A DNA stretch of 64,000 nucleotides from Nitrospirota bacterium (GTDB lineage: Bacteria; Nitrospirota; Nitrospiria; SBBL01; JAADHI01), in NCBI GenBank assembly GCA_029261195.1, contig JAJDBU010000044.1, positions 1 through 64,000 of the forward strand, read 5' to 3'. Of the stretch, positions 1-64,000 are shown one piece after another. Within the stretch, counting starts at the first letter, position 1; each line of letters starts with the position of its first letter. The position numbers and the translations under genes were made by a program. The notes below the pieces were generated by a model. That model did no database searches. It was given only the letters and a program-made list of their open reading frames with translations, and had not been told where the DNA came from.

Positions 1-194
1 ATTTATCCTCCATGGGAATATAGAGGATAATGCGGAGATTTATTTTACAGTTCAAGTCGGTAACACCCATAAAATGCTTATTTTTCTTTAAAAAACATTA
101 TGTTAGAGCCGGCTCATGTAACTTTAACGGGACAGTAGTGAAGCAGGATAATATTTTTCATCCATTTCCTCCTATAATAATGTTCGTTGTGCGC

Positions 195-655
195 CTACTT
201 CCTTCTCCGAAAATCCCAAGGCGGGACTGGAAGCTTATCTTGCCACAACCCAACCCGTTTTTCACGTGCCACTTGTTCCAAGGCTCCTAGAGTTTCATCT
301 TCAGAGTATTTTCGATACCACCAAGCAAGACCAGCATTGATCAACTCCCGATTGAGACTTCTGCCGTCTAATAGAATAACTTCACCAACAGTCCGACCAT
401 ATCGGTCAATGTCCTTTACCCTCACGGTAACAATCTCACCCGCTACCCAGCCAGCCGTGGACTCTTTTGCGGCCATTCCGTAGGCTTGCTTCTTTTCCGG
501 TGCGTCGATTCCAGCAAGGCGGACTTTGACTGGCTTTCCGTCGTGCATGATTTCGATTGTGTCGCCGTCGGTGACCGAGATGACTTTTCCTGAGAATGAG
601 GCGGAAAGAGCTTGTACAGGGATGAGGAGTAGAAGGAGCCTAGGTGGAGGATCAA
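195..655 (-). CDS. Staphylococcal nuclease-like (thermonuclease family) protein, 5' end probably frameshifted
   Basis: A predicted secreted SNase-fold nuclease that would cleave DNA or RNA outside the cytoplasm. The reading frame ending at 195 holds the family signature: VTDGDTIEI, then VRLAGIDAPE (metal Asp, catalytic Arg and Glu) and DRYGRTVGEV (second catalytic Arg), and a C-terminal AWWYRKY region. An in-frame ATG exists at 548, but it lies inside the fold: the preceding codons encode GKVISVTDGDTIEI, which the enzyme needs. Upstream of these the frame reads a hydrophobic run (RLLLLLIPVQALSA) that looks like a signal peptide but has no ATG, GTG or TTG before the stop upstream. A TTG at 655 lies in another frame, so a one- or two-base indel near 620-645 is likely. 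It follows the 661-1011 gene by a few bases, probably as one transcript. Function by family; frameshift is inference. Confidence 0.7.
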
Positions 656-660
656 GTTAC

Positions 661-1011
661 TCAGTCCATTAAAAATTCAATATATTGCACTGTTTTAAGC
701 ACTGTATTTAGATTTTTGGTGCCCTTTTCAATTGCATAATTGTTGGGATATTTCAGTAGCATTTTCTTGAACTCATCAATAACGAGGGGGCCTTTTTTTT
801 TAAACAAAGTGCAGTCCTCCATTTCGATTCCTTTCGCCCCGTAAAAATCCAAAGCGACATGGCAGTGTCGAGCGATTGAAGCAAGAAACTCTGCTTTGTT
901 TAAAGCGTTTCGCAGGTCAGACGGTATCGTTGTTTTCTGTGCGTGTGAACTTGGAAGGGATAAAACAAGCAACAATAACGACAAAATAAGAATAGAAATA
1001 TTTTTTTTCAT
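661..1011 (-). CDS. Small exported protein, unknown function
   Basis: I do not recognise this 116-residue protein. It starts with MKKNISILILSLLLLVLS and a probable signal-peptidase site near SSHAQ, so it is likely periplasmic. The mature part holds two Cys residues (in ARHCHVALDFYGAKG and EDCTLFKKK), possibly a disulfide, and is otherwise mainly helical and Lys-rich. It lies between the zinc-ribbon membrane protein gene and the nuclease gene on the same strand with gaps of 5-10 bases, so co-transcription is likely. The composition is AT-richer than the core genes of the window, which agrees with accessory DNA next to a tRNA. Confidence 0.6.
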   Translation of the reverse strand: MKKNISILILSLLLLVLSLPSSHAQKTTIPSDLRNALNKAEFLASIARHCHVALDFYGAKGIEMEDCTLFKKKGPLVIDEFKKMLLKYPNNYAIEKGTKNLNTVLKTVQYIEFLMD

Positions 1012-1021
1012 CCCCTACCCC

Positions 1022-1240
1022 TTAGCTCAACCCAACTACATAAGCGAATATTGCAAAAACGACGAGACCGGAAAACACCATGCAGCCGATATTGAGGGTT
1101 TGCAGAAAGCACCCTTCTTTAGATTCAGGCGTTTCCTGATCGTTCAGGGCAATTCCCGTGATAGGACACCCACAATGCGGACACGATGCCGCACGGCTTG
1201 AAATTTCCTTCTCGCATTCTTCGCAGTTGACTAAAGCCAT
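1022..1240 (-). CDS. Zinc-ribbon protein with one C-terminal membrane helix
   Basis: A 72-residue protein with an N-terminal zinc ribbon formed by CEEC (residues 6-9) and CPHC (residues 20-23), a short acidic linker, then one hydrophobic segment (about residues 51-69, CMVFSGLVVFAIFAYVVG). Such zinc-ribbon-plus-helix proteins are common and mostly uncharacterised; the ribbon would face the cytoplasm. It sits in a minus-strand run of small accessory genes. No specific function can be given. Confidence 0.65.
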   Translation of the reverse strand: MALVNCEECEKEISSRAASCPHCGCPITGIALNDQETPESKEGCFLQTLNIGCMVFSGLVVFAIFAYVVGLS

Positions 1241-1268
1241 TTAAACAGCCTGCCTCTCCATTTCACAC

Positions 1269-1784
1269 CTAAAAGTCCTTTAAATCGCTTGAAGCCCCCT
1301 TGCCTTCAAGGGCCTCTTTAAGATCTTTACTTGCTCCCATGAACGACAGCTTCATTTGTTCGTAGCCCTCAATGGTGGGCAAAGGTAGGCCCTGGCATTT
1401 ACTCGTAGGTGGGGCACCATCTATGATTTCCATTTGTAGCCGAGCCTTATTATCTTTCGCCGCAAAACGTATGCTGTAGGCGGATTCACAAAGCAAGAAG
1501 ACCGATCCTATGGTGTATAGCCAAGATGAAGATGTCCCCTTCCCTATAAGCGTTCCGTCCTTCTCGTCCATCACCCTGAAAACTGACCGACTATCGCCAA
1601 AAGCACCGGCGAAGTAATCCCTTGCACGTCTCCATAGCTCGCTCTTGGTGACACCATCCACCCTGTAATCAAATGTGAACCTCCTCTGAGCCTCCTTTGG
1701 CATCATCTGCGACGGTTCGGTTAGCATCGACACGCATCCGCTCAAGGAAATAAAGACGAAAAAAAGAACAACAACCTTTTTCAT
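1269..1784 (-). CDS. Putative lipoprotein, unknown function
   Basis: A 171-residue protein with a lipoprotein signal peptide: MKKVVVLFFVFISLSGC, lipobox LSGC with Cys 17 as the lipidation site. The mature domain contains FDYRVDGVTKSELWRRARDYFAG, DGTLIGKGTSS and a stretch of predicted beta strands. This pattern (an 'SELW.RA..YFA' helix followed by 'ig.G') resembles DUF4468-type envelope proteins, but I would not assign it firmly. The good start is the ATG at 1784, preceded on the minus strand by GAGGTAGGGAT. First gene downstream of the tRNA-Met 3' end on the likely accessory side. Confidence 0.65.
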   Translation of the reverse strand: MKKVVVLFFVFISLSGCVSMLTEPSQMMPKEAQRRFTFDYRVDGVTKSELWRRARDYFAGAFGDSRSVFRVMDEKDGTLIGKGTSSSWLYTIGSVFLLCESAYSIRFAAKDNKARLQMEIIDGAPPTSKCQGLPLPTIEGYEQMKLSFMGASKDLKEALEGKGASSDLKDF

Positions 1785-1927
1785 AATCCCTACCTCTCAA
1801 TCTCCCAACGAAACAAGATCATTTTTTGGTTCGTGATAACGTCTTTCTCCTAGAAGGTCAAACAGAGGTAGGAGAACTTGCAACAGGATTTTTTGGTTAG
1901 ATCTTAAGGGGAATTTTTCGTCCTGGC

Positions 1928-1946
1928 GTCTACACCACGTCTACAC
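1928..1946. repeat. Paired GTCTACAC direct repeat beside the tRNA-Met 3' end
   Basis: GTCTACAC occurs at 1928-1935 and again at 1939-1946, an 11-bp period. It lies in the 234-bp gene-free stretch (1785-2018) between the accessory genes and the tRNA, which otherwise is AT-rich and shows no gene. Short direct repeats here could be integrase arm sites of an element that used the tRNA 3' end, but no integrase gene is in the window. Weakly supported. Confidence 0.3.
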
Positions 1947-2018
1947 AAGAATTAAATGAATACCGTATAAGCGTTTAATTCCAAGCGTAACTAATTGATT
2001 TTACTGTGTTATTTTTCG

Positions 2019-2091
2019 TAGCGGCGGAGGGACTTGAACCCCCGACCCGATGATTATGATTCATCTGCTCTACCAACTGAGCTACGCCGCC
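2019..2091 (-). tRNA. tRNA-Met (anticodon CAT)
   Basis: Reading the minus strand from 2091, all four arms fold: a 7-bp acceptor stem (GGCGGCG with a terminal G-U), D arm GCTCAGTTGGTAGAGC, anticodon stem GATGA/TCATC around the loop ATCATAA (anticodon CAT), and T arm GGGGG-TTCAAGT-CCCTC. The discriminator is A and no CCA is encoded. The acceptor stem is fully paired through position 1 (G-U), so it resembles an elongator Met rather than an initiator (which has a mismatch at 1-72); a tRNA-Ile2 (lysidine at C34) cannot be excluded. Confidence 0.95.
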
Positions 2092-2108
2092 AGATTTATT
2101 GGAGGCTG

Positions 2109-2138
2109 GTTATAGCATCTTTCTTTTTCGTCCGTCAA
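2109..2138 (-). promoter_or_regulatory. Probable sigma70 promoter of tRNA-Met
   Basis: On the minus strand: -35 TTGACG (2133-2138), 18-bp spacer ending in TGC (extended -10), -10 TATAAC (2109-2114). The -10 element ends about 18 bases upstream of the mature tRNA 5' end. The element lies upstream of the divergent rmuC start. Confidence 0.6.
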
Positions 2139-2225
2139 TCGCCCATCTTGGCACAAGTCAAGCATTTGACATCCCCTTATTTTTTCGTTAGAAGAGCCTC
2201 TTCTTTGGTGGATGGAGAGACGAGA

Positions 2226-3278
2226 TTGGAATTGGTGATTTCCGTTCTTTTGGGCTGTTTAATTGTTCTGCAACTTATTTCTTTACTGAAGCCTTCTAAT
2301 CGAAATAAAAACTCTCAAGACGCCGCTCTTCTCTTAATGCAGGAACAGCTCGGCCAAATGAGCGCTCAAGTCAACAATCAGCTCAAGGGGGTCAATGAAC
2401 AGCTAAGTGCTGCGACCGGGCAGATCGGAAACCGACTTGATCATGCAAGCCGTATTGTCGGAGAAGTGAAAGAAAATCTTGGGGTGCTCAGCAAGGCCAC
2501 CGAGCAGGTTTTCTCGGTGGGAAAGGATATTGCCAGTCTTCAGGAAATTCTCCGTGCCCCGAAACTACGTGGAAACCTTGGGGAACTGTTCTTAGCTGAG
2601 CTGCTTTCCCAGGTACTGCCGGCCAAGCATTTTTCCCTTCAGCACCGATTTAAACGTAATGAAGTCGTCGATGCGGTGATCTATCTCGGGCCGGCCATGG
2701 TTCCCGTCGATTCCAAGTTTCCTCTGGAGAACTTCATACGGTATATCGAAAGCGCTGATCCTGAGAAAAAAAAACAATATCGCCGAAAATTCCGTTCAGA
2801 CGTCAAAAAACACATCAACCAAATCGCGTCGAAATATATTGTTCCAGATGAGGGGACTTACGATTTTGCCCTGATGTATATTCCAGCTGAAAATGTCTAT
2901 TATGAAACCATTATCAAGGAAGTTTCCTTCGGTGATGAAGAGTCTCTTTGCAATCAGGCCCTCGCAAAACGGGTCATTCCTGTTTCGCCTAACTCATTTT
3001 ATGCCTACCTCCAGGTCATCGTACTTGGATTTAAAGGTCTTCGCATTGAAAAATCGGCCCAGGAAATTCTGAGTCGTCTACAAGGCTTAAACGGTGATTT
3101 CAATCGTTTTCGTGAGGAGTATGATGTGCTCGGCAAACATATTGTCAATACGCGCGGAAAATATGAAGAGACGACAAAACGTCTCAATCGACTGGGAGAC
3201 CGTCTGGAGATGATTGATCAGGAGGGAATGATTAAAGAAGAGGAACTTTCGGAAAAAACGCGTTTAAGCTCAGCCTAA
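2226..3278 (+). CDS. rmuC: RmuC-family DNA recombination protein
   Basis: An RmuC protein, a membrane-anchored protein with a nuclease-like fold that limits inverted-repeat-stimulated rearrangement. It has an N-terminal membrane helix (LVISVLLGCLIVLQLISLL), a coiled coil (about residues 30-110, EQLGQMSAQVNNQL), then the conserved core with LRGNLGELFLAELLSQVLP, VDAVIYLG, VPVDSKFPLENF and PAENVYYETI. The open frame extends back into the tRNA, which cannot be coding. I take the TTG at 2226 because GGAGAG (2214-2219) sits six bases upstream and the membrane helix follows at once. About 350 residues, within the family range. Stands alone between the tRNA and the DUF3467 gene, 57 bp downstream. Confidence 0.9.
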   Translation: MELVISVLLGCLIVLQLISLLKPSNRNKNSQDAALLLMQEQLGQMSAQVNNQLKGVNEQLSAATGQIGNRLDHASRIVGEVKENLGVLSKATEQVFSVGKDIASLQEILRAPKLRGNLGELFLAELLSQVLPAKHFSLQHRFKRNEVVDAVIYLGPAMVPVDSKFPLENFIRYIESADPEKKKQYRRKFRSDVKKHINQIASKYIVPDEGTYDFALMYIPAENVYYETIIKEVSFGDEESLCNQALAKRVIPVSPNSFYAYLQVIVLGFKGLRIEKSAQEILSRLQGLNGDFNRFREEYDVLGKHIVNTRGKYEETTKRLNRLGDRLEMIDQEGMIKEEELSEKTRLSSA

Positions 3279-3335
3279 TCACATCTGAATGCCGAATAAC
3301 CTGTAGCGTTCAGATAACACAATGAGGGGTATTGC

Positions 3336-3644
3336 ATGCAAAACCAGCCACAGCCTGTACAGGTCCAGATTGATATTGATGACGACACTGCTCAGGGAAT
3401 CTATAGCAACCTTGCCCTCCTGACACATACTGAAACAGAGTTTGTCTTAGACTTTGTCTACATCCAGCCACAAGCGCCGAAAGCAAAGGTCCGTTCCCGA
3501 ATTGTGACAAGTCCAACCCACACGAAGCGGCTTTTAGAGGCTCTAAAGGACAATGTCAGACGATATGAAGAAAAGTTCGGAAGGATCAAATCCCCGACCG
3601 TTCCGGAAAAAGAGAGTTCAGACTATCAGGGTCATTATCTTTAA
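3336..3644 (+). CDS. DUF3467 protein
   Basis: A 102-residue cytoplasmic protein of the DUF3467 family, recognised by GIYSNLALLTHTETEFVLDF, then KVRSRIVTSPTHTKRLLEAL and the C-terminal NVRRYEEKFG. The function of the family is unknown. The start at 3336 is supported by GAGGGG seven bases upstream. It follows rmuC in the same direction with a 57-bp gap, so they may be co-transcribed. The gap of 187 bp to the next gene holds no recognised feature. Confidence 0.85.
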   Translation: MQNQPQPVQVQIDIDDDTAQGIYSNLALLTHTETEFVLDFVYIQPQAPKAKVRSRIVTSPTHTKRLLEALKDNVRRYEEKFGRIKSPTVPEKESSDYQGHYL

Positions 3645-3831
3645 ACTCAATATATTGACGGTAGTTTTTTCAAGCTAGTAACAGCTCATGGCCTTCTTGC
3701 CGTTTATAATTTTAAGCGGCCCCTAAAATCCTTGAAATACAAGTTACTCCTTGACATTATTCCCGAAATATATTCACTGAAACCACAATGATTGCTCTTG
3801 CAGTCAATCCAAAAATAATGGGAGGCCATTC

Positions 3832-6800
3832 ATGGATCGACTCTCTCTTCAGAGTGTCAAAATCTCTCCACCTGTGCTTCCCGGCATCTTCAAGCGGACC
3901 CGGCTGTATAAAATACTGAACCAGTCCCTCAAGCGGCCGGTACTCTGGGTTTCGGGCCTGCCCGGCGCTGGAAAAACCACTCTGGCCGCCAGTTATATTG
4001 CATCGAAAAAAGTGTCTTCCCTGTGGTACCAGTTGGACCCGGGGGACGAAGATGCCGCCACCTTTTTCCATTATCTGAGTCTGGCCGCAAAGAAAGCGAC
4101 GCCGCGCAAACGCAGCCCCCTCCCCCGCTTGGCGCCGGAACATCTGCACAACCTTCAGGTTTTCGCACGACGCTATTTCCAGCACCTCTTCAGGCGCTTA
4201 ACGCCCCCCTTTATCCTCGTCTTCGACAACTATCAGGAAATACCGGTCGCTTCCCAATTTCACGAACTGATCCGGATCGGGCTTGAGCAGATTCCGCCCG
4301 GAGGAAATGCCATTTTTCTAAGCCGCAGCGAGCCGCCCCCGCCCTTGCTCCGTCTTCGGCTGAACGGGGCCATGCGCACCCTGAAATCGGACGCGCTCCG
4401 TCTGACTGCCGAAGAAGCCACCGGCATCGCCCGGCTACGGGAGGGATGGGCATCCCGTCCCGATGCGATTCGCCGTCTGCACAAGGCCTCAGAGGGTTGG
4501 GCCGCCGCACTGGTTTTGATGCTGGAATATGATCCATCGGATCATGTCGAACACGCATCGGATGATATCGAGCGCGCCCCGCAGGAGATGGCACAGGAAA
4601 CATTTTTCAGCTATTTTGCCGGGGAAATCTTCGATCGACTCGATCCGGTGACACAGACCTTTCTTCTGAAAACAGCCTTCCTGCCGAACATCACCCTGGA
4701 GACGGCACGGCGGCTGACCGGTCTCCCCGAGGCAGGCCGGATTCTCGCAACAATGAACCGGAGACTTGTCTTCACGGATAAAAAATTACCGGGCAGTGCG
4801 TTGTACCAATATCACCCCCTTTTCCGTGAATTTCTTCTCTGGCGGGGGGAAGAAACCTTCCGCCCGGAACAACGCAGAGAGCTCAATCGTCAGGCCGCCG
4901 ATCTCCTTGCTGAAAAAGGACAGGTTGAAGAGGCCGTCGATCTCTACCAAAAATCGCAATCCTGGCCGGAACTGGCCCGATTGATCTGTGAGGAAGCCCC
5001 TTCCTTATTGAAACAAGGACGCTTCCGTACCCTCAAAGAATGGCTGGAGCGACTCCCCGAAGCGATGCGCCTGGCCGAGCCCTGGCTCCTTTTCTGGACC
5101 GGAACCTGTCGTCTTCCCTTTAAGCCGATTGAAAGCCATGCCCATTTTACCCAGTCTTTTCAGGCTTTCAAAAAAACGGAGGACCAAGTCGGCATGTTGC
5201 TGGCTGCATCCAGCGCAATGGAAGCGATTTTGACCGAGTGGGGCGATTTCAAACCATTGGATCGATGGATCGCACTCTTTGATAGCTTGCCGAAAGGATC
5301 GACAGCAAACCTTCCTGACAATGTCGGCGCGCGTGTGGCATTTGCGATGTTCGCCGCCCTGATGTTCCGTCAACCGGACCACCCGGAGATGCGGTACTGG
5401 GCCAATCGGGTATTGCAATGCATGCGGTCCGACATTGATGTTGCGCAACGGATCTTAATCGGGGGATATCTTGCTCACTACCGGTTCTGGGTGGGGGATG
5501 TTCAGGCAGCGGGCCTGATCCTCGATCAGGTCAGGCAACTCGCCAGAACAGTTGAACTCCCTCCCCTGATCTTCGCAATATGGAAAATGCAGGAGGCGGT
5601 TTATTATTGGCATACCGCCGCATTCGAGACCTGCCTGAAAACCGTTGCCGAGGGCTTAACAGGAAGTGAAGAAAGTGGCATCCATCTGCTTGATTCGTGG
5701 CTGCTGGCGCAGGCGGTCTATGCTTCCCTCTCCCGGGGTGACCTGGCCGGGGCTGCAAGTTTTCTCGATCAAATGAAACCCGTCCTGGATGGGAATCGGC
5801 ACCTCGATATCAGCCATTATCACTATCTCTCCAGTTGGTATCACTTGCTTTCCGATCACCTGGAGCGCGCCTTACAACATGCCCAAATCGCCCTTCAAAT
5901 AAATAAGGAAGTGGTCGGAACACCCGTACCGGAAGGACTGGTCAGCATCATGCTGGCACAGATATGCCACGAATCGGGAGAAGGGGAAAAAGCGGTACCA
6001 CTCCTTGTCCGGGCCCGGGAGATTGCCCTTGCCATGAGAAGTGATGTTTTATTGATGTTGGCTGATTTGACTCAGGCTTACTTTTCTCTTGAGCTGGATC
6101 AGGAAGACCAGGCACTCGTATCCCTGAAAAGAGGCTTGGCACTGGCAAAAAAACAGAGTGTTGTCAATATGGCAGGGTGGCGGCCGTCCATGATGACACG
6201 GCTCTGTATCAAGGCACTCGAAGTCGGCATTGAAGTGGCCTACGTGCAATCCCTGATTTGCAAGCGATCCCTCCTGCCGCAAACACTCCCCTTAAATATA
6301 AAAAACTGGCCCTGGACCATAAAGATTTTCACCCTTGGGCGTTTTTCCATCGTGATGGACGGAAAGCCGCATCGCCTTGGCGGGAAAACACAACACAAGC
6401 CGGTCGCCCTCTTGAAGATGCTGATTGCCTTTGGGGGCCGTTCAGTCAGCCGGGATCACCTGGCCGATCTTCTGTGGCCGGAGTCGGAGGCGGATCAGTC
6501 GGAGCGGGCCTTCGACACCACCCTTCACCGTCTCCGCCGCCTCCTGATGGTGGAACAAGCGATTCAAATGAAAGACCGGAAGCTGACGCTCGATATCCGG
6601 CATTGCTGGGTTGATGCCTGGGCACTTGAACGGCTGCTTGGACAATGCGGTGCATTGTTGGCGCAAGGGGATGCTGCAAAAGAAGAAATCTCATGCCTGT
6701 CGGAAAGCATCCTGCGGCTCTACAGAGGAAGCTTTCTGGCAGACGAGGCCGAGTGGGCAGTGGCTTCCAGGGAACGCTTAAGAAGCCGCTTCCTGCGCAA

Positions 6801-7047
6801 GATCGGTCTTTTGGGGAAGATGTGGGAAGCAGCAGGCGAATGGGAGCAGGCGGCCGATTGTTATTTGCGGGCTATCGAGGTTGATGGCGTGGCCGAGGAG
6901 ATTTACCGGCATTTAATGATCTGTTACCAGAAACAGGGTCGCCGGGCGGAAGCCCTGGCCACCTATGCCCACTGCCGCCACATGCTCAAAACGATCTTGT
7001 GGATTGAACCTTCGCAGGAGACCCAGGAGATCCGGGAGCAATTATAA
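3832..7047 (+). CDS. Giant MalT-like ATPase/TPR transcriptional regulator with C-terminal SARP (OmpR-like HTH + BTAD) domains
   Basis: A 1071-residue cytoplasmic regulator. Residues about 42-50 form a Walker A loop (GLPGAGKTT) and about 125-133 a Walker B-like strand (FILVFDNYQ), giving a MalT/STAND-type NTPase. Residues about 350-810 are helical TPR-like repeats that usually bind a ligand or partner. From about residue 825 (IKIFTLGRFSIVMDGK) there is a winged helix of the OmpR/SARP type including HLADLLWPE, followed by a bacterial transcriptional activator domain (LYRGSFLADE, ASRERLRSRFL, YRHLMICYQKQGRRAEALATY). The ATG at 3832 has GGGAGG upstream. SARP proteins bind direct repeats at 11-bp spacing; such repeats occur at 7844-7862 and 16618-16636. 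That these are its targets is inference. The signal it senses is unknown. Confidence 0.88.
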   Translation: MDRLSLQSVKISPPVLPGIFKRTRLYKILNQSLKRPVLWVSGLPGAGKTTLAASYIASKKVSSLWYQLDPGDEDAATFFHYLSLAAKKATPRKRSPLPRLAPEHLHNLQVFARRYFQHLFRRLTPPFILVFDNYQEIPVASQFHELIRIGLEQIPPGGNAIFLSRSEPPPPLLRLRLNGAMRTLKSDALRLTAEEATGIARLREGWASRPDAIRRLHKASEGWAAALVLMLEYDPSDHVEHASDDIERAPQEMAQETFFSYFAGEIFDRLDPVTQTFLLKTAFLPNITLETARRLTGLPEAGRILATMNRRLVFTDKKLPGSALYQYHPLFREFLLWRGEETFRPEQRRELNRQAADLLAEKGQVEEAVDLYQKSQSWPELARLICEEAPSLLKQGRFRTLKEWLERLPEAMRLAEPWLLFWTGTCRLPFKPIESHAHFTQSFQAFKKTEDQVGMLLAASSAMEAILTEWGDFKPLDRWIALFDSLPKGSTANLPDNVGARVAFAMFAALMFRQPDHPEMRYWANRVLQCMRSDIDVAQRILIGGYLAHYRFWVGDVQAAGLILDQVRQLARTVELPPLIFAIWKMQEAVYYWHTAAFETCLKTVAEGLTGSEESGIHLLDSWLLAQAVYASLSRGDLAGAASFLDQMKPVLDGNRHLDISHYHYLSSWYHLLSDHLERALQHAQIALQINKEVVGTPVPEGLVSIMLAQICHESGEGEKAVPLLVRAREIALAMRSDVLLMLADLTQAYFSLELDQEDQALVSLKRGLALAKKQSVVNMAGWRPSMMTRLCIKALEVGIEVAYVQSLICKRSLLPQTLPLNIKNWPWTIKIFTLGRFSIVMDGKPHRLGGKTQHKPVALLKMLIAFGGRSVSRDHLADLLWPESEADQSERAFDTTLHRLRRLLMVEQAIQMKDRKLTLDIRHCWVDAWALERLLGQCGALLAQGDAAKEEISCLSESILRLYRGSFLADEAEWAVASRERLRSRFLRKIGLLGKMWEAAGEWEQAADCYLRAIEVDGVAEEIYRHLMICYQKQGRRAEALATYAHCRHMLKTILWIEPSQETQEIREQL

Positions 7048-7121
7048 CCCTCTTGGGAGAATTCGGGACGATCCCTGATGACATAAGAATGCTCACCGGC
7101 ACGATCCGGTGCAGCTTCAGC

Positions 7122-7505
7122 TTAATGCTTCGGCCAGGGTAGTTGCAGGGAATGCGTGCCGATGGGTTGCCATTGGTTATTCCAAATCAGTTCTAAGCGA
7201 TTAGGCGCCCCCCCCCTTTTCTTAAGCCACTTTTTAAAAGAGGTCGGGCTTTCACCTGATACTTTACCTGCTAATAAACCTTCTATGCTAATATCTTCAT
7301 CTATGTCTTCCCAATGGATACCATGCCCTTTGCCAATTAATCTCCAATTAATTCGTTCTTTTGGAGCAGCATGCAAAAGCCTGGGATACCATGCAATCGG
7401 GACTGATATCGTTCTTCCATCGCTCAAGTCCACACTCAAGGTATCATCTGCCACTTTTACATCCTCGGCATATGGGATTTCTATTTCAATAGCCGAAATA
7501 TTCAT
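7122..7505 (-). CDS. DUF2442 protein
   Basis: A 127-residue protein. Its first 80 or so residues match the DUF2442 pattern: strand-rich start, LSVDLSDGRTISVPIAWYPRL, then GHGIHWEDIDEDISIEGLL. Beyond this is an unusual C-terminal extension (GAPNRLELIWNNQW and PWPKH). Its start overlaps the end of the DUF4160 gene by 20 bases, so the two are translationally coupled. DUF4160/DUF2442 pairs are widespread and have been suspected to be toxin-antitoxin-like, but their role is not established. Short, AT-rich and between unrelated genes, the cluster looks mobile. Confidence 0.85.
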   Translation of the reverse strand: MNISAIEIEIPYAEDVKVADDTLSVDLSDGRTISVPIAWYPRLLHAAPKERINWRLIGKGHGIHWEDIDEDISIEGLLAGKVSGESPTSFKKWLKKRGGAPNRLELIWNNQWQPIGTHSLQLPWPKH

Positions 7506-7674
7506 TCCATGCCTCCGCTCTATTGAATCCTCTACTCATTTGCAATCGAATCGGATCAAGCCAAAACTTTGCAATCTTGTCGTCACGTTCAACGTGAACA
7601 TGCGTCGGTTGTTCATCCTTATCACCTGCATAAAAGAAAAAACGATATGGCCCTCTCCTAAATATTGTTGGCAT
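7486..7674 (-). CDS. DUF4160 protein, internally shortened
   Basis: A 62-residue protein with the DUF4160 hallmarks: MPTIFRRGPYRFFFYAG, PTHVHVERDD and AKFWLDPIRL. In family members the segment after a 'GFN/S..E' turn is a helix of roughly 18 residues ending in an aromatic W.EYF motif. Here GFNRAE runs directly into AWNEYFG, so most of that helix is missing without loss of frame. The start ATG (7672-7674) follows immediately after the TAA of the upstream 40-aa gene, and its 3' end overlaps the DUF2442 start. Expect a three-gene coupled unit. Whether the shortened protein folds is unclear. Confidence 0.75.
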   Translation of the reverse strand: MPTIFRRGPYRFFFYAGDKDEQPTHVHVERDDKIAKFWLDPIRLQMSRGFNRAEAWNEYFGY

Positions 7675-7797
7675 TTATTTCAACCAAAATTCTCTCATGC
7701 TTTTTTCAACTACCAAATCAACGTCCTCTCCCTCCGGAACCTCATCGATCAATATGGCGCTGGATGATACGGTATTCAATCCTCGCATCCAAATCAT
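7675..7797 (-). CDS. 40-residue small protein, first gene of the DUF4160/DUF2442 cluster
   Basis: A short open frame encoding 40 residues, MIWMRGLNTVSSSAILIDEV followed by PEGEDVDLVVEKSMREFW and a final LK. The stop TAA (7675-7677) abuts the ATG of the DUF4160 gene, a strong sign that it is translated and coupled. An alternative start is the second ATG at 7788. I do not recognise the family; the acidic PEGEDVD turn and helical end could belong to an antitoxin-like or truncated protein. No convincing Shine-Dalgarno sequence is seen upstream. Confidence 0.5.
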   Translation of the reverse strand: MIWMRGLNTVSSSAILIDEVPEGEDVDLVVEKSMREFWLK

Positions 7798-7818
7798 AAC
7801 CACTTTTTTAAATTTTCT

Positions 7819-7888
7819 TAAAAAAAATCAAAAAAAGAGCGAATCTGTAAGGGATCTGTAAGCTTTGGTGTGTGAAGATGGCCATTAT
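7819..7888 (+). repeat. Promoter-region repeat, copy 1 (of 2)
   Basis: This 70-bp segment is nearly identical to 16593-16662. It includes an A-rich tract, the paired TCTGTAAG sites, TAAGCTT and GGCCATTAT. Beyond it the two regions diverge, then become similar again at the start of the two lipoprotein genes (7973 and 16747), so the whole upstream-plus-signal-peptide module appears to have been duplicated. Confidence 0.85.
7844..7862 (+). promoter_or_regulatory. Paired TCTGTAAG direct repeat, probable SARP-type operator
   Basis: TCTGTAAG at 7844-7851 and again, perfectly, at 7855-7862, an 11-bp spacing that puts both on one face of the helix. OmpR-like and SARP activators bind such tandem repeats. 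A possible poor -10 (GAAGAT) follows 8-9 bases after the second repeat. It precedes the 7973 lipoprotein gene by about 110 bp. Confidence 0.55.
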
Positions 7889-7972
7889 TTTTTATAAGCT
7901 TTTAGGAAGCTATCTGAAAGCGGTATAAAAAATAAGGTTGATCACAATATCTTGCAATCAGTGAGGTAAATC

Positions 7973-9856
7973 ATGAAACGTACAATGAGTCAGATGGTGA
8001 TTGTTTTTTCATTGGCTGCCGCTCTGTTCGGCTGTGGTGGGAGTGACGGCGGCAGCAAGGGCTCGAGTGCTGGAAGCGGCACAATATTCACGGCGACAAT
8101 TAGCTCTGAGGGAGGCCGCATTACCGTGCCGATAAGCGATGAAACCATTGGGGGTAGCCTCCTCTCTATTCCTGCAGGTGCCATCAGTAGTGAAACGGTG
8201 ATCTCCGTGCAAGGAGATACCCTTGCATGGGATGGCTCTCCCCCTCGAACAATTGCAGAGAACGAGCCCGAAGTGCATCTAGCAGTCGTTGCACATGCAC
8301 TCAATCACTTAGATGATGCTCTGATGCACCCCCTCTATGGCCCTCTTTTTGGTTTATCTTCTGCCGAATTTGCTGGCCCTGCCTTTCTATTAGAACCCGC
8401 AGGGCAACAGTTTACGGAAGCTGTTGAGTTGACGATACCTCTTTCGGTTCTGGGTATTAAAAACCCTGAGACGGCACTACCGCTTCTACGCAGTGAGAAT
8501 GGCGAGTGGCAAGTGCTGGACGAATTTGCAATCGATATGACAGCGGGCATAGCGACTGTAAAAGTACCCCACTTTTCTGTACTTCAGTGGATTCGGAACC
8601 TTGTTGTTGCCCCACAAAGAATTGCTGCTGTCTTTGCTGTGGGAACTGTTCTGGAAGCACATTCACGCCTTCCCCAGGACACCTTCAATAAATTTGTAAC
8701 TGGAACTGTGTGTTCAAAATTTGAACCGGAGGTTAACCTCAATAAAATTCCTGGGCTCCCAACGCTGCTTGACTATTTAGCATTTGAGAAGGTTGGTCTT
8801 CGTAGTGGCCACGAAAATGAGTTAATACTGTGGATACGGAAGCAGTTTGACGAGGCTCGGACTGGCAAATTGGATTTCCATTCAATCTCACTTGGCGAGC
8901 TCTTCCAAGAAGCAATGAAGCTAAATCAGGGCGATATTTTTCTATCCCTGGTTACCGCACACAATGCACTACGGGACAACAGAGATTCTCCCTCCGTACA
9001 AGACATGATCGAAAACTATCGCGGGGATGGTGGTGACGAGAAAGGTGCTCGCTACCACTTTTTCGGCATGGCTTTATACTCGTTTGCTTTCGAGCACTTT
9101 ATGGAGTTGGCTAAAAATCGAGGCTATGTGGGTGCCCAGGCACTGATCGGGATCGCCCTGAGACCAGAGATCGCTGCCACAATCGAGGAGTCCGTTGTTT
9201 CCGGAGATATTGTCAGCGATGTAACCGAATACGCGGTGGATCTACAAGGCGCGAAAATAGGCCGGCGGCTCTTTCGTGAAGTCTTTAGATCAAAGATATC
9301 AGAATTAGCATCGCGGTTCGGTGTGAACCCGGCGCAATGTACGATAGTGAGTCTCCCGGCGTATACGGGAGTTCATATTAAGATTATTGTCAACGGCACT
9401 TTTCACCGCATCAACTTTTTTGGCAGTTCTGACGATGCCAGAGGCCATGGGTTTATAAGCCTTGAAGACGCGGTCGGATCTTTTTCCGGAGACAATTGGA
9501 CAGGCACCTGGGATTTTACGGACCCACCCTTTTTTGCCGCCGGGCACTACACAGGCACCTTCGAAGCAACCTTTAACAGAAGCGATGGGCGATTGTTGAA
9601 TTACTCTATCCAGCGGGAGTGGGTACGTGAAAGTCCCGGAATTCGATCCAGCAGCCTGGACATCATTTCCGGGACAAACATTCCAAAAGGAAGTTCTGAC
9701 TCCTATACGGTGTTTGGTGAAGCGGTCTGCAACCACATTGACAGCATGAAGTATTCCCTTACCATTGACGCTAGCAACCCTCGCAGCAACTCCACCTCGG
9801 AGTTGACCGGCCACAGTTGCGACGAAAAGAGCGAGCTGATCATCGATTTTCGTTAA
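7973..9856 (+). CDS. Large lipoprotein with an N-terminal ZU5-like domain
   Basis: A 627-residue predicted lipoprotein. The signal peptide MKRTMSQMVIVFSLAAALFGC ends in lipobox LFGC and is followed by a Gly/Ser-rich tether (CGGSDGGSKGSS). Residues about 38-85 (ISSEGGRITVPI, GSLLSIPAGAIS) resemble ZU5/GAIN-like beta domains of surface proteins. The middle (about 230-430) is helical with no recognised domain; the last 150 residues are beta-rich (GTFHRINFFGS, NWTGTWDF, HYTGTFEATF) and may form a lipocalin-like or jelly-roll domain. The signal peptide and promoter are duplicated in the 16747 gene. First gene of the envelope block. Function unknown. Confidence 0.8.
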   Translation: MKRTMSQMVIVFSLAAALFGCGGSDGGSKGSSAGSGTIFTATISSEGGRITVPISDETIGGSLLSIPAGAISSETVISVQGDTLAWDGSPPRTIAENEPEVHLAVVAHALNHLDDALMHPLYGPLFGLSSAEFAGPAFLLEPAGQQFTEAVELTIPLSVLGIKNPETALPLLRSENGEWQVLDEFAIDMTAGIATVKVPHFSVLQWIRNLVVAPQRIAAVFAVGTVLEAHSRLPQDTFNKFVTGTVCSKFEPEVNLNKIPGLPTLLDYLAFEKVGLRSGHENELILWIRKQFDEARTGKLDFHSISLGELFQEAMKLNQGDIFLSLVTAHNALRDNRDSPSVQDMIENYRGDGGDEKGARYHFFGMALYSFAFEHFMELAKNRGYVGAQALIGIALRPEIAATIEESVVSGDIVSDVTEYAVDLQGAKIGRRLFREVFRSKISELASRFGVNPAQCTIVSLPAYTGVHIKIIVNGTFHRINFFGSSDDARGHGFISLEDAVGSFSGDNWTGTWDFTDPPFFAAGHYTGTFEATFNRSDGRLLNYSIQREWVRESPGIRSSSLDIISGTNIPKGSSDSYTVFGEAVCNHIDSMKYSLTIDASNPRSNSTSELTGHSCDEKSELIIDFR

Positions 9857-9950
9857 ATTGTGGCGTACGCAGACACAGGCTTATCGATACAGAGGGAATT
9901 AATGAAAGGTTAAGAATCCTAAACCGTTTAAAATGTGAAAGGAGTTTGAA

Positions 9951-11294
9951 ATGTGCAGGCTAATCCGTAAAAACGAAAAAGATTGTAAATATCTAGCGGG
10001 CAATGGTGTCACAAAACTTAAACGTGCTGCGAGTCGAGCGCAATTGTTTTCTATTCGTCGAAGCATGTTCAAATTACTATTCCTCTTTGTATTTGGAATC
10101 GCTGCCGCTTGTAGTAGTTCCGACGAAGGGGGAAGCAGTGCCGGTGGAAACAGCGGTTTGGAGAATACGGCAAATGTCAAGGTCACCGGCGTTACGACCG
10201 ATCCCGATTTTGCCACGAATGGAAAATTTACCGTCGGTTTTCTCGCCTCTGATGCAAACGGGAACCCCTTGCTCGCTGGAGGTCAAGCGCAGAAGCTCAA
10301 AGCCCTATCTGTTGCGGCGCCTGGAACATGGGTGACAATCAGGGCTTTGGCGCCCGGTACGGTCAATTGCGACATTACCAAGATTGAACCCTCTGGCGTT
10401 CCCTCACAAACCGACTGTTTGCTGAATGGGAATGTTTCCTCCACGCAGCCTGCCGGGGGAGATAAAAAGGTGGCTCTTTCGGTGGTTTTAGATGATAGCG
10501 GAAGTATGAGGGGCACGGATCCAGGTAACTTGCGGGGTGCTGCCGCCGGTGTCTTCCTTGATACGGTTTGTGCCCCCGGTCGCGGAGGAGAAGATAACTT
10601 TTTTGGTGTTTTCGATTTTGGAGGCACCGCTTCTAACCACACGTTTTTTGCATTAGACGACATTCTGCTTCGTGATATTGATGATAACTTCAACAGTTTT
10701 TCGGTAAACCCGGAGAATTCGTATGTGCCATGCACCCCGACATCCAATATAAGCAACGCAAAAACGGCTATTACCAATCAACTGAAATCAAATGGTCCCT
10801 CAACGCCGCTGTTTGAGGCCATTGTAGAGGCCTGCCAGGACCTGACTTTCAGAGCCCCGAGTAATTTTGCCTTGGGAATGTTGGTGTTGTCTGACGGACT
10901 GCCTAATTCGACGGTCAATCAACTCGTGGATGCCACCACCTGTATCCAGCCGAATCCGATCATTAATGAACAGACTGTCTTTCGGGATCGTATTCTCACT
11001 TCCACGGTCGGTCTCGGACCTGCTTCAGAGCTTGATGCATCTGCCAATGCTGAGGCTGTGAGGATTTTGAAAGATCTCGCAATCGCCGGTAACGGCGTCT
11101 ACTCAGCGGCCACCGACGCGGCGGCCCTGCAACCGATCTTTGATGCACTTGGCACGGCGCTGACGTCCGGGCAAAATTTCGCCACCTTTGCGACCAATCC
11201 GATTCCTCCCCAAAACGCACTCGTCACGGGATTGGTCGTCATTGGAGATCCGGCCACAGGCATTCAATCGACGTTCACCTTCCGAGTTCCTTGA
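9951..11294 (+). CDS. VWA-domain lipoprotein
   Basis: A 447-residue protein with a von Willebrand factor A domain. The MIDAS motif DDSGSM (about residues 181-186) opens the domain and LGMLVLSDGLPN lies downstream. Just before, a hydrophobic stretch (LLFLFVFGIAAAC, lipobox AAAC) leads to a Ser/Gly-rich tether. Two starts are possible: ATG at 9951 with an excellent AAAGGAG six bases upstream, giving a long, basic N-region, or ATG at 10065 with poor ribosome binding; I take 9951. VWA domains bind metal and mediate protein assembly. It lies 94 bp after the ZU5-like gene and 82 bp before the FlgT/CsgG-like gene, probably in one operon. Confidence 0.82.
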   Translation: MCRLIRKNEKDCKYLAGNGVTKLKRAASRAQLFSIRRSMFKLLFLFVFGIAAACSSSDEGGSSAGGNSGLENTANVKVTGVTTDPDFATNGKFTVGFLASDANGNPLLAGGQAQKLKALSVAAPGTWVTIRALAPGTVNCDITKIEPSGVPSQTDCLLNGNVSSTQPAGGDKKVALSVVLDDSGSMRGTDPGNLRGAAAGVFLDTVCAPGRGGEDNFFGVFDFGGTASNHTFFALDDILLRDIDDNFNSFSVNPENSYVPCTPTSNISNAKTAITNQLKSNGPSTPLFEAIVEACQDLTFRAPSNFALGMLVLSDGLPNSTVNQLVDATTCIQPNPIINEQTVFRDRILTSTVGLGPASELDASANAEAVRILKDLAIAGNGVYSAATDAAALQPIFDALGTALTSGQNFATFATNPIPPQNALVTGLVVIGDPATGIQSTFTFRVP

Positions 11295-11376
11295 TGGCTC
11301 ATTCAGGCTGGGTGCTGGCGTCGGATGTGAACCTCACATCCGTGCCTGGTCCGTAAGTTATTTGTGGGTAAAGTTG

Positions 11377-13110
11377 ATGAAGAATCAGATACAGGTCATT
11401 TCCAGGTGGTTTCTGGTTGTTCTCCTTGTGACGCCCCTCCTTTCCCTTTCCTGCGCATCGACGCCTCCGGCGGTCACAGAGGTGAAGGACGTCAATATTG
11501 ACACAGGCCTTCTTGATCTGATGCATCAACTGATGGAAACGCTGGGAGAAGAACAAAGACCGGTTCTGATGGTCCTCGACTTTCCCGACCCGGCAGGACA
11601 GATTACCGGTCTCGGACGGTATGCGTCGGAGGAGCTGCTGGCCCATCTCATCCGGGAAAAGAAACTGAGGGTGGTCGAAAGACGGTTCATTGAAAAGACC
11701 ACCAAAGAAATCGAATTCGGGATGTCGGGTCTGGTACACGAGGATGCCGCAAAAAGTATCGGGAAACTGGTTGGCGCAGACGGCATCCTGACCGGGAGCT
11801 ATACCCTCATTGGAGAACACGTTAAGTTACAGGCCAGGATCATTGATGTTGAAACGGGCGAACTCCTTGCGACCGGCGGCGTGAGGGTTCATCCGGCAGG
11901 AGTCGCCGATCTCATTGGGCGCCTGATTGAGCGCGCCCCTTCCAGGAGCCCGGGAAAGGCCTCGCGCCTCACCCAACAACCGAAGCCTGTAAAATCAATT
12001 ACAGCGGAGGGCTTCGCAAGTATTCGGGATGGAAACGAGGATCTTGCCAGAAAGAATGCAGTCGGGGATGCGCTTCGCAAGGCGATTGCGCAGGGAATCG
12101 AAGACGCTGTTGAATCGGGGGCCCTGCTAAAAAACGCCCCGCTTGTGAATGATCGGATCCTTAGCCGTTCCCGCGCTTACGTCCGATCTTATCAGCTGAT
12201 GTCCGAAGCGATAGAGGGATCCACCCTCCGGGTCCTTGTCAATGCCGAGGTCACGCTTGGCGATCTGAAGAACGATCTCTCGGCGATCGGTGTTCTCATG
12301 GAGAGAAAACACCAGCCCCGAATCATGGTCATGATCGCCGAATGGAATGTGGGGCAGGATCGCTACCACCTCTCATGGCACGATCCGAATGGAGAAGGCC
12401 TCTCGGTGGCTGAAAATACCTTGATTGAAAGTTTATCGCAGAAAGGTTTTTTCTTTGTTGATCCGGGCGCGGTACCGCAAGCAATCAGGCAGTTGGAGAA
12501 GCGGGGGCGATCCTATGAAAAGGCCGATCTGACGCCTGCTCAGGTCAGATGGCTCGGTCGGAAGCTCGATGCCGAGGTCGTGATTATCGGTAAAACCAGG
12601 GCCAGCCAAGGCGCAGAGATTAAAGGTTCGGGGAAGGTCTCGATGAAATCAGTCCAGAGCGATCTCTCCGCCCGTGCGGTGCGGACCGACACGGGCGCCG
12701 TCATCGCCTCTGCAAGCGTACGAGGCGCGGCAATCCATATCAACCTGGAAACGGCCGGGACAAAGGCGATCGAAAAGGCAGCGCAAGAGATGGCCGGGAA
12801 AATGGCGGATCAGATCTTAGAACGGTATGCTGCCGAGGTGGACGGGAGCACCCAGATCCGGCTTGTTATCACGGGCTTAAACCACACGGAATTGACGCAA
12901 TTTAAAGAGATACTCAAGTCTCATGTACGGGGCGTGAAAAGGATTCACCAACGCGCCTTTGAGAGAGAGGTGGCCCGGCTCGACATCGACCTCCAGGGGA
13001 GCGCGCAGGCCTTGGCGGAGGAACTCTCAAGCAATGCATTCAAGGACTTTGTGGTGAATATCACCACGGTAAACGCGAACAGTGTCAGGATCAGCGCAAC
13101 AAAAAGGTAG
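11377..13110 (+). CDS. FlgO/CsgG- and FlgT-like lipoprotein
   Basis: A 577-residue predicted outer-membrane lipoprotein. The signal peptide ends in lipobox LSC (PLLSLSCAST). Residues about 45-195 (VLDFPDPAGQITGLGRYASE, LRVVERRF, GADGILTGSYTLIG, LQARIIDVETGELL) form a CsgG/FlgO-type domain. Residues about 200-310 (ITAEGFASI, DLARKNAVGDALRKAIAQ) resemble the N-domain of FlgT and related LPP20-like proteins. A third region (about 310-500) again has the nucleotide-free CsgG-like alpha/beta pattern (LDAEVVIIGKTRAS). The gene continues the run of envelope genes; the CsgG-like gene follows 30 bp downstream. I chose the ATG at 11377 because it precedes the signal peptide directly. In flagellate bacteria FlgO/FlgT build an outer-membrane ring, but no flagellar gene is present here. 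Confidence 0.8.
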   Translation: MKNQIQVISRWFLVVLLVTPLLSLSCASTPPAVTEVKDVNIDTGLLDLMHQLMETLGEEQRPVLMVLDFPDPAGQITGLGRYASEELLAHLIREKKLRVVERRFIEKTTKEIEFGMSGLVHEDAAKSIGKLVGADGILTGSYTLIGEHVKLQARIIDVETGELLATGGVRVHPAGVADLIGRLIERAPSRSPGKASRLTQQPKPVKSITAEGFASIRDGNEDLARKNAVGDALRKAIAQGIEDAVESGALLKNAPLVNDRILSRSRAYVRSYQLMSEAIEGSTLRVLVNAEVTLGDLKNDLSAIGVLMERKHQPRIMVMIAEWNVGQDRYHLSWHDPNGEGLSVAENTLIESLSQKGFFFVDPGAVPQAIRQLEKRGRSYEKADLTPAQVRWLGRKLDAEVVIIGKTRASQGAEIKGSGKVSMKSVQSDLSARAVRTDTGAVIASASVRGAAIHINLETAGTKAIEKAAQEMAGKMADQILERYAAEVDGSTQIRLVITGLNHTELTQFKEILKSHVRGVKRIHQRAFEREVARLDIDLQGSAQALAEELSSNAFKDFVVNITTVNANSVRISATKR

Positions 13111-13140
13111 GACCGTACCGGATTCTTTGGAGGGGAGCAG

Positions 13141-13845
13141 ATGAAAAATGGAATCGCCTTGAGTCTTTTGGCCGTCATCATTGCCGGCTGTGCCGCGACG
13201 GGCTTGCCTGCAAAGCAGGCGGAGCGAGGGGAAACGGCCACAGGCATTCATCTTCCATCGTTTCCCGGCACGAAAAAAGTCATTGCTGTGATTGGTCTCC
13301 GAAACGAGGTCGGAAGCCCTGATCCTGTTTTTAAAGAACTGCGTGTTGGATTTGGACTGTCAAAGATGCTGACCACCGCCATGTTCGAGACCGGCCGGTT
13401 TCGCCTCGTTGAGCGGAATCAAGAGGCGCTCGATAATATCATCAAGGAACAGTGGCTGGGACAAACAGGGGCGGTTGACTCCGGAACGGCCGCTCAGGCA
13501 GGCCGTCTGGTCGGGGCGGAAGCGGTTGTATTTGGCGAGGTGACGGAATTTGGAATCAGAAAGACAGGTGTCTTCCTCGGGTTTGCCGGACAGCGCAATA
13601 TCACAACCCGGATCGCCTTCGATGTCAAGATGGTCGATACAAGCACTGGCGAACTCGTCGGCGTCGCCAGCGGTGTTGGAAGCACAACGACAACAACAGC
13701 CGGCGTCTTCATGCTCTGGGAGCAAGGGGTCGAACAGTTTGATCAGACAACGGTGGGGCAATCCTCACGAAAGGCCCTTTACAGGATTGCAGAGCGTTTG
13801 GCCCGACAATATGAAGATGCACTCAAAAACAAGAAAAAATCATGA
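13141..13845 (+). CDS. CsgG-family curli-assembly-like lipoprotein
   Basis: A 234-residue lipoprotein (MKNGIALSLLAVIIAGC, lipobox IAGC) of the CsgG type. Recognisable parts are IAVIGLRNEVG, FGLSKMLTTAMFETGRFRLVER, AAQAGRLVGAEAVVFGEVTEF and the repeated beta signature TTRIAFDVKMVDTSTGELV with Gly/Thr-rich strands (GVGSTTTTTAGVF) that in CsgG line the pore. CsgG forms a nine-subunit outer-membrane channel for curli export. No CsgA/B/E/F homologue is in the window, so the cargo is unknown. Strong GGAGGGGAGC precedes the ATG. In the middle of the envelope operon. Confidence 0.87.
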   Translation: MKNGIALSLLAVIIAGCAATGLPAKQAERGETATGIHLPSFPGTKKVIAVIGLRNEVGSPDPVFKELRVGFGLSKMLTTAMFETGRFRLVERNQEALDNIIKEQWLGQTGAVDSGTAAQAGRLVGAEAVVFGEVTEFGIRKTGVFLGFAGQRNITTRIAFDVKMVDTSTGELVGVASGVGSTTTTTAGVFMLWEQGVEQFDQTTVGQSSRKALYRIAERLARQYEDALKNKKKS

Positions 13846-13920
13846 TGGGCTCAGGGAAAGGGACCCATTGAAAAACAAACATCAATATTGAATCCACCGA
13901 TATTATATAAGGAGGTCACA

Positions 13921-14817
13921 ATGCCGATTTATCGCTTCATCGTTTTGACGGGACTGGTTCTCGCATTCCTCTATGGAGACCTGATCAATGACGCATGGGG
14001 ACAGCAGACCAATAATGTCTCCCCTCCTCCCCTTTCAACACCGAATGTCCACAGTGGCGTTTCCGAACTGAATATACGAGCACTCTATTTGAGTAGTGAG
14101 ACTTCAGGGACCAGCAGTTCTGAAATGACCGGTGCCGGTCTTTTTGGAGAGTTCACTCGGGGGATGAGTGACAGGACTGGCTTTAATCTTCGCTTGGGTA
14201 TCCTGGGACTCGAGATGGAGCAGGAATCGCCCACATTCACCGGCACGAAGGGTACCCAGGAGAGTACGACAGACGGCGTCATGCTCTTTTACGGAGGTAA
14301 CTTGCTCTTTGAACTCTTTGAAGGGGAAAAGAAAGATGCCGCTGGCGAGGTCATTAAAATCGGCCATGGCCTCACCTTTTTCAGCGGCCTCAACCTGAAC
14401 ATGATGTCTATGACCGCTGACGATTTCGATTTGCTATTACTGACGTATGAAATTCCGGTCGGGCTTGTTGGGCAAATCGCACTTTCAAACAGGATTCAGA
14501 TTGTCCCTTTTGTCTCCGTTAATTTTCTATTGGGTGGAACAGGGACCATAGAAACCGACAGCACATCCACCGACATCGAAATTGAAAGTCAGGTTATTCC
14601 AAGCTATGGCGCCGACATTATCATCCGTCCCTTCCGCAATGCCCCAAACTGGAAGTTCAGCATTGGCACTGTCCTCCAACAGGTTACGGCGAACCAGTCG
14701 AGCGGTGCAGGAGAGGACGAGACGGACAACACGGACAATATAATGATCACGTTTGGCCTGGTTTACGAGCAGGGACAGCATTATTCAGAGACCGTCTTTG
14801 GACCGGTCCTTCGATAA
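13921..14817 (+). CDS. Outer-membrane beta-barrel protein, unknown function
   Basis: A 298-residue exported protein. A signal peptide (MPIYRFIVLTGLVLAFLYG, cleavage near AWGQQ) is followed by alternating strands typical of a barrel: ELNIRALYLSSE, FNLRLGILGLEME, GVMLFYGGNLLFELF, GLTFFSGLNLNMM, NRIQIVPFVSVNFLLGG, and a C-terminal ITFGLVYEQG. The ATG at 13921 has a near-perfect AAGGAGG upstream, which decides against a longer form from 13888. Sits between the CsgG-like gene and two LPP20-like genes, so it may be part of the same outer-membrane assembly. Confidence 0.78.
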   Translation: MPIYRFIVLTGLVLAFLYGDLINDAWGQQTNNVSPPPLSTPNVHSGVSELNIRALYLSSETSGTSSSEMTGAGLFGEFTRGMSDRTGFNLRLGILGLEMEQESPTFTGTKGTQESTTDGVMLFYGGNLLFELFEGEKKDAAGEVIKIGHGLTFFSGLNLNMMSMTADDFDLLLLTYEIPVGLVGQIALSNRIQIVPFVSVNFLLGGTGTIETDSTSTDIEIESQVIPSYGADIIIRPFRNAPNWKFSIGTVLQQVTANQSSGAGEDETDNTDNIMITFGLVYEQGQHYSETVFGPVLR

Positions 14818-14857
14818 AGAGGAAAAAACAATCATAATGAAGAGGAGGGTAAAACCG

Positions 14858-15442
14858 ATGAGAACAACACAGCTATTTTATAAAATCGTCACTTTGGGGG
14901 GCATCGCCATCATGCTGTCCGGTTGCGCCGGGGTAAAAGGAGGACCTTCCGGCGAGCCGCTCTGGGTGATTCAGGGAAGCGGCGCCTTTAAAGATGGCGG
15001 GAAACAGGTCTTTTATGGTGTCGGTGCGATCAGCGGGGTAAGGAACAATGCCCTGGGCAGAACCACGGCTGAAAACAGGGCCCGAGCGGAAATCACCAAG
15101 ACCTTTGAAAACTATACTGCGTCACTGATGAAGGATTATGCGGCCTCGACGACAGGGGGCGCAGTGGTGAACAGTGATAATGCCACCAGTGGAGAGCAGC
15201 ATGTTGAACAGGCTGTCAAGACCTTCTCCGCCGCCACCCTTTCCGGGGTCATCATTATCAACCACTGGACCGATCCTTCCAACGGAACCCTTTATGCCCT
15301 TGCAAGGCTTGACCTTGAGAACTTCAAGAACAGTCTCGAAAAGATCAAGCAGTTGAGTTCGGAGGCTCGGGATTATGTTCGGAAGAACGCCGAAAAATCC
15401 TTCGACAATCTCGCCGCCGAAGAAAAGAAGCGGGGAACCTGA
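14858..15442 (+). CDS. LPP20-family lipoprotein
   Basis: A 194-residue lipoprotein (lipobox LSGC in GGIAIMLSGCAG). The mature domain has the LPP20/FlgP pattern: PLWVIQGSGAF, VFYGVGAISGV, LGRTTAENRARAEITKTF, and LSGVIIINHWTDPSNGTLYALARLDLENF. Members of this family include the Vibrio/Campylobacter flagellar basal-disk protein FlgP and Helicobacter Lpp20. The start at 14858 has GAGGAGGG eight bases upstream. It overlaps the tail of no gene but follows the barrel gene by 40 bp; the next LPP20-like gene starts 10 bp downstream. Confidence 0.8.
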   Translation: MRTTQLFYKIVTLGGIAIMLSGCAGVKGGPSGEPLWVIQGSGAFKDGGKQVFYGVGAISGVRNNALGRTTAENRARAEITKTFENYTASLMKDYAASTTGGAVVNSDNATSGEQHVEQAVKTFSAATLSGVIIINHWTDPSNGTLYALARLDLENFKNSLEKIKQLSSEARDYVRKNAEKSFDNLAAEEKKRGT

Positions 15443-15452
15443 AGGTTTTAAA

Positions 15453-16541
15453 TTGAGAATGGATCGCCGGAAAACCGTTCATGGCACACTCGCGTGCATG
15501 TTCTTCCTGTGCGTCGTGCTTCATCCTGGAAATGCTTCCGCGGGCAAGCCGGACTGGATTGCGGGAACGAGCCAAAAATACCCGAAAGCGCAGTTCCTAA
15601 GCGGTGTCGGTGTCGGAAGGACACGCCGGGCGGCGGAGGATATGGCCTACGGGGCCATATCAAGGATCTTCCATGTCGAAATCAGTCAAAAGACGCAGGA
15701 ATGGGAAAAATATTTACAAGAAGACATCGGACAGAAAACCCGGACACGCAGAACCGTGACCATAGAGCAAATGACTGCGGTTTCGACCCGGAAAGTCCTG
15801 GAAAATATTACCGTGGCGGAGGCCTGGGAGGATGAAAAACATCAAAAGGTCTATGTGCTGGCGGTGATGGACCGGGCGCATACATCCAGGATTTTTTTAG
15901 ACCGGGTGGCCTCCCTTGATACCAGGGTGGAAAATATTTTGAAAGAGGCGGAGGGAGAAGGCGACAAGATACAAAAAGTCCGAAGTCTCCGCGAAGGCCT
16001 GAAAATGCTTCTTCTGCGCGAGGTCTATAACACAGAATTGCGGATCGTGAATCGATCGGGTGCAGGGATTCCGCCAAAGGTGAGCCTCTTGGTCATCACA
16101 CGGGAACTTCATCGCGTTTTAAAAGAGGAACTCAACATCAGTGTGGAAATGACCGGGCCGGAGCATGTTCAGATCAGGGCTGCGCTCCTTGAAGGATTAA
16201 CGCAGCGCGGTTTCTCAGTGATCGGAACCGGCGGGAACATGAGCGATTTCGAGGCGCTTGAAGATGGAATTCAAACGGAAGATGTCCTGATCAAAGGGGC
16301 GATCACGCTGCAACCGGCGAGGATTCAAAACGCATCCTTTCAATTTATCCGGTGGAATGCCCGCTTTGAGCTGATCGACAAGAAAACCGGCAAGGTCTTT
16401 GGCAGCCTCGACCAGTCCGGCCGCGAGGGCCATCTCAGCCTGCCCGAAGCAAAAAGGCGCGCTGTCCGTGCATTGCAAAAGGAGATGAACGAGGCCCTGA
16501 CAGCCCGTCTTGCCGGGTTTATCTTTGGCGAGGAAAAGTAG
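15453..16541 (+). CDS. LPP20-like exported protein with extended C-domain
   Basis: About 362 residues. A signal peptide (HGTLACMFFLCVVLHPGNASA) lacks a lipobox, so this one is probably soluble in the periplasm. Residues about 30-150 repeat the LPP20 pattern (PDWIAGTSQKYPKAQFLSGV, RRAAEDMAYGAISRIF, ITVAEAWEDEKHQKVYVLAV). The C-terminal part (about 165-360) has an arrangement like the CsgG- or Lpo-type alpha/beta fold (VSLLVITRELHRV, VQIRAALLEGLTQRGFSVI, RWNARFELIDKKTGKVFGS). A TTG at 15453, seven bases after GAAGG, is the best start; an ATG lies six bases further on. Last gene of the core operon. Confidence 0.75.
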   Translation: MRMDRRKTVHGTLACMFFLCVVLHPGNASAGKPDWIAGTSQKYPKAQFLSGVGVGRTRRAAEDMAYGAISRIFHVEISQKTQEWEKYLQEDIGQKTRTRRTVTIEQMTAVSTRKVLENITVAEAWEDEKHQKVYVLAVMDRAHTSRIFLDRVASLDTRVENILKEAEGEGDKIQKVRSLREGLKMLLLREVYNTELRIVNRSGAGIPPKVSLLVITRELHRVLKEELNISVEMTGPEHVQIRAALLEGLTQRGFSVIGTGGNMSDFEALEDGIQTEDVLIKGAITLQPARIQNASFQFIRWNARFELIDKKTGKVFGSLDQSGREGHLSLPEAKRRAVRALQKEMNEALTARLAGFIFGEEK

Positions 16542-16592
16542 TGCGGCCTCCACCCGTTCGTCCTGTATCGGGGAAGCATTTTTGAAAAAAAA

Positions 16593-16662
16593 TAAAAAAA
16601 ATCAAAAACAGGGCGAATCTGTAAGGGATCTGTAAGCTTCGGTGTGGGATTATGGCCATTAT
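16593..16662 (+). repeat. Promoter-region repeat, copy 2 (of 2)
   Basis: Second copy of the 70-bp segment at 7819-7888, with the same order of A-rich tract, paired TCTGTAAG, TAAGCTTC and GGCCATTAT. The few differences are outside the paired repeat, which is perfectly conserved. Confidence 0.85.
16618..16636 (+). promoter_or_regulatory. Paired TCTGTAAG direct repeat, probable SARP-type operator (copy 2)
   Basis: TCTGTAAG at 16618-16625 and 16629-16636, 11-bp period, identical to the pair at 7844-7862. A -10-like GATTAT (16648-16653) lies about 11 bases after the second repeat, a layout used by activators that bind next to or over the -35 position. It precedes the 16747 lipoprotein gene. Confidence 0.55.
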
Positions 16663-16746
16663 CGTTTATCTGCGTTTATGAGCCTGTTAAAAGAGGGTTA
16701 GAAGGGTAAGTTTAATCACATGATCTTGAAACTGCGGAGGTGCATC

Positions 16747-18372
16747 ATGAAACGTACAATGAAGCAGATGATTGTCCTTTTTTCATTGGCTGCCGCATTG
16801 TTTGGCTGCGGCGGCGGGGGGAATGGCGACACACCCGGCGCCGGCGCAACGGGCGGTCCTAGCGGAGGAAGTGGAGGGGGTGCAACGGGAAAAACGCCTA
16901 TCCGTACGCTTGTTTACCACCAAATCACCTCCTTCAGTGAAAGTCAGGTAGCAGGTCAGGGTTGGCAGCATGTGCTCAGTGACAACGGGGGGCATGTGGT
17001 GTGGTACAAACAAAGGAACCCCAAAGGCGTTTTTACAGCGAACGCAGATGGCAGCAATATCCGGGAAGTGGCGAACCTGGGTACAGGCCGTCTTATACGT
17101 GTCGATATTAGCGCCGACGGTTCCAGAATTTCCTATGATGGCGGGGGAAATGGCTCAAAGGTTAACACGGTTAATTCGAATGGAAGCAACGATCGCGCCT
17201 TGCTTAGCCTCAATCAGTTTATCGGGACGCTTCGGCTCACAGGTGACGGCAGTAAGGTTTTTTTTAATTTGCCTGGCGACGCAAGAATCGAGGGTTCCGG
17301 TAACCTGGTTGAGCGTGGGGTCTATTCTATTAATTTTGATGGCAGCAGCCAGCAACAGGTGATCGGGCCCGCGAGCATCGCCGGCCTGCTGGGCATTGCC
17401 GCAAGCGATGTGAGATTTGAGGGTTTCACGAATGGTCCTGAGGTGGATGTCTCCTTTGACGGCACGCGCATTATTTTTGTTGCCAAAACGACACAAACCG
17501 GGGAACGCCACGTTTTTACGGCCAGGGACGACGGTTCGCAGTTGCGCAAAATTTTCAGTCCCCCACGATCAACTCCAATAGAAGTCGGCATAAGCCGCAA
17601 CGGTGGGAAGGTGGCATTCATCGCGACGATTGGAGGTAATCGCGAAGGGTATACCTCGAATTTTGATGGCTCGCAACTACGGAAGATTGCATCAAATAAG
17701 GATTTTCAGTTTACGGGTGTATTCGGAAACGGCGTCGGTGACCAGATTTCCCTGACCGCCGACGGTTCAAAAGTGATATTCAACGGTGACTTCCGCGGAC
17801 ATTTGTTCAACAGCGACGGCAGCGGGGTTCTTCAGCTTTCGGCCAACACCGCTGCTCCTGCTGGAATGCCTCTCATCGTCGGCAATCTTGCACGAGCAAC
17901 CATGAGCAGCGATGGTAGTCGGGTTCTCTTTTCATTCATCAAAAGTAATACGATACCACCGGGTAGCCGGTGGCAGTTGGCGACCTTGGATATCAATCCT
18001 GCCAGCCTCGGAGAAGCGACCGCGCTTACAAATATCACCGTCAACCCTGATGTTGTGGCTGTGAACCCTGCTTCTGATGCGACCATTAGTGTCAAGGTGA
18101 ACACCAACATCGACTATGTGGGCAACGTGGCGCTGCTCAACGGGCGTCGGGATTCCAAAGTAACGGTTCGGAAATTTTTCGATGATGGCGTTTCTGCCGG
18201 AGATAATGTGGCAGGGGACGGGATTTTTACCCATAACGCAATCCAGGCATTTTCCGACGCGGAAATCGGTCCGCGCATTCTGCGCATCAACGCTGAAGTA
18301 TTTTCCGCGAATGGCCGTTTGCACGGCACGGCGGTAGATCTTGAACCCTTCGCCGTTGTCGCTTCGCCCTGA
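16747..18372 (+). CDS. TolB-like beta-propeller lipoprotein
   Basis: A 541-residue lipoprotein with signal peptide MKRTMKQMIVLFSLAAALFGC (lipobox LFGC), almost identical to that of the 7973 protein, then a Gly-rich tether. Residues about 60-420 hold repeats of the TolB/WD40-like PD40 type, each with a 'DGS' core: FTANADGSNIREVANL, ISADGSRISYDGG, LTGDGSKVFFNL, SFDGTRIIFVAKT, TADGSKVIFNGDF, SSDGSRVLFSFI. The C-terminal 90 residues look like a Y-family or bacterial Ig-type domain (VKVNTNIDYVGNVALL, RKFFDDGVSAGDNVAGDGIF). GGAGGTGC upstream of the ATG at 16747 supports this start. Likely a surface or periplasmic binding protein; function unknown. Confidence 0.85.
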   Translation: MKRTMKQMIVLFSLAAALFGCGGGGNGDTPGAGATGGPSGGSGGGATGKTPIRTLVYHQITSFSESQVAGQGWQHVLSDNGGHVVWYKQRNPKGVFTANADGSNIREVANLGTGRLIRVDISADGSRISYDGGGNGSKVNTVNSNGSNDRALLSLNQFIGTLRLTGDGSKVFFNLPGDARIEGSGNLVERGVYSINFDGSSQQQVIGPASIAGLLGIAASDVRFEGFTNGPEVDVSFDGTRIIFVAKTTQTGERHVFTARDDGSQLRKIFSPPRSTPIEVGISRNGGKVAFIATIGGNREGYTSNFDGSQLRKIASNKDFQFTGVFGNGVGDQISLTADGSKVIFNGDFRGHLFNSDGSGVLQLSANTAAPAGMPLIVGNLARATMSSDGSRVLFSFIKSNTIPPGSRWQLATLDINPASLGEATALTNITVNPDVVAVNPASDATISVKVNTNIDYVGNVALLNGRRDSKVTVRKFFDDGVSAGDNVAGDGIFTHNAIQAFSDAEIGPRILRINAEVFSANGRLHGTAVDLEPFAVVASP

Positions 18373-18526
18373 GTGTCGAGACACCAGGCCGGGGACATGA
18401 ATCCAGGTTCCGAGTTGTGAATGGGAGCGGAAGTCAAGACGAATAAGAACCGAAGACCAACATCGTTTCTTAATAGAATCCCTAATATGGCTTTTACTTG
18501 CGCTGATTATGTATTACAATCGGCTC

Positions 18527-18606
18527 ATGCTCTATAATTGGCAACAAATAGACTGGCCTGAATTTAAGTACGATCTCTCCGATGTTGAAGACGGTTTATT
18601 TGCGTT
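18527..18606 (+). pseudogene. 5' fragment of a Fic-family (DUF4172) gene, cut by an IS
   Basis: From the ATG at 18527 the frame reads MLYNWQQIDWPEFKYDLSDV and EDGLFAF, which resembles the N-terminal W.W..PDWP.F.YD motif of Fic-family proteins with DUF4172. The frame then runs into IS21-type terminal sequence at 18607. The remainder of the gene, including the Fic catalytic motif, is absent. The assignment rests on about 16 residues. Confidence 0.4.
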
Positions 18607-18848
18607 TGTCAATGGTCTTTTGAAAACCTACCAAAAATGGTCGTTAAAAGTAGGCCACTTTAGCTCTCAGTTTTCCTTGTTTCGAAACCCTCTTTTCCTA
18701 TTTTTCCTTTAAGCCTGTAACTGTTTCCCCTGATGTTAATAATCACGCTGTGATGCAGCAGCCTGTCGAGAATCGCCGTCACAATAATCGGGTCATGAAA
18801 GAGTTCACTCCAGTCGGAGAATGCCTTGTTCGAGGTAATGATGGTGCT
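18607..18848 (-). mobile_element. IS21-family remnant: one terminus and the 3' end of istB
   Basis: On the minus strand the frame from about 18848 to the stop at 18660-18662 encodes the C-terminus of the IstB helper ATPase: STIITSNKAFSDW, ELFHDPIIVTAILDRLLHHS and VIINIRGNSYRLK. Between that stop and 18607 lies a typical IS21 terminal region with repeated AAAACCTACCAAAAATGG and GTTAAAAGTAGG motifs, ending TG at 18607-18608 (TGTCAATGG). The rest of the element (istA, most of istB and the other terminus) is missing, so this is an IS scar left after a deletion. Confidence 0.8.
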
Positions 18849-19665
18849 TTATGATCCGGAAGGTTTTCTGATCGCCGCCAATGACGATGCCGGTGCCGGT
18901 CCGCCTGCCTGCCGCTTCCCGGAAAGGGGGAGAAATGCCGTTCTGTGTGTTGCGCTCCCACTATTAAGTGCCACGGGCGAGGCCTTGCCCGACCCGAGTA
19001 CCTACCGGATCGTCGTCAGTGCGGTGGATAAAGCCGGGACCACCAGTCCACTGACCGAAGGCCTGGGGCATCGAAGAAGCGTCGCCGGAGGGCAGTACGC
19101 GCTGAAGGTCTTTGGTGGGGCATTCTCCGCCCCCGGCCCGCTGAGTCTCCCTGAACTCCTTTTCCCCGGAGAGGGTCAAACGGACTTGGAAACCAGTGTC
19201 ACCTTTCGATGGAAGCCGAGCACAGACCCGATCGGTGGCGCAGTGAGTTATGAGCATTGTCTGCGTGAAAATGATTCCAATTTTACCGGAGCAGATTGCA
19301 CCTCCATTGACCAGACAGCCTCGCTTTTGAATAAGGGCGTCCGGGTTGCGGGTTGGGGTCTCTCTGGAACAGGCTTGCTCTTATTGGGGATGGCCCTTTT
19401 CGGCGGAATGAAAAGCAAGGGGAAAGTCGGGTTCCTGATCGCCATGATGGTCACCGCAGGGATGCTGTTGGTCTCTTGCGGAGGTGGAGGGGGTGGCAGT
19501 GGCAGTCCTGGTGATGGTGATGGTGGTGGGGGCGGAAGCGCCTCTGAAGTCACCCGAACCGTCTCCGGGCTGAACCCCGGTACAAGCTATTTCTGGAAAG
19601 TGATTGCAAAAAATGGAGCCGGAGAGTCGGCAGAAAACGGAATAAGGAGTTTTACCACCCAGTAA
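18849..19665 (+). pseudogene. 3' part of a secreted fibronectin-III protein, 5' truncated at the IS scar
   Basis: An open frame runs from inside the IS remnant to 19665, but its first codons are antisense to istB, so the native part begins near 18849 (YDPEGFLIAANDDAGAG). It looks like the C-terminus of a larger surface protein. The end is a fibronectin type III domain whose halves (TSVTFRWKPSTDPIGGAVSY and VSGLNPGTSYFWKVIAKN) are separated by about 80 residues with two hydrophobic helices (LLLLGMALFGG; GFLIAMMVTAGMLLVSC) and a Gly-rich stretch. The second helix plus VSCGGG mimics a lipoprotein signal peptide starting at the ATG 19408; a small separate lipoprotein of 85 residues is possible. 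Confidence 0.65.
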
Positions 19666-19786
19666 GAAAAACATGATGGTCGGGGAGGGCAGTCACAGCC
19701 TTGGGTGGCTTTTTTCAAAACATACAACGCGTGACGCGTCCTGGTAATGTGAGAACGCTTGACGACGTAATCTGGAGGGAGCAATC

Positions 19787-20824
19787 ATGAAGAAACGGAT
19801 TGTCATCTGTGCGGACGGAACATGGAACCGTCCCGAGAAAAATTTAAAGAATGACTTCGCCACGAACGTACTCCGCTTGGCCCGAGCCATTCAGCCTGTG
19901 GGAGAAGATGAAAACTCACAGCAGGTATTCTACGACTGGGGCGTAGGATCCTACTATGATCCATTAATCGGCGGGGCGACGGGTAAAGGGCTGAATAAAA
20001 ACGTCATGGACGATTACCGCTATATTATTCAGAACTACTCGCCGGGTGACGATTTATTTCTGTTCGGCTTCAGTCGTGGTGCTTTTACCATTCGCAGCCT
20101 GTGCGGCTTGATCAACAACTGCGGGATCCTCAAGCGCCCGGATGCACGACTTATCCAGACAGCCTTCAACCATTATAAAAAACCTGGAAAAGATTATTCG
20201 CCGTCGGGTCAAAAATCCGTAGAATTCCGCCGAGCGCACGCTCACCCATCCCGAGAAATTAAATTCGTTGGCGTTTGGGACACCGTCGGCGCGCTGGGCA
20301 TTCCCTTCTCCTTTCTGGGCCTGTTCGATAGTCAGGATGAGTTCTACGACAATAAGATGGGGCCCAACATTCGCATTGCACGCCATGCCCTGGCTATAGA
20401 CGAGTTACGCTCTGACTTTGAACCGACCATCTGGCTGTCCAGGAAGAACATGGATCTGAAACAGGTTTGGTTCATTGGCGTTCATACCGACGTAGGGGGT
20501 GGCTACGCCCCGGATCAAGACGGTACCCTGCTGTCCGATATTACGCTGGATTGGATGATGCGAGAGGCTAAGGCCGCCGGCTTGACACTGGAGCCGCACT
20601 TACCGGAGCGCCTGAAACCAAAACCCACCGCGACTCTACACAAGTCACGACGGCACATCTACCGTTCTAAACGCCCTGCGCCGAGAGAAATAGATCACGG
20701 CGGAGAGGTGCTGATCCACAAATCGGTGAAACAGCGCTGGGAACAAGACCCGAAATATCGACCACAGAAGCTAGCAGAATACATCAAAAATTACGGCTGG
20801 TTGGAGCGTTATCTTGTGTTTTGA
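19787..20824 (+). CDS. DUF2235 alpha/beta-hydrolase (T6SS phospholipase-effector-like)
   Basis: A 345-residue protein of the DUF2235 family. The start (KRIVICADGTWNRPE, FYDWGVGSYYDPLIGGATG) and the nucleophile elbow GFSRGAF (Ser of GxSxG, about residue 92) are characteristic. An Asp in VGVWDTVGALG and a His in VHTDVGGGY complete a likely Ser-Asp-His triad. Related proteins include Tle1-type phospholipase effectors of type VI secretion, but many DUF2235 members are stand-alone cytoplasmic enzymes; no T6SS gene, VgrG or immunity gene is seen here. GGAGGGAG precedes the ATG. A weak hairpin with a T-run (19696-19717) lies upstream. Confidence 0.88.
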   Translation: MKKRIVICADGTWNRPEKNLKNDFATNVLRLARAIQPVGEDENSQQVFYDWGVGSYYDPLIGGATGKGLNKNVMDDYRYIIQNYSPGDDLFLFGFSRGAFTIRSLCGLINNCGILKRPDARLIQTAFNHYKKPGKDYSPSGQKSVEFRRAHAHPSREIKFVGVWDTVGALGIPFSFLGLFDSQDEFYDNKMGPNIRIARHALAIDELRSDFEPTIWLSRKNMDLKQVWFIGVHTDVGGGYAPDQDGTLLSDITLDWMMREAKAAGLTLEPHLPERLKPKPTATLHKSRRHIYRSKRPAPREIDHGGEVLIHKSVKQRWEQDPKYRPQKLAEYIKNYGWLERYLVF

Positions 20825-21017
20825 ACAATCCAAACGTCGCAGAAAAATGGGCGTTTCAAGGCTCTTGGCTCCCTCATCCTTATTGGCCCGTCTGCTCAAG
20901 CCTGACGACCAGTTACAGCTTTTTAGAGGTTTATGGGCTTATGTTTTGCGTTTCGAGGGACATACTACGGACTACGTCCTTTTTAAAATCAAAAACTTAA
21001 ACATTTGCCTGCAAGCC

Positions 21018-22490
21018 CTAATTGCTTTGATTCGAAAGCAGAAAAAACTGGTTGGCGGAGCCTGTTAGGTCGCTACCCATGTAGATTAGATCTATGCTTT
21101 GGAAGCCTTGAGGCGCGTCAAAGCCGGTGAAAAATCCGGAAATAAGAGAGGTCGGAGAAAGTGCGCCAGTGCTGAACCGCCAGTTCCCTGTGAACTTTCC
21201 TAAGCCGTTCCCGTAGAGTACGAAGAGTTCATTCGTATCCGGGAGAGCGATTGCAATGTCGTCGTTTGTTCCAACATTAAAATCCCCGATTGTAATTGTT
21301 CCGGGTTTAGAACTTAAAGGTATTTGAAGGGGCGTTCCGAAGCTGCCGTCACCGTTTCCCAATAAAACCGAAATCTGACTGCTAGCGGCATGGGCAGCCA
21401 CCAGGTCCGGTATATCATCTCCGTTAAAATCACCTTCCGCAAGATAAGTGATGACACCCGGGAAGGAGAGCGTGGTATTTGAACTGAAACTGCCCTGTCC
21501 ATTTCCGAATAAAACGAAGAGATCTTTTGACCCTTCACGTACCACCGCTAAGTCGAGTGTGGTATTTCGATCAAAATCGGCGACGATCATCTGAATGGGT
21601 TTTCCCCCGACGGGAAATGTACCCGTCTCTGTGTGGGTGAAGGGTAGTTGACTCCTGTCTTGTCGGAAAAAAATAATTTCTCCGGCTGCCGTGCCGACAA
21701 TTAAATCTGAGATTGGGAAATCATTGAGAAAGCTGCCATGAAATTTTCCGGCCGCCAGGGAAACGGGCGTTTGTCCGACCACTAGGGAGATCGTTTGTGA
21801 AATAGAAGGTGGCTGTTGGCCTGTGGTGTCCGACGAAATAAAATGAATCTTTTGATCGGATCCGCTTGCCACGGCGAGTTCAGCGGCGAAGCTGTTTAAA
21901 ACGCCTACGAAATCGCCAACCACCATTGCAACGGGGTCAGTCACTGGGATCGGTTTTTCCTCGAAGGTGTTGTTCCCGTTTCCGAGCAGGAAAGAGACCT
22001 GATTTAAATCAGGATTTCGTGCGACCAGATCAAGATTATTGTCGTCATTCAGGTCGATGGTCTGTCCGTCCCGAACGAACAGGCCTCCGACGGCAAGCTC
22101 TACTACGCCCGAAGTGAGAGGTTCCCCTATAGCTTTTTTGATTTTCGTGAGGCCGACTTTTCCTGTTCCACTGAGTCCCGCATCGCGATTTCTTGTGGCC
22201 TGAACCGTTGCGGTAGCGACCTGAGCTGTGACGGCTTCCGAAACATAGAGCCCCGTATTTGGGTCAATCGTACCGGGGCCACTCAGTAGAGACCAAGTGA
22301 CATTTTCGTCCAAAACACCTGAAACTTTTGCCGAAAACTGAACGCGTCCTTCGCTGTCCGGTACTCGAAAAAAATCAGGGCTGACCGTGAGCGTACCTTG
22401 TCCGCCTGACTCAGCCGCAGAGCAGCCGAATAAAAAGGCAAAGCATAAGACGATCAAGCTTATTGCGTGAAAATTATATTTTTCCGACAT
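21018..22490 (-). CDS. FG-GAP/VCBS-repeat lipoprotein
   Basis: A 490-residue lipoprotein (signal peptide ending FAFLFGCSA). Residues about 35-100 form a bacterial Ig-like domain (FSAKVSGVLDENVTWSLLSG, GTIDPNTGLYV). From about 150 on there are FG-GAP-type repeats with Asp/Asn-rich calcium loops: DLNDDNNLDLVARN, VVGDFVG, VADFDRNTTLDLAVV, EGDFNGDDIPDLVAAH, IGDFNVGTNDDIAIA, each followed by LLGNGNNTF-like blades. Probably a beta-propeller on the cell surface. The 193-bp stretch between the DUF2235 stop and this gene shows no recognised feature. The metallopeptidase gene ends 46 bp upstream on the same strand, so they may be co-transcribed. Confidence 0.85.
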   Translation of the reverse strand: MSEKYNFHAISLIVLCFAFLFGCSAAESGGQGTLTVSPDFFRVPDSEGRVQFSAKVSGVLDENVTWSLLSGPGTIDPNTGLYVSEAVTAQVATATVQATRNRDAGLSGTGKVGLTKIKKAIGEPLTSGVVELAVGGLFVRDGQTIDLNDDNNLDLVARNPDLNQVSFLLGNGNNTFEEKPIPVTDPVAMVVGDFVGVLNSFAAELAVASGSDQKIHFISSDTTGQQPPSISQTISLVVGQTPVSLAAGKFHGSFLNDFPISDLIVGTAAGEIIFFRQDRSQLPFTHTETGTFPVGGKPIQMIVADFDRNTTLDLAVVREGSKDLFVLFGNGQGSFSSNTTLSFPGVITYLAEGDFNGDDIPDLVAAHAASSQISVLLGNGDGSFGTPLQIPLSSKPGTITIGDFNVGTNDDIAIALPDTNELFVLYGNGLGKFTGNWRFSTGALSPTSLISGFFTGFDAPQGFQSIDLIYMGSDLTGSANQFFLLSNQSN

Positions 22491-22536
22491 ATATATTCAG
22501 TATAACCTAAAAACTGAAAACTGCCGGGCTTGCGCG

Positions 22537-24423
22537 TTATTGAGAGCTTGTTAGTTTGATGTCATACGCGCCGAATCGACCGGCGGAGGGGGGGGCGATT
22601 GATGAATGTTTGATGTGGGCGTTCAGTGGTACGTCGTCACCACCGGTCCAAACAAAAGAGACAGAGGACGCAAGGTTTGTCCTGCCATTTGGCGGGCAAG
22701 TACTTGAACAATTGGAGAAGCTTAAACCGCTTGCATTGTCATTCTGACCTACGATGGTCCCGCCTTCTTTGATTGTCAGCAGGGTGTCTGCACCATTTGT
22801 GAGATTGAATGTTTCGATGGTATAGGTAAGTCCCTTATTCACCATCAAAGGGATGATATCTTCATCTCCATCCGGGTTTCCATTTTTGTAAATCGTACGG
22901 TGCGCCGTTGCTACGTTCAAGGAAGCAGGGACGGAAGTATCGGGGAAGAGTTCAATCTTCCGTCCCGTCATGATGGTTTGGAAGTGAGTGGTAAAGGACG
23001 CAGTTAAGGCATTCTTTTCAAATTGCAGCCAGAAAGTCTCCATTGTGGCCGGAGAAAATGATGGGAAGCTCATGGCGGTTTGCCAGATTTTTACGAAATC
23101 CAATTGAATGCGGTCATTATCAGTCGCGTTGTTGTTGATCGGATCGAGTAGATCCCACAAAATACCGGCCACGGCGATTTCGCTTGTCGTGTAGAGGGCA
23201 GAGGTATTGAGCGAAGAGGAAGGCAGGGTTGTGTAGTCCTCAATATTAAAGGAAAGTCCTAATCCCCCCTCTACGGTATCGACATAGATCGGCGTGCCTC
23301 TGACAGCGCTTGAGAAAAAGTTGGCCCAGCCTTCCGACCAGCTCAGGCGAATGTCCTGGTCATTTTCATTCAAGGCATGCGATCCTCCAGGGGAATCGTC
23401 TTTAGAAAATTGACTTAAGACAAAATGTCCGAACTCGTGGATAATCACCGAATCGTCGTATTCATCGGCATCGCCCTTTCCTCCCCCGCCCAGAACAAAG
23501 ATTTCATTTTGCGGACTCGTAAAATAGGTGCCCTCAGCACTTCCGCGTTCCCAATAGCCGGTGAGCATGGGCAAAAGGCATGCTGTATTGGGTGCGGGAC
23601 AGGGACCCGCTTGCTGAACAAATTCACTTGCATCTAAAAAGACGTCTAACAGGTTAAAAACGCCTCCTGCGCCTCCTGCTTTTGCGCTCAGATTGAGGTT
23701 TGCCGAAAAGGGAGTGGCAGTACTGTCGTCCATGCCTGGTGATAAAAAGGAATAAAGCGATTGATCTTCCGGATTGTTCCGAATCTCAAGTTTTGATAAA
23801 TCTGCAGGGTCACTTTTACTGACAACACGTACATAGACCCCCCCACGCTGTCCGCTGTTGTCTGCCGTAATGTTGAAATTGCCAAAGGCATCACTTGCGC
23901 CAGTGGCGATTGTTTTAAAACCGTCAATTGCAACAATCTCTATGAGGGCTTTGCGAACGGGCTTTAATTCAATGTTTCCTGTAAAACCATTTTCGTCAAA
24001 GGTTTTATCTTCATAGCTCGCCTTTCCGGCTATATTAATCGCAGAGGCCCCGTTATTCGGACTGACCACACCAACCCTGGCGCTGTTAACGGTCGATTCA
24101 AATGTCGCAGTGACACGAGCGATACCGACTTTTATCCCTTTTGCCAATCCATTTTGATCAACTGTAAAGACGCTTGGGTCATCCGAAGCCCAAACAAACT
24201 TCACATTTTTTACCACTTCCCCAGCGGCATTCTTGAACAGAGCCGAAAATTGAACCGATGCCCCTCCTGCAACCAGGGTCGTCAGTCCGGGTGTGATTTC
24301 AATTTGATCTTTAGGTTGTTGGTTTTCACTTTCCTGGTTTTCATTACCAGAGCTTTTTTCATTGCAATCTGTTAGAAACAGGAAGCTCAGGACTACAAGC
24401 ATCTTGAAAAATTTTATAAACAT
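22537..24423 (-). CDS. Lipoprotein with Big_2-like domain and zinc-metallopeptidase motif
   Basis: A 628-residue lipoprotein (MFIKFFKMLVVLSFLFLTDC, lipobox LTDC). Residues about 38-115 form an Ig-like Big_2 domain (LTTLVAGGASVQFSAL, VFTVDQNGLAKGIKVGIARV). A carboxypeptidase-regulatory-like segment follows (about 130-210). Near residue 330 is the zinc motif HEFGH (in SVIIHEFGHFVLSQF), with a downstream SWSEGWANFFSSA that could supply the third ligand (Glu), as in gluzincins. The C-terminal 110 residues are beta-rich (YTIETFNLTNGADTLLTIKE) like pre-peptidase C-terminal domains. Likely a secreted or surface protease. A six-base gap to the next upstream gene (24430) suggests co-translation. Confidence 0.85.
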   Translation of the reverse strand: MFIKFFKMLVVLSFLFLTDCNEKSSGNENQESENQQPKDQIEITPGLTTLVAGGASVQFSALFKNAAGEVVKNVKFVWASDDPSVFTVDQNGLAKGIKVGIARVTATFESTVNSARVGVVSPNNGASAINIAGKASYEDKTFDENGFTGNIELKPVRKALIEIVAIDGFKTIATGASDAFGNFNITADNSGQRGGVYVRVVSKSDPADLSKLEIRNNPEDQSLYSFLSPGMDDSTATPFSANLNLSAKAGGAGGVFNLLDVFLDASEFVQQAGPCPAPNTACLLPMLTGYWERGSAEGTYFTSPQNEIFVLGGGGKGDADEYDDSVIIHEFGHFVLSQFSKDDSPGGSHALNENDQDIRLSWSEGWANFFSSAVRGTPIYVDTVEGGLGLSFNIEDYTTLPSSSLNTSALYTTSEIAVAGILWDLLDPINNNATDNDRIQLDFVKIWQTAMSFPSFSPATMETFWLQFEKNALTASFTTHFQTIMTGRKIELFPDTSVPASLNVATAHRTIYKNGNPDGDEDIIPLMVNKGLTYTIETFNLTNGADTLLTIKEGGTIVGQNDNASGLSFSNCSSTCPPNGRTNLASSVSFVWTGGDDVPLNAHIKHSSIAPPSAGRFGAYDIKLTSSQ

Positions 24424-24429
24424 GATGCC

Positions 24430-24900
24430 TTACTCTCTGAATTCCAAAATACTACCCCCGGGCCCCTTATGTTTGATTGGGGGACGGGAACCCAATGTGT
24501 TTTTGTCTGATTGCTCCAAGGTCAATCGTCGTTCCTGCCTGAAGATGCCTCCTGTCAGAGGATGAATACTCGCCTTGCCGATAATTTTATATGAATCAGA
24601 CGCACCTTGTTCAACGGTCACCTCAAGCTTTTTTTGCTCTCCTTTTTCCATCGGCCCTTCCCAGCGCTCTTCTCCCTCAATCAAACGAAGTCCGAGTGGC
24701 CGTTCGAGGCTGATGGCGACCTTTACCCCCGCGACATTTGCTGTTGCAATAAGGGCAATACGTGTTTCGGTTTCTGAGAGATGGCGATAGGAAAATCTCA
24801 GTTCTATTGGAGGACGGGGTTTGATCGCATTAGAAGGTTCGGAAGCGAATATGAGGAAAAGGAGGGAAAGAACCAGTGTGACTGTGTACCGCAAGATCAA
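24430..24900 (-). CDS. Exported beta-rich protein, partner gene of the metallopeptidase
   Basis: 156 residues: a signal peptide (MILRYTVTLVLSLLFLIFAS, cleavage near SNA) and a strand-rich domain (IELRFSYRHLS, RIALIATANVAGVKVAISLE, KKLEVTVEQGASDSYKIIGKA). I do not recognise the family. It ends six bases before the metallopeptidase gene, so it could be a chaperone, inhibitor or accessory for it; this is only a context argument. Confidence 0.6.
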   Translation of the reverse strand: MILRYTVTLVLSLLFLIFASEPSNAIKPRPPIELRFSYRHLSETETRIALIATANVAGVKVAISLERPLGLRLIEGEERWEGPMEKGEQKKLEVTVEQGASDSYKIIGKASIHPLTGGIFRQERRLTLEQSDKNTLGSRPPIKHKGPGGSILEFRE

Positions 24901-24957
24901 ACCTCGGATTGGGGCAATACACCGATAAAAGCGCAGACGAAGGAGCCTAACTGCGTC

Positions 24958-25917
24958 CTAGTTTACCATATTGGCAGGGGGTTCATTTTTGAAAACGGCC
25001 AGGAGATTATTGATGACCATCAGTCCCATAGCGATTCGAGTTTCTGAAGAGGCCGAACCGATGTGGGGCAGGGTGATGACATTTTTCATCTTGAGTAATG
25101 CCGGTGAAATCACAGGTTCTTCTTCATAAACATCCAATCCGGCTCCTGCAATTTGCTTTTCTTTCAATGCCTGCACCAGGGCCTTTTCGTCAACAATCGG
25201 TCCTCGCGATGTATTAATTAAGATCGCGTTTGGTTTCATACGCTGAAATGCCGACTGGCCAATGAGATGCAAGGAGGCCTGATTTAAGGGAAGATGGAGT
25301 GAAAGATAGTCCGATTCACTTAAAAGATCCTGAAAGGGCAGATAGCTGACGCCCAGTAGTCTTTCGATTTCCGGTAGACGTCGGCGACTGTAATAGTTTA
25401 CCGACATCGAAAAGCCTGCCGCCCGCCGGACGACGGCTTGAGCAATGCGTCCCATGCCGACGATGCCGAGTTTTTTCCCGTAGATATCGTTTCCTAGAAG
25501 TTCGGTCGGAGACCAACCGCTCCATTGGCTGCTTTGCAGCATTTGATCGCCCTCTGGAATACGTCTGGCGACTGCCATCAGGAGCGCCCAACTTAAATCA
25601 GCCGTGGTTTCGGTCAACACACCCGGCGTATTGGTGACAGCAATCCCCAGGGCTTTTGCTGCGATAAGGTCAATATTGTTGTAACCGACGGCATAATTGG
25701 CGATGATCTTCAGGTGGGGCGCCCCTTTAAGGAGAGTCTCGTCAATCGGGTCACTCAGCATTGTAATCATCCCCTCGGCTTCGCGGACCCCCTCTTTGAT
25801 TTCTTCTTTGTTGAGAGGACGATCCAGGGGGTCGTAACGAAGATCAAAGTGGATGCGAAGCTGCTCCATGACAGGCTCCGGAAGTAAGCGTGTTAAAAAA
25901 ACGATTGCCTTGCTCAT
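24958..25917 (-). CDS. D-2-hydroxyacid dehydrogenase, glyoxylate/hydroxypyruvate reductase-like
   Basis: A 319-residue cytoplasmic NAD(P)H-dependent reductase. The nucleotide fold starts at GIVGMGRIAQAV, and the catalytic Arg, Glu and His are in NTSRGPIVDE, LDVYEEEP and LPHIGSAS. The acidic residue that NAD-specific members use after the second strand is replaced by YYSRRR, which suggests NADPH preference. The family would reduce glyoxylate or hydroxypyruvate. I chose the ATG at 25917 (GAGGAT upstream); the frame is open further up to 26070, but that part is Pro/Glu-rich and lacks a ribosome site. Confidence 0.88.
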   Translation of the reverse strand: MSKAIVFLTRLLPEPVMEQLRIHFDLRYDPLDRPLNKEEIKEGVREAEGMITMLSDPIDETLLKGAPHLKIIANYAVGYNNIDLIAAKALGIAVTNTPGVLTETTADLSWALLMAVARRIPEGDQMLQSSQWSGWSPTELLGNDIYGKKLGIVGMGRIAQAVVRRAAGFSMSVNYYSRRRLPEIERLLGVSYLPFQDLLSESDYLSLHLPLNQASLHLIGQSAFQRMKPNAILINTSRGPIVDEKALVQALKEKQIAGAGLDVYEEEPVISPALLKMKNVITLPHIGSASSETRIAMGLMVINNLLAVFKNEPPANMVN

Positions 25918-26071
25918 TATATGATCCTCTTTAGGTGACTCAGGTTGAGGTGGCTCAGGGAGCTCTGAGCAAGCAAATGAAAGATATTCTGTTGGAGGAT
26001 ATTTTACCAAAATCAGGATAAAAACAACAGCTCTCCCTTCAGACTCATATTGTATTGGAAACGGCTCCATT

Positions 26072-26100
26072 TTGACATTGTGAAAGTCCTATAATATACT
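26072..26100 (+). promoter_or_regulatory. Strong sigma70-like promoter before the HEAT/HD-GYP pair
   Basis: TTGACA (26072-26077), 17-bp spacer, TATACT (26095-26100), about 114 bp upstream of the ATG at 26214. No other promoter of this quality is seen near. It should drive both genes. Confidence 0.7.
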
Positions 26101-26213
26101 TCCGCTCTCTTCAACCCATGTTACGCCTCGCCTATGCGCTCACTCCTTCCGAAGACAAGAGAAACCAAGCCCCTTGATTCCCTTTTCTATTGTAAGTTTC
26201 TTTGGAGCAAACA

Positions 26214-27932
26214 ATGGCAGAATTAGACAAGGAGCCATTGGAGGCGGATGAAGACTACAACGAAGAAGAAGTCAAGTCGGCGAAAGAAATCCTCCAAAAC
26301 CTGACAAAGACCATAAAAACACAAAAAATATACCTTCCCAATAACCCGATTCACCAAAAATTTACCCGTCAACTCCTGCAATTATTTCAGACTCATCTTG
26401 AAAACTTTGGCGTTCTTCGGCTTAGAATCAAGCGATTTGAACTCATCTGCTCGGGACAAGTGATCTACGAAAATGCAGACCGCCTTGAGAGCATTGCATT
26501 CAGATTTTTTGTCGATGGTTTGCGTAAGCTTTCATTTCACCCGGGACTGGACAAGGAGGAAATGACCTATTTCCTGGATGTACTCGGGCGGGAGGAGCAA
26601 GGCTCAAGTGCAGATGACGATATCGTCACGCTGCTCTGGGAACGGCATTTTTCGCATATCCAGTATGTGGTCGTCGATGACTTGGCAGGCGAACTCGATG
26701 ATATCGAAAATCTGAAGGAAATGAAGCGTGAGGCACCATCAACGAAGCAGCTTCAGGCCGTCTACGAACAAGAAGCGCCTATCACACCGAGCGCCCTTGC
26801 CCCAAAAGGTATTGAGATCCCCTCTCTCCATATCTTTAAGCTGACTCAGGAAGAAATCAACTCGATCAAACGGGAGCTGCGCTGGGAGGAAGAAATCGAT
26901 ATCGTCAATGAGTTGCTTAACATGCTCTTTGACATTATCCGGATCGAACACGACGCCGGAATTTTTTCAGAAGTCTTAGACATCATCGACAACATCCTTC
27001 AGCAACTGATGTTCAGGGGTGACTTTTCGTATGCGAAGAAAATTCTTGCTTTTTTTCATGAAATGATCGAAGCGCCGCCCGGCCTTGAGTCTCCCCACCG
27101 ACTGCTCGTTCAGGAGGCCCTCGCTCGTGCAGGCACATCGGAAAGAATCATCAAATTGGCCCCGGTTTTAAACCATCTTTCCAGTGACCACGTTGATGCG
27201 CTAAGTGCTTTCCTATTGCTATTAAATAAAGAAGTCGTCTCGCCCTTGATTGAACTGCTTGCAGAGGTCAATACCATGAAGGCGAGAAGGGTCCTTTGCG
27301 ACATTCTCGCCGAGATTGGACAAAAAGATTATGCTGCGCTTGTCAACAGACTCAATGATGATCGCTGGTTTCTGGTGCGCAATTTAATCTACATCCTTGG
27401 CAAGATGCAGGATGAACGGACAACCAGCCACTTAAGTCAATTCGTTCATCACTATGAGTTAAAGGTTCGGAAGGAAGTCATCCATGTCCTGGATACAATG
27501 GAGAATCAACGCGCCACGACTCTTCTCCTTGAATTTTTGCCCGACCCTGACCTCTCAAACCGGGTTTACACCATTAAATGCATTGCAAAAAAGAAGATTA
27601 AGGCGGGCATGCCACATCTCTTGAAAATGATGCAGGCCAAAGGTTTTGACGAAAAAGCACTCTACGAAAAAAAGGAAATTTACACCGCCTATGCCAGCCT
27701 CGGCGGAGATGCAGTCCTCCCTGAAATTTCACAGTCTTTAGATATGCCTTGGAGCCTTTTTAGAAATGTCCACGCAGAAGAACGGGGTATTTGCGCCGCT
27801 GTCGCCCTTAAACGCCTTGCCTCTCCCGCATCAGCGGAAGCGCTCCGTCAAGGGAGTCGCTCAAAAAACAAGGCCATTCGGGAGGCATGTGAAACAGCGT
27901 TAAAAAAATTAGCCCCTGGAACAACAGAATAA
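26214..27932 (+). CDS. HEAT-repeat protein
   Basis: About 572 residues, cytoplasmic. After an acidic N-terminus comes an alpha/beta module (KIYLPNNPIHQKFTRQLLQL, FGVLRLRIKRFELICSGQVI, ADRLESIAFRFFVDGLRKL, about residues 25-135). From about 320 to the end are HEAT-like helical repeats (LLAEVNTMKARRVLCDILAE, LNDDRWFLVRNLIYILGKMQ, YELKVRKEVIHVLDTM). Such proteins are scaffolds. Start: ATG 26214 with GGAG nine bases upstream. The HD-GYP gene follows after 13 bp and carries a similar N-terminal module, so the two probably act together in signalling. Confidence 0.82.
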   Translation: MAELDKEPLEADEDYNEEEVKSAKEILQNLTKTIKTQKIYLPNNPIHQKFTRQLLQLFQTHLENFGVLRLRIKRFELICSGQVIYENADRLESIAFRFFVDGLRKLSFHPGLDKEEMTYFLDVLGREEQGSSADDDIVTLLWERHFSHIQYVVVDDLAGELDDIENLKEMKREAPSTKQLQAVYEQEAPITPSALAPKGIEIPSLHIFKLTQEEINSIKRELRWEEEIDIVNELLNMLFDIIRIEHDAGIFSEVLDIIDNILQQLMFRGDFSYAKKILAFFHEMIEAPPGLESPHRLLVQEALARAGTSERIIKLAPVLNHLSSDHVDALSAFLLLLNKEVVSPLIELLAEVNTMKARRVLCDILAEIGQKDYAALVNRLNDDRWFLVRNLIYILGKMQDERTTSHLSQFVHHYELKVRKEVIHVLDTMENQRATTLLLEFLPDPDLSNRVYTIKCIAKKKIKAGMPHLLKMMQAKGFDEKALYEKKEIYTAYASLGGDAVLPEISQSLDMPWSLFRNVHAEERGICAAVALKRLASPASAEALRQGSRSKNKAIREACETALKKLAPGTTE

Positions 27933-27945
27933 TGGAGCAGTAACA

Positions 27946-29379
27946 ATGCGTGGATATGATGAAGAGATCGCCCAGGTCGGAAAAAAACTGACCATTCAAT
28001 TGGCAATTCTCATCCGAACGAGTCAAATTCATAACCAGGGGAATGTCGCCCTGGAACCACCGACGGAAAAGGTCTACAACAGCCTGCACGCCCTTTTTTC
28101 AGGGGATTCAGAGGTCGCATTGAATCTTGAAGGCGATTTTCTTTTTATCGGTGAGACTCGTTTAAAAATCGATATTGAGGGTTTCGGAAACCTGATGTAT
28201 TTAATCGACGAGATGAAAAAACGACAGATTGGGAGCATTATTTTTTCCCGGGGCATCAAGAAGGCCGAGATCATCAAGTTCTGCGCGATTTTTGCCGGCT
28301 TCGACTTGGAAGCGCCCGATCCCTTTGAACGATTTCATGAAGCCCTGAAACAGGCCCGACTTAGCAATCCCTCGGTTGAGCCCTATGAGGAAAAGAAAGA
28401 ACAAGAGTCAGTTGATGACATATTCAAAGACAAAAAAGAACTCGCAAAACGGACTTACGTATCCACGGTCACAGCAGTCTCAGAGGTCATGGACAGCCTG
28501 AAGTTAAGGCAGGCGGTCAGCCTGAAGCGATCAAAACGGGTCGTCCAGTCAATGGTCGATACGATTTTGCAGGAAGATACGACCCTCTTAGGCCTCACCA
28601 ACCTCCGATGCCATGATGAATATACCTATAATCACTCGGTCAACGTCTGCATCCTGGCGCTGGCAATCGGTCAGCGCTTAGGCTATCGGAAAATGCGCCT
28701 AAGCGAACTCGGCATGGCTGCCCTCTTTCACGACCTCGGAAAGTTCGATATCCCCTTAGAAATCCTGAATAAGTCTACCGATTTTACGCCGGAGGAATGG
28801 GCCATTATGCGAAGCCACCCCATCATGTCGGTGAAAGAACTGGTACGACTTAAGGGCATTCACGAAATGGCGGTAAAAGTGGCCCTGGGCGCCTTTGAAC
28901 ATCACCTCAACTTTGACCTTTCCGGTTATCCTAAACTCGCCTCGCCTCGCAAATTAAGCCTGGTGGGACGGATTGTCTGCATTGTGGATTGTTATGATGC
29001 CCTGACCTCTTCACGAGTCTACAACCGCATCCCCTTCCCGCCCGACAGAGCCTTGCGATTTATGCTTGCCCGCTCCGGCAAAGCCTTCGACCCAATTTTA
29101 ATGAAGCTTTTTGTCAATGCAATTGGCGTTTTCCCAGTGGGAACACTTGCCTTGCTCAATACCAAAGAAATCGGCGTCGTCATCTCTTCTCACCCGAACC
29201 CTACAAAGGGGGACCGCCCGAAAGTCCGAATCATTGTCGAGTCATCAGGTAACGAAGCGAGCGAAGAGCGCATTGTTGACCTCTCTGAAGAAGACCGCCA
29301 CGGCCGCAGAGCTTATGAAATCGTCAAGGTCATTGATCCCGCAAAATACAAGATTGACGTCGGAAAGTACTTCTTATAA
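27946..29379 (+). CDS. HD-GYP domain protein (probable c-di-GMP phosphodiesterase)
   Basis: A 477-residue cytoplasmic protein. Residues about 1-135 match the N-terminal module of the preceding gene's product. A helical linker leads to the HD-GYP domain (about 225-400): HDEYTYNHSVNVC, FHDLGKFDIP, RSHPIMSVKELVRL, FEHHLNFDLSGYP, VGRIVCIVDCYDALTS and RALRFML. The metal-binding HD and the GYP triplet are present, but the motif normally read HHE is HHL here and HDIGK is HDLGK, so activity needs proof. C-terminus: a short beta domain (GTLALLNTKEIGVV). Translationally close to the HEAT gene. Confidence 0.87.
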   Translation: MRGYDEEIAQVGKKLTIQLAILIRTSQIHNQGNVALEPPTEKVYNSLHALFSGDSEVALNLEGDFLFIGETRLKIDIEGFGNLMYLIDEMKKRQIGSIIFSRGIKKAEIIKFCAIFAGFDLEAPDPFERFHEALKQARLSNPSVEPYEEKKEQESVDDIFKDKKELAKRTYVSTVTAVSEVMDSLKLRQAVSLKRSKRVVQSMVDTILQEDTTLLGLTNLRCHDEYTYNHSVNVCILALAIGQRLGYRKMRLSELGMAALFHDLGKFDIPLEILNKSTDFTPEEWAIMRSHPIMSVKELVRLKGIHEMAVKVALGAFEHHLNFDLSGYPKLASPRKLSLVGRIVCIVDCYDALTSSRVYNRIPFPPDRALRFMLARSGKAFDPILMKLFVNAIGVFPVGTLALLNTKEIGVVISSHPNPTKGDRPKVRIIVESSGNEASEERIVDLSEEDRHGRRAYEIVKVIDPAKYKIDVGKYFL

Positions 29380-29438
29380 CCCGAAAGTGAACCTCAAAAA
29401 TCAGACAGGGCCTTAAGCGTGATCTTCGATGGCTGAAT

Positions 29439-30344
29439 TCATCCTCTTGGATGATATTCCCGATGGATTTTTTTCAAGTGTTCCCGCGCAACGTGGGTGT
29501 AGATTTGTGTTGTGGAAATGTCGGCATGGCCGAGCATTAACTGTATTGATCGAAGATCTGCCCCGTTCTCTAGAAGATGGCTTGCAAACGAATGCCTGAG
29601 CATGTGGGGACTGATTTTTTTTTGTATGCCAGCCTTTCTGGCGTAAAGACCGAGCATTTTCCAGAAAGCCTGCCGCGACATCCGGCGCCCTAAACGACTG
29701 ATAAAAAGGTCGCCTGAAACCTTCTTTTTCAATAGGAGGGAACGCACCGAAACAAGGTAGTTTTTAGTTTTATCCACGGCACATTCCCCAATCGGAACGA
29801 TGCGCTCCTTTGCGCCTTTCCCTCGCGTAATCAAGTAACCTGCCTCCAGGTTTATGGCATTAATCGGAAGTTGAATCAACTCCGAAACCCTAAGCCCGCT
29901 TGCGTAAAGCAGTTCGATCATCGCATCATCCCGAAGTGCAGTGAGGGTCCTTCCTTTTTTTAAATTCAGCAAGGCCTCAACCTCTGACAGATGAAGGATT
30001 TTAGGGAGCCGCAAGGGTTTTTGAGGCGAGTCGATCTGCACCAGTGGATCATGAACAATCATTCCCTCGGATCTTAGGAAACTAAAAAAATTTCTCAAGG
30101 TCGAAACGATTCTCGCGATTGTCGAAGCGGAGAGTCCGGCCGTACGCAAATCAGAAAGAAATCTAAGGATTTTATAACGATTAATCTGTTTGATATTGAT
30201 TGAAGCTGAGTTAAATTCTGCCAAGTCTTTCTGTAAAAAATGAGAAAACCGTTTTAAATCTTGGGAATAGGCCGACAGGGTGTTTTTTGACAAGCCTTTT
30301 TCGACGACAATATAATTCAAAAATTGATCAATGATCGCATCCAT
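29439..30344 (-). CDS. xerD: Tyrosine site-specific recombinase XerD
   Basis: About 301 residues. The N-terminal SAM-like core-binding domain (IDQFLNYIVVEKGLSKNTL, AYSQDLKRF) and the catalytic domain with Arg in YASGLRVSELIQL, Lys in GKGAKERIVPIG, HMLRHSFASHLLENGADLR, GHADISTTQIYTHV give the full RKHRHY set. It resolves chromosome dimers at dif with XerC. Length and N-terminus match XerD from the ATG at 30344; the frame is open to 30407, but the extra part is not typical. Nothing suggests a mobile integrase. No dif site could be identified. Confidence 0.85.
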   Translation of the reverse strand: MDAIIDQFLNYIVVEKGLSKNTLSAYSQDLKRFSHFLQKDLAEFNSASINIKQINRYKILRFLSDLRTAGLSASTIARIVSTLRNFFSFLRSEGMIVHDPLVQIDSPQKPLRLPKILHLSEVEALLNLKKGRTLTALRDDAMIELLYASGLRVSELIQLPINAINLEAGYLITRGKGAKERIVPIGECAVDKTKNYLVSVRSLLLKKKVSGDLFISRLGRRMSRQAFWKMLGLYARKAGIQKKISPHMLRHSFASHLLENGADLRSIQLMLGHADISTTQIYTHVAREHLKKIHREYHPRG

Positions 30345-30531
30345 ATCTAGGATTGTATCTAGTGCATACACAAGGGTCAAGGGATGAGGACAAGCCAATA
30401 CTCTCATTGGTTTTCATCTAACATTGCTTCGTTTAAGCGCTGGGAGGGGTAATATCGATGTTTATCTTTTCAGTAGCCAAGTATTTACTTGGAAAAATCA
30501 GGGGAATGTCGGTTAAAATATAACAGAAAAC

Positions 30532-30567
30532 CGAAATGAGCCACCCCTCTAGGGACAGCTCATTTCG
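30532..30567 (-). terminator. Terminator after the cupredoxin-like gene
   Basis: A perfect 10-bp stem, CGAAATGAGC (30532-30541) and GCTCATTTCG (30558-30567), with a 16-base loop. On the minus strand it is followed by GTTTTCTG. It closes the transcript of the 30602 gene and probably the whole oxidase-cupredoxin unit. Confidence 0.75.
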
Positions 30568-30601
30568 AGACCTTATCGGTACGACTGAGTCGGCAGAGCG
30601 C

Positions 30602-31537
30602 TTATTGCTCAGAATCGTCTAAATAGAATTTACTTCGTTCTTCCCAACTGTGGGGGACAAGTAAATCTCCAGGTGAATTGTGGTCCTGTTTCTTCACCTT
30701 GGGTGGTACCAAGTGACCATCTTTTAGCCAGGTTTGTAAGCGGTAGCTCGTCTGAAGGTCATGTAAGGGAATACGGATTTCTTTGGAATTAAAGCTAAAA
30801 CCCATCTCTATCGTTTCATTGGGTTTAATGGTCACCGTTTGAGCCTGAACCTCCATATTGGGATGCCATGCAATCAAATGGTAGGTGCCCGGTGGTATAT
30901 TTGCAATTTCATATTCACCATTTTCATTCGTCACATCAAAATACGGGTTTCCGACAGCAAGTCCCCAAGACTGCATATAATCATGCACACCGCATTGTGT
31001 TCTAAAAATATAGTGCCCTGGTCGAAATTCAACGTCTTCTTGAATATTCGCCTTTTCCGGAACCGGTTTATTAAACATTTGAAAGGTATACTTGCTGTCT
31101 AGGGTGTAAGCCTGAATATCATGGAATATCGGGTCATTATTGGCGATTGTAACAGGGTGATTATTTCGAACCGGGGTCACAAAGGGCCGAATCTGGCAAT
31201 CCTCCAACCAGATAATCGGTTTATGATTAAAAGGTTTCCCTTTTTCTACCCCGACAAGGGAAATCACCACATCTTGAAATCCGCCATCTTCAGCTTTCAT
31301 AAATTCGTGTAAATATCGATTGCCATTACCATCCGAAATGCTCCGACAGAATTCAATATTTGGAGAAAAAATCAGGTGGTAAACCCGTGCGGGGGGAACT
31401 TGTCCTTCCAGGTAAATCTTTCCTTTTAGATTCCCGCCATTCTCCACCCGTTCCACTTCATAGCCCCATCCTTGTGGTAAATTGACCCCCAAAGATACAA
31501 ACAAAACCAGTAAAGACAGACTTATTTTTCTAATCAC
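30602..31537 (-). CDS. Secreted cupredoxin-like protein with a carboxypeptidase-regulatory domain (paralogue B)
   Basis: A 311-residue exported protein (signal peptide ending PQGWGYE). After a beta-rich start there is a cupredoxin-like domain: His in NNDPIFHDIQAY and the C-terminal loop TQCGVHDYMQSWG (Cys, His, Met), which fits a type 1 copper site. Then a carboxypeptidase-regulatory-like beta-sandwich (VTNENGEYEIANIPPGTYHL, AWHPNMEVQ). It shares this layout with the protein at 31794 (about one third identical by eye), so they are paralogues. Good Shine-Dalgarno GAAGGAGAAGC. Together with the oxidase gene these form a minus-strand locus; likely role: electron transfer to or from the oxidase. 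Confidence 0.83.
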   Translation of the reverse strand: MIRKISLSLLVLFVSLGVNLPQGWGYEVERVENGGNLKGKIYLEGQVPPARVYHLIFSPNIEFCRSISDGNGNRYLHEFMKAEDGGFQDVVISLVGVEKGKPFNHKPIIWLEDCQIRPFVTPVRNNHPVTIANNDPIFHDIQAYTLDSKYTFQMFNKPVPEKANIQEDVEFRPGHYIFRTQCGVHDYMQSWGLAVGNPYFDVTNENGEYEIANIPPGTYHLIAWHPNMEVQAQTVTIKPNETIEMGFSFNSKEIRIPLHDLQTSYRLQTWLKDGHLVPPKVKKQDHNSPGDLLVPHSWEERSKFYLDDSEQ

Positions 31538-31678
31538 GATGCTTCTCCTTCACTTTCACATAATGAACAAGTCGGCAGCAATCTGCCGAGGCTCACAATG
31601 CGATAACTTTGTAGATCTTACAATCGGCTTAAGATATAAAAAATTGGTCAATTCGTCAAGATTGAGTCATACACGCAT

Positions 31679-31716
31679 AATCCCCCCGAGATCCAATCAC
31701 GGACTTCAGGGGGATT
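31679..31716 (-). other. Stem-loop between the two cupredoxin-like genes
   Basis: AATCCCCC (31679-31686) pairs with GGGGGATT (31709-31716), a perfect 8-bp stem with a 22-base loop in the 256-bp gap 31538-31793. No T-run follows on the minus strand, so it is more likely a processing or stabilising element than a terminator. The gap otherwise shows no gene. Confidence 0.4.
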
Positions 31717-31793
31717 TATAGGCACCATTTTGAGAAAAACAGAGAGAGCTGAGAAATCCGGGAGGGGAAATAGGCGAATGCCGCTGATGCACT

Positions 31794-32759
31794 TTAGTCG
31801 ATAATAATCCGCTCTTCCCCTTCATGAAGTTTATGATCTTCAGGTGTGGCCGTATCCAGACGAAATCTGTCCTGAGACTCGTATGTCGGCCGTCTCACTT
31901 CATTCCCGTCAAATGCAAAGTTCAGCCGGGACGTGCTCTTCGCCTTCACCGTAACGGTTTTCTTAAAGATCTTGAAGTGAGGATGCCAGATGCTAACTTC
32001 ATATGTTCCTGGCGGAATACCATCAATAGTGTAAGTACCGTCCTTCGCGGTTTTTGCATAGTAGGGATTTTCCACAGCAAAACCCCAACTCTGCATGAAT
32101 TCATGCATGCCACAGATCATCTGGGAAATCCGTCGGCCTCGCGTAAAGTGAAGCACACCTCCCCGGGGTTCGGCTGAGATCGGCAGGGGGGTATTCAGGA
32201 TAATATTTCCCTTTTCATTCTGATACACCTGGATATTGTGAACCACCGGGTCCCGGTTGATCATGTTCATCCGTTGGTTGTTATGGATGATGGCCACATT
32301 GGGATGTTCGTGGTGGAGTTGCCCTTCTTCATCAATTGAAAACTGCTCTTCATCAGCAACATCAGCTGGGTGAAACATGCAATCGACTGCGACAAATTCA
32401 GCCACGGTCGGGAGGTAAGGTTTACCTTTTTCGATTTTTTGAATCGAGACGACTGCCTCCCAAATGCCTCGATTGCCGTCCTTGCTGACGATAAATTCTT
32501 TCAGACGGACATTCCCCTGCCCATCTGATATTTTTTTACAAAAAGGACCAAAGGGATACTGAATCAATACAAAAACCCGTGGCTCCGGTTTGGATCCTTC
32601 CATACTGATTCTACCGCTAATCGTACCGCCATTACTTACGTCGATCTCTTCGTAAGCATTGGCCATAGGAAGTCGAATCATTCCGACAAGGGCCAGTATC
32701 AGGACACCCCAAAGACCTTTCATTAAATATTTTTTCCCGGCCATGCAATATATTTTCAT
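31794..32759 (-). CDS. Secreted cupredoxin-like protein with a carboxypeptidase-regulatory domain (paralogue A)
   Basis: About 321 residues from the ATG at 32759 (GGGGG eight bases upstream). Signal peptide with core LWGVLILALVGMI, cleavage near PMANAY. The cupredoxin-like part has His in NRDPVVHNIQVY and the loop ICGMHEFMQSWG, giving a His-Cys-His-Met set like paralogue B. The C-terminal regulatory domain reads AKDGTYTIDGIPPGTYEVSI and IWHPHFKIFK. A His/Glu-rich insertion (GQLHHEHPN) near residue 170 is specific to this copy. It lies 112 bp after the oxidase reading frame, with a stem-loop between, and is probably a partner in metal oxidation. Confidence 0.83.
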   Translation of the reverse strand: MKIYCMAGKKYLMKGLWGVLILALVGMIRLPMANAYEEIDVSNGGTISGRISMEGSKPEPRVFVLIQYPFGPFCKKISDGQGNVRLKEFIVSKDGNRGIWEAVVSIQKIEKGKPYLPTVAEFVAVDCMFHPADVADEEQFSIDEEGQLHHEHPNVAIIHNNQRMNMINRDPVVHNIQVYQNEKGNIILNTPLPISAEPRGGVLHFTRGRRISQMICGMHEFMQSWGFAVENPYYAKTAKDGTYTIDGIPPGTYEVSIWHPHFKIFKKTVTVKAKSTSRLNFAFDGNEVRRPTYESQDRFRLDTATPEDHKLHEGEERIIID

Positions 32760-32800
32760 TGTCATTTCCCCCATATCAAACAACTTCCCCATGAACGCAA

Positions 32801-32840
32801 ATTGGGGCAAGAGGCCAGTTTTCACTCCCCTTGCCCCAAT
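32801..32840 (-). other. Stem-loop after the multicopper oxidase gene
   Basis: ATTGGGGCAAG (32801-32811) and CTTGCCCCAAT (32830-32840) form a perfect 11-bp stem. On the minus strand only AATTTG follows, so it may be a weak terminator or attenuator that sets the ratio of oxidase to cupredoxin transcripts. Confidence 0.55.
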
Positions 32841-32871
32841 CTGTTAACGACTGACTACGCTATCTCTGTGC

Positions 32872-33078
32872 TTATTTCTCAAGCATCGAGACAGGTCCGG
32901 GCGCTTCTTCAAGACCCGATAATACCTCAGGGGTCCCCTCTTGCGGGACATCTGCTGTTCTGCTGCCAACACCCCCGCCCGAATTCAGCGGAAGGATGGA
33001 CTGGTTACCAGGCGGCAGGACTTTAAAATAGCCCCACTGACCCGCAGCCGCATAAGGCAAGCGATGGTTCTGCCAGAG
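32872..33078 (-). pseudogene. C-terminal tail of the multicopper oxidase beyond an in-frame TAA
   Basis: Directly after the TAA at 33079-33081 the same frame stays open for 68 codons to a TAA at 32872-32874. It reads LWQNHRLPYAAAGQWGYFKV and LPPGNQSILPLNSGGG. That is the usual end of large MofA-type oxidases, where 'Y-L-x-x-N-H-R-x-P-Y' with 'G-x-W-G-Y-F' closes the last cupredoxin domain. Replacing the TAA by a Tyr codon (TAT/TAC) restores a continuous protein. Confidence 0.8.
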
Positions 33079-36000
33079 TTAGATACCCGGCAAGGTGGTC
33101 GGACCACCCGCAGATTTGACCATGACATCCAGGTTTTCAGACGATCCGAACTCCTCAGAGGAGAACATGTCTGCACCTTTCATGTTGATCTTCAGCGGCC
33201 ATTCGTGACCTTCGAGAGAGAACACCTGATTCTGCTCGTTGAAGGCGCCGAAGACGTGGATCCGAACAGGATCACCCGCATGGGCACTGATCGTCGGTGT
33301 GACAGGGTCACCCGCTCCCGCGACACAAGGCTGGAACATGGTGCCGAGTTCACAGCCGTTCTCCTCGCGATACATCCAAGGCTCGATCCGGTAGTTTACA
33401 CCGGCCAAACCTGCAATCTGCTGGATGTAAGGCATGAAGGCTGTTCCGATGATGTTGTCCTCATCCTGGAAATAGAGGGCAAAATCACGGTAGTCGGAAC
33501 GTCCCTGACTCAGAGGAGAGCTTCTGTCGAGAATGACATCAGCCGCCCAGGCATTACCCATGGAAATATCTGCGCCAGTAACCGGGTCGCGATATTTCGC
33601 GCCACGAGGTCCGACGATGATACCACCAAAGAGTCCGTCCCGAACACTGTTCATGAAGTTACCCCAATCCCACACAATCGCTGAGAACTCACCGTATTCC
33701 GGCGGCGCATAGAAGGTGTAGGTTTTGCTCTTACCTGGGGCAACCGTCTGGTCTCCCTTGTTGTTTCCGACGTTCACACCCTGTGAATCGTGCGGATCAA
33801 AGGCCAGCATGTCAGCCGAGAAGGATGCCTTAAGCCCCTTCAGGTTGTTGCGGAGGTTAACCTTGATACAGTCTCCGACATTGACACGCAGGGTTAAAGG
33901 ATGAGGCAAAGCGCCTGAAGCCACCTTCGCCATGTCACCTTCCAGCATGAAGATTTTGCCTTCGGGGTTCGAGATCTGAAGTTTCCGATCAAAATCCACC
34001 TCAATGACATCTGGCGCATTCGGATTGTACTTCATGGCATGGTCAGTCGCCACGACGTTGAAACGCTTGACCGGCGCATCTGCCGGGCAGACGTTCTTTG
34101 CAGACTTCGGAATTACGCTGTGTCCCGGAAGCTTCTGAAGATCAGAAGTTTCTTCATCAAGGACACGAAGAATTCCCCAGCTGCCTTCGCCCAGTTTGGA
34201 AGGACGTCCGTCATAATGGAGGTAATCACCTGCCATCTGCATCGGTCCACCCGCCTTCGTGACGAAGTCGTAGCGTTCTGCAATCCCGATATGATGTGCA
34301 TTCCGGAGATCACTATGCTTCGCATAACGCTCTGTACGGAAGGCATGTCCCGCGACGTGCCAGACATGGGATTCGTTCATCATGGTATGAAGCATCCGGA
34401 AGACAACTGTATCACCCAGATAGGAACGAATCAGAGGCGTACCCGGATCTTTCCCGTGTGCCGTCGAAGAGAAGACGAGGGAAGGATCAGGATTATTCTT
34501 CAGGCGTTTCGCAATGGATTCCGCCTTGAAGAAGAAACCGCCACCCGTGGTGTGTGTACCACCATTCAGATGCTTGACCGCAACATAGTCGAGATCATAA
34601 GGCATCTGGAAAAACAGCACCTGACCGGCATCAATCGCAGCCCGTTTGGTCTGTCCCGGAGGATTCCCGTCTGTGACAACCTGCGCGGTATGCGGCACAG
34701 TGTCATGTAGGAACTGGGCAATCTCACGGAAACTCCCGCTGTAGCCGTAACCAACTGGCTCCATGGAGTGAATATCCGCAATAGGGCCGGAACGGATTTC
34801 GTCGCCCGTAATCGGATCATGATAGGTTGAACCCACCGGCTCAACAATCATGGCACCCACCGCGCCGTGAGGCCAGGTGGTTCCACCCAAGGCATGGTCA
34901 TGCCAGAAGACGGTTCCGACATCGGCATCCGCCCAAAGACGATAACGCACCCACTCGGTGGAGATGATTTCACCTGTCTTGTGAGCATGTTTCAAAGGCT
35001 CACTGAAAGTCAGGGTGTCCACACCGCTTGCGGCATCATGCTCGATGTTCCGGATCCAACGGACCTCAGAAGTTTCCACCTGATGCATACCGAGCATGAT
35101 GTCGGTATTCACATGGAAAGGCACTGCGCCTTTACCCATTTTGAGCTTGATCGTAATGGCACCGATGACCGTGTCTTCGGTTTGAAGCGCATTCATCGGT
35201 GCAGGAAGTCCACGTTTCTCTTCCTTGCCCAGCATGGTGAAAGGACGCATCGACTGATCATAGGAAAATCCGCTGATCACGCCGTCTGAGGCCTGGTTGT
35301 CGAACTGAATGAAATGAGGATGAATGTTGATCTTGGACATCTGGAAGTTAGTCGGGTTGTTATCCACCCACTCACTCTTCAAGATGACGTCGAGGCAGTC
35401 ATACACATTCAAACGATAAACAAGAGGACGGGCTAGATCGGGATTCGCCCGAACTTTAGCAACGTCTTCAAGCAGGACATAGATCAAGCCGTCCTGATCG
35501 ACCACTCTGCTTTCGCCACCGATTGCGTCGTTCATGGTAATCGGGGTTTGAATAAAGTGGATGGTGTATTGTTTACGACCGGCACCCTCTGGACAAAGGC
35601 TCCAACGACCCTGTTCTCCCGGACGCGCCGGTGAGGTAGTCTCTTCACCCGGTGCACCGATGCCACCTGGATCGGTACTTGGCGTACCGTGGTTTTTTTC
35701 CATGTGGATCGGCTCTAACCACGGCGCGCCGCCGTGATGACGTGCAAAAGGTACACGTTTGCCGAAATGAGGTTTGAAGTGCGGCCAGGAAATTTTTCCT
35801 GTCTTTTTCTCAAACAGGATGGCGGGACGTTTGCCCGGCATGGGGGATTTATATTTCGGATTCGGGAACTGACCCGTATCTTCTCTTTCACCCATAGCCG
35901 TCAGGCCGTCCCAGCTCCAATCCCAGACACTGGCGTCGTAGGCCAAAATCTGACCTTTTTCGTCAGAGGTATGACCCGGTTCACCCATCGGAGGCACCAT

Positions 36001-37806
36001 CATGGTGACCCAGTCTTTGATGGAGATATCCGGAATCGGTTTCGACCAGTCTGATTTGTCTTTTGTGATGTTCCATTTCTTGTCAAACCAGTCCATGGTT
36101 TTACCGACCAGTTTGTCAGAGGTCACGCCTGGCTCCATCCGGCCTTTACGATCCGGCAACTCCTGAAGCGGCACCATGGCATCGGTGCTGACAAAAGGAT
36201 AGTTGCCCGACTGGATGGTGTTATACACACGCCAGTAGCCCCACATGCCCGCAACATAGTGATGGGCCACATGGCAGTGGAAGAGAAAGTCTCCAGCCAA
36301 CTGCTGGCAGAGACCTGATCCGCACTCCGTCTGAAGGTCAAGCACTTCAGAAGGTCCGATCACTTCGACGTCAACACGGTCAGAGACGGTCCGGATAACG
36401 GGAAACTTCACCGGGTTATCCCAGGCTGCGGTCAGGAGCTCTTCGCCCTTGCCGTCGGCCTTCGGTGAACGCAACCAGCGGATGGATCCGCCGTGAGGGT
36501 GATGACTGTGGAAGACCTCGCCGCCGCCGTGGACCAAGCGGAACTTGGCAGGATCACCCATGTAGGAACGCGGAATCGTCGTCGGCACATCTCCGAAGGT
36601 ATAGGAGCTGTAAGCCATCGACTCATCTTCAAAATGGAAGTACTTCTCTTGCATGGCAAGGTTGTTGATACCGAAGGGCTCTGAGCGGAAGTTCATGGCT
36701 CGGGCAGAGGGACGATAGGCATCGGTGTTCGGATCACGCTGAGGGATCATCTCACCATCCCGGTTCAGCGGACGGAAGGACTCATCGCCGACTTCGTGAT
36801 ACACAAGGACAAACTCACGGAAGTCCTTGGAAAGTGGATTGATCTTGTCGTCATAGGCGATCATCATCGTCCAACCACTCTGGGCTTCTTCTCCGGAGAT
36901 CGGATTCAGATATGTTGCGCCCATGGGCTCAACAATGAACGAGCCGATTAAGCCCAAGCTGCCTGGTTCACGACCGGCATGGCTGTGAAAGGATCTTGCG
37001 CCTTCCTGAGCATCCGGCTGGATGTACCATTCAAAAACCTGGCTTTTTCCAGGGCTGATATTGGAATCCGGGTTGACCGAAGTTGCCGGCTGACCCGTGG
37101 CCTTAATCACCTGTTGAGAACCATGAATGTGGAGACCGGCATCCTCCTCCTCTACTTCATTCCGTAAGGTAATGACCATGCAGTCACCCTGGTTACCACG
37201 GATGATCAGAGGGGAAATTAAATCGGTCTGATGACCGAGGCTGACTGCACCCGGATTGAATCCCGGGGCCGAGCGGGCCTCTGTGTTCAGACGCTCTTCT
37301 TCGCGAATGGCCGGGATATCTTTAGTGATGGCATACATGTATCCCGGGTGAAAATCCAACCACTGATTTAATGTGACTTCCACATTGATCGCAGTGATGT
37401 CGAGTTCTTTGATCGGCGCTCCGGCCGGGCAACCGCCGCCGGAAGTCACAGATTCTCCGGCCCCTGTCGGGCCTAAGAACCAGCTTCGGTCCATCTGCTG
37501 CATTGCGCTTAAATCACTAAACGGGCCGGTGTTACCCGACTTTTCGGCATGGCCTTTGATTTCGCTCATCAAGGTGTCCATCGCCGCGTCGACTTTCGCC
37601 GCACGTCCAGTTTGGCCTTCTCTTGTCTCTTCACGACGGATCTGGGCTTTTAATTTTGCCTTCCAGTCAGCGGAAGCCACCATGACAGCGTCCGGAGTTT
37701 CCGAATGCTGATGATCGTTACCACTGTCGGCTAAGGCCAGGCCCTGCGTCGAGAAGATCAACAAAAAAGCAAAGAAGACGCTCAAACTTCTGTTGGTCTT
37801 ATCCAT
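33079..37806 (-). CDS. Very large secreted multicopper oxidase, MofA-like (putative Mn(II) oxidase)
   Basis: 1575 residues to the first stop. Signal peptide ending QGLALADSG. All four canonical copper motifs lie in the first third: HIHG (about residue 225), HSH (about 274), HSHHPHGG as HxxHxH (about 435) and HCHVAHHYVAGM as HCHxxxHxxxxM (about 513), giving the trinuclear cluster and a type 1 site with axial Met. Further cupredoxin domains continue with partial motifs: HPHFIQF (about 832), HDHALGG (about 968), HVAGHAF (about 1150), DPHDSQG (about 1340). This size and multi-domain order match MofA-type oxidases, so Mn(II) or another metal is the likely substrate; a laccase-like role cannot be excluded. 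It ends at a TAA that interrupts the conserved C-terminus. A strong promoter lies at 37979-38007. Confidence 0.9.
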   Translation of the reverse strand: MDKTNRSLSVFFAFLLIFSTQGLALADSGNDHQHSETPDAVMVASADWKAKLKAQIRREETREGQTGRAAKVDAAMDTLMSEIKGHAEKSGNTGPFSDLSAMQQMDRSWFLGPTGAGESVTSGGGCPAGAPIKELDITAINVEVTLNQWLDFHPGYMYAITKDIPAIREEERLNTEARSAPGFNPGAVSLGHQTDLISPLIIRGNQGDCMVITLRNEVEEEDAGLHIHGSQQVIKATGQPATSVNPDSNISPGKSQVFEWYIQPDAQEGARSFHSHAGREPGSLGLIGSFIVEPMGATYLNPISGEEAQSGWTMMIAYDDKINPLSKDFREFVLVYHEVGDESFRPLNRDGEMIPQRDPNTDAYRPSARAMNFRSEPFGINNLAMQEKYFHFEDESMAYSSYTFGDVPTTIPRSYMGDPAKFRLVHGGGEVFHSHHPHGGSIRWLRSPKADGKGEELLTAAWDNPVKFPVIRTVSDRVDVEVIGPSEVLDLQTECGSGLCQQLAGDFLFHCHVAHHYVAGMWGYWRVYNTIQSGNYPFVSTDAMVPLQELPDRKGRMEPGVTSDKLVGKTMDWFDKKWNITKDKSDWSKPIPDISIKDWVTMMVPPMGEPGHTSDEKGQILAYDASVWDWSWDGLTAMGEREDTGQFPNPKYKSPMPGKRPAILFEKKTGKISWPHFKPHFGKRVPFARHHGGAPWLEPIHMEKNHGTPSTDPGGIGAPGEETTSPARPGEQGRWSLCPEGAGRKQYTIHFIQTPITMNDAIGGESRVVDQDGLIYVLLEDVAKVRANPDLARPLVYRLNVYDCLDVILKSEWVDNNPTNFQMSKINIHPHFIQFDNQASDGVISGFSYDQSMRPFTMLGKEEKRGLPAPMNALQTEDTVIGAITIKLKMGKGAVPFHVNTDIMLGMHQVETSEVRWIRNIEHDAASGVDTLTFSEPLKHAHKTGEIISTEWVRYRLWADADVGTVFWHDHALGGTTWPHGAVGAMIVEPVGSTYHDPITGDEIRSGPIADIHSMEPVGYGYSGSFREIAQFLHDTVPHTAQVVTDGNPPGQTKRAAIDAGQVLFFQMPYDLDYVAVKHLNGGTHTTGGGFFFKAESIAKRLKNNPDPSLVFSSTAHGKDPGTPLIRSYLGDTVVFRMLHTMMNESHVWHVAGHAFRTERYAKHSDLRNAHHIGIAERYDFVTKAGGPMQMAGDYLHYDGRPSKLGEGSWGILRVLDEETSDLQKLPGHSVIPKSAKNVCPADAPVKRFNVVATDHAMKYNPNAPDVIEVDFDRKLQISNPEGKIFMLEGDMAKVASGALPHPLTLRVNVGDCIKVNLRNNLKGLKASFSADMLAFDPHDSQGVNVGNNKGDQTVAPGKSKTYTFYAPPEYGEFSAIVWDWGNFMNSVRDGLFGGIIVGPRGAKYRDPVTGADISMGNAWAADVILDRSSPLSQGRSDYRDFALYFQDEDNIIGTAFMPYIQQIAGLAGVNYRIEPWMYREENGCELGTMFQPCVAGAGDPVTPTISAHAGDPVRIHVFGAFNEQNQVFSLEGHEWPLKINMKGADMFSSEEFGSSENLDVMVKSAGGPTTLPGI

Positions 37807-37978
37807 ATGGATTCTTCTCCTTTTCCTTCTATTGAATTGATTCTCTTCTTGAATTTACTTCTTTGTAAACGTGGAGATTTTTCATGAAAACGACCTATCA
37901 CCAGCATCGTCATTTGGAAAGGGGTGTTGCTACTTAACTTCGACAAATCCATACTCATACTCTCGCCAAAGATTCGGC

Positions 37979-38007
37979 AATCTAGCATGGGCCTAAATAA
38001 GTGTCAA
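37979..38007 (-). promoter_or_regulatory. Strong promoter of the multicopper oxidase gene
   Basis: On the minus strand TTGACA (38002-38007), a 17-bp spacer ending in TGC (extended -10) and TAGATT (37979-37984). It implies a 5' leader of about 165 nt. It is the main feature of the 389-bp gene-free stretch 37807-38195, together with the inverted repeat 38045-38076; I see no gene there. Confidence 0.7.
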
Positions 38008-38044
38008 GAACTTTTTACATGTTTATTTACATTTACACATAAGC

Positions 38045-38076
38045 CCACAAGTGCTTAATTTTTTAGACACTTGTGG
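38045..38076. promoter_or_regulatory. Inverted repeat upstream of the oxidase promoter
   Basis: CCACAAGTG (38045-38053) and CACTTGTGG (38068-38076) form a perfect 9-bp inverted repeat with a 14-base AT-rich centre, about 38 bp upstream of the -35 hexamer. The position fits an activator or repressor operator; it could also be a terminator of the 38196 gene, but no T-run follows on the minus strand. Confidence 0.45.
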
Positions 38077-38195
38077 ACATAAAAAGACTGACAGAGCGGT
38101 CATGAAAGGCAGGATTTACCGGAAAGCACAAACTTCAAAGAAAAAAGGGACGGAAGGGGGAAAAACACAACAGTCGGGGTGAAGACCCGCTATCT

Positions 38196-38591
38196 TTAAT
38201 TCGGAAAGCCGACCTTTATTTTCACGCGGCTTCTTACGACATCCGGCACATAAGGGGTCATAACATAGGAGTCTGCAACAATTTCGACCGTCTGCTTCGG
38301 TCCGACATATCGATTGGCCACATTCCGGGCAAGGGGCACGTCATCTTTATCCAATAAGTAATAGTAGGCAAAAACCCGCTTCCGAACATCCGAGTGATTT
38401 CGGACAGTGACCCTCCAGAAGTACTTTGTTTTGCCGATATAAGTCCACTCCGCATCCGCATACCACTCGTGATGGAGTATCTCGATTTGCCTGGCGTCCC
38501 GATCCGCGGCCTCAACTTGAGCAGGCCCACCCGCAACTGAAGCAAAGCAGACAAAAAAAATAAAAAAAATCGAAGAAAAGAAGTACTTTAT
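38196..38591 (-). CDS. Small exported protein, apparent ATA start
   Basis: An open frame encoding 131 residues, missed by standard start rules. It begins with ATA-AAG-TAC (38591 down), a typical signal peptide (KYFFSSIFFIFFVCFASVAG), then a beta-rich domain (VEAADRDARQIEIL, EWYADAEWTYIGKTKYFWRV, VFAYYYLLDKDDVPLARNVA, VEIVADSYVMTPYV, VRSRVKIKVGFPN). A very strong GGAGGAGG lies just upstream, so only the ATG is lacking; the ATA overlaps the stop of the upstream gene (TAATAAAG). It may be a real non-ATG start or a base error. Third gene of a minus-strand operon with 38591-39187 and 39219-40235. Family not recognised. Confidence 0.7.
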   Translation of the reverse strand: MKYFFSSIFFIFFVCFASVAGGPAQVEAADRDARQIEILHHEWYADAEWTYIGKTKYFWRVTVRNHSDVRKRVFAYYYLLDKDDVPLARNVANRYVGPKQTVEIVADSYVMTPYVPDVVRSRVKIKVGFPN

Positions 38592-39187
38592 TATTTCTCC
38601 TCCTCCGCTTCAATCTTCCTTGTGCCCATACCAAAAGGAAGCTTGCGCTCTTTCAGGGTCGCTAAATTTCGATAGGTCGTCTGAAATTGTTCGTCCGACA
38701 GGGAAGGTTCGGACAGAGCAGTCAACTCATCCGGGGTAATCGCGATCCAGGTCAATTCGGCCAAATCAGTCGCCCCGACCCTTGCCCAATGATGCGGCAT
38801 AAATTCCTGCATGATCAAAAAATTGATACCCCGATTAAACTCCAGGGCCTTTTTAATCGCCAATCGCCCGTTTTCGGCTGAAATGCACCGGCCTATGCCA
38901 AGATTCATCGGCGGATCAAGGTTCATCGGGAAAAAAGTCAAACGCACCTTCAAGGACTCGTCAAGCGCAATCAAATCCTTTTTAATCGCCTTCTTTTTCT
39001 TTTTATATTTCTTTGCCAACTTCATATCAATCTTCGTTCTATTGCCTTTGCTGGCCTCCGCATTGCAGTCATAGCTTTCTTTTGCGACAAAGGCATGCGA
39101 CTCAGGCACGACAAAAACCAGTGCAAGCAGTACTGAGATTATTAGTGTACATTTCTTGTCAATTTTTTTATGAGGCGCCACAAACAT
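38591..39187 (-). CDS. Exported protein, unknown function
   Basis: A 198-residue protein from the ATG at 39187 (GGGAGAGA upstream). Signal peptide with core LIISVLLALVFVVPESHAF. The mature part has a highly basic run (KLAKKYKKKKKAIKKD), two Cys (YDCNAE, GRCISAEN) and a helical half (RLAIKKALEFNRGIN, WIAITPDELTALSE). I do not recognise it. Second gene of the TPR operon. Confidence 0.65.
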   Translation of the reverse strand: MFVAPHKKIDKKCTLIISVLLALVFVVPESHAFVAKESYDCNAEASKGNRTKIDMKLAKKYKKKKKAIKKDLIALDESLKVRLTFFPMNLDPPMNLGIGRCISAENGRLAIKKALEFNRGINFLIMQEFMPHHWARVGATDLAELTWIAITPDELTALSEPSLSDEQFQTTYRNLATLKERKLPFGMGTRKIEAEEEK

Positions 39188-39218
39188 TCCGTTCTCTCCC
39201 TGTATCATCATCACTCAT

Positions 39219-40235
39219 TTACTCATTGGTTTCATTAAAGGCCTCGACAGGTTTCAAACGGTCGAGATATTTCTTCGCTTCTTTATTGTCGGGCTGAAGT
39301 TCCACTACCCTTTCAAAACTTTCCCGAGTCATTTTTAATAGCGTATTTCTATCCTCCTGCGATTGCAGTTCTGCGGCCAGAAGGAACTGGGCTTCACCCA
39401 GGGCGAAGAACACTTCCGGGCTATCCAACCTCACAAGGGAAAGCGTCGCGTACTCTCGGACAGCATCAATATAAAACCCGGCACGAAAATAGAGATTGGC
39501 GAGACGCTCCCGCGCCGCCGATTCGTTGGGATCTTCATCGACCATCATTTTCCACTGGGCCGCCGCCTCTCCAAAATCGCCCCGTTTTTCATAGATCAAA
39601 CCAAGGTTATAACGGACTTCCAGCAAGGAGGTATCTTTGTCCAGCGCAATTTTGTAAGCCGCTTCTGCCTTGTCATGCTCACCCGATTCAAAATAGATAT
39701 TTCCAATGCCCAGCTTCACGATGGCGACATCAGGAACCAGCTCATCCGCTTTCAGATAGGCCTCCAGGGCTTCTTTATCTCGATTTAAGCGAGCAAGAAC
39801 GTGACCCAACAAGATATAAGGATGTTCATCATTCGGCGCAAAAATTGAGGCTTTTTTCGCCTCACGAACTGCGGGTTCAAGCTGTCTGCTCGCCATGTAA
39901 TAGCGCCCCAACCAATAATGAACCACCGAATTTTTCGGATTTTTCCGTACAAGACCTTTGTAAAAAGAGATCCCCTGTCTGCCCCGACGCGTTGCAATAT
40001 AGGTTTGATGGAGGTGGCGATGATACTTGTGGGTATTGATGCTTAATTTCACCGCTTGAGCAAATTCTACGATTGCATCGTCAAATTGTCGCTGCTTGTT
40101 CAGGGAGACTCCGACCTCAAAATAGGATTCTGCCGTCTCCTCTGCTGTCTCCGCTAACAGATAAGAGGGTAGAAGTACAAACGCCAAAGCGATCAGGAAA
40201 AAAGCCGTACTCGTTCTAATAAAAATCTGTTTCAT
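39219..40235 (-). CDS. Exported TPR protein
   Basis: About 338 residues: a signal peptide (FIRTSTAFFLIALAFVLLPSYLL) followed by seven or eight tetratricopeptide repeats, e.g. ESYFEVGVSLNKQRQFDDAI, VVHYWLGRYYMASRQLEPAV, HPYILLGHVLARLNRDKEAL, LEVRYNLGLIYEKRGDFGEA and AARERLANLYFRAGFYIDAV. It would be a periplasmic or outer-membrane scaffold. First gene of the operon; it reads divergently from hflX. Confidence 0.85.
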   Translation of the reverse strand: MKQIFIRTSTAFFLIALAFVLLPSYLLAETAEETAESYFEVGVSLNKQRQFDDAIVEFAQAVKLSINTHKYHRHLHQTYIATRRGRQGISFYKGLVRKNPKNSVVHYWLGRYYMASRQLEPAVREAKKASIFAPNDEHPYILLGHVLARLNRDKEALEAYLKADELVPDVAIVKLGIGNIYFESGEHDKAEAAYKIALDKDTSLLEVRYNLGLIYEKRGDFGEAAAQWKMMVDEDPNESAARERLANLYFRAGFYIDAVREYATLSLVRLDSPEVFFALGEAQFLLAAELQSQEDRNTLLKMTRESFERVVELQPDNKEAKKYLDRLKPVEAFNETNE

Positions 40236-40350
40236 CAAAGGCCTCATCTATGGGTAAATGACGGCGGCATATTAGCATCGGAAGGAGGGAAAAACAATCT
40301 CTGATCGATTTTCCCTCTCCCAAGGTGTTACTATTACCGGCACGAAAGGA

Positions 40351-41991
40351 GTGACGAATACGAGCATCTACGGATCAACACGCGGGCTGAAGCCCCTTCA
40401 AATCAAGCGTTTGGAGAAGATCGGCCATCGCAAAATCAAGACCGACCAGGTCATCCCCTTTGAACTTGCCCGCCTTCTCACTGCCCTGTCAAGCGAGATC
40501 AAGAAACAACTCGGCCTTCTTGTTGGAAGAGACGGTGTCATTTATGCCGTCATCATCGGGGATCAACGGCAAGTTGTTATTCCCGATCTGGCCGAGCTCC
40601 GTTCCGCGAAACGCCACCTGCGAGGCATCCGACTGATCCACACCCACCTGAAAGACGAGGCCCTCAGCAAAGATGATTTAAGCGATTTGGCCCTGCTTCG
40701 GCTCGACATGATCGTCGCCATCGGTGTTCTGGCAGACGGTATGCCGGGACGGCTTTATCTCGCTCACCTTCTTCCCCCTAATCCACAAGGCGCACTCTAC
40801 GAAATTCACAAGCCGATTCAAATCCACCAGCTTCACCTTGAATGTCGCACCTTCCTTGCGGAGCTTGAAGCCGAGTTTGAACAGGGTCAGACAAAAAAAC
40901 TCAGTACTAAAAAACAAGACCGGGCCATTTTAATCAGCGCATCCCGACGGGCTCGTATTGATCAGGAAAATTCAATGGATGAGCTGGATGAACTCGTCCG
41001 GTCAGCAGGATTACTTCCTATTGACAGGGTCATCCAGAGACCCAAAGTCTATCATCCCAAATATCTGCTCGGGGAGGGCAAACTCAAAGAAGTCATTATG
41101 AAGGCGATTCAGCAAGAGGCCGACCTGCTCATCTTCGACCAGAACTTAAGTCCTCTCCAGGTCAAAACAATCGGAGAGGTCACGGAGATGAAAGTCCTTG
41201 ATCGCACCCAACTCATCCTTGACATCTTCGCGCAACGGGCACACAGCCGGGAAGCCAAAGTTCAGGTCGAACTCGCGCAACTTCGTTATCGTCTGCCCCG
41301 ACTTTCTGCCCGTTCCACCGCCCTTTCCCGCCTTACCGGCGGAATCGGGGGAAGAGGTCCGGGAGAAACCCGACTCGAAATCGACCGCCGCCGCGCACGC
41401 GACCGCATCGCCCGATTGGAAAGGGAACATCAAAGCCTTGCAGAGGCAAGAGTCAGACGGCGACGGAAACGGACGCAAAACCGTCTGCCTATTCTTTCGG
41501 TCGTCGGCTATACCAATGCGGGAAAATCAACCCTGCTGAACCAATTGACAAAAAGTGATGTCATGACGGAAGACTTGCTCTTTGCCACACTCGACACCAC
41601 TACACGACGACTCCGCTTCCCGAGGGAAAGAGAACTCATCCTCACAGATACCGTTGGATTCATTCAGTCCCTCCCCCCCGACTTGATGGCGGCTTTCCGC
41701 TCAACCCTTGACGAATTACGAGACGCCCAGCTCCTGATTCATCTCGTTGACATCAGTAGCGCCCGATTTGAACAGCAGATCGAAACCGTCAATAAAATAC
41801 TGGAAGAACTTGGGCTGTCGGAAACCCCCTGTCTGCTCGTCTTCAATAAAATCGACCGTGTTAATGTCGAAACCGTCATGATTTTGGAGGAACGCTATCA
41901 GGCCATTATGCTCTCAGCCTTGAATAAAAAGGGTCTCGGCCCGCTCTTAAGCGCTATTGAGCAAATATTATGGGAGGGAAAAGATTCTTAG
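40351..41991 (+). CDS. hflX: Ribosome-associated GTPase HflX
   Basis: A 546-residue HflX-type GTPase that binds the large ribosomal subunit and rescues stalled ribosomes. The N-terminal HflX domain holds STKKQDRAILISAS, DELVRSAG and the glycine-rich GGIGGRGPGETRLE; the G domain has GYTNAGKST (P-loop), DTVGF (G3) and NKID (G4). It carries the longer N-terminal extension (about 190 residues, GVIYAVIIG and IRLIHTHL) seen in many deep-branching bacteria. The annotated GTG at 40351 lies inside AAAGGAG, which makes it an unlikely start. An ACG at 40360, eight bases after that ribosome site and directly before SIYGSTRGLKP (the usual N-terminus), fits better. Confidence 0.93.
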   Translation: MTNTSIYGSTRGLKPLQIKRLEKIGHRKIKTDQVIPFELARLLTALSSEIKKQLGLLVGRDGVIYAVIIGDQRQVVIPDLAELRSAKRHLRGIRLIHTHLKDEALSKDDLSDLALLRLDMIVAIGVLADGMPGRLYLAHLLPPNPQGALYEIHKPIQIHQLHLECRTFLAELEAEFEQGQTKKLSTKKQDRAILISASRRARIDQENSMDELDELVRSAGLLPIDRVIQRPKVYHPKYLLGEGKLKEVIMKAIQQEADLLIFDQNLSPLQVKTIGEVTEMKVLDRTQLILDIFAQRAHSREAKVQVELAQLRYRLPRLSARSTALSRLTGGIGGRGPGETRLEIDRRRARDRIARLEREHQSLAEARVRRRRKRTQNRLPILSVVGYTNAGKSTLLNQLTKSDVMTEDLLFATLDTTTRRLRFPRERELILTDTVGFIQSLPPDLMAAFRSTLDELRDAQLLIHLVDISSARFEQQIETVNKILEELGLSETPCLLVFNKIDRVNVETVMILEERYQAIMLSALNKKGLGPLLSAIEQILWEGKDS

Positions 41992-42111
41992 GGAGATGGA
42001 CTGAAAACAAAGACGATTATTAAAACAAGGTTTAAGGATTTTGGCGTATCTTTTAGACTACAGCCTATCCACCCCATTGATATTTGCGATATAGTGCCCG
42101 CCATGAACACT

Positions 42112-42885
42112 TCAACTGATTCGTGCCGACTTCATTCCATCATAAGCTTTAAGAAAGGCCTGCCATCCCATAGCAGAAAAAGTCGGATGCGATCCTTTGC
42201 CTGCAACCTTCACCAAAGAACGGTGCAGGCGAGAAAGGTTGGCTTTTTTCCACGCCTCCCCACCAACCCGCTGCCGGCCCTTATCAAAGTCAATAAGATA
42301 AACCGCTTCCTTTTTATTCAGCAGGATGTTGTGGGCATTCAAATCGGCATGGTCGATACCCGTATCATGAAAACGACGAACCGTCATTCCAATCCGTCCC
42401 CAAAGGCCAAGCGGCAAGTTAGCCTCCCCAAGCATATCTGCAAGCGAGCGACAATCAGGCAGGAGAAGGGTCACCAGGTCAGCGGAGTAAGACCAACAAT
42501 GCCGCACCGCACGCGCTGCGACTGGACGGGGAACCGGAAGCCCCGCATCAAACATCGTTTTCAAAAGAGACCACTCCTGCCAGGGGCGTGTGCGGGCAAC
42601 ACCCGGCCAGATATAGCGATCACTCACCCAATTTGCGAGCATGCCTCCTCTTCGATAATGACGCAGAGCATAAACACGACTTCCGTCCTGAACAAAGTAG
42701 GTCGTGCCTCGTCCAAGCGCCTGACCAACCAATGCCCCACGCCGACGCCAAAACTCGGGATCAAAAAACGAAACCTCAACAATATCAGGCGCGACCCTCT
42801 CAGACGAGACCCTCTCAGACCTGAACAGCTCGGGGTCGAATAGAATATGCTGTTTCCCAAGCTGTTTATAGGAGGGCGTCACCAA
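42112..42885 (-). CDS. kdkA: 3-deoxy-D-manno-octulosonic acid (Kdo) kinase
   Basis: A 257-residue protein-kinase-like enzyme that phosphorylates Kdo of the LPS inner core. The kinase signatures are ALRHYRRGG (Lys/Arg strand), GIDHADLNAHNILLN (catalytic loop) and YLIDFDKGR (metal Asp). N-terminal part contains a tandem repeat of 15 bp (42793-42820) that gives SERVSSERV. Start TTG at 42885 (GAGGAAG upstream) or GTG at 42882; it begins 3 bp from the divergent heptosyltransferase start. Confidence 0.87.
   Translation of the reverse strand: MVTPSYKQLGKQHILFDPELFRSERVSSERVAPDIVEVSFFDPEFWRRRGALVGQALGRGTTYFVQDGSRVYALRHYRRGGMLANWVSDRYIWPGVARTRPWQEWSLLKTMFDAGLPVPRPVAARAVRHCWSYSADLVTLLLPDCRSLADMLGEANLPLGLWGRIGMTVRRFHDTGIDHADLNAHNILLNKKEAVYLIDFDKGRQRVGGEAWKKANLSRLHRSLVKVAGKGSHPTFSAMGWQAFLKAYDGMKSARIS
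42793..42820. repeat. 15-bp tandem repeat inside kdkA
   Basis: GACCCTCTCAGACGA at 42793-42807 is followed by GACCCTCTCAGAC at 42808-42820. It encodes two SER(V)S-like copies in the N-terminal, non-catalytic part of KdkA, probably from slippage. Confidence 0.7.
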
Positions 42886-42888
42886 GAG

Positions 42889-43965
42889 ATGCTTCCTCTT
42901 TCCAAAGCACCCAAATCAATCTGCCTGCTTAGGCTTTCAGCAATCGGAGACGTCTGCCATACCCTTGCCATTGTGCGAACCCTGCAAACCCACTGGCCCA
43001 AAACAAAATTATACTGGATTATCGGCTTAACAGAGGCAAGGTTGCTCGGTGATGTTTCCGGGGTATCCTTCATGGTTTTTGATAAATCTGCCGGCTGGAC
43101 CGCTTATACAAAACTTCTCCGTGAACTGCGCGGTAAACACTTCGACCTGCTCCTGCACATGCAGACATCCATGCGGGCCAATATGATTAGCCTATTCATT
43201 TCAGCTAAAATCCGCTTGGGTTTCGACTCAAAACGCGCCAAGGATCATCAAACCCTCTTCACATCCCATCAGATAATTTCCAAGCCGCATCAGCATGTGC
43301 TGGAAGGATTCTTCGGCTTCCTCGAAACCATCGGGATCAAGGAACGGGAATTACGCTGGGACATTCCAATTCCCAAAGAAGCAGAGGCCTTTGCCGAACA
43401 AACCCTGCCTGGAGAGCAAGCCACCCTCATCATCTCCCCCTGCGCCAATGCCCGCTTCCGGAATAACCGCAACTGGACAGCCGAAGGCTATGCCGAAGTC
43501 GCCGAGGCGGCGGCACGCACACATAATATGCGCATTGTGCTGACCGGCGGGCCAACTGCAATCGAACAGCAATACGGCGAGGCGATTTGCAAGAAAACAT
43601 CATGCGACATCACGAACCTCATCGGCTTAACCGACTTGCTTACGCTGCTCGCACTACTCAAACGAGGCACGGTCGTGATTGCACCTGATTCGGGACCGGC
43701 TCACATGGCCACCGCAGTCGGCACCCCGGTGATTGGACTCTATGCCACGACGAATCCCGGCAGAGCCCGTGCCTATCTGAGTGAAAAGTGGGTCATCAAC
43801 AAATACCCGGAGGCCGTCAGCACCTTCCTGAATAAAAAGGTCGATGACATCCCCTGGGGAACACGGGTACGCGATGCAAAGACGATGAACCTCATTCAGG
43901 CAAAAGAGGTCATTCAAAAGCTGAATGACTTTATGCAGTCTTTACAAACTTCTCAGCCCTCATAA
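42889..43965 (+). CDS. Glycosyltransferase family 9 heptosyltransferase (WaaC-like)
   Basis: A 358-residue cytoplasmic enzyme that transfers heptose to LPS inner core. Typical parts: SICLLRLSAIGDVCHTLAIV (N-terminal Rossmann with the GD motif), KHFDLLLHMQTSMRANM, AKIRLGFDSKRAKDHQTL, and the donor-binding VVIAPDSGPAHMATAVGTPV and IGLYATTNPGRARAY. I take the ATG at 42889; the reading frame upstream overlaps the kdkA start. Read divergently from kdkA. Its specificity (first or further heptose) is not clear. Confidence 0.87.
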   Translation: MLPLSKAPKSICLLRLSAIGDVCHTLAIVRTLQTHWPKTKLYWIIGLTEARLLGDVSGVSFMVFDKSAGWTAYTKLLRELRGKHFDLLLHMQTSMRANMISLFISAKIRLGFDSKRAKDHQTLFTSHQIISKPHQHVLEGFFGFLETIGIKERELRWDIPIPKEAEAFAEQTLPGEQATLIISPCANARFRNNRNWTAEGYAEVAEAAARTHNMRIVLTGGPTAIEQQYGEAICKKTSCDITNLIGLTDLLTLLALLKRGTVVIAPDSGPAHMATAVGTPVIGLYATTNPGRARAYLSEKWVINKYPEAVSTFLNKKVDDIPWGTRVRDAKTMNLIQAKEVIQKLNDFMQSLQTSQPS

Positions 43966-43972
43966 ACTTCGC

Positions 43973-44149
43973 TCAGCTCTTTGACAAGGGAATCGCCTCG
44001 TCGATTAGCATATTCGGGATATCTTCACGGATCTCGTAGAGTACTTCGCAAGTTGAACAAATCAAGCCATCCTCCGCCTCATTTAACAAAACTTCTCCCT
44101 TGCATTTCGGACAGGCCAAAATTTCAAGTAGATCTTTACTGATTCCCAT
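43973..44149 (-). CDS. Trm112/YcaR-family zinc-ribbon protein
   Basis: A 58-residue protein with the family start MGISKDLLEILACPKCKGEV and a second Cys pair (ICSTCEVLYEIREDIPNMLI). Two CxxC motifs form a zinc ribbon. The YcaR/Trm112 family supports methyltransferases in some organisms; in bacteria the gene is often next to LPS genes, as here (next to lpxK and waaA in E. coli). It ends just downstream of the heptosyltransferase-phosphatase gene (44152), 2 bp away, so is in the same operon. Confidence 0.9.
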   Translation of the reverse strand: MGISKDLLEILACPKCKGEVLLNEAEDGLICSTCEVLYEIREDIPNMLIDEAIPLSKS

Positions 44150-44151
44150 AC

Positions 44152-45759
44152 TTAACCTCCATATTCGTTCTCTATATTTTTCAAGTGTAAAATCAAATCA
44201 ATCGCCTCTGACAGATCTTTGACGACATGCGTCGGACGCCCTCCTGAGCTTTCCAGGGCCTGAAGCGTGGATTCGCCATTACCGGTACGAACCAGGATCG
44301 CTTTCGCCTGTTCCCCGGCAAGACCCAGATCAGCCTCTTTATCTCCTACGACAAACGATCTGGAGAAATCAAGCGGATAATGCTTGAGAGCCTTCTCTAT
44401 CATCCCTCGCTCTGGTTTTCTGCACTGGCAGGGAGAAAAATCGGGATGATGAGGACAAACATAAATACCGTCCAAGTAGGCCCCCTTCCTTGCCAACAAG
44501 CTCTGGAGGTGACGATGAAGATTCTTAAGAACGGTCTCTGAAAAAAAACCGCGTGCAATACCCGACTGATTTGTAACAAGGATGACGGGAATCCCTTTCC
44601 GGTTCAGTTTCGCAATCGCCAACGCCACACCCGGAAACAGAGCCAGACGCGCCTTTGAATCGATATAACCTTCTTGATCAGGATTGATCGTCCCGTCCCG
44701 ATCAAGAAAAATCGCCCCCCTGCGCTTACGATGTCGATTAAGCTGTTTGCCCGCCGCCTCACTTACGTCATCCACCGTCACGCCTTTCATACAGCGATGA
44801 TCAGTCGGGCAAATCCGATGGCGGCAGGGAGCGCAATCGACCTCTTTCTGAAGCATCACATCGGAGGGACCTCGCGCATAAGTGGCCTTCGCATTGGTCG
44901 GACCAAAGATCGCCACCTGGGGAATCCGAAGGGCCGAAGCGATGTGCATCGGGCCGGAATCGTTCGAGATAAAAAGGTCGCACTGACTGATCAGGGCCAT
45001 CATTTCACGAACCGTCGTCTTTCCGGTCATCAAAATGGCCTGATGCCGCATTCCCTCTTGGATTGTTTCGGCAAGCGCTCGCTCCTTCGGTCCACCGATG
45101 ATAAGAATCTGCGCCTGAAACTGCTCCGCCAGACGCTCAGCCAATTGAGCGAAGCGCTCCGGCAACCAGCGCTTCGCCGAACCATAGGCAGCTCCGGGAT
45201 TTAAGCCGATAACGCAGGACGCTCCGGCAATGCTTTTCGATTTGAGCAGCCCATGCGCCGCCTCCCGCTCCTGCGATTCGACAAACAGGACAGGCGCTCG
45301 TTTTTCCGCTTGCCCTCCAACAAGATTGATGAGGGAAAGATAGGCCTCCTGCCGATGCGGCGGGGCTTTACTTTTTTTCGCCGACTTCGTCAAAAGAAAG
45401 GCTCTGCCGTCTGTGGAAAAACCGACCCGTTCCTGGATTCCGGCTAAAAAGGCGATCAGGGCCGCCTCAATGGCATTTTGAAGCAGAAAGGCAAGATCAA
45501 AACCCTCCCTTCGAAGCGATTGAGACAAACGCCAAAGGCCAAAAAAACCGGCATCCTTACCCGGTTTTTCATAGGAAATGATGCGATCGATATCAGGATG
45601 GGCCTCAAAAACCGCCGCGATGGCGGGTTTGGCCAGCAAGACAATTTCGGCCTCTGGAAACGAAACGCGAAGCGCCGAAAGGGCCGGTGTTGCCATCACC
45701 GCATCACCGATCCAATTAGGAGCCCGAACCAGAATCTTTTTAAAGTTGTGAACCCTCAA
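44152..45759 (-). CDS. Fusion of heptosyltransferase II (WaaF) and D,D-heptose 1,7-bisphosphate phosphatase (GmhB)
   Basis: A 535-residue two-enzyme protein. Residues about 1-340 form a GT9 heptosyltransferase (ILVRAPNWIGDAVMATPALS, GLNPGAAYGSAKRWLPE, CDLFISNDSGPMHIASALR, GPTNAKATYA). From about 349 begins a HAD phosphatase of the GmhB type: FLDRDGTINPD (nucleophile), VTNQSGIARGFF, zinc loop CPHHPDFSPCQCRKPE, and GDKEADLGLA. The first domain adds heptose to Kdo-heptose; the second makes the ADP-heptose precursor. Overlaps lpxL by four bases. Confidence 0.92.
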   Translation of the reverse strand: MRVHNFKKILVRAPNWIGDAVMATPALSALRVSFPEAEIVLLAKPAIAAVFEAHPDIDRIISYEKPGKDAGFFGLWRLSQSLRREGFDLAFLLQNAIEAALIAFLAGIQERVGFSTDGRAFLLTKSAKKSKAPPHRQEAYLSLINLVGGQAEKRAPVLFVESQEREAAHGLLKSKSIAGASCVIGLNPGAAYGSAKRWLPERFAQLAERLAEQFQAQILIIGGPKERALAETIQEGMRHQAILMTGKTTVREMMALISQCDLFISNDSGPMHIASALRIPQVAIFGPTNAKATYARGPSDVMLQKEVDCAPCRHRICPTDHRCMKGVTVDDVSEAAGKQLNRHRKRRGAIFLDRDGTINPDQEGYIDSKARLALFPGVALAIAKLNRKGIPVILVTNQSGIARGFFSETVLKNLHRHLQSLLARKGAYLDGIYVCPHHPDFSPCQCRKPERGMIEKALKHYPLDFSRSFVVGDKEADLGLAGEQAKAILVRTGNGESTLQALESSGGRPTHVVKDLSEAIDLILHLKNIENEYGG

Positions 45760-46649
45760 GCGCTTTTTTCATTTTCCGGTCTTGTTTTCCAGCGTCGATG
45801 CAGCCAGAGCCAATGATCGGGATATCGACGCACATAGCCTTCGATGACCTTTGTAAAGAGGGCGGTTATCTCAAGAAGGTCCGTCGCAAGCCCTCCGGTT
45901 TTCGGTAGCACCAGGGCTTTCCCGATGATCACCTTGTAACCGCCCGGCTTCTTAACAATAAAGGTCGGCAGTACCGGTGCGCCGGTCCGAAGGACGATCG
46001 TCGCCAAGGCCTTGTTGGTCGCCGCCGGTCGGCCGAAATAATCCACAAACACCGCCTGCCGATGCCCGACATTCTGATCGAGCAAAAAACCCATTGCCAC
46101 GCCCTTCCGCAAGAGCTTGATAATCTGGCCCGAATCCGTCCTCTTATTTAAGACGACATTGCCAAAACGAACCCGCCATCCCTGAACCAGCTTGTCGAGA
46201 TAGGGATTGTTCATCGGGCGCATCACAGCATGCATCGCAATGCCGTAAACCGACAAGGCAACGCCAAGCCATTCCCAATTACCGAAATGAGCGGAAAGAA
46301 GTACCACGCCCTTGCCCTGAGCATGGGCGGCCCGGTAATGCTCAAGACCCTCAATTTCGGTCAGAGACTTAATTCGATCGGCACTCATTTTTGCGAGACA
46401 AACCGTTTCAATCAGGCCCCGCCCGAAGCTTTTGTAAAGCCTGACGATAATGTCTTGAAGTTCCGCTTCCGTCTTTTCTCCACGAAAAGAAGGCCGGATG
46501 TTATCCATGGCGATCAGACGGTGCCGTGTATCAAGTCGACAAAACAGGCGCCCGATCCCTTCCCCGATCCAACCGGCAAGGCCATAGGGGAGGAGCCGGA
46601 AAAGGCTCATCAGTAAACGGGCCACAATATAGAAAGTACGACCTTTCAT
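45756..46649 (-). CDS. lpxL: Lipid A biosynthesis acyltransferase (LpxL/HtrB family)
   Basis: A 297-residue inner-membrane acyltransferase that adds a secondary acyl chain to lipid A. N-terminal membrane helix region (LLMSLFRLLPYGLAGWIGEG); catalytic HX4E motif in SAHFGNWEWLG, and MRPMNNPYLDKLV, LLDQNVGHRQAVFVDYFGRP, TKVIEGYVRRYPDHWLWLHR. The ATG overlaps lpxK and its stop overlaps the next gene, so translation is coupled. LpxL versus LpxM cannot be told from motifs alone. Confidence 0.88.
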   Translation of the reverse strand: MKGRTFYIVARLLMSLFRLLPYGLAGWIGEGIGRLFCRLDTRHRLIAMDNIRPSFRGEKTEAELQDIIVRLYKSFGRGLIETVCLAKMSADRIKSLTEIEGLEHYRAAHAQGKGVVLLSAHFGNWEWLGVALSVYGIAMHAVMRPMNNPYLDKLVQGWRVRFGNVVLNKRTDSGQIIKLLRKGVAMGFLLDQNVGHRQAVFVDYFGRPAATNKALATIVLRTGAPVLPTFIVKKPGGYKVIIGKALVLPKTGGLATDLLEITALFTKVIEGYVRRYPDHWLWLHRRWKTRPENEKSA

Positions 46650-47731
46650 TGAGAAAACAGGATGTTCTCCTCTTCAAGCGGATTTAAAAATGTGACGCCA
46701 ATCCGAAGGGCAAAAAACTGACAAGCCGGGCTAGCCCCGAAATCGGCCCCTTTCAGGGCTTTGATTTTAACAGCATCCTTTTCCGTCGTCACGACCCAAT
46801 TGATTCCGATTTTTCCCGCATGCTTGATCAGGCTTAAAAGGTCCGCAACTTCATAATGATGATGGTCTTGAAAGACCTTTGTTTTTCTTAGTTCTGCACC
46901 TAAATCGACGAGTTGTTTAAAAAAGGCAGTCGGATTTCCAATACCGCAGAAAGCAAGGATTGGACGATTTTTAATCATATCAAGTGGATGCAATATGCCC
47001 GTTGACAGGTCTAGCAATGCGTTCGACTGGAAGCGACTTTTTAAAACAGGCAGGCCAAAATAGTCCAGTTGAGTGCTCAAGAGAGACAAGTTTCCCGACA
47101 AATCGGCACGTGTGATAACAATACAGTCAGCGCGACCGATTTCTGAAACCGGTTCCCGGAGAAAGCCTCTCGGCAGTAGGTGTTTGTTTCCAAAGGGATT
47201 CTCCGCATCAATCAAGAGAATGTTGAAATCCCTGTACATCCGAATATGCTGAAAGCCATCATCAAGTAAAATCAGATCGACCTTGAAGTCATTCAGCAAT
47301 AATTGGCAGCCCCGATGGCGATCGGCAGCGACGACAATTGGAATGTCGCATAGGCACTTCGCCATTAAGACCGGCTCATCTCCGACAGCTTCCGCTGTTT
47401 CATGCAGATTGACGCCATCTGAAACCACAATTACCGGGTCTTTCTTTTTTCTGCCATAACCCCGACTGACAATGCCGACAGCCGCTCCCCGCTTCCGCCA
47501 TTGCTCTGCCAGATAGATTGTCATCGGGGTCTTACCGGTTCCACCGACCGTAATATTCCCGATGCTGATCACTCGACAATCCACCCGTTTTTTCGGAAGA
47601 ATGCCGAGCGCATACAAAAGAAGGCGAAAGCGAATGACTGAGCCATAGATCCAGGAAAGCAGCGTAAAAGGAAAACGGATTACATTGTGAAATCCGCTTC
47701 CCTCCGACCAGAGCCACGCCGTAAAATTCAA
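46646..47731 (-). CDS. lpxK: Tetraacyldisaccharide 4'-kinase
   Basis: A 361-residue inner-membrane kinase that phosphorylates the 4' position of the lipid A disaccharide. The Walker A (SIGNITVGGTGKTP), GIVSRGYGRKKK, LLDDGFQHIRMYRDFNILLI, GNKHLLPRGFLREPVSE and VTTEKDAVK motifs are complete. The stop overlaps the lpxL ATG by four bases. Upstream is waaA, 13 bp away. Standard operon order for lipid A/Kdo genes. Confidence 0.93.
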   Translation of the reverse strand: MNFTAWLWSEGSGFHNVIRFPFTLLSWIYGSVIRFRLLLYALGILPKKRVDCRVISIGNITVGGTGKTPMTIYLAEQWRKRGAAVGIVSRGYGRKKKDPVIVVSDGVNLHETAEAVGDEPVLMAKCLCDIPIVVAADRHRGCQLLLNDFKVDLILLDDGFQHIRMYRDFNILLIDAENPFGNKHLLPRGFLREPVSEIGRADCIVITRADLSGNLSLLSTQLDYFGLPVLKSRFQSNALLDLSTGILHPLDMIKNRPILAFCGIGNPTAFFKQLVDLGAELRKTKVFQDHHHYEVADLLSLIKHAGKIGINWVVTTEKDAVKIKALKGADFGASPACQFFALRIGVTFLNPLEEENILFSQ

Positions 47732-47744
47732 ACTTTTCCAAGCC

Positions 47745-49181
47745 TCATGACTTCATACCCTGAGAAACACTCCGCTCGAAGACGGCGCTTATCCGATCAA
47801 GATTTCTTTTAACTGCCCCCTGATTGTTTACGACAACGAGATAGGCTGCCTCGCCCCGTTTTTGATAGGCTGCCTTATCTCCTGCAAGCTCGTGCATCTT
47901 TGCCGATAAGTCCTCAGCATCCGACACCTCAATGCCTCCGCCGGACTGCTTAAGCTGGGTGGCGATCTCCCTGGAATTCGTCATGTGTGGTCCGAAAAAG
48001 ACGGGTTTCTTGAAAGATGCCGGTTCCAAGAGGTTATGCCCCCCGATCGGAGCAAGGCTCCCCCCCACAAAGATCAGCTCTCCGAGGGGATAAATCCGTG
48101 CCAACTCACCCAAGGTATCCAGAAGAATCACCGGTTTTTTTCCATTTGAGCCGGGAGGAGGTGATCCTGATATATTGCTCTTTCGGCCTACGATTTTGCT
48201 TTTTCGGCCTGCGATTTTGCTTTTTCGGATAGACTTAAAGCCCATATTTGCGATCAAGCCTTCAACTTCATCAAGCCGGTTCAGATGGCGTGGCGCAATC
48301 AGGAGCGTCACAGATGGGATGTCCGAGACAATCTTCGCATAGGCCTTTAAGACTGCTGCCTCCTCTCCGGGATGCGTACTTCCGGCAATCATCAGTCGAT
48401 CGCTCTGACTTAAGCCCAATATAGCGAGAGTGAGAGACGCTTGTCGGACGCCCCTTTCAGCCGTAGCAGCCTGATCATACTTCATATTGCCGCTTGTCTC
48501 GACACGATCCGGATCGGCCCCTAACTCAATCAGACGCCCGGTGCTTTCTTCGGTTTGCATCAGAAACAGGGAGACCTCCTCAAAAATATAGGATAAAAAA
48601 GCGCTGATCCGTTTATAACGGGGAAAACTCTTTGCGGAAATCCGGCCGTTGAGCATCATCGACGGGATCTGTTTTTTTGAAAGGGAACGGAGAAGGTTCG
48701 CCCAGATCTCCGTCTCCATAAAAATGAAGAGATCGGGTGAAATCCGCCCAACCACGGAACGGGTAATCCAGGCCAGATCATAAGGGAGATAGATGAAGGT
48801 ATCGATACCCTGAAGATGGGACTGCGCCGCCGCACGCCCGCTCGGCGTGGATGTCGAAAAAACAAGCGCGGCATCGGGGTATCGCGCGCGAAGAGACTTC
48901 ATGAAGAGCCGGGACATCATCACCTCTCCGACCGAAGCGGCATGAATCCACAAAACCCGTTTCCCGCGAAGCGCTTTAAAAAAATCGGCAGGGTAGAGTC
49001 CGAAACGCTGTGCCACATCCTTTCGATAGGCGGGGTGGATGATGAGAGAGGACGATAGCCACAATAACAAAAACGGAAGGAGAAGCAGGATCAGAACTTG
49101 ATACAAGATATAAAAGAGCGTTTTTCCAAGGGATTTCTGTTTGGAGGGAGAGTTGACTTTATGAAAGTTGAGATCAGACAC
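47745..49181 (-). CDS. waaA: 3-deoxy-D-manno-octulosonic acid transferase
   Basis: A 478-residue inner-membrane Kdo transferase. N-terminal anchor (LFYILYQVLILLLLPFLLL), conserved WIHAASVGEVMMSR, FSTSTPSGRAAA, METEIWANLL, NGRISAKSF, AGSTHPGEE, APRHLNRLDEV, and the C-terminal FVGGSLAPIGGHNLLEPASF. A seven-residue motif rich in Arg-Lys-Ser-Lys (RKSKIAG, RKSKIVG, RKSNISG) is repeated three times between the two Rossmann domains, encoded by 21-bp repeats (48172-48233). This is an insertion in an otherwise normal enzyme. First gene of the lipid A operon; the upstream gap is 57 bp. Confidence 0.93.
   Translation of the reverse strand: MSDLNFHKVNSPSKQKSLGKTLFYILYQVLILLLLPFLLLWLSSSLIIHPAYRKDVAQRFGLYPADFFKALRGKRVLWIHAASVGEVMMSRLFMKSLRARYPDAALVFSTSTPSGRAAAQSHLQGIDTFIYLPYDLAWITRSVVGRISPDLFIFMETEIWANLLRSLSKKQIPSMMLNGRISAKSFPRYKRISAFLSYIFEEVSLFLMQTEESTGRLIELGADPDRVETSGNMKYDQAATAERGVRQASLTLAILGLSQSDRLMIAGSTHPGEEAAVLKAYAKIVSDIPSVTLLIAPRHLNRLDEVEGLIANMGFKSIRKSKIAGRKSKIVGRKSNISGSPPPGSNGKKPVILLDTLGELARIYPLGELIFVGGSLAPIGGHNLLEPASFKKPVFFGPHMTNSREIATQLKQSGGGIEVSDAEDLSAKMHELAGDKAAYQKRGEAAYLVVVNNQGAVKRNLDRISAVFERSVSQGMKS
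48172..48233 (-). repeat. 21-bp tandem repeat inside waaA
   Basis: Three copies of a 21-bp unit such as CGATTTTGCTTTTTCGGCCTG on the plus strand, with the first slightly diverged. The unit is a multiple of three, so the frame is kept. Located in the linker of WaaA between its two lobes. Confidence 0.8.
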
Positions 49182-49238
49182 GAACGAGATCGATTAAAAA
49201 AATTACGACTGTGACTCAAGAGCGACGGACAAGTTCAA

Positions 49239-49475
49239 TCAATTCCCCCGCCCGGCCACTTTTTGAGCCACCCTGATCAGTGACATCAGCGCTTCATTGA
49301 CGGACTGCTCGCTTGGAAAAGCCTTCGCCACTTCCGGCTTAAGAAGCACAAGGTTGTGCCCCGATTTGTAGGCATCGGCGTACCGACCCCGAACGCCTTT
49401 TCCAAGCTCGCTTCGATGATATTCTGAGCGTAAATTGTCTGCTTGATCAGCCTTCTTCATAGATTTTTCTCTCAT
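49239..49475 (-). CDS. Antitoxin partner of BrnT-type toxin
   Basis: A 78-residue protein: basic N-terminus, RSEYHRSELGKGVRGRYADAY, then NLVLLKPEVAKAFPSEQSVNEALMSLIRVA. This 'LGKGVRGRY ... NLVLL.P.VAK.FP...SVNEAL' layout is known for antitoxins that pair with BrnT. It overlaps the toxin stop by 29 bases. The classical BrnA is a different ribbon-helix-helix protein, so I leave the symbol empty. Confidence 0.8.
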   Translation of the reverse strand: MREKSMKKADQADNLRSEYHRSELGKGVRGRYADAYKSGHNLVLLKPEVAKAFPSEQSVNEALMSLIRVAQKVAGRGN

Positions 49476-49719
49476 ATTTTGTCATTTTCCGAGCGCTGAT
49501 GATTCGTACACTTCCCTTCCGCTCAAGATGCGACAAGACAAGCCTCTGATTAAATTGAGACACACCAAAAGTAATCATTCTCGTTTCGTTTAATGAATGG
49601 TCCGGATCATCAAAAGTAATTGCCAATGGATCACCAAAAACAGTCGCAGCCTCATGAAAAGAAACCCCGTGTTTCTTTTCATGCACGCTCGCTTTGTGTT
49701 CATCCCACTCAAATTCCAC
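49447..49719 (-). CDS. brnT: BrnT-family toxin (ribonuclease)
   Basis: A 90-residue protein with the BrnT core: FEWDEHKASVHEKKHGVSFHEAATVFGDPL, RMITFGVSQFNQRLVLSH, RIISARKMTKYERKIYEE. BrnT is a type II RNase toxin related to RelE. It starts with GTG at 49719; no strong ribosome site is visible. Paired with the antitoxin downstream, as is usual for brnT operons. AT-richer than the LPS genes; probably horizontally acquired. Confidence 0.88.
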   Translation of the reverse strand: MEFEWDEHKASVHEKKHGVSFHEAATVFGDPLAITFDDPDHSLNETRMITFGVSQFNQRLVLSHLERKGSVRIISARKMTKYERKIYEEG

Positions 49720-49899
49720 TTAGGTTCATGGCGCACTTCAAGGTTCGTAAAAGAAGGTTTGGACAACTTCATCGTATACAAACCATATTTATAAATCAAG
49801 AATCTCAGGAACTTAGGGGCGGGTAGACAGCCTAAAGATTGGCCTTGTATTCTGTCGATTGTTTAGAGCTGATCTCTTTTTTTAGAAAGTGCATAAAAC

Positions 49900-50754
49900 C
49901 TGAATCATCGAGACCCACAACTCAGTCTCTGCCTCGACGCCTTACTTATAAAGAGTCCTCCGAAAGAGCGGATTAAATCGGACCCGATTGAATTTCCCCA
50001 TCGCTATCAGGACCCGAAAGAAATTGAAGTGGTGGCCTTTCTCGCGGCAATTCTCGCTTATGGACGCGTCTCGCTTTTTAAGCCCGTGATTGAAAAGATT
50101 CTGGCGCTCTCCGATGGAAGCTTTTATGACTATTTGACACGCTTTGATGCGGTGAGGGAGCGACCGCGTTTTAAGGGAATTTATTATCGCTTTAACACCA
50201 CAGAAGATCTTGTCGCTTTAATCGCTCTCATGAGCCGGGTCATCCGGGAATATGAAACCATCGGCGCCCTCTTTATATCCCTCTATCGTGCAGAGGACGA
50301 TGACATCGGACCGACGCTTTCTCGTTTCATCGCGACTCTTTTGCGCCTGCTGCCTGCTCAAATCACGCCCGGCCTGCGTCATCTTTTCCCCTCGCCGGAA
50401 AAGGGCAGCGCCTGCAAACGCCTCAACCTTTTCCTTCGATGGATGATCCGACCGAATGACGGCATCGACTTCGGACTTTGGCCCGAAATTCCATCTGCAA
50501 AACTGATCATTCCGCTCGATACGCACATTGTACGAATCGGAACTTATTTAAAGCTGAGCCTTCGAAAAAGTCCGAACTGGAAGATGGCTAAAGAGATCAC
50601 CAAAGCCCTGAAACACTGCGATCCGGTCGATCCCCTGAAATATGATTTTCCGCTTTGTCACCTCGGTATCTCCGGCGCATGCCCAATTGAGATGGATCGC
50701 GACAAGTGCCACATTTGCCCATTGCAGAGGGTTTGCAAACGCTCCAAGGCTTAG
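49900..50754 (+). CDS. TIGR02757 family protein, start uncertain
   Basis: At least 242 residues of a TIGR02757 protein (function unknown), recognised by SDPIEFPHRYQDPKEIEVVAFLAAILAYGRV, CKRLNLFLRWMIRPNDGIDFGLW, LIIPLDTHIVRIGTYLKL, and the C-terminal CPIEMDRDKCHICPLQRVCK (a likely iron-sulfur or zinc Cys cluster, four Cys). The first ATG/GTG in frame (50029) would remove the conserved SDPIEFPHRY segment. The frame is open upstream to 49897 but holds no ATG, GTG or TTG; CTG at 49900 is the only plausible alternative. The 5' end may have been damaged, possibly by insertion of the toxin-antitoxin pair upstream. Confidence 0.8.
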   Translation: MNHRDPQLSLCLDALLIKSPPKERIKSDPIEFPHRYQDPKEIEVVAFLAAILAYGRVSLFKPVIEKILALSDGSFYDYLTRFDAVRERPRFKGIYYRFNTTEDLVALIALMSRVIREYETIGALFISLYRAEDDDIGPTLSRFIATLLRLLPAQITPGLRHLFPSPEKGSACKRLNLFLRWMIRPNDGIDFGLWPEIPSAKLIIPLDTHIVRIGTYLKLSLRKSPNWKMAKEITKALKHCDPVDPLKYDFPLCHLGISGACPIEMDRDKCHICPLQRVCKRSKA

Positions 50755-50863
50755 GCGATTTTCGGAAGAAAATTGATTTCCCCTTTCATCTACCGTAAAC
50801 TTGTCGCCGTTTTACAAGGCATGTCAGCGAAAATTTTATCAACACACTAAAAAGAGGTATCAC

Positions 50864-51475
50864 ATGAGTTCTGCTTCATTTTCCCAATCGCGTCCACACC
50901 CCTGGCATGGCCTGGAAGTGGGTCCGGAAACGCCACATACCGTTCACGCTTACATTGAAATGACGCCCTTCGATCAGGTCAAGTACGAAATTGACAAAGA
51001 AACGGGTTATCTTCGCGTTGACCGTCCTCAACGGACCTCCGCTCAGCTCCCGGCATTATATGGCTTTATCCCGAAAACCTATTGCACAAACAATGTCGCC
51101 GCCTTAATGGAAGGTTCCAGTGAAGGAGATGGTGACGGCCTGGATATCTGCGTCTTTAGCGAACGTATTATTACAAAGTCCGAAATCATCTTAAATGCCC
51201 GTGTGATTGGCGGCCTGCCCATGCTGGATGATGGCGAAGCCGACGACAAAATCATCGCAGTACTAGAGGGTGACAATGTCTGGGGCAGGATCGAAGACAT
51301 TTCAGACTTCCCCCCCATTCTCATTGAACGCGTGCGGCATTATTTCATGACCTACAAGCTGGTGCCCGGTAAGAACGTCAAGGTTTCCATTGGCGACGCC
51401 TACGGCCTCGAACACGCCGAAGCCGTCATTGCTGCCTCTATGAAAGACTACAAGGAGGCATTCGGAGCAGGCTGA
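50864..51475 (+). CDS. ppa: Inorganic pyrophosphatase (family I)
   Basis: A 203-residue soluble enzyme that hydrolyses pyrophosphate. The core motif is [13 protein letters not shown], where the common form has Pro in the fifth place (DGDPLD); other conserved parts are [54 protein letters not shown] and [18 protein letters not shown] lies upstream of the ATG. The 271-bp stretch after the gene (51476-51746) shows only a weak stem-loop near 51575 and no gene. Confidence 0.88.
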
Positions 51476-51746
51476 TCGGATGCAGGCTGCTCTATTGTAA
51501 AGCGAAAAGATCACTTAAGTTCAGAAAAGATAAGCAAAATATTGTGTGAACTTCTGAAATCCGACTGATTTTTCAGGGGGACCCTGCCTCTGAAATTCAT
51601 TCATTTGAAGAAAAAATTCATCAGTCTGTCCGCAAATTATTTTCACCTGCTTGCGGGCAGACTCTTCCCGAGTTTATCCTATGGGTCCGGCTTAACATCC
51701 CGAGTACAGAGCTTCACCTTAACAATTCATTCTTCGGAGACATCCC

Positions 51747-52187
51747 ATGGCATTAAGGATTTATTTATCAGGAGAGATTCACAGCAAGTGGCGTGAAGAA
51801 ATGATAAAGGGCGCATTGGAGCAGCATTTGCCGATCACCTTCACTTCTGCCGTAACGGATCACGAAGCGAGTGATGCCGCAGGAGACCCGCTCGGTAAAG
51901 AAACAAAGCCCTATTGGCGTGATCATAAATCGGCCAGGGTGAACAGCATTCGCACTAAAACCCTGATTGAAAAAAGTGATCTCGCCATCGTGCGTTTCGG
52001 CGATAAATATAAACAATGGAATGCGGCATTTGATGCCGGTTATTGTGCGGCGCTCGGGAAACCCTATATCACCTTGCACGATGAAAGTATCATCCATCCG
52101 CTCAAAGAAGTCGATGCTGCAGCAATGGCCTGGGCGGAAACGACTGCCCAAGTGCTTGAAATATTAAAATACATTACGAAGGATTGA
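51747..52187 (+). CDS. YtoQ family protein
   Basis: 146 residues. YtoQ signature: LRIYLSGEIHSKWREEMIKG, FTSAVTDHEASDAAGDPLGKE, and DLAIVRFGDKYKQWNAAFDAGYC, then GKPYITLHDES. The family belongs to the nucleoside 2-deoxyribosyltransferase-like fold, but its substrate is unknown. Overlap with the next frame is slight; the CvfB-like gene starts 32 bp downstream. Confidence 0.85.
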   Translation: MALRIYLSGEIHSKWREEMIKGALEQHLPITFTSAVTDHEASDAAGDPLGKETKPYWRDHKSARVNSIRTKTLIEKSDLAIVRFGDKYKQWNAAFDAGYCAALGKPYITLHDESIIHPLKEVDAAAMAWAETTAQVLEILKYITKD

Positions 52188-52219
52188 CAAGACCTGCTTG
52201 TTTTGGTGGAAAAATAGAG

Positions 52220-53047
52220 ATGACAGAAATTGGAAAATCAAACGACTTGAGGGTCGTCAAAGAAGTTGATTTTGGGTTTTATCTGGATGGCGGGGAACTC
52301 GGAGAAATATTGTTACCCCGGCGCTATGTACCGGATGATTGTAGCATCGACAAAATCCTCACCGTTTTTATCTACCGTGATTCGGAAGACCGTCTGATCG
52401 CAACAACTGAAATGCCCTACGCCGTAGTCGATGACTTTGCTCTCCTGAAAGTCGTCGCAGTGAATAAGGTAGGGGCTTTCCTTGACTGGGGTTTGCCAAA
52501 AGATTTGATGGTGCCCTTTAGAGAGCAGAATGTCCGAATGAAAGCGGGGCAATCCTACCTCGTCCGCCTTTATCTCGACTCAAGTCTTCGTATTGCCGCC
52601 TCTGCAAAATTAGATCGCTATCTTGATACCTGGCAGGCTCATTATGATGTGGGTCAAGAAGTCGATCTTTTGATTTGTATGCAAAGTGATATTGGATACA
52701 AGGCGATTATCAATAGCTCACATTGGGGTGTGATCCATTTTGACGATCTCTTTCAAACCGTAAAAAAGGGAGAGAGCATTACCGGGTTCATTAAAAAAGT
52801 TCGAGACGATCATAAAATAGATCTCTGCCTGAAAAAACCGGGTTATGAAAAAATTGACGGAATTTCAAAAACGATTCTCGACACCTTGAAAAAACAAGGC
52901 GGTCAGATATTCATTACAGATAAAAGTCCCCCGGAAGAAATTAGAGCATTATTTGGCATCAGCAAAAAAAACTACAAAAAAGCCGTGGGCACCCTTTATA
53001 AAAAGCGGCTACTTACAATTGAATCCGACAGAATCCGACTTAAGTAG
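52220..53047 (+). CDS. CvfB-like S1 RNA-binding protein
   Basis: A 275-residue cytoplasmic protein with tandem S1-type OB folds (LRVVKEVDFGFYLDGGE, VVAVNKVGAFLDWGLPKDLM, VDLLICMQSDIGYKAIINSSHWGVIH, SITGFIKKVRDD) and a C-terminal winged helix (IFITDKSPPEEIRALFGISK, VGTLYKKRLLTIESDRIRLK). This is the CvfB (YitL) layout. CvfB affects expression of virulence genes in Gram-positives; in others the role is unknown. The start at 52220 (GGTGGA upstream, distant) gives the correct N-terminus. Confidence 0.85.
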   Translation: MTEIGKSNDLRVVKEVDFGFYLDGGELGEILLPRRYVPDDCSIDKILTVFIYRDSEDRLIATTEMPYAVVDDFALLKVVAVNKVGAFLDWGLPKDLMVPFREQNVRMKAGQSYLVRLYLDSSLRIAASAKLDRYLDTWQAHYDVGQEVDLLICMQSDIGYKAIINSSHWGVIHFDDLFQTVKKGESITGFIKKVRDDHKIDLCLKKPGYEKIDGISKTILDTLKKQGGQIFITDKSPPEEIRALFGISKKNYKKAVGTLYKKRLLTIESDRIRLK

Positions 53048-53208
53048 CGCTTGCACTGGGGAGTCAACCCTGCGCCCAATTAATTTTTAGGGGGGCACCA
53101 TGGAAGCAATATTCTTTTTGCGTTTGCCCTGAAGATCTTGTAAAAATGGGCGCACTTTTTATCTGGAGACAGAAACATCAAACATATCTGAAGGATTTTA
53201 GGAAGCCC

Positions 53209-55038
53209 ATGAAAAAACTGAATACTTATCTTCTCATTGTCGTTGTTTTGTTATTGTCGCTTGGGAGTCGAACTGACACTCTACTTGCCGATGAACCGAA
53301 TCTCGGCTGGACAGTTCAGCAAGGGGAGGTCAGTTCAACCGACCTTTGGGGCGTCTACTTCATTACAAAAGACAAAGGCTGGGCGGGGGGTACAAGCGGG
53401 GCGATTCTCCATACATCCGACGGCGGAAGGCACTGGCGTGTTCAGTTCCGGAAACGGGGAGAACGCATTATTTCCCTTCATTTTTTGGACGAAAAAAATG
53501 GCTGGGCCGCAAGCTATACCGGGAAAATTTTTCATACCACGGACGGGGGAGTGCATTGGACTATTCAAAAGACACCCGTCCAAAGCTGGCTCTGGTATAT
53601 TCGTTTTACCGATCTACAAAACGGCTGGGTGGTCGGGTCACATGGCATCGTACTCCATACCACGAACGGGGGAAAGACCTGGGAAACCTTCGATATCGGC
53701 TACAAAGACGGCCCTCTGCTGGAGGTCCAATTTCTGAACAAAGACAAGGGATGGATCACTGGCTGGGACGGGAAAATCTTTCACACGAGTGATGCCGGAC
53801 TCACCTGGAAGGAGCAGGACAGCGGAACAAAAATACCGCTTGAAGGCATCTATTTCGTTGATGAAAAATACGGTTGGGTCGTCGGACGACGCGGCGTTAT
53901 TCGTCACACAACAGATGGTGGACTCACATGGAAAGCGCAGGAAAGCCACTTTAACCGATCAATCCTTTCACATGTGCATTTCGCAACACGCGATTTAGGC
54001 TGGATTTCCGGCGGAACAGGGGTCTTTTTAAAAACCGTAGACGGCGGAGCAAACTGGAAAGAGGTCAAAGTCCCGACAGATAAAACAATGGAGGAACTCT
54101 CTTTTGGCGATGACAAACACGGCTGGGCTGTCGGCTGGGGCGGATTCATTATTCACACGCCCGATGGCGCGGAAAGCTGGGAAGCCCAGAATTACGGATT
54201 TAATGACCGTCTCTTCAGAGTCTATTTTTATGATGAAAAAGTCGGATGGATTGGCGGCGCAGACGGAACAATACTCCACACCGAAGATGGCGGAGAGAGC
54301 TGGGACTTCCAGGACAGCGGAACGGAAGAGTGGATTTCGGGGATTCAGTTTACATCTCAAAATGAAGGCTGGGCCGTTGGCGGCAAGGGCGTCATTCTCC
54401 ATACCCTTGATGGAGGAGCGCATTGGGAGCAGATAAAAAAAGTGACTGAGGCCGACCTGGAAAATGTCTATTTTTTAAGCCCGAAAGTCGGCTGGATTAT
54501 CGGAGCAACCGGCGTGATGTTTAAGACAATCGACGGGGGACGGACATGGCGAATCAAGTTCAGCAATGTCACTGCGGATTTATCCGACATCAACTTTTTA
54601 GATGAACAGAACGGTTGGCTTACCGGAAACAAGGGGACACTCCAAGTGACCCATGACGGCGGAGAAGAATGGAAACCCTTAAAATTGCCCCTCACAAACA
54701 TGCTCACCCGAATATTTTTTGCGGATAAACAACGAGGCTGGATCGTCGGCAGCAAAGGACTCATGATGAAGACAGTGGATGGGGGTTTGCACTGGACACC
54801 TCAGCGCATCGACACAAAGGAAGGGCTGTGGGACATTGTCGTGATGGGAAATGAGGGTTGGGCCGTCGGTAACCTTGGCCTTATGTTACATACAAGCGAT
54901 GCAGGAAAGACCTGGTCTATAGTCGAAAGCGGAGTCGTTCAGCGGCTCACGAGTCTTTATTTTCTGAATAAGACAAAGGGTTTTGTCGTCGGAAAGGGAG
55001 GCTTGATTTTAAAATATGACGGGAAGGCTTTGAAATGA
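53209..55038 (+). CDS. Ycf48/HCF136-like double beta-propeller exported protein
   Basis: A 609-residue exported protein (signal peptide with YLLIVVVLLLSLGS). The whole mature chain is made of 14 copies of a 40-43-residue YCF48-type repeat with core GWxxGxxGxIxHTxDGGxxW; examples are GWAGGTSGAILHTSDGG, GWVVGRRGVIRHTTDGG, GWAVGGKGVILHTLDGG and GFVVGKGGLILKYDG. Fourteen copies fit two seven-bladed propellers. In plants and cyanobacteria Ycf48 helps assemble photosystem II; in non-phototrophs such proteins are of unknown use, probably binding polypeptides in the periplasm. AGGAAG precedes the ATG. A 10-codon ORF with strong GGGGGG ribosome site lies upstream at 53100. Confidence 0.9.
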   Translation: MKKLNTYLLIVVVLLLSLGSRTDTLLADEPNLGWTVQQGEVSSTDLWGVYFITKDKGWAGGTSGAILHTSDGGRHWRVQFRKRGERIISLHFLDEKNGWAASYTGKIFHTTDGGVHWTIQKTPVQSWLWYIRFTDLQNGWVVGSHGIVLHTTNGGKTWETFDIGYKDGPLLEVQFLNKDKGWITGWDGKIFHTSDAGLTWKEQDSGTKIPLEGIYFVDEKYGWVVGRRGVIRHTTDGGLTWKAQESHFNRSILSHVHFATRDLGWISGGTGVFLKTVDGGANWKEVKVPTDKTMEELSFGDDKHGWAVGWGGFIIHTPDGAESWEAQNYGFNDRLFRVYFYDEKVGWIGGADGTILHTEDGGESWDFQDSGTEEWISGIQFTSQNEGWAVGGKGVILHTLDGGAHWEQIKKVTEADLENVYFLSPKVGWIIGATGVMFKTIDGGRTWRIKFSNVTADLSDINFLDEQNGWLTGNKGTLQVTHDGGEEWKPLKLPLTNMLTRIFFADKQRGWIVGSKGLMMKTVDGGLHWTPQRIDTKEGLWDIVVMGNEGWAVGNLGLMLHTSDAGKTWSIVESGVVQRLTSLYFLNKTKGFVVGKGGLILKYDGKALK

Positions 55039-55053
55039 TTCCCGCTAAGGAAA

Positions 55054-55085
55054 AGCCTTCATCTCGTCTTTAAAGGATGAAGGCT
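55054..55085. terminator. Bidirectional terminator between convergent genes
   Basis: AGCCTTCATC (55054-55063) and GATGAAGGCT (55076-55085) form a perfect 10-bp stem with a 12-base loop. It lies between the convergent 53209 and 55085 genes and overlaps the stop region of the latter. On the minus strand TTTTCCTT follows, so termination is best supported in that direction. Confidence 0.75.
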
Positions 55086-57538
55086 CATGAGCCTTTCCGC
55101 TGCTCTTTAAGCACGGTTTCATAGGCTTCAGCGGAAAGAGGCCGACTAAAATAGTAGCCTTGCGCCTCCCCGCAGCCTAAGCTCCTCAGGTAGGAGAGAT
55201 CCTCGTAGGTCTCAACCCCTTCTGCAATGACCGTAATCTCCATGCTCTGTCCCATGCCGACGATGGCTTTGACGAGAGATTGTTTCTTTGTTTCGCTCGA
55301 AAGGTTGAGGACGAAGGACTTGTCGATCTTCAAAAAATCAAAGGGATATTGCCACAAATAGCTCAATGAGGAATAGCCCGTTCCGAAGTCGTCGATTGAA
55401 AGCCGAACCCCGAGCTTTTTGAGAGACGAAAAATAGGCTCTGACGTCTTTGACCGGATTGAGCATCAGGCTCTCAGTCAATTCGAGCGTCAGCGCCTCCG
55501 GAGGCAAGTGGCTCTGCTGAAGCGCATGGGTGACGACCGACAAGAGGAGGCCCTCATGATTAAATTGTTGTTTCGATACATTCACGGAGACAGAGAGTTG
55601 GAGCCCGTATCGTCTCCGCCACTTCATCACCTGATGACATGCGGTCTCAAGGACCCAGGCGCCGATTTTGCTGATGAGGCCGGACTCTTCGGCAATGGAG
55701 ATAAAGCGATCAGGCGGAATCAGCTCTGAATCCGGCGGCTGCCATCGGACAAGGGCCTCCAGGGACAGCGTTTTGAGAGAATCGAGATCAACGATCGGCT
55801 GGTAATAGACGACTAATTCCTGATGATCCAGAGCCCGTCTGAGATCCCATTCCAGCAGACTCCGTGCCTTGGCGGACTTTCCCATCTCCTGATTGAAAAA
55901 GTGGTATCGGCTTCGGCCGGAGGCTTTTGCCTTATACATGGCCATATCGGCTTGTTTTAAAAGGAGACCGACTTCTTCACCATCATCGGGAAACATCGTA
56001 ATGCCAACACTGGCGCCTAAGAAAACATCGCGTTTCTCGTGCTCAAAAGGCTGGGCCAGGCTCTCAACCACCTTCTTTGAAACGGACACGACCTCGTCTT
56101 TTCCCGCAAGATCTGAGAGGATGACGAGAAATTCATCACCGCCCGGACGGGCGACTGTGTCGGTCTCCCGGATACAGGAGAGGAGTCGATCGGCCGTTTT
56201 TTTAAGGATCACATCCCCCGTGATATGACCGAAAGTATCGTTGACATTCTTAAAACGGTCGAGGTCGATAAAGAGCAGCGCCACTTTTTTATCATTTCGT
56301 TTGGCCTGTTTGATCGCAAGGCTGAGACGCTCAATCAAAAGCGTCCGGTTCGGAAGCTCGGTCAAGGGATCATAGTAGGCCCGCACACGTAGCGCTTCCT
56401 CTGCCTCTTTTCGTCTGGTGATGTCCGAAAAAAGGCTGGTGTATTGGACGACCTTGCCCGCTTTGTCCTTTACCGCAATGATCGAGACCCATTTCGGGTA
56501 AATCTCTCCGCTCTTTTTTCTGTCCCAGATCTCCCCTTCCCAGGAACCGTTTGTATTGATGGCTTTCCACATTTCTTGATAGAACTGATTGCCGTGTTTC
56601 CCCGATTGCAGGATACGAGGGGTCTGACCGATGATGTCGGCTTCAGAATAACCGGTGACTGATGTGAAGGCAGGGTTAATTGAGAGAATCTTTTCATCTG
56701 CATCGGTGACAAGAATGGCCTCGGCGGCATTCTTGAAAACGGTGTTTGAAAGACGTTGACGCCTTTCCGCCTCTTTTCGCTCCGAGATATCGCGTGTTAA
56801 ACACAAGATGCAGGCCCTTCCTTGAATGTGAATCACCGATGCGCTCATCTCAACCGGAAGATGCCGATTGTCTTGTGTCAGGCAAGTGAATTGATCCGCC
56901 CAGCCACGCCCTTTTTTTAAAACAGCCTGGGTAAAGGTCCGAAATTCTTTCATCATATCCGGATGAATGTCTGAGACCCGTTTGCTCAGTAATTCTTTTT
57001 TAGTAAAGCCCAGCATGTGCGAGGCCCTGGGATTGATTTCAAGAATCTTATCCCCTTCGGGATCAATCACTAAGATGGCGTCGTTGGAGTTCATGAAGAT
57101 TTTGCGAAAGCGCTCTTCACTTTTCAAGCGTCCTGTTGTTTCTTTTGTGAGTTTTTTCCGGATCGCCACTTCTTCCAGATTTCGTTCAATCGAGGGGACG
57201 AGGCGGCTGAGATTTTTTTTGGAGATAAAATCCTGAGCGCCCGATTTTAAGGATTTGACCACCATCTCGTCGCTGAGGGAACCGGAGACAACAATGAAGG
57301 GGATATCCAGCCCTCTCTCCTGTAAGAGCGTCAAGGCAGAGAAGCTGTCAAAAGAGGGGAGCCTATGATCAGCCAGGACCACATCCCAGGGGTTTTGATT
57401 GAGTGCGACGGCCATCTCAGCATGTGTTTCGACTCGCTGGACGGTCAGCTCAAAGCCTCCGCGCCGTAATGCGATTAAAAGCAATTCTAAGTCAGATTCC
57501 TGGTCTTCAACGCTTAGTACGCGAAGCAGTTTTGTCAC
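55085..57538 (-). CDS. REC-PAS-PAS-GGDEF-EAL protein
   Basis: An 817-residue cytoplasmic signalling protein. Receiver domain (residues about 1-125; acidic pocket SVEDQESD and phospho-Asp in VVLADHRLP), two PAS domains (about 145-265 and 270-390; FMNSNDAILVIDPEG and VFKNAAEAILVTDADE), GGDEF (about 400-560; YYDPLTELPNRTLLIERL, RPGGDEFLVILSD, intact GGDEF) and EAL (about 570-815; LSLEALVRWQPP with intact EAL, DDFGTGYSS, KIDKSFV, IAEGVET). It can make and/or degrade c-di-GMP. It overlaps the response regulator gene by 32 bases and follows the kinase, so a phosphorelay is likely. Confidence 0.93.
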   Translation of the reverse strand: MTKLLRVLSVEDQESDLELLLIALRRGGFELTVQRVETHAEMAVALNQNPWDVVLADHRLPSFDSFSALTLLQERGLDIPFIVVSGSLSDEMVVKSLKSGAQDFISKKNLSRLVPSIERNLEEVAIRKKLTKETTGRLKSEERFRKIFMNSNDAILVIDPEGDKILEINPRASHMLGFTKKELLSKRVSDIHPDMMKEFRTFTQAVLKKGRGWADQFTCLTQDNRHLPVEMSASVIHIQGRACILCLTRDISERKEAERRQRLSNTVFKNAAEAILVTDADEKILSINPAFTSVTGYSEADIIGQTPRILQSGKHGNQFYQEMWKAINTNGSWEGEIWDRKKSGEIYPKWVSIIAVKDKAGKVVQYTSLFSDITRRKEAEEALRVRAYYDPLTELPNRTLLIERLSLAIKQAKRNDKKVALLFIDLDRFKNVNDTFGHITGDVILKKTADRLLSCIRETDTVARPGGDEFLVILSDLAGKDEVVSVSKKVVESLAQPFEHEKRDVFLGASVGITMFPDDGEEVGLLLKQADMAMYKAKASGRSRYHFFNQEMGKSAKARSLLEWDLRRALDHQELVVYYQPIVDLDSLKTLSLEALVRWQPPDSELIPPDRFISIAEESGLISKIGAWVLETACHQVMKWRRRYGLQLSVSVNVSKQQFNHEGLLLSVVTHALQQSHLPPEALTLELTESLMLNPVKDVRAYFSSLKKLGVRLSIDDFGTGYSSLSYLWQYPFDFLKIDKSFVLNLSSETKKQSLVKAIVGMGQSMEITVIAEGVETYEDLSYLRSLGCGEAQGYYFSRPLSAEAYETVLKEQRKGS

Positions 57539-57989
57539 GGGTCACTCCATTACGGTTGGGTGGCGCCTCATTTAATAAAAGCCAATACGATCCAATCTCT
57601 TTGACCGCCCGGACGAACTCCGAAAAATCGACCGGTTTCCGAACGTAACTGTTTACGCCCAGGGTATAGCTGGCGATCAGATCCCTCTGTTCATTCGATG
57701 AAGTCAACATGACCACTCGTAAAAGTTTTGTCTGCTCGTGGGCACGAATCCGCTTTAAGACCTCTATGCCATCTATTTTCGGCAGTTTGATATCGAGCAG
57801 AATCAGCGCCGGTTCATTTTTTATCGGAGAGGATTCGGATCGGTTTTCTCCGAAAAGATAATCAAGCGCTTCAACGCCGTCCCTCGCAACGACAACCTCG
57901 TTGACGATGTTGTGTTGTTTAAGCGCCCGAATGGTCAGTATCTCGTCATCCGGATTGTCCTCCACAAGCAAGATCGGTTTGTGATTCAT
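57507..57989 (-). CDS. Single-domain response regulator (Rcp1/CheY type)
   Basis: A 160-residue receiver: LLVEDNPDDEILTIRAL (acidic pair), PALILLDIKLPKIDG (phospho-Asp), VVMLTSSNEQRDL, YVRKPVDF (Lys). It has no output domain, like Rcp1-type regulators that pair with PAS/GAF kinases. ATG at 57989 with GGAGG five to six bases upstream. The gene lies between the histidine kinase and the GGDEF-EAL gene and overlaps the latter. Confidence 0.9.
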   Translation of the reverse strand: MNHKPILLVEDNPDDEILTIRALKQHNIVNEVVVARDGVEALDYLFGENRSESSPIKNEPALILLDIKLPKIDGIEVLKRIRAHEQTKLLRVVMLTSSNEQRDLIASYTLGVNSYVRKPVDFSEFVRAVKEIGSYWLLLNEAPPNRNGVTRDKTASRTKR

Positions 57990-58015
57990 CCAAGCCTCCA
58001 TACAAGTGTACCCCA

Positions 58016-59383
58016 TTAAATACAAAAATAAAAAGTCGCCCCTTTGCCAACAGCCCCCTCCGCCCAGACCTCGCCCCCGTGACGATGAATAATCCGTTGC
58101 ACCGTCGCAAGGCCAATACCGTTTCCGGGAAACTCCCTTATCCCGTGGAGACGCTGGAAGGGACCGAACAGTTTATCCGTATAGTCCATGTCAAAACCGG
58201 CCCCGTCATCACGGATGAAATAGGCCGACTTGTCCTGATGACGAGTCTTGCCGAATTCGATGCTCGCGACTGCTTTCTTTGAAGTAAACTTCCAGGCATT
58301 GCCGAGGAGGTTTTGAAGCACATCCTGTAAAAGCAGGGTATCCCCCCTTGCTGCTAAGCCTTCAGTAATCGACCATTTGACCTCCCGCTCCGGATCCCCC
58401 CGTGTGAGTTCCGCTGCAATGCTTTGGGCTATGGCGCTTAAGTCCACTTGCTCGACATGCATCTCCCCTCGCGTGACGCGGGAAAGGGTTAAGAGTTCAT
58501 CAATCAACTCCCCCATCCGTACGCCTGCCTTGCTGATGCGGTCGAGGTATTCCTTCCCTTGTTGATCCAGCTGACTTGCTGAATCCGCCAGGAGGGCCTG
58601 GCTGAAACCGGTGATTCCCCGTAAAGGTGAGCGGAGATCATGGGAGACGGAATAGCAAAAGGCCTCCAATTCCGCATTTGATGCCGTAAGCTCTGCCGTC
58701 CGTTCTTTGACGCGATGTTCCAGGCTTTGATTCAAGTTTTTAATTGCATCCTCGTGGCGTTTTCGTTCAGTTACATCCCGAATCACGGCACTAAAGAGGG
58801 TTTCTCCATCCTGCACCAGTTTGGAGATGGAAACCTCGGCGGGGAACTCTTCGCCGTTCTTACGTCTACCGAAGAGGTCATCGCGGCGGTTGGCCATATA
58901 CCGGCTTGATTCATCTTCAGTACCGAAAGAGCTGACATGCTGAGGGTGTCCATCAACAAAGCGTTCCGGCAGGAGAAGATTGAGATGGCGCCCGATGACC
59001 TCGGAGTCGTGGTATCCGAAGATTTCCTCCGCCCCTTTATTAAAGAGGAGGATGTGTTGAGACGCGCCGACCATGATAATGCCATCATTGGCAATCTGGA
59101 GCACACCGGAAAAAAAGGCATTGCTCTCATGCATTTTTTTCTCGGCCCGCCTGCGTTTGGCATTGGACTGGACAGTGCCGCTCAGCGCCAGAATCAGCGA
59201 CACGATTAATATTCGCATCCAGACTTCATTGAAGTCTGGGGGAAGCACCCTTTGAAGAACGGTGCCTTCGTGAAAAAGTAAGGCATCCAATAAGGTTTCG
59301 ATCAGCCAATAAAGCGCAGCAATCCCTATCCCGATTGCTAAGGCGTGATCAGATAAGCGTAAGGTTTTTGACGGCTCTTTTAT
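58016..59383 (-). CDS. Membrane PAS sensor histidine kinase, apparent ATA start
   Basis: About 455 residues. Two membrane helices (IGIGIAALYWLIETLLDALL; RILIVSLILALSGTV), a PAS domain (about 105-215; LQIANDGIIMVGASQHILL, NKGAEEIFGYHDSEVIGR), a short coiled coil, the HisKA H-box (CYSVSHDLRSPLRGITG) and HATPase boxes (LLGNAWKFTS, DDGAGFD, GNGIGLATVQRIIHRHGG). The best ribosome site (AGGAGA) lies six bases before ATA at 59381-59383, not before any ATG, GTG or TTG; the next candidate is a TTG at 59419, without a ribosome site. Either a non-ATG start or a base error. Confidence 0.85.
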   Translation of the reverse strand: MKEPSKTLRLSDHALAIGIGIAALYWLIETLLDALLFHEGTVLQRVLPPDFNEVWMRILIVSLILALSGTVQSNAKRRRAEKKMHESNAFFSGVLQIANDGIIMVGASQHILLFNKGAEEIFGYHDSEVIGRHLNLLLPERFVDGHPQHVSSFGTEDESSRYMANRRDDLFGRRKNGEEFPAEVSISKLVQDGETLFSAVIRDVTERKRHEDAIKNLNQSLEHRVKERTAELTASNAELEAFCYSVSHDLRSPLRGITGFSQALLADSASQLDQQGKEYLDRISKAGVRMGELIDELLTLSRVTRGEMHVEQVDLSAIAQSIAAELTRGDPEREVKWSITEGLAARGDTLLLQDVLQNLLGNAWKFTSKKAVASIEFGKTRHQDKSAYFIRDDGAGFDMDYTDKLFGPFQRLHGIREFPGNGIGLATVQRIIHRHGGEVWAEGAVGKGATFYFCI

Positions 59384-59455
59384 GGAAAATCTCCTAGAAA
59401 AATGATCAAGGACTATCAAGCATATGACTTTATCACTGCCGGGAGAATAACGCTA

Positions 59456-59493
59456 TACCCCGAAAGGGGTATTGGGGGGAGTATTGGGGGGAG
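59456..59493. repeat. 12-bp tandem repeats and a hairpin in the kinase upstream region
   Basis: TACCCC-GAAA-GGGGTA (59456-59471) is a 6-bp hairpin with a GNRA-type tetraloop. TATTGGGGGGAG follows twice (59470-59481, 59482-59493), then TATT. Located in the 160-bp gap between the DUF3105 stop and the kinase start; it may contain the kinase promoter or operator, and the G-tracts may form unusual structures. Confidence 0.6.
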
Positions 59494-59543
59494 TATTTCT
59501 GATGTTTTGAAGAGAACTTGTTTCAGGGAAACAGGACAAGCCT

Positions 59544-60101
59544 TTAGCGAACGGCGTTTTCGGGGCCGCGGCCTCGGAAAAAATCGACAAAGCCCAGTAC
59601 CCGTTTTTTGTCCAGGCCCTTCAGGCGAAGGTTTGCACGCCAGGCGCTCAGGATGAGGGGATGTTTTTTGTCCGCGCGCGTCACCATCAACATCCCGTCC
59701 CACTGCCCGAGATACTGTTTTGTGAGTTGAGTGAGCCAGACGATATCGGCTTTTGGCAGGGTGTCGGGGTTAAAATAAATGACGATGTTGCCGTGTTCGA
59801 GGTTGTGGACGAGCAGTTCAGGTCGGGTTTCTTCTGCCTTGTAAATACTGGGCGGTAACCAGCTCGGGTCATGCGGACCGGAGGTCGGCGGGTCGGTCGC
59901 ATAAAAAGAACGTTTCCCTTTGGAGAGATGTTCATGCCCGTCATTTTCATAAAATTCGACGCCTTCCGGGAGATTGGGCGGAACCTCCTGGGCTCGGGCG
60001 ATGGTCACAACACCGATGGCGACAAGGGTCGCGATGATAAGAGACAGGATGCTGAGACGCGTTTTTCTCTGTTTTTTATGGACAAACTTTTGAATGGTCA
60101 T
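59544..60101 (-). CDS. DUF3105 membrane-anchored protein
   Basis: About 185 residues: one N-terminal helix (LSILSLIIATLVAIGVVTIA) and a periplasmic DUF3105 domain with DGHEHL, YATDPPTSGPHDP, VHNLEHGNIVIYF and GQWDGMLMVTR. The conserved His residues could bind a metal. Function unknown. The ATG at 60101 with GGGAAA six bases upstream is chosen; the frame is open further up without a ribosome site. The ferredoxin gene ends 37 bp upstream on the same strand. Confidence 0.88.
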   Translation of the reverse strand: MTIQKFVHKKQRKTRLSILSLIIATLVAIGVVTIARAQEVPPNLPEGVEFYENDGHEHLSKGKRSFYATDPPTSGPHDPSWLPPSIYKAEETRPELLVHNLEHGNIVIYFNPDTLPKADIVWLTQLTKQYLGQWDGMLMVTRADKKHPLILSAWRANLRLKGLDKKRVLGFVDFFRGRGPENAVR

Positions 60102-60138
60102 TAAGTTTCCCTTTTGATCAAAGTGCAATGAGCGATGA

Positions 60139-60654
60139 TTAGGATTCTCCATAGGCCTGTTTAATCAGAGCGGCCAGCCCGGCGGGGTTTTCTCCCACGC
60201 GATCCACCTGGGCCTTGGCATCATCAAGCAGCAAGGTTGCCGTACTTCGATCAACGATAGATAGGCCTCGCTTCCGTGATCTCGCCTCGACGATGATGCG
60301 GACAATTTCTCGTGTTTCAGCCGTGTGGTCTTCAAGTTCCTGTAGGGCTTCTTTGCTCCACTTCATTTGTTGATCCGGAATCCGGGCGACCACATCCCCT
60401 AAAATTTTAGTCTGGCAGGAGAGGCGGAAAGGGGCTGAAAGTTCTGCCTCTTCAAGCATGTTTTCTTCATCCAGATCAATTTCAGATAGGTGAGTGGTGC
60501 CTTCAACGATCAATATACGGCAGGTACTACAGGTCGCAAAACCACCGCAATCATGGTGCAGGATCACGCCCAGTTTTTCTGCGGCATCCAGCAGGCTCAT
60601 CTCTCTTGGCACTTCCCCGCTTTTTCCTGTTGGGTAAAATGTGACTTTCGGCAT
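60139..60654 (-). CDS. 2Fe-2S ferredoxin with C-terminal helical PCP_red-like domain
   Basis: A 171-residue protein. Residues 1-95 are a plant-type [2Fe-2S] ferredoxin: VTFYPTGKSGEVPREMSLLD, cluster loop CGGFATCSTC (three Cys) and the fourth Cys in FRLSCQTK. Residues about 98-150 (MKWSKEALQELEDHTAETRE, IVRIIVEARSRKRGLSI) resemble the three-helix PCP_red domain known from the light-independent protochlorophyllide reductase and found in other proteins. The electron partner is unknown. Between the DUF3105 gene and the radical SAM gene. Confidence 0.85.
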   Translation of the reverse strand: MPKVTFYPTGKSGEVPREMSLLDAAEKLGVILHHDCGGFATCSTCRILIVEGTTHLSEIDLDEENMLEEAELSAPFRLSCQTKILGDVVARIPDQQMKWSKEALQELEDHTAETREIVRIIVEARSRKRGLSIVDRSTATLLLDDAKAQVDRVGENPAGLAALIKQAYGES

Positions 60655-60752
60655 TCTTAAGAATCTCCTCTATCAAAAATTTTCGCGATTATATCGGAGG
60701 CTTACGGGCAATTCAAGCGAGGTAAGCGTTTGTTGTTCTCGTTTATGGGAGG

Positions 60753-62330
60753 CTAAAAAACCAGTTCTTCATTTTTTTTAGAGAGGAGTTCCTTTTCAAT
60801 GTTGAGAAGGGCCGCACTTCCGGTGTTCCCTTCAAAAACATTTGCCATGGAGTCGTCGGCATAGGTCGTTGTCTCGTTCTTTTTCATCGGATCACGCGGA
60901 GGAACCGGCTTGTCTTTCCAGGCCTTCAGACAGGCTTTGGTGATGATCTTGCCTAAAGGCTGTGGATTGTAGAGCAGTTTTTTGATCATCAGAGGATTCA
61001 TGGAGAGCGGATCGTAGCCCCTGGGCAGATAGCCTTCGGCGATCAAACGCTCGGAAAGCCCTGTATTCGGTTGGATGCCCAAAAAGAAAAGGGCGGGGTA
61101 GACCTGTGATTCTCCCAGAATCGAGACAACTTTTTTATAAGAGGCAATGCTTTCAAGCAGGGTTTCTTCCGTTTCTCCAGGGGCATTCAGAGAATAATTC
61201 AAAATGACCCGCCCTTTAAATCCGGCCTCTTTCAGGTAGTGGCAGCCCTCATAAAGTTTTTCAAGTTTAAAACCCATCTTCATGCCATCCAGGACCTCCT
61301 GCGAACCCGAGGTGATGGCTACCTCTGTGTCACCCAGACCCGATGCAACCATAAGAGGCGCCAGTTCTTTGGTGACCAGGCTGGTTCGAATATAGCCCCC
61401 CCACGTAATCTGCATCCCGCTTTTGATGATACGCTCAAGCGTTTCAATGCAATGCGGATAAAACTTTGATCCAGGCACCCATTGGGCATCGGCAAACCAG
61501 AATTGCCGGACATCCCAGAGATCATAAAAGCCCTTCATCTCCTCGACAATGTGTTCGGGCGGTCTGATGTGAACACGCTTTCCTTCAATATAGGTATAGA
61601 GGCAAAACTGGCAATCATAGGGGCAGCCCCTTTTGGTCTGTATGCCGATCGTTTCGCCTCGATAGGCTGCGTATTGCGGAAAGATGGATTCGATATAAGC
61701 AGGATCTTGAATACTTGTATCGAGCAGGACGGCTTTTTCCTGGACGCCGGTGATCAGTTCATTGCCTTTCCGCAGGATGGATCGGTCTTTTTCTACAGAT
61801 CCGCCCTCATAGAGATTGAGCAGAGCATCTTCCCCCTCGCCGATGATACCGATCACCCCTTCTGGAAGACGGCGGATGATTTCTTTTGAAAAGACGGAAA
61901 AGGCCCCGCCCCCGACGACCATCTGGAGCGAAGGGTGTTTCTTGTGGACAAGCTTAAAATAACTGAAGTGTTCGCTCAAATTACTGTAATAGGTCCAGAG
62001 TGATTTCAAGCCAGCAATCGCAGCAATGCCCTTCTTGATCGGATTGAGGGAATAATAAAAATCAAAGGCCGACTGTAAGGAGCCGTCTCCCTCGTGCGGG
62101 GCAAACATTTGAATATCCCGCCACGAAAAGGCGATCAGATCCGGTCGGAAAGAGTCGATCACCTCAAGCAGCGCCGACTGCCTTCGGGCGGGTGCAATCA
62201 GGGAAAGATCCAGGATCTTCTGAGGGGCTTCCGGATGGCGCTGGTGCAGAAAGGTCGCCAGGTAACTGATGCCAAGCGGATAGACTTTTTTACAGGGAAG
62301 AAAGATATAGAGGATCGATTTAGGCCGCAT
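60753..62330 (-). CDS. B12-domain radical SAM protein
   Basis: A 525-residue protein. N-terminal cobalamin-binding-like Rossmann domain (SILYIFLPCKKVYPLGISYL, LQMVVGGGAFSVF, GIIGEGEDALL), without an obvious DxHxxG motif, so B12 binding is uncertain. The radical SAM domain has the cluster Cys triad RGCPYDCQFCLY and VAITSGSQEVLDGM; the C-terminus (FFLGIQPNTGLSERLI) is typical of this class. It may modify a lipid or other small molecule. I chose the ATG at 62330 (GGAGC upstream). Role unknown. A 97-bp gap separates it from the ferredoxin gene, which could supply electrons. Confidence 0.87.
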   Translation of the reverse strand: MRPKSILYIFLPCKKVYPLGISYLATFLHQRHPEAPQKILDLSLIAPARRQSALLEVIDSFRPDLIAFSWRDIQMFAPHEGDGSLQSAFDFYYSLNPIKKGIAAIAGLKSLWTYYSNLSEHFSYFKLVHKKHPSLQMVVGGGAFSVFSKEIIRRLPEGVIGIIGEGEDALLNLYEGGSVEKDRSILRKGNELITGVQEKAVLLDTSIQDPAYIESIFPQYAAYRGETIGIQTKRGCPYDCQFCLYTYIEGKRVHIRPPEHIVEEMKGFYDLWDVRQFWFADAQWVPGSKFYPHCIETLERIIKSGMQITWGGYIRTSLVTKELAPLMVASGLGDTEVAITSGSQEVLDGMKMGFKLEKLYEGCHYLKEAGFKGRVILNYSLNAPGETEETLLESIASYKKVVSILGESQVYPALFFLGIQPNTGLSERLIAEGYLPRGYDPLSMNPLMIKKLLYNPQPLGKIITKACLKAWKDKPVPPRDPMKKNETTTYADDSMANVFEGNTGSAALLNIEKELLSKKNEELVF

Positions 62331-62378
62331 AAGTGCTCCGAAGTGCAAAACGGTAACATGCTTTATAAATTGGTTTCA

Positions 62379-62405
62379 AGAAGCCCTGTGCTTGCCAGGG
62401 CTTCT
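62379..62405. other. Stem-loop between divergent genes
   Basis: AGAAGCCCTG (62379-62388) and CAGGGCTTCT (62396-62405) form a perfect 10-bp stem with a 7-base loop. It sits in the divergent gap 62331-62478 between the radical SAM gene and yjbQ, with no T-run on either side, so an operator or RNA structure is more likely than a terminator. Confidence 0.6.
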
Positions 62406-62478
62406 GTTGAGTAGGGACTTTGCTTGAAGAAAACAATAGGATTGATTATGCTTTTTGAAAATTTAGAGATTACTTTTA

Positions 62479-62898
62479 ATGAAACAGAAACAGTCAAAAT
62501 TCTTCATAAGAACAAGTGGCAGACGCCTTTACGATATCAGCGAAGCCCTGTCCGAACAGGTAGGCACATCTGGCATCATATCTGGCCTGCTCAGCCTTTA
62601 TATTCCGCACAGTTCGGCTTCTCTCTTGATCCAGGAGAACTATGATCCGGAAGTTTTGAGAGATCTTGAGCGGTTTTTCGATCGGCTTGTCCCGCAGGGA
62701 GATCCTCTCTTTCATCATACAAGTGAGGGACCGGACGACATGCCAGCCCATGTCCGCTCTGCTCTCACAGCGGTGTCCCTCTCAATCCCGATATTAGACG
62801 CTCAACTTGCCCTCGGCACCTGGCAAGGGGTTTTTCTCTATGAACATCGCACAAGTCAACATTCCCGGTCGATTCTTTGTCATATGATTGGAGAGTAG
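62479..62898 (+). CDS. yjbQ: YjbQ/UPF0047 family protein (secondary thiamine-phosphate synthase)
   Basis: A 139-residue protein with all family markers: RRLYDISEALSEQV, GLLSLYIPHSSASLLIQENYD, LERFFDRLVPQGDPLFHHTS, EGPDDMPAHVRSALT, LGTWQGVFLYEHR. The family has thiamine-phosphate-synthase activity in vitro, but its true role is not settled. It ends 10 bp from the convergent Crp/Fnr gene. Confidence 0.9.
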   Translation: MKQKQSKFFIRTSGRRLYDISEALSEQVGTSGIISGLLSLYIPHSSASLLIQENYDPEVLRDLERFFDRLVPQGDPLFHHTSEGPDDMPAHVRSALTAVSLSIPILDAQLALGTWQGVFLYEHRTSQHSRSILCHMIGE

Positions 62899-62908
62899 TC
62901 GAAGCGGA

Positions 62909-63610
62909 TTAAGAAGGGTGGGAATCCGAGCGTTGCTCGAGGAGGTCGGGACGAAGCAGGGTAATTTGTCTGCCCTCAAAAGAAATCCAGCCTTCCCGTT
63001 TAAAATCTCCCAGGACAGCGCTGACTGTTTCACGGATGGAGCCAATCAGGTTTGCAATTTCCTGGTGGGTGATCTTGATTTTGAGCAAGAGACCTTGTTC
63101 TGTTTTTTGCCCGTAATCTTTCGCCAGTTCAAGTAATAAATGGGCCAGCCGGGCGGGGACATCCCGAAAGACAAGGTCTTCAACGCGGCTTTCGATCTTT
63201 CTCATACGAAAGCCGATGAGCTTGGTGAGTCGAAATGAGAAATCGGGTTTGCTACTGACCATTTCAAGGAAGATTTTTTTGCTGACAACACAGATTTTGC
63301 TATCATCTAGGGCTTCAGCCAGGGTGTCCCTGGGCGCATCACCTAAGACTTCAAGCTCACCGAAAATTTCCCCTGGTTCCAACAGAGCAATAGTGACTTC
63401 ACGCCCCTCTTCCGAAATTCGGGAGAGTTTCACCCGTCCTTCCTTTAAGAGGTAGACCTGCTGACTGGGATCTCCCGGAAAAAAAATCGGCGTCTTTTTT
63501 TTGACCGATTCCATCCGGGTGGCCCGCTCGATTTTCCCCATATCTTCTGAGGTCATCTCTTTAAAAAGATTGATCTTTTTGAGATACCATAACTTACTTT
63601 TTTCTTTCAT
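62909..63610 (-). CDS. Crp/Fnr family transcriptional regulator
   Basis: A 233-residue regulator. Cyclic-nucleotide-binding-type beta-roll (about 25-135; VYLLKEGRVKLSRI, LEPGEIFGELEVLGDAPRDT), dimer helix, and a winged HTH (about 165-225; LLKIKITHQEIANLIGSIRETVSAVLGDFKREGWISF). There is no N-terminal Cys cluster, so it is not an oxygen-sensing FNR; the GELE motif keeps the Glu that binds cAMP in Crp, but the following Arg is in PRDT rather than the Crp 'RSA' form, so the ligand is uncertain. The ATG at 63610 has no clear ribosome site; a run of C (plus strand G) lies just before it. Confidence 0.88.
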   Translation of the reverse strand: MKEKSKLWYLKKINLFKEMTSEDMGKIERATRMESVKKKTPIFFPGDPSQQVYLLKEGRVKLSRISEEGREVTIALLEPGEIFGELEVLGDAPRDTLAEALDDSKICVVSKKIFLEMVSSKPDFSFRLTKLIGFRMRKIESRVEDLVFRDVPARLAHLLLELAKDYGQKTEQGLLLKIKITHQEIANLIGSIRETVSAVLGDFKREGWISFEGRQITLLRPDLLEQRSDSHPS

Positions 63611-63665
63611 GGGGGGGGATGATAGTTGAAGCAGAGGGGGAAAGCAACAGAGCAAAGCACCCGAT

Positions 63666-64000
63666 CTAACGAACGCAACGAAAACCCACATCGCCATCGG
63701 AACTGGAAGGGCCGTCTCCTGCGCTCATAGCGAAAACGCCCGCCTCCGGCCCACTGTCCCAATCTCCCCCGCGAACGATTGCCGATGAAAAGCGGGTGCC
63801 GGGAGGATAGGCCGGATTGACTCCGAATACCCCATCGTGTCCGTAGGTAGCGGTCGTCGCAGAACCCTTCGGTTCTTCTGTTTTTTCTGCAGTGCCCTGC
63901 ATCCAATCGGCCACCCATTCCCAGACATTGCCCACCATGTCATGCATACCCCAACTCGAAACGCATTTGTTACGAGAACCGGTTGTTGAGAGCGGGCTTG
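63666..64000 (-). CDS. Formylglycine-generating-enzyme-like (SUMF1 domain) protein, C-terminal part
   Basis: The gene continues beyond the window; 110 codons are seen. SUMF1/FGE-sulfatase motifs are GMHDMVGNVWEWVADW, VRGGDWDSG and the C-terminal DGDVGFRCVR. In true FGE two Cys near the C-terminus bind copper; only one Cys (FRC) occurs in the visible core, with another in NKCVSS, so a sulfatase-activating role is not supported. Most SUMF1-domain proteins of environmental bacteria have unknown or ergothioneine- or kinase-related roles. Confidence 0.88.
   Translation of the reverse strand, partial: SPLSTTGSRNKCVSSWGMHDMVGNVWEWVADWMQGTAEKTEEPKGSATTATYGHDGVFGVNPAYPPGTRFSSAIVRGGDWDSGPEAGVFAMSAGDGPSSSDGDVGFRCVR

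Follow-up and report, generated by a model that had tools for sequence, protein, structure and literature searches.

Does the in-frame TAA codon that ends the reading frame of a large multicopper oxidase gene reflect a recent nonsense mutation, a stop that is read through, or an error in the assembled sequence? These three options had been left side by side in a preliminary description of the window, i.e. the whole stretch of 64,000 nucleotides analysed here, which lies on contig C39 of a draft genome of 3.04 Mb. The relevant features are the following:

33079..37806, minus strand: MnxG-like multicopper oxidase copy A (locus I), open reading frame including the in-frame TAA, 1575 residues (reading frame, Pfam Cu-oxidase_3 match, match to MnxG 9bxa)
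33079..33081, minus strand: in-frame TAA, codon 1576, Tyr or Phe in homologues (letters and homologue alignment)
32872..33078, minus strand: conserved open tail of 68 codons (1577-1644) and ancestral TAA at 32872-32874 (alignment and structure model)
31794..32825, minus strand: CarboxypepD_reg-domain protein, downstream of oxidase A, 95% identical to the neighbour of copy B
30602..31537, minus strand: second CarboxypepD_reg/fn3_3-domain protein, 35% identical to the product of 31794..32825
38591..40247, minus strand: two genes, encoding an unknown protein of 207 residues and a TPR protein of 342 residues, which, taken together with 40351-41991, identify oxidase locus I among related genomes

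The in-frame stop and the tail behind it

The oxidase gene lies on the minus strand, which corrects the preliminary description; its "1.6-kDa" was also wrong and should have read about 1,600 residues. The plus-strand letters 33079-33081 are TTA, hence TAA on the minus strand, at codon 1576 of the reading frame starting at 37806. Beyond it, 68 codons follow with no stop and no frameshift, ending with GPVSMLEK and then a TAA (32874-32872). The same genome encodes on contig C29 a paralogue, copy B, with 93% protein identity to copy A, which is open to its end, carries TAC (Tyr) at the site and whose tail reads GIYLWQNHRLPYAAAGQWGYFKVLP...GPVSMLEK.

Oxidase relatives were found in 57 of the 58 related genomes surveyed, and none on viral contigs. 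Those that carry a name are MAGs of Nitrospirota, among them Ca. Manganitrophus sp. GAC4 (about 71-73% identical). In the loci that were read, the site is spanned by about 44 distinct homologous genes, which encode Tyr (TAT or TAC), or Phe in six cases, and none has a stop at the position of codon 1576. Since paralogue B and these genes share the tail or align through the site, the tail is genuine coding sequence. Other genes on both contigs are also trailed by long in-frame extensions; judged from the alignments, it is the conservation of the tail, not its length, that exceeds chance. Thus, the central claims of the preliminary description were borne out: a conserved C-terminus is interrupted, open conserved codons follow, and Tyr is the residue to be expected, as shown by TAC in paralogue B and Tyr or Phe in all close homologues. 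Alignment to homologues, which it had proposed as a check, gave the same answer, no homologue ending at the same stop and the tail being conserved in close relatives. It had called these homologues MofA-type; the best matches are to MnxG.

Homologues on three contigs (G032:C81, G026:C7 and G015:C562) had been flagged for in-frame stops; none has a stop within the conserved part of the gene, and on G015:C562 in-frame stops are still seen only among the last ten residues, so nonsense alleles do not recur here. Separately, the homologues in G026 (C7; L108 about 4711-4717) and G005 (C7; L111 about 1900) each fall into two frames, the breaks lying near residues 211-261 and 380; these breaks are possibly frameshifts or assembly errors in the relatives.

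Family assignment and structural effect

The protein encoded by copy A matches the Pfam family Cu-oxidase_3 (PF07732, E 5.6e-19) and thus has a cupredoxin-type Cu-oxidase domain. Against the NCBIfam MnxG equivalog NF041487 it scored 109.6 bits for a cut-off of 3100, and we therefore name it MnxG-like rather than MnxG. By sequence, MnxG 9bxa is its only strong solved relative (E 3.7e-84). As expected of a multicopper oxidase, it has HxxHxH, HCHxxxH and two HxH motifs, found as HSHHPHGG (433), HCHVAHH (510), HPHF (829) and WHDH (968). By comparison with MnxG, HSHHPH/HCH together with HPHF/WHDH form a predicted ligand set. All recognisable copper-ligand motifs are intact and lie within residues 226-971, upstream of the stop; the four just listed are kept in the homologues that cover them, save for HIH/HTH variants.

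An AlphaFold model was built for the C-terminal 405 residues, the TAA being read as Tyr for the purpose of modelling only. Its mean pLDDT was 66.5, with many core strands at 80-95, and the fold matched MnxG 9bxa, the nearest solved structure (E 2.0e-22, TMq 0.64), as well as ceruloplasmin and laccases. The stop falls at model residue 337, inside the penultimate strand (335-340), and truncation removes the last strand (352-358); the end of the model is disordered from residue 371. According to this model, the stop would leave the last, copper-free cupredoxin domain of copy A unfinished. At the extreme C-terminus, GPxSMLEK (window 32875-32898) is well conserved in close relatives, and the stretch just before it is variable and predicted to be disordered; the conserved end would fit a sorting or docking tag.

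Age of the stop and competing explanations

Simple Nei-Gojobori estimates between A and B gave a dS of 0.43 and a dN/dS of 0.11 for the body of the gene, and 0.28 and 0.14 for the tail. Parsimony against outgroups placed about one non-synonymous change on the A branch in the 68 codons of the tail, one more being ambiguous, for a neutral expectation of 21-33 (P below 1e-6 for about one). The tail of copy A is still under purifying selection; therefore, the stop is either very young or not real. If the divergence of A and B is counted from their last homogenisation, these estimates confine the stop, as a rough bound, to no more than the final 15-30% of A's branch. A sequence error has an age of zero and fits the constraint on the tail equally well. 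Copy A has, as a pseudogene does, an in-frame stop where homologues conserve a sense codon; it shows neither relaxed constraint (tail dN/dS 0.14) nor any other lesion, which are to be expected only for an old stop.

We rate as rather probable that the stop is real and arose very recently, by nonsense mutation of a conserved Tyr codon in one member of the pair of MnxG-like oxidase paralogues. Tyr codon 1576 would then have become TAA in copy A of this Nitrospirota bacterium related to Candidatus Manganitrophus, so that translation would terminate after residue 1575, within the last-but-one beta strand of the final cupredoxin domain. The truncated product would retain the copper-ligand motifs and have an incomplete final domain; it would probably be unstable or inactive, and the intact copy B on another contig may cover its function. 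The main rival is that the organism itself carries a Tyr codon at this site in an intact copy A, and that the assembled base is wrong through a sequencing or polishing error or a base from a minor strain. To this we give a substantial chance, short of even. A single base is out of line in an otherwise fully constrained tail, the assembly is a draft in 77 contigs, and the paralogue, at 90% DNA identity, complicates the placement of reads; the absence of any decay beyond one base counts against a real mutation, being equally the pattern of an error. However, those window genes that were checked by families included no split gene, and the contig runs unbroken past the site. Nearby bases distinguish A from B in sufficient number, and cross-mapped reads from B would yield TAC, not TAA. 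Bacterial genomes often contain single nonsense alleles. Because of this, because the loss can be tolerated when an intact duplicate is present and because no split gene appeared among those checked, we lean towards mutation, a preference over error that is a judgement from general knowledge. The overlapping ORFs at 9.9-16.5 kb were also considered as broken neighbours indicating a poor consensus and were discarded: their Pfam matches are unlike those of one gene split in two, and some ORFs have no match.

Readthrough, the third option of the preliminary description, largely falls away, leaving mutation and error. In this reading a near-cognate tRNA, tRNA-Tyr for example, would decode UAA 1576 often enough to give some full-length enzyme and hence two forms differing in their last strands. 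The persistence of purifying selection on the tail speaks for it, yet a recent origin of the stop explains this constraint without readthrough. The base after TAA is C and not U, and U at this position is described in PMC5289835 as reducing readthrough in E. coli; a term search of that paper returned no figures for UAAC, and the literature found on readthrough otherwise offered general background only. The C may possibly allow slight leakage and no more. Among the 43 RF00005 tRNA matches of the genome none has, according to ARAGORN, a stop-codon anticodon, so no suppressor tRNA was found; an ordinary tRNA-Tyr (GTA) is present. Furthermore, programmed readthrough or UAA reassignment would lead one to expect a stop shared by relatives and followed by a conserved extension, and no relative has a stop at the site. 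RNA folding around the stop is unremarkable (z = -0.08), no better than in shuffles and not that of a stimulatory structure. Together, these negative results make programmed readthrough unlikely, and there is no indication of a new decoding mechanism. We regard functional readthrough as very improbable, and slightly more so the combination of a real UAA read at a useful rate with short and long oxidase forms differing in the last cupredoxin strands. Least probable of all, to the point of being barely worth entertaining, is an adaptive truncation, with a functional end at codon 1575 and a tail that no longer belongs to the protein: the copper motifs are indeed all upstream of the stop, but the sequence and frame of the tail are conserved in all close relatives and in the paralogue, and the tail completes a beta domain. 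As an ancestral state, such an end is already contradicted.

Should the recent nonsense mutation prove genuine, one of the two large oxidases reported in all Ca. Manganitrophaceae (PMC9040806) is being lost from this population, which would then serve as a natural knockout to learn if the two are both required; no general rule would be altered.

Two oxidase loci and likeness to known systems

Many relatives carry the oxidase twice per genome, as on the Ca. Manganitrophus GAC4 chromosome. The flank of copy A (40351-41991, encoding a GTPase that resembles HflX in sequence, then 39219, 38591, the oxidase and the CarboxypepD_reg genes) recurs around the oxidase in L036, L044, L058, L063 and L065, and the genes flanking copy B recur around the oxidase in other relatives; some copies at contig ends were assigned to a locus from one flank only. 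The second CarboxypepD_reg/fn3_3 gene (30602-31537) also follows the oxidase in several relatives, and the two proteins of this kind (30602-31537, 31794-32825) are possible partners of the enzyme.

Between the two loci of the window genome (window 31794-37806 against L003 5914-11879), DNA similarity is 89.6% for the oxidase and 90.8% for the next gene, and stops at about the gene edges. In the protein tree the two copies pair by genome in G000, G002, G003 and G006 (SH-aLRT 99-100), with the exception of the locus I copy of G001 (L044), which groups outside. Two old syntenic loci whose copies cluster by genome point, as far as sequences can tell, to recurrent gene conversion; our search of the literature on gene conversion in such oxidases found no relevant paper. 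Identity between A and B is also uneven, about 96% in DNA over residues 401-600 and only 74% over residues 1101-1200 (window 34207-34506), as conversion tracts that differ in age would produce. The likeness of two old loci within a genome suggests selection or frequent exchange matching both copies, and helps to account for the breaks that short-read assembly leaves inside the gene in these genomes. In G003 and G006, contig ends truncate the two copies at one and the same residue. This two-locus pattern is more interesting than the stop itself.

Oxidase A shares several cupredoxin domains with MnxG, the Mn-oxidising multicopper oxidase of Bacillus sp. PL-12 (PDB 9bxa), and the HCH...GMWG motif of the latter can be aligned with it. 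Unlike MnxG, it comes from a Nitrospirota and is about 400 residues longer than the 1227-residue 9bxa chain; it is a putative Mn oxidase. Compared with ordinary bacterial pseudogenes carrying a single nonsense mutation, copy A is alike in having one stop, a frame otherwise kept and an intact duplicate, but it shows no further decay, so that its loss of function is extremely recent or not real. All Candidatus Manganitrophaceae encode "two novel MCOs" (PMC9040806), likewise two oxidase copies per genome, and the A and B type oxidases are probably the genes of these two. The window genome differs from them in that one copy has an in-frame stop, which no relative examined has at this site.
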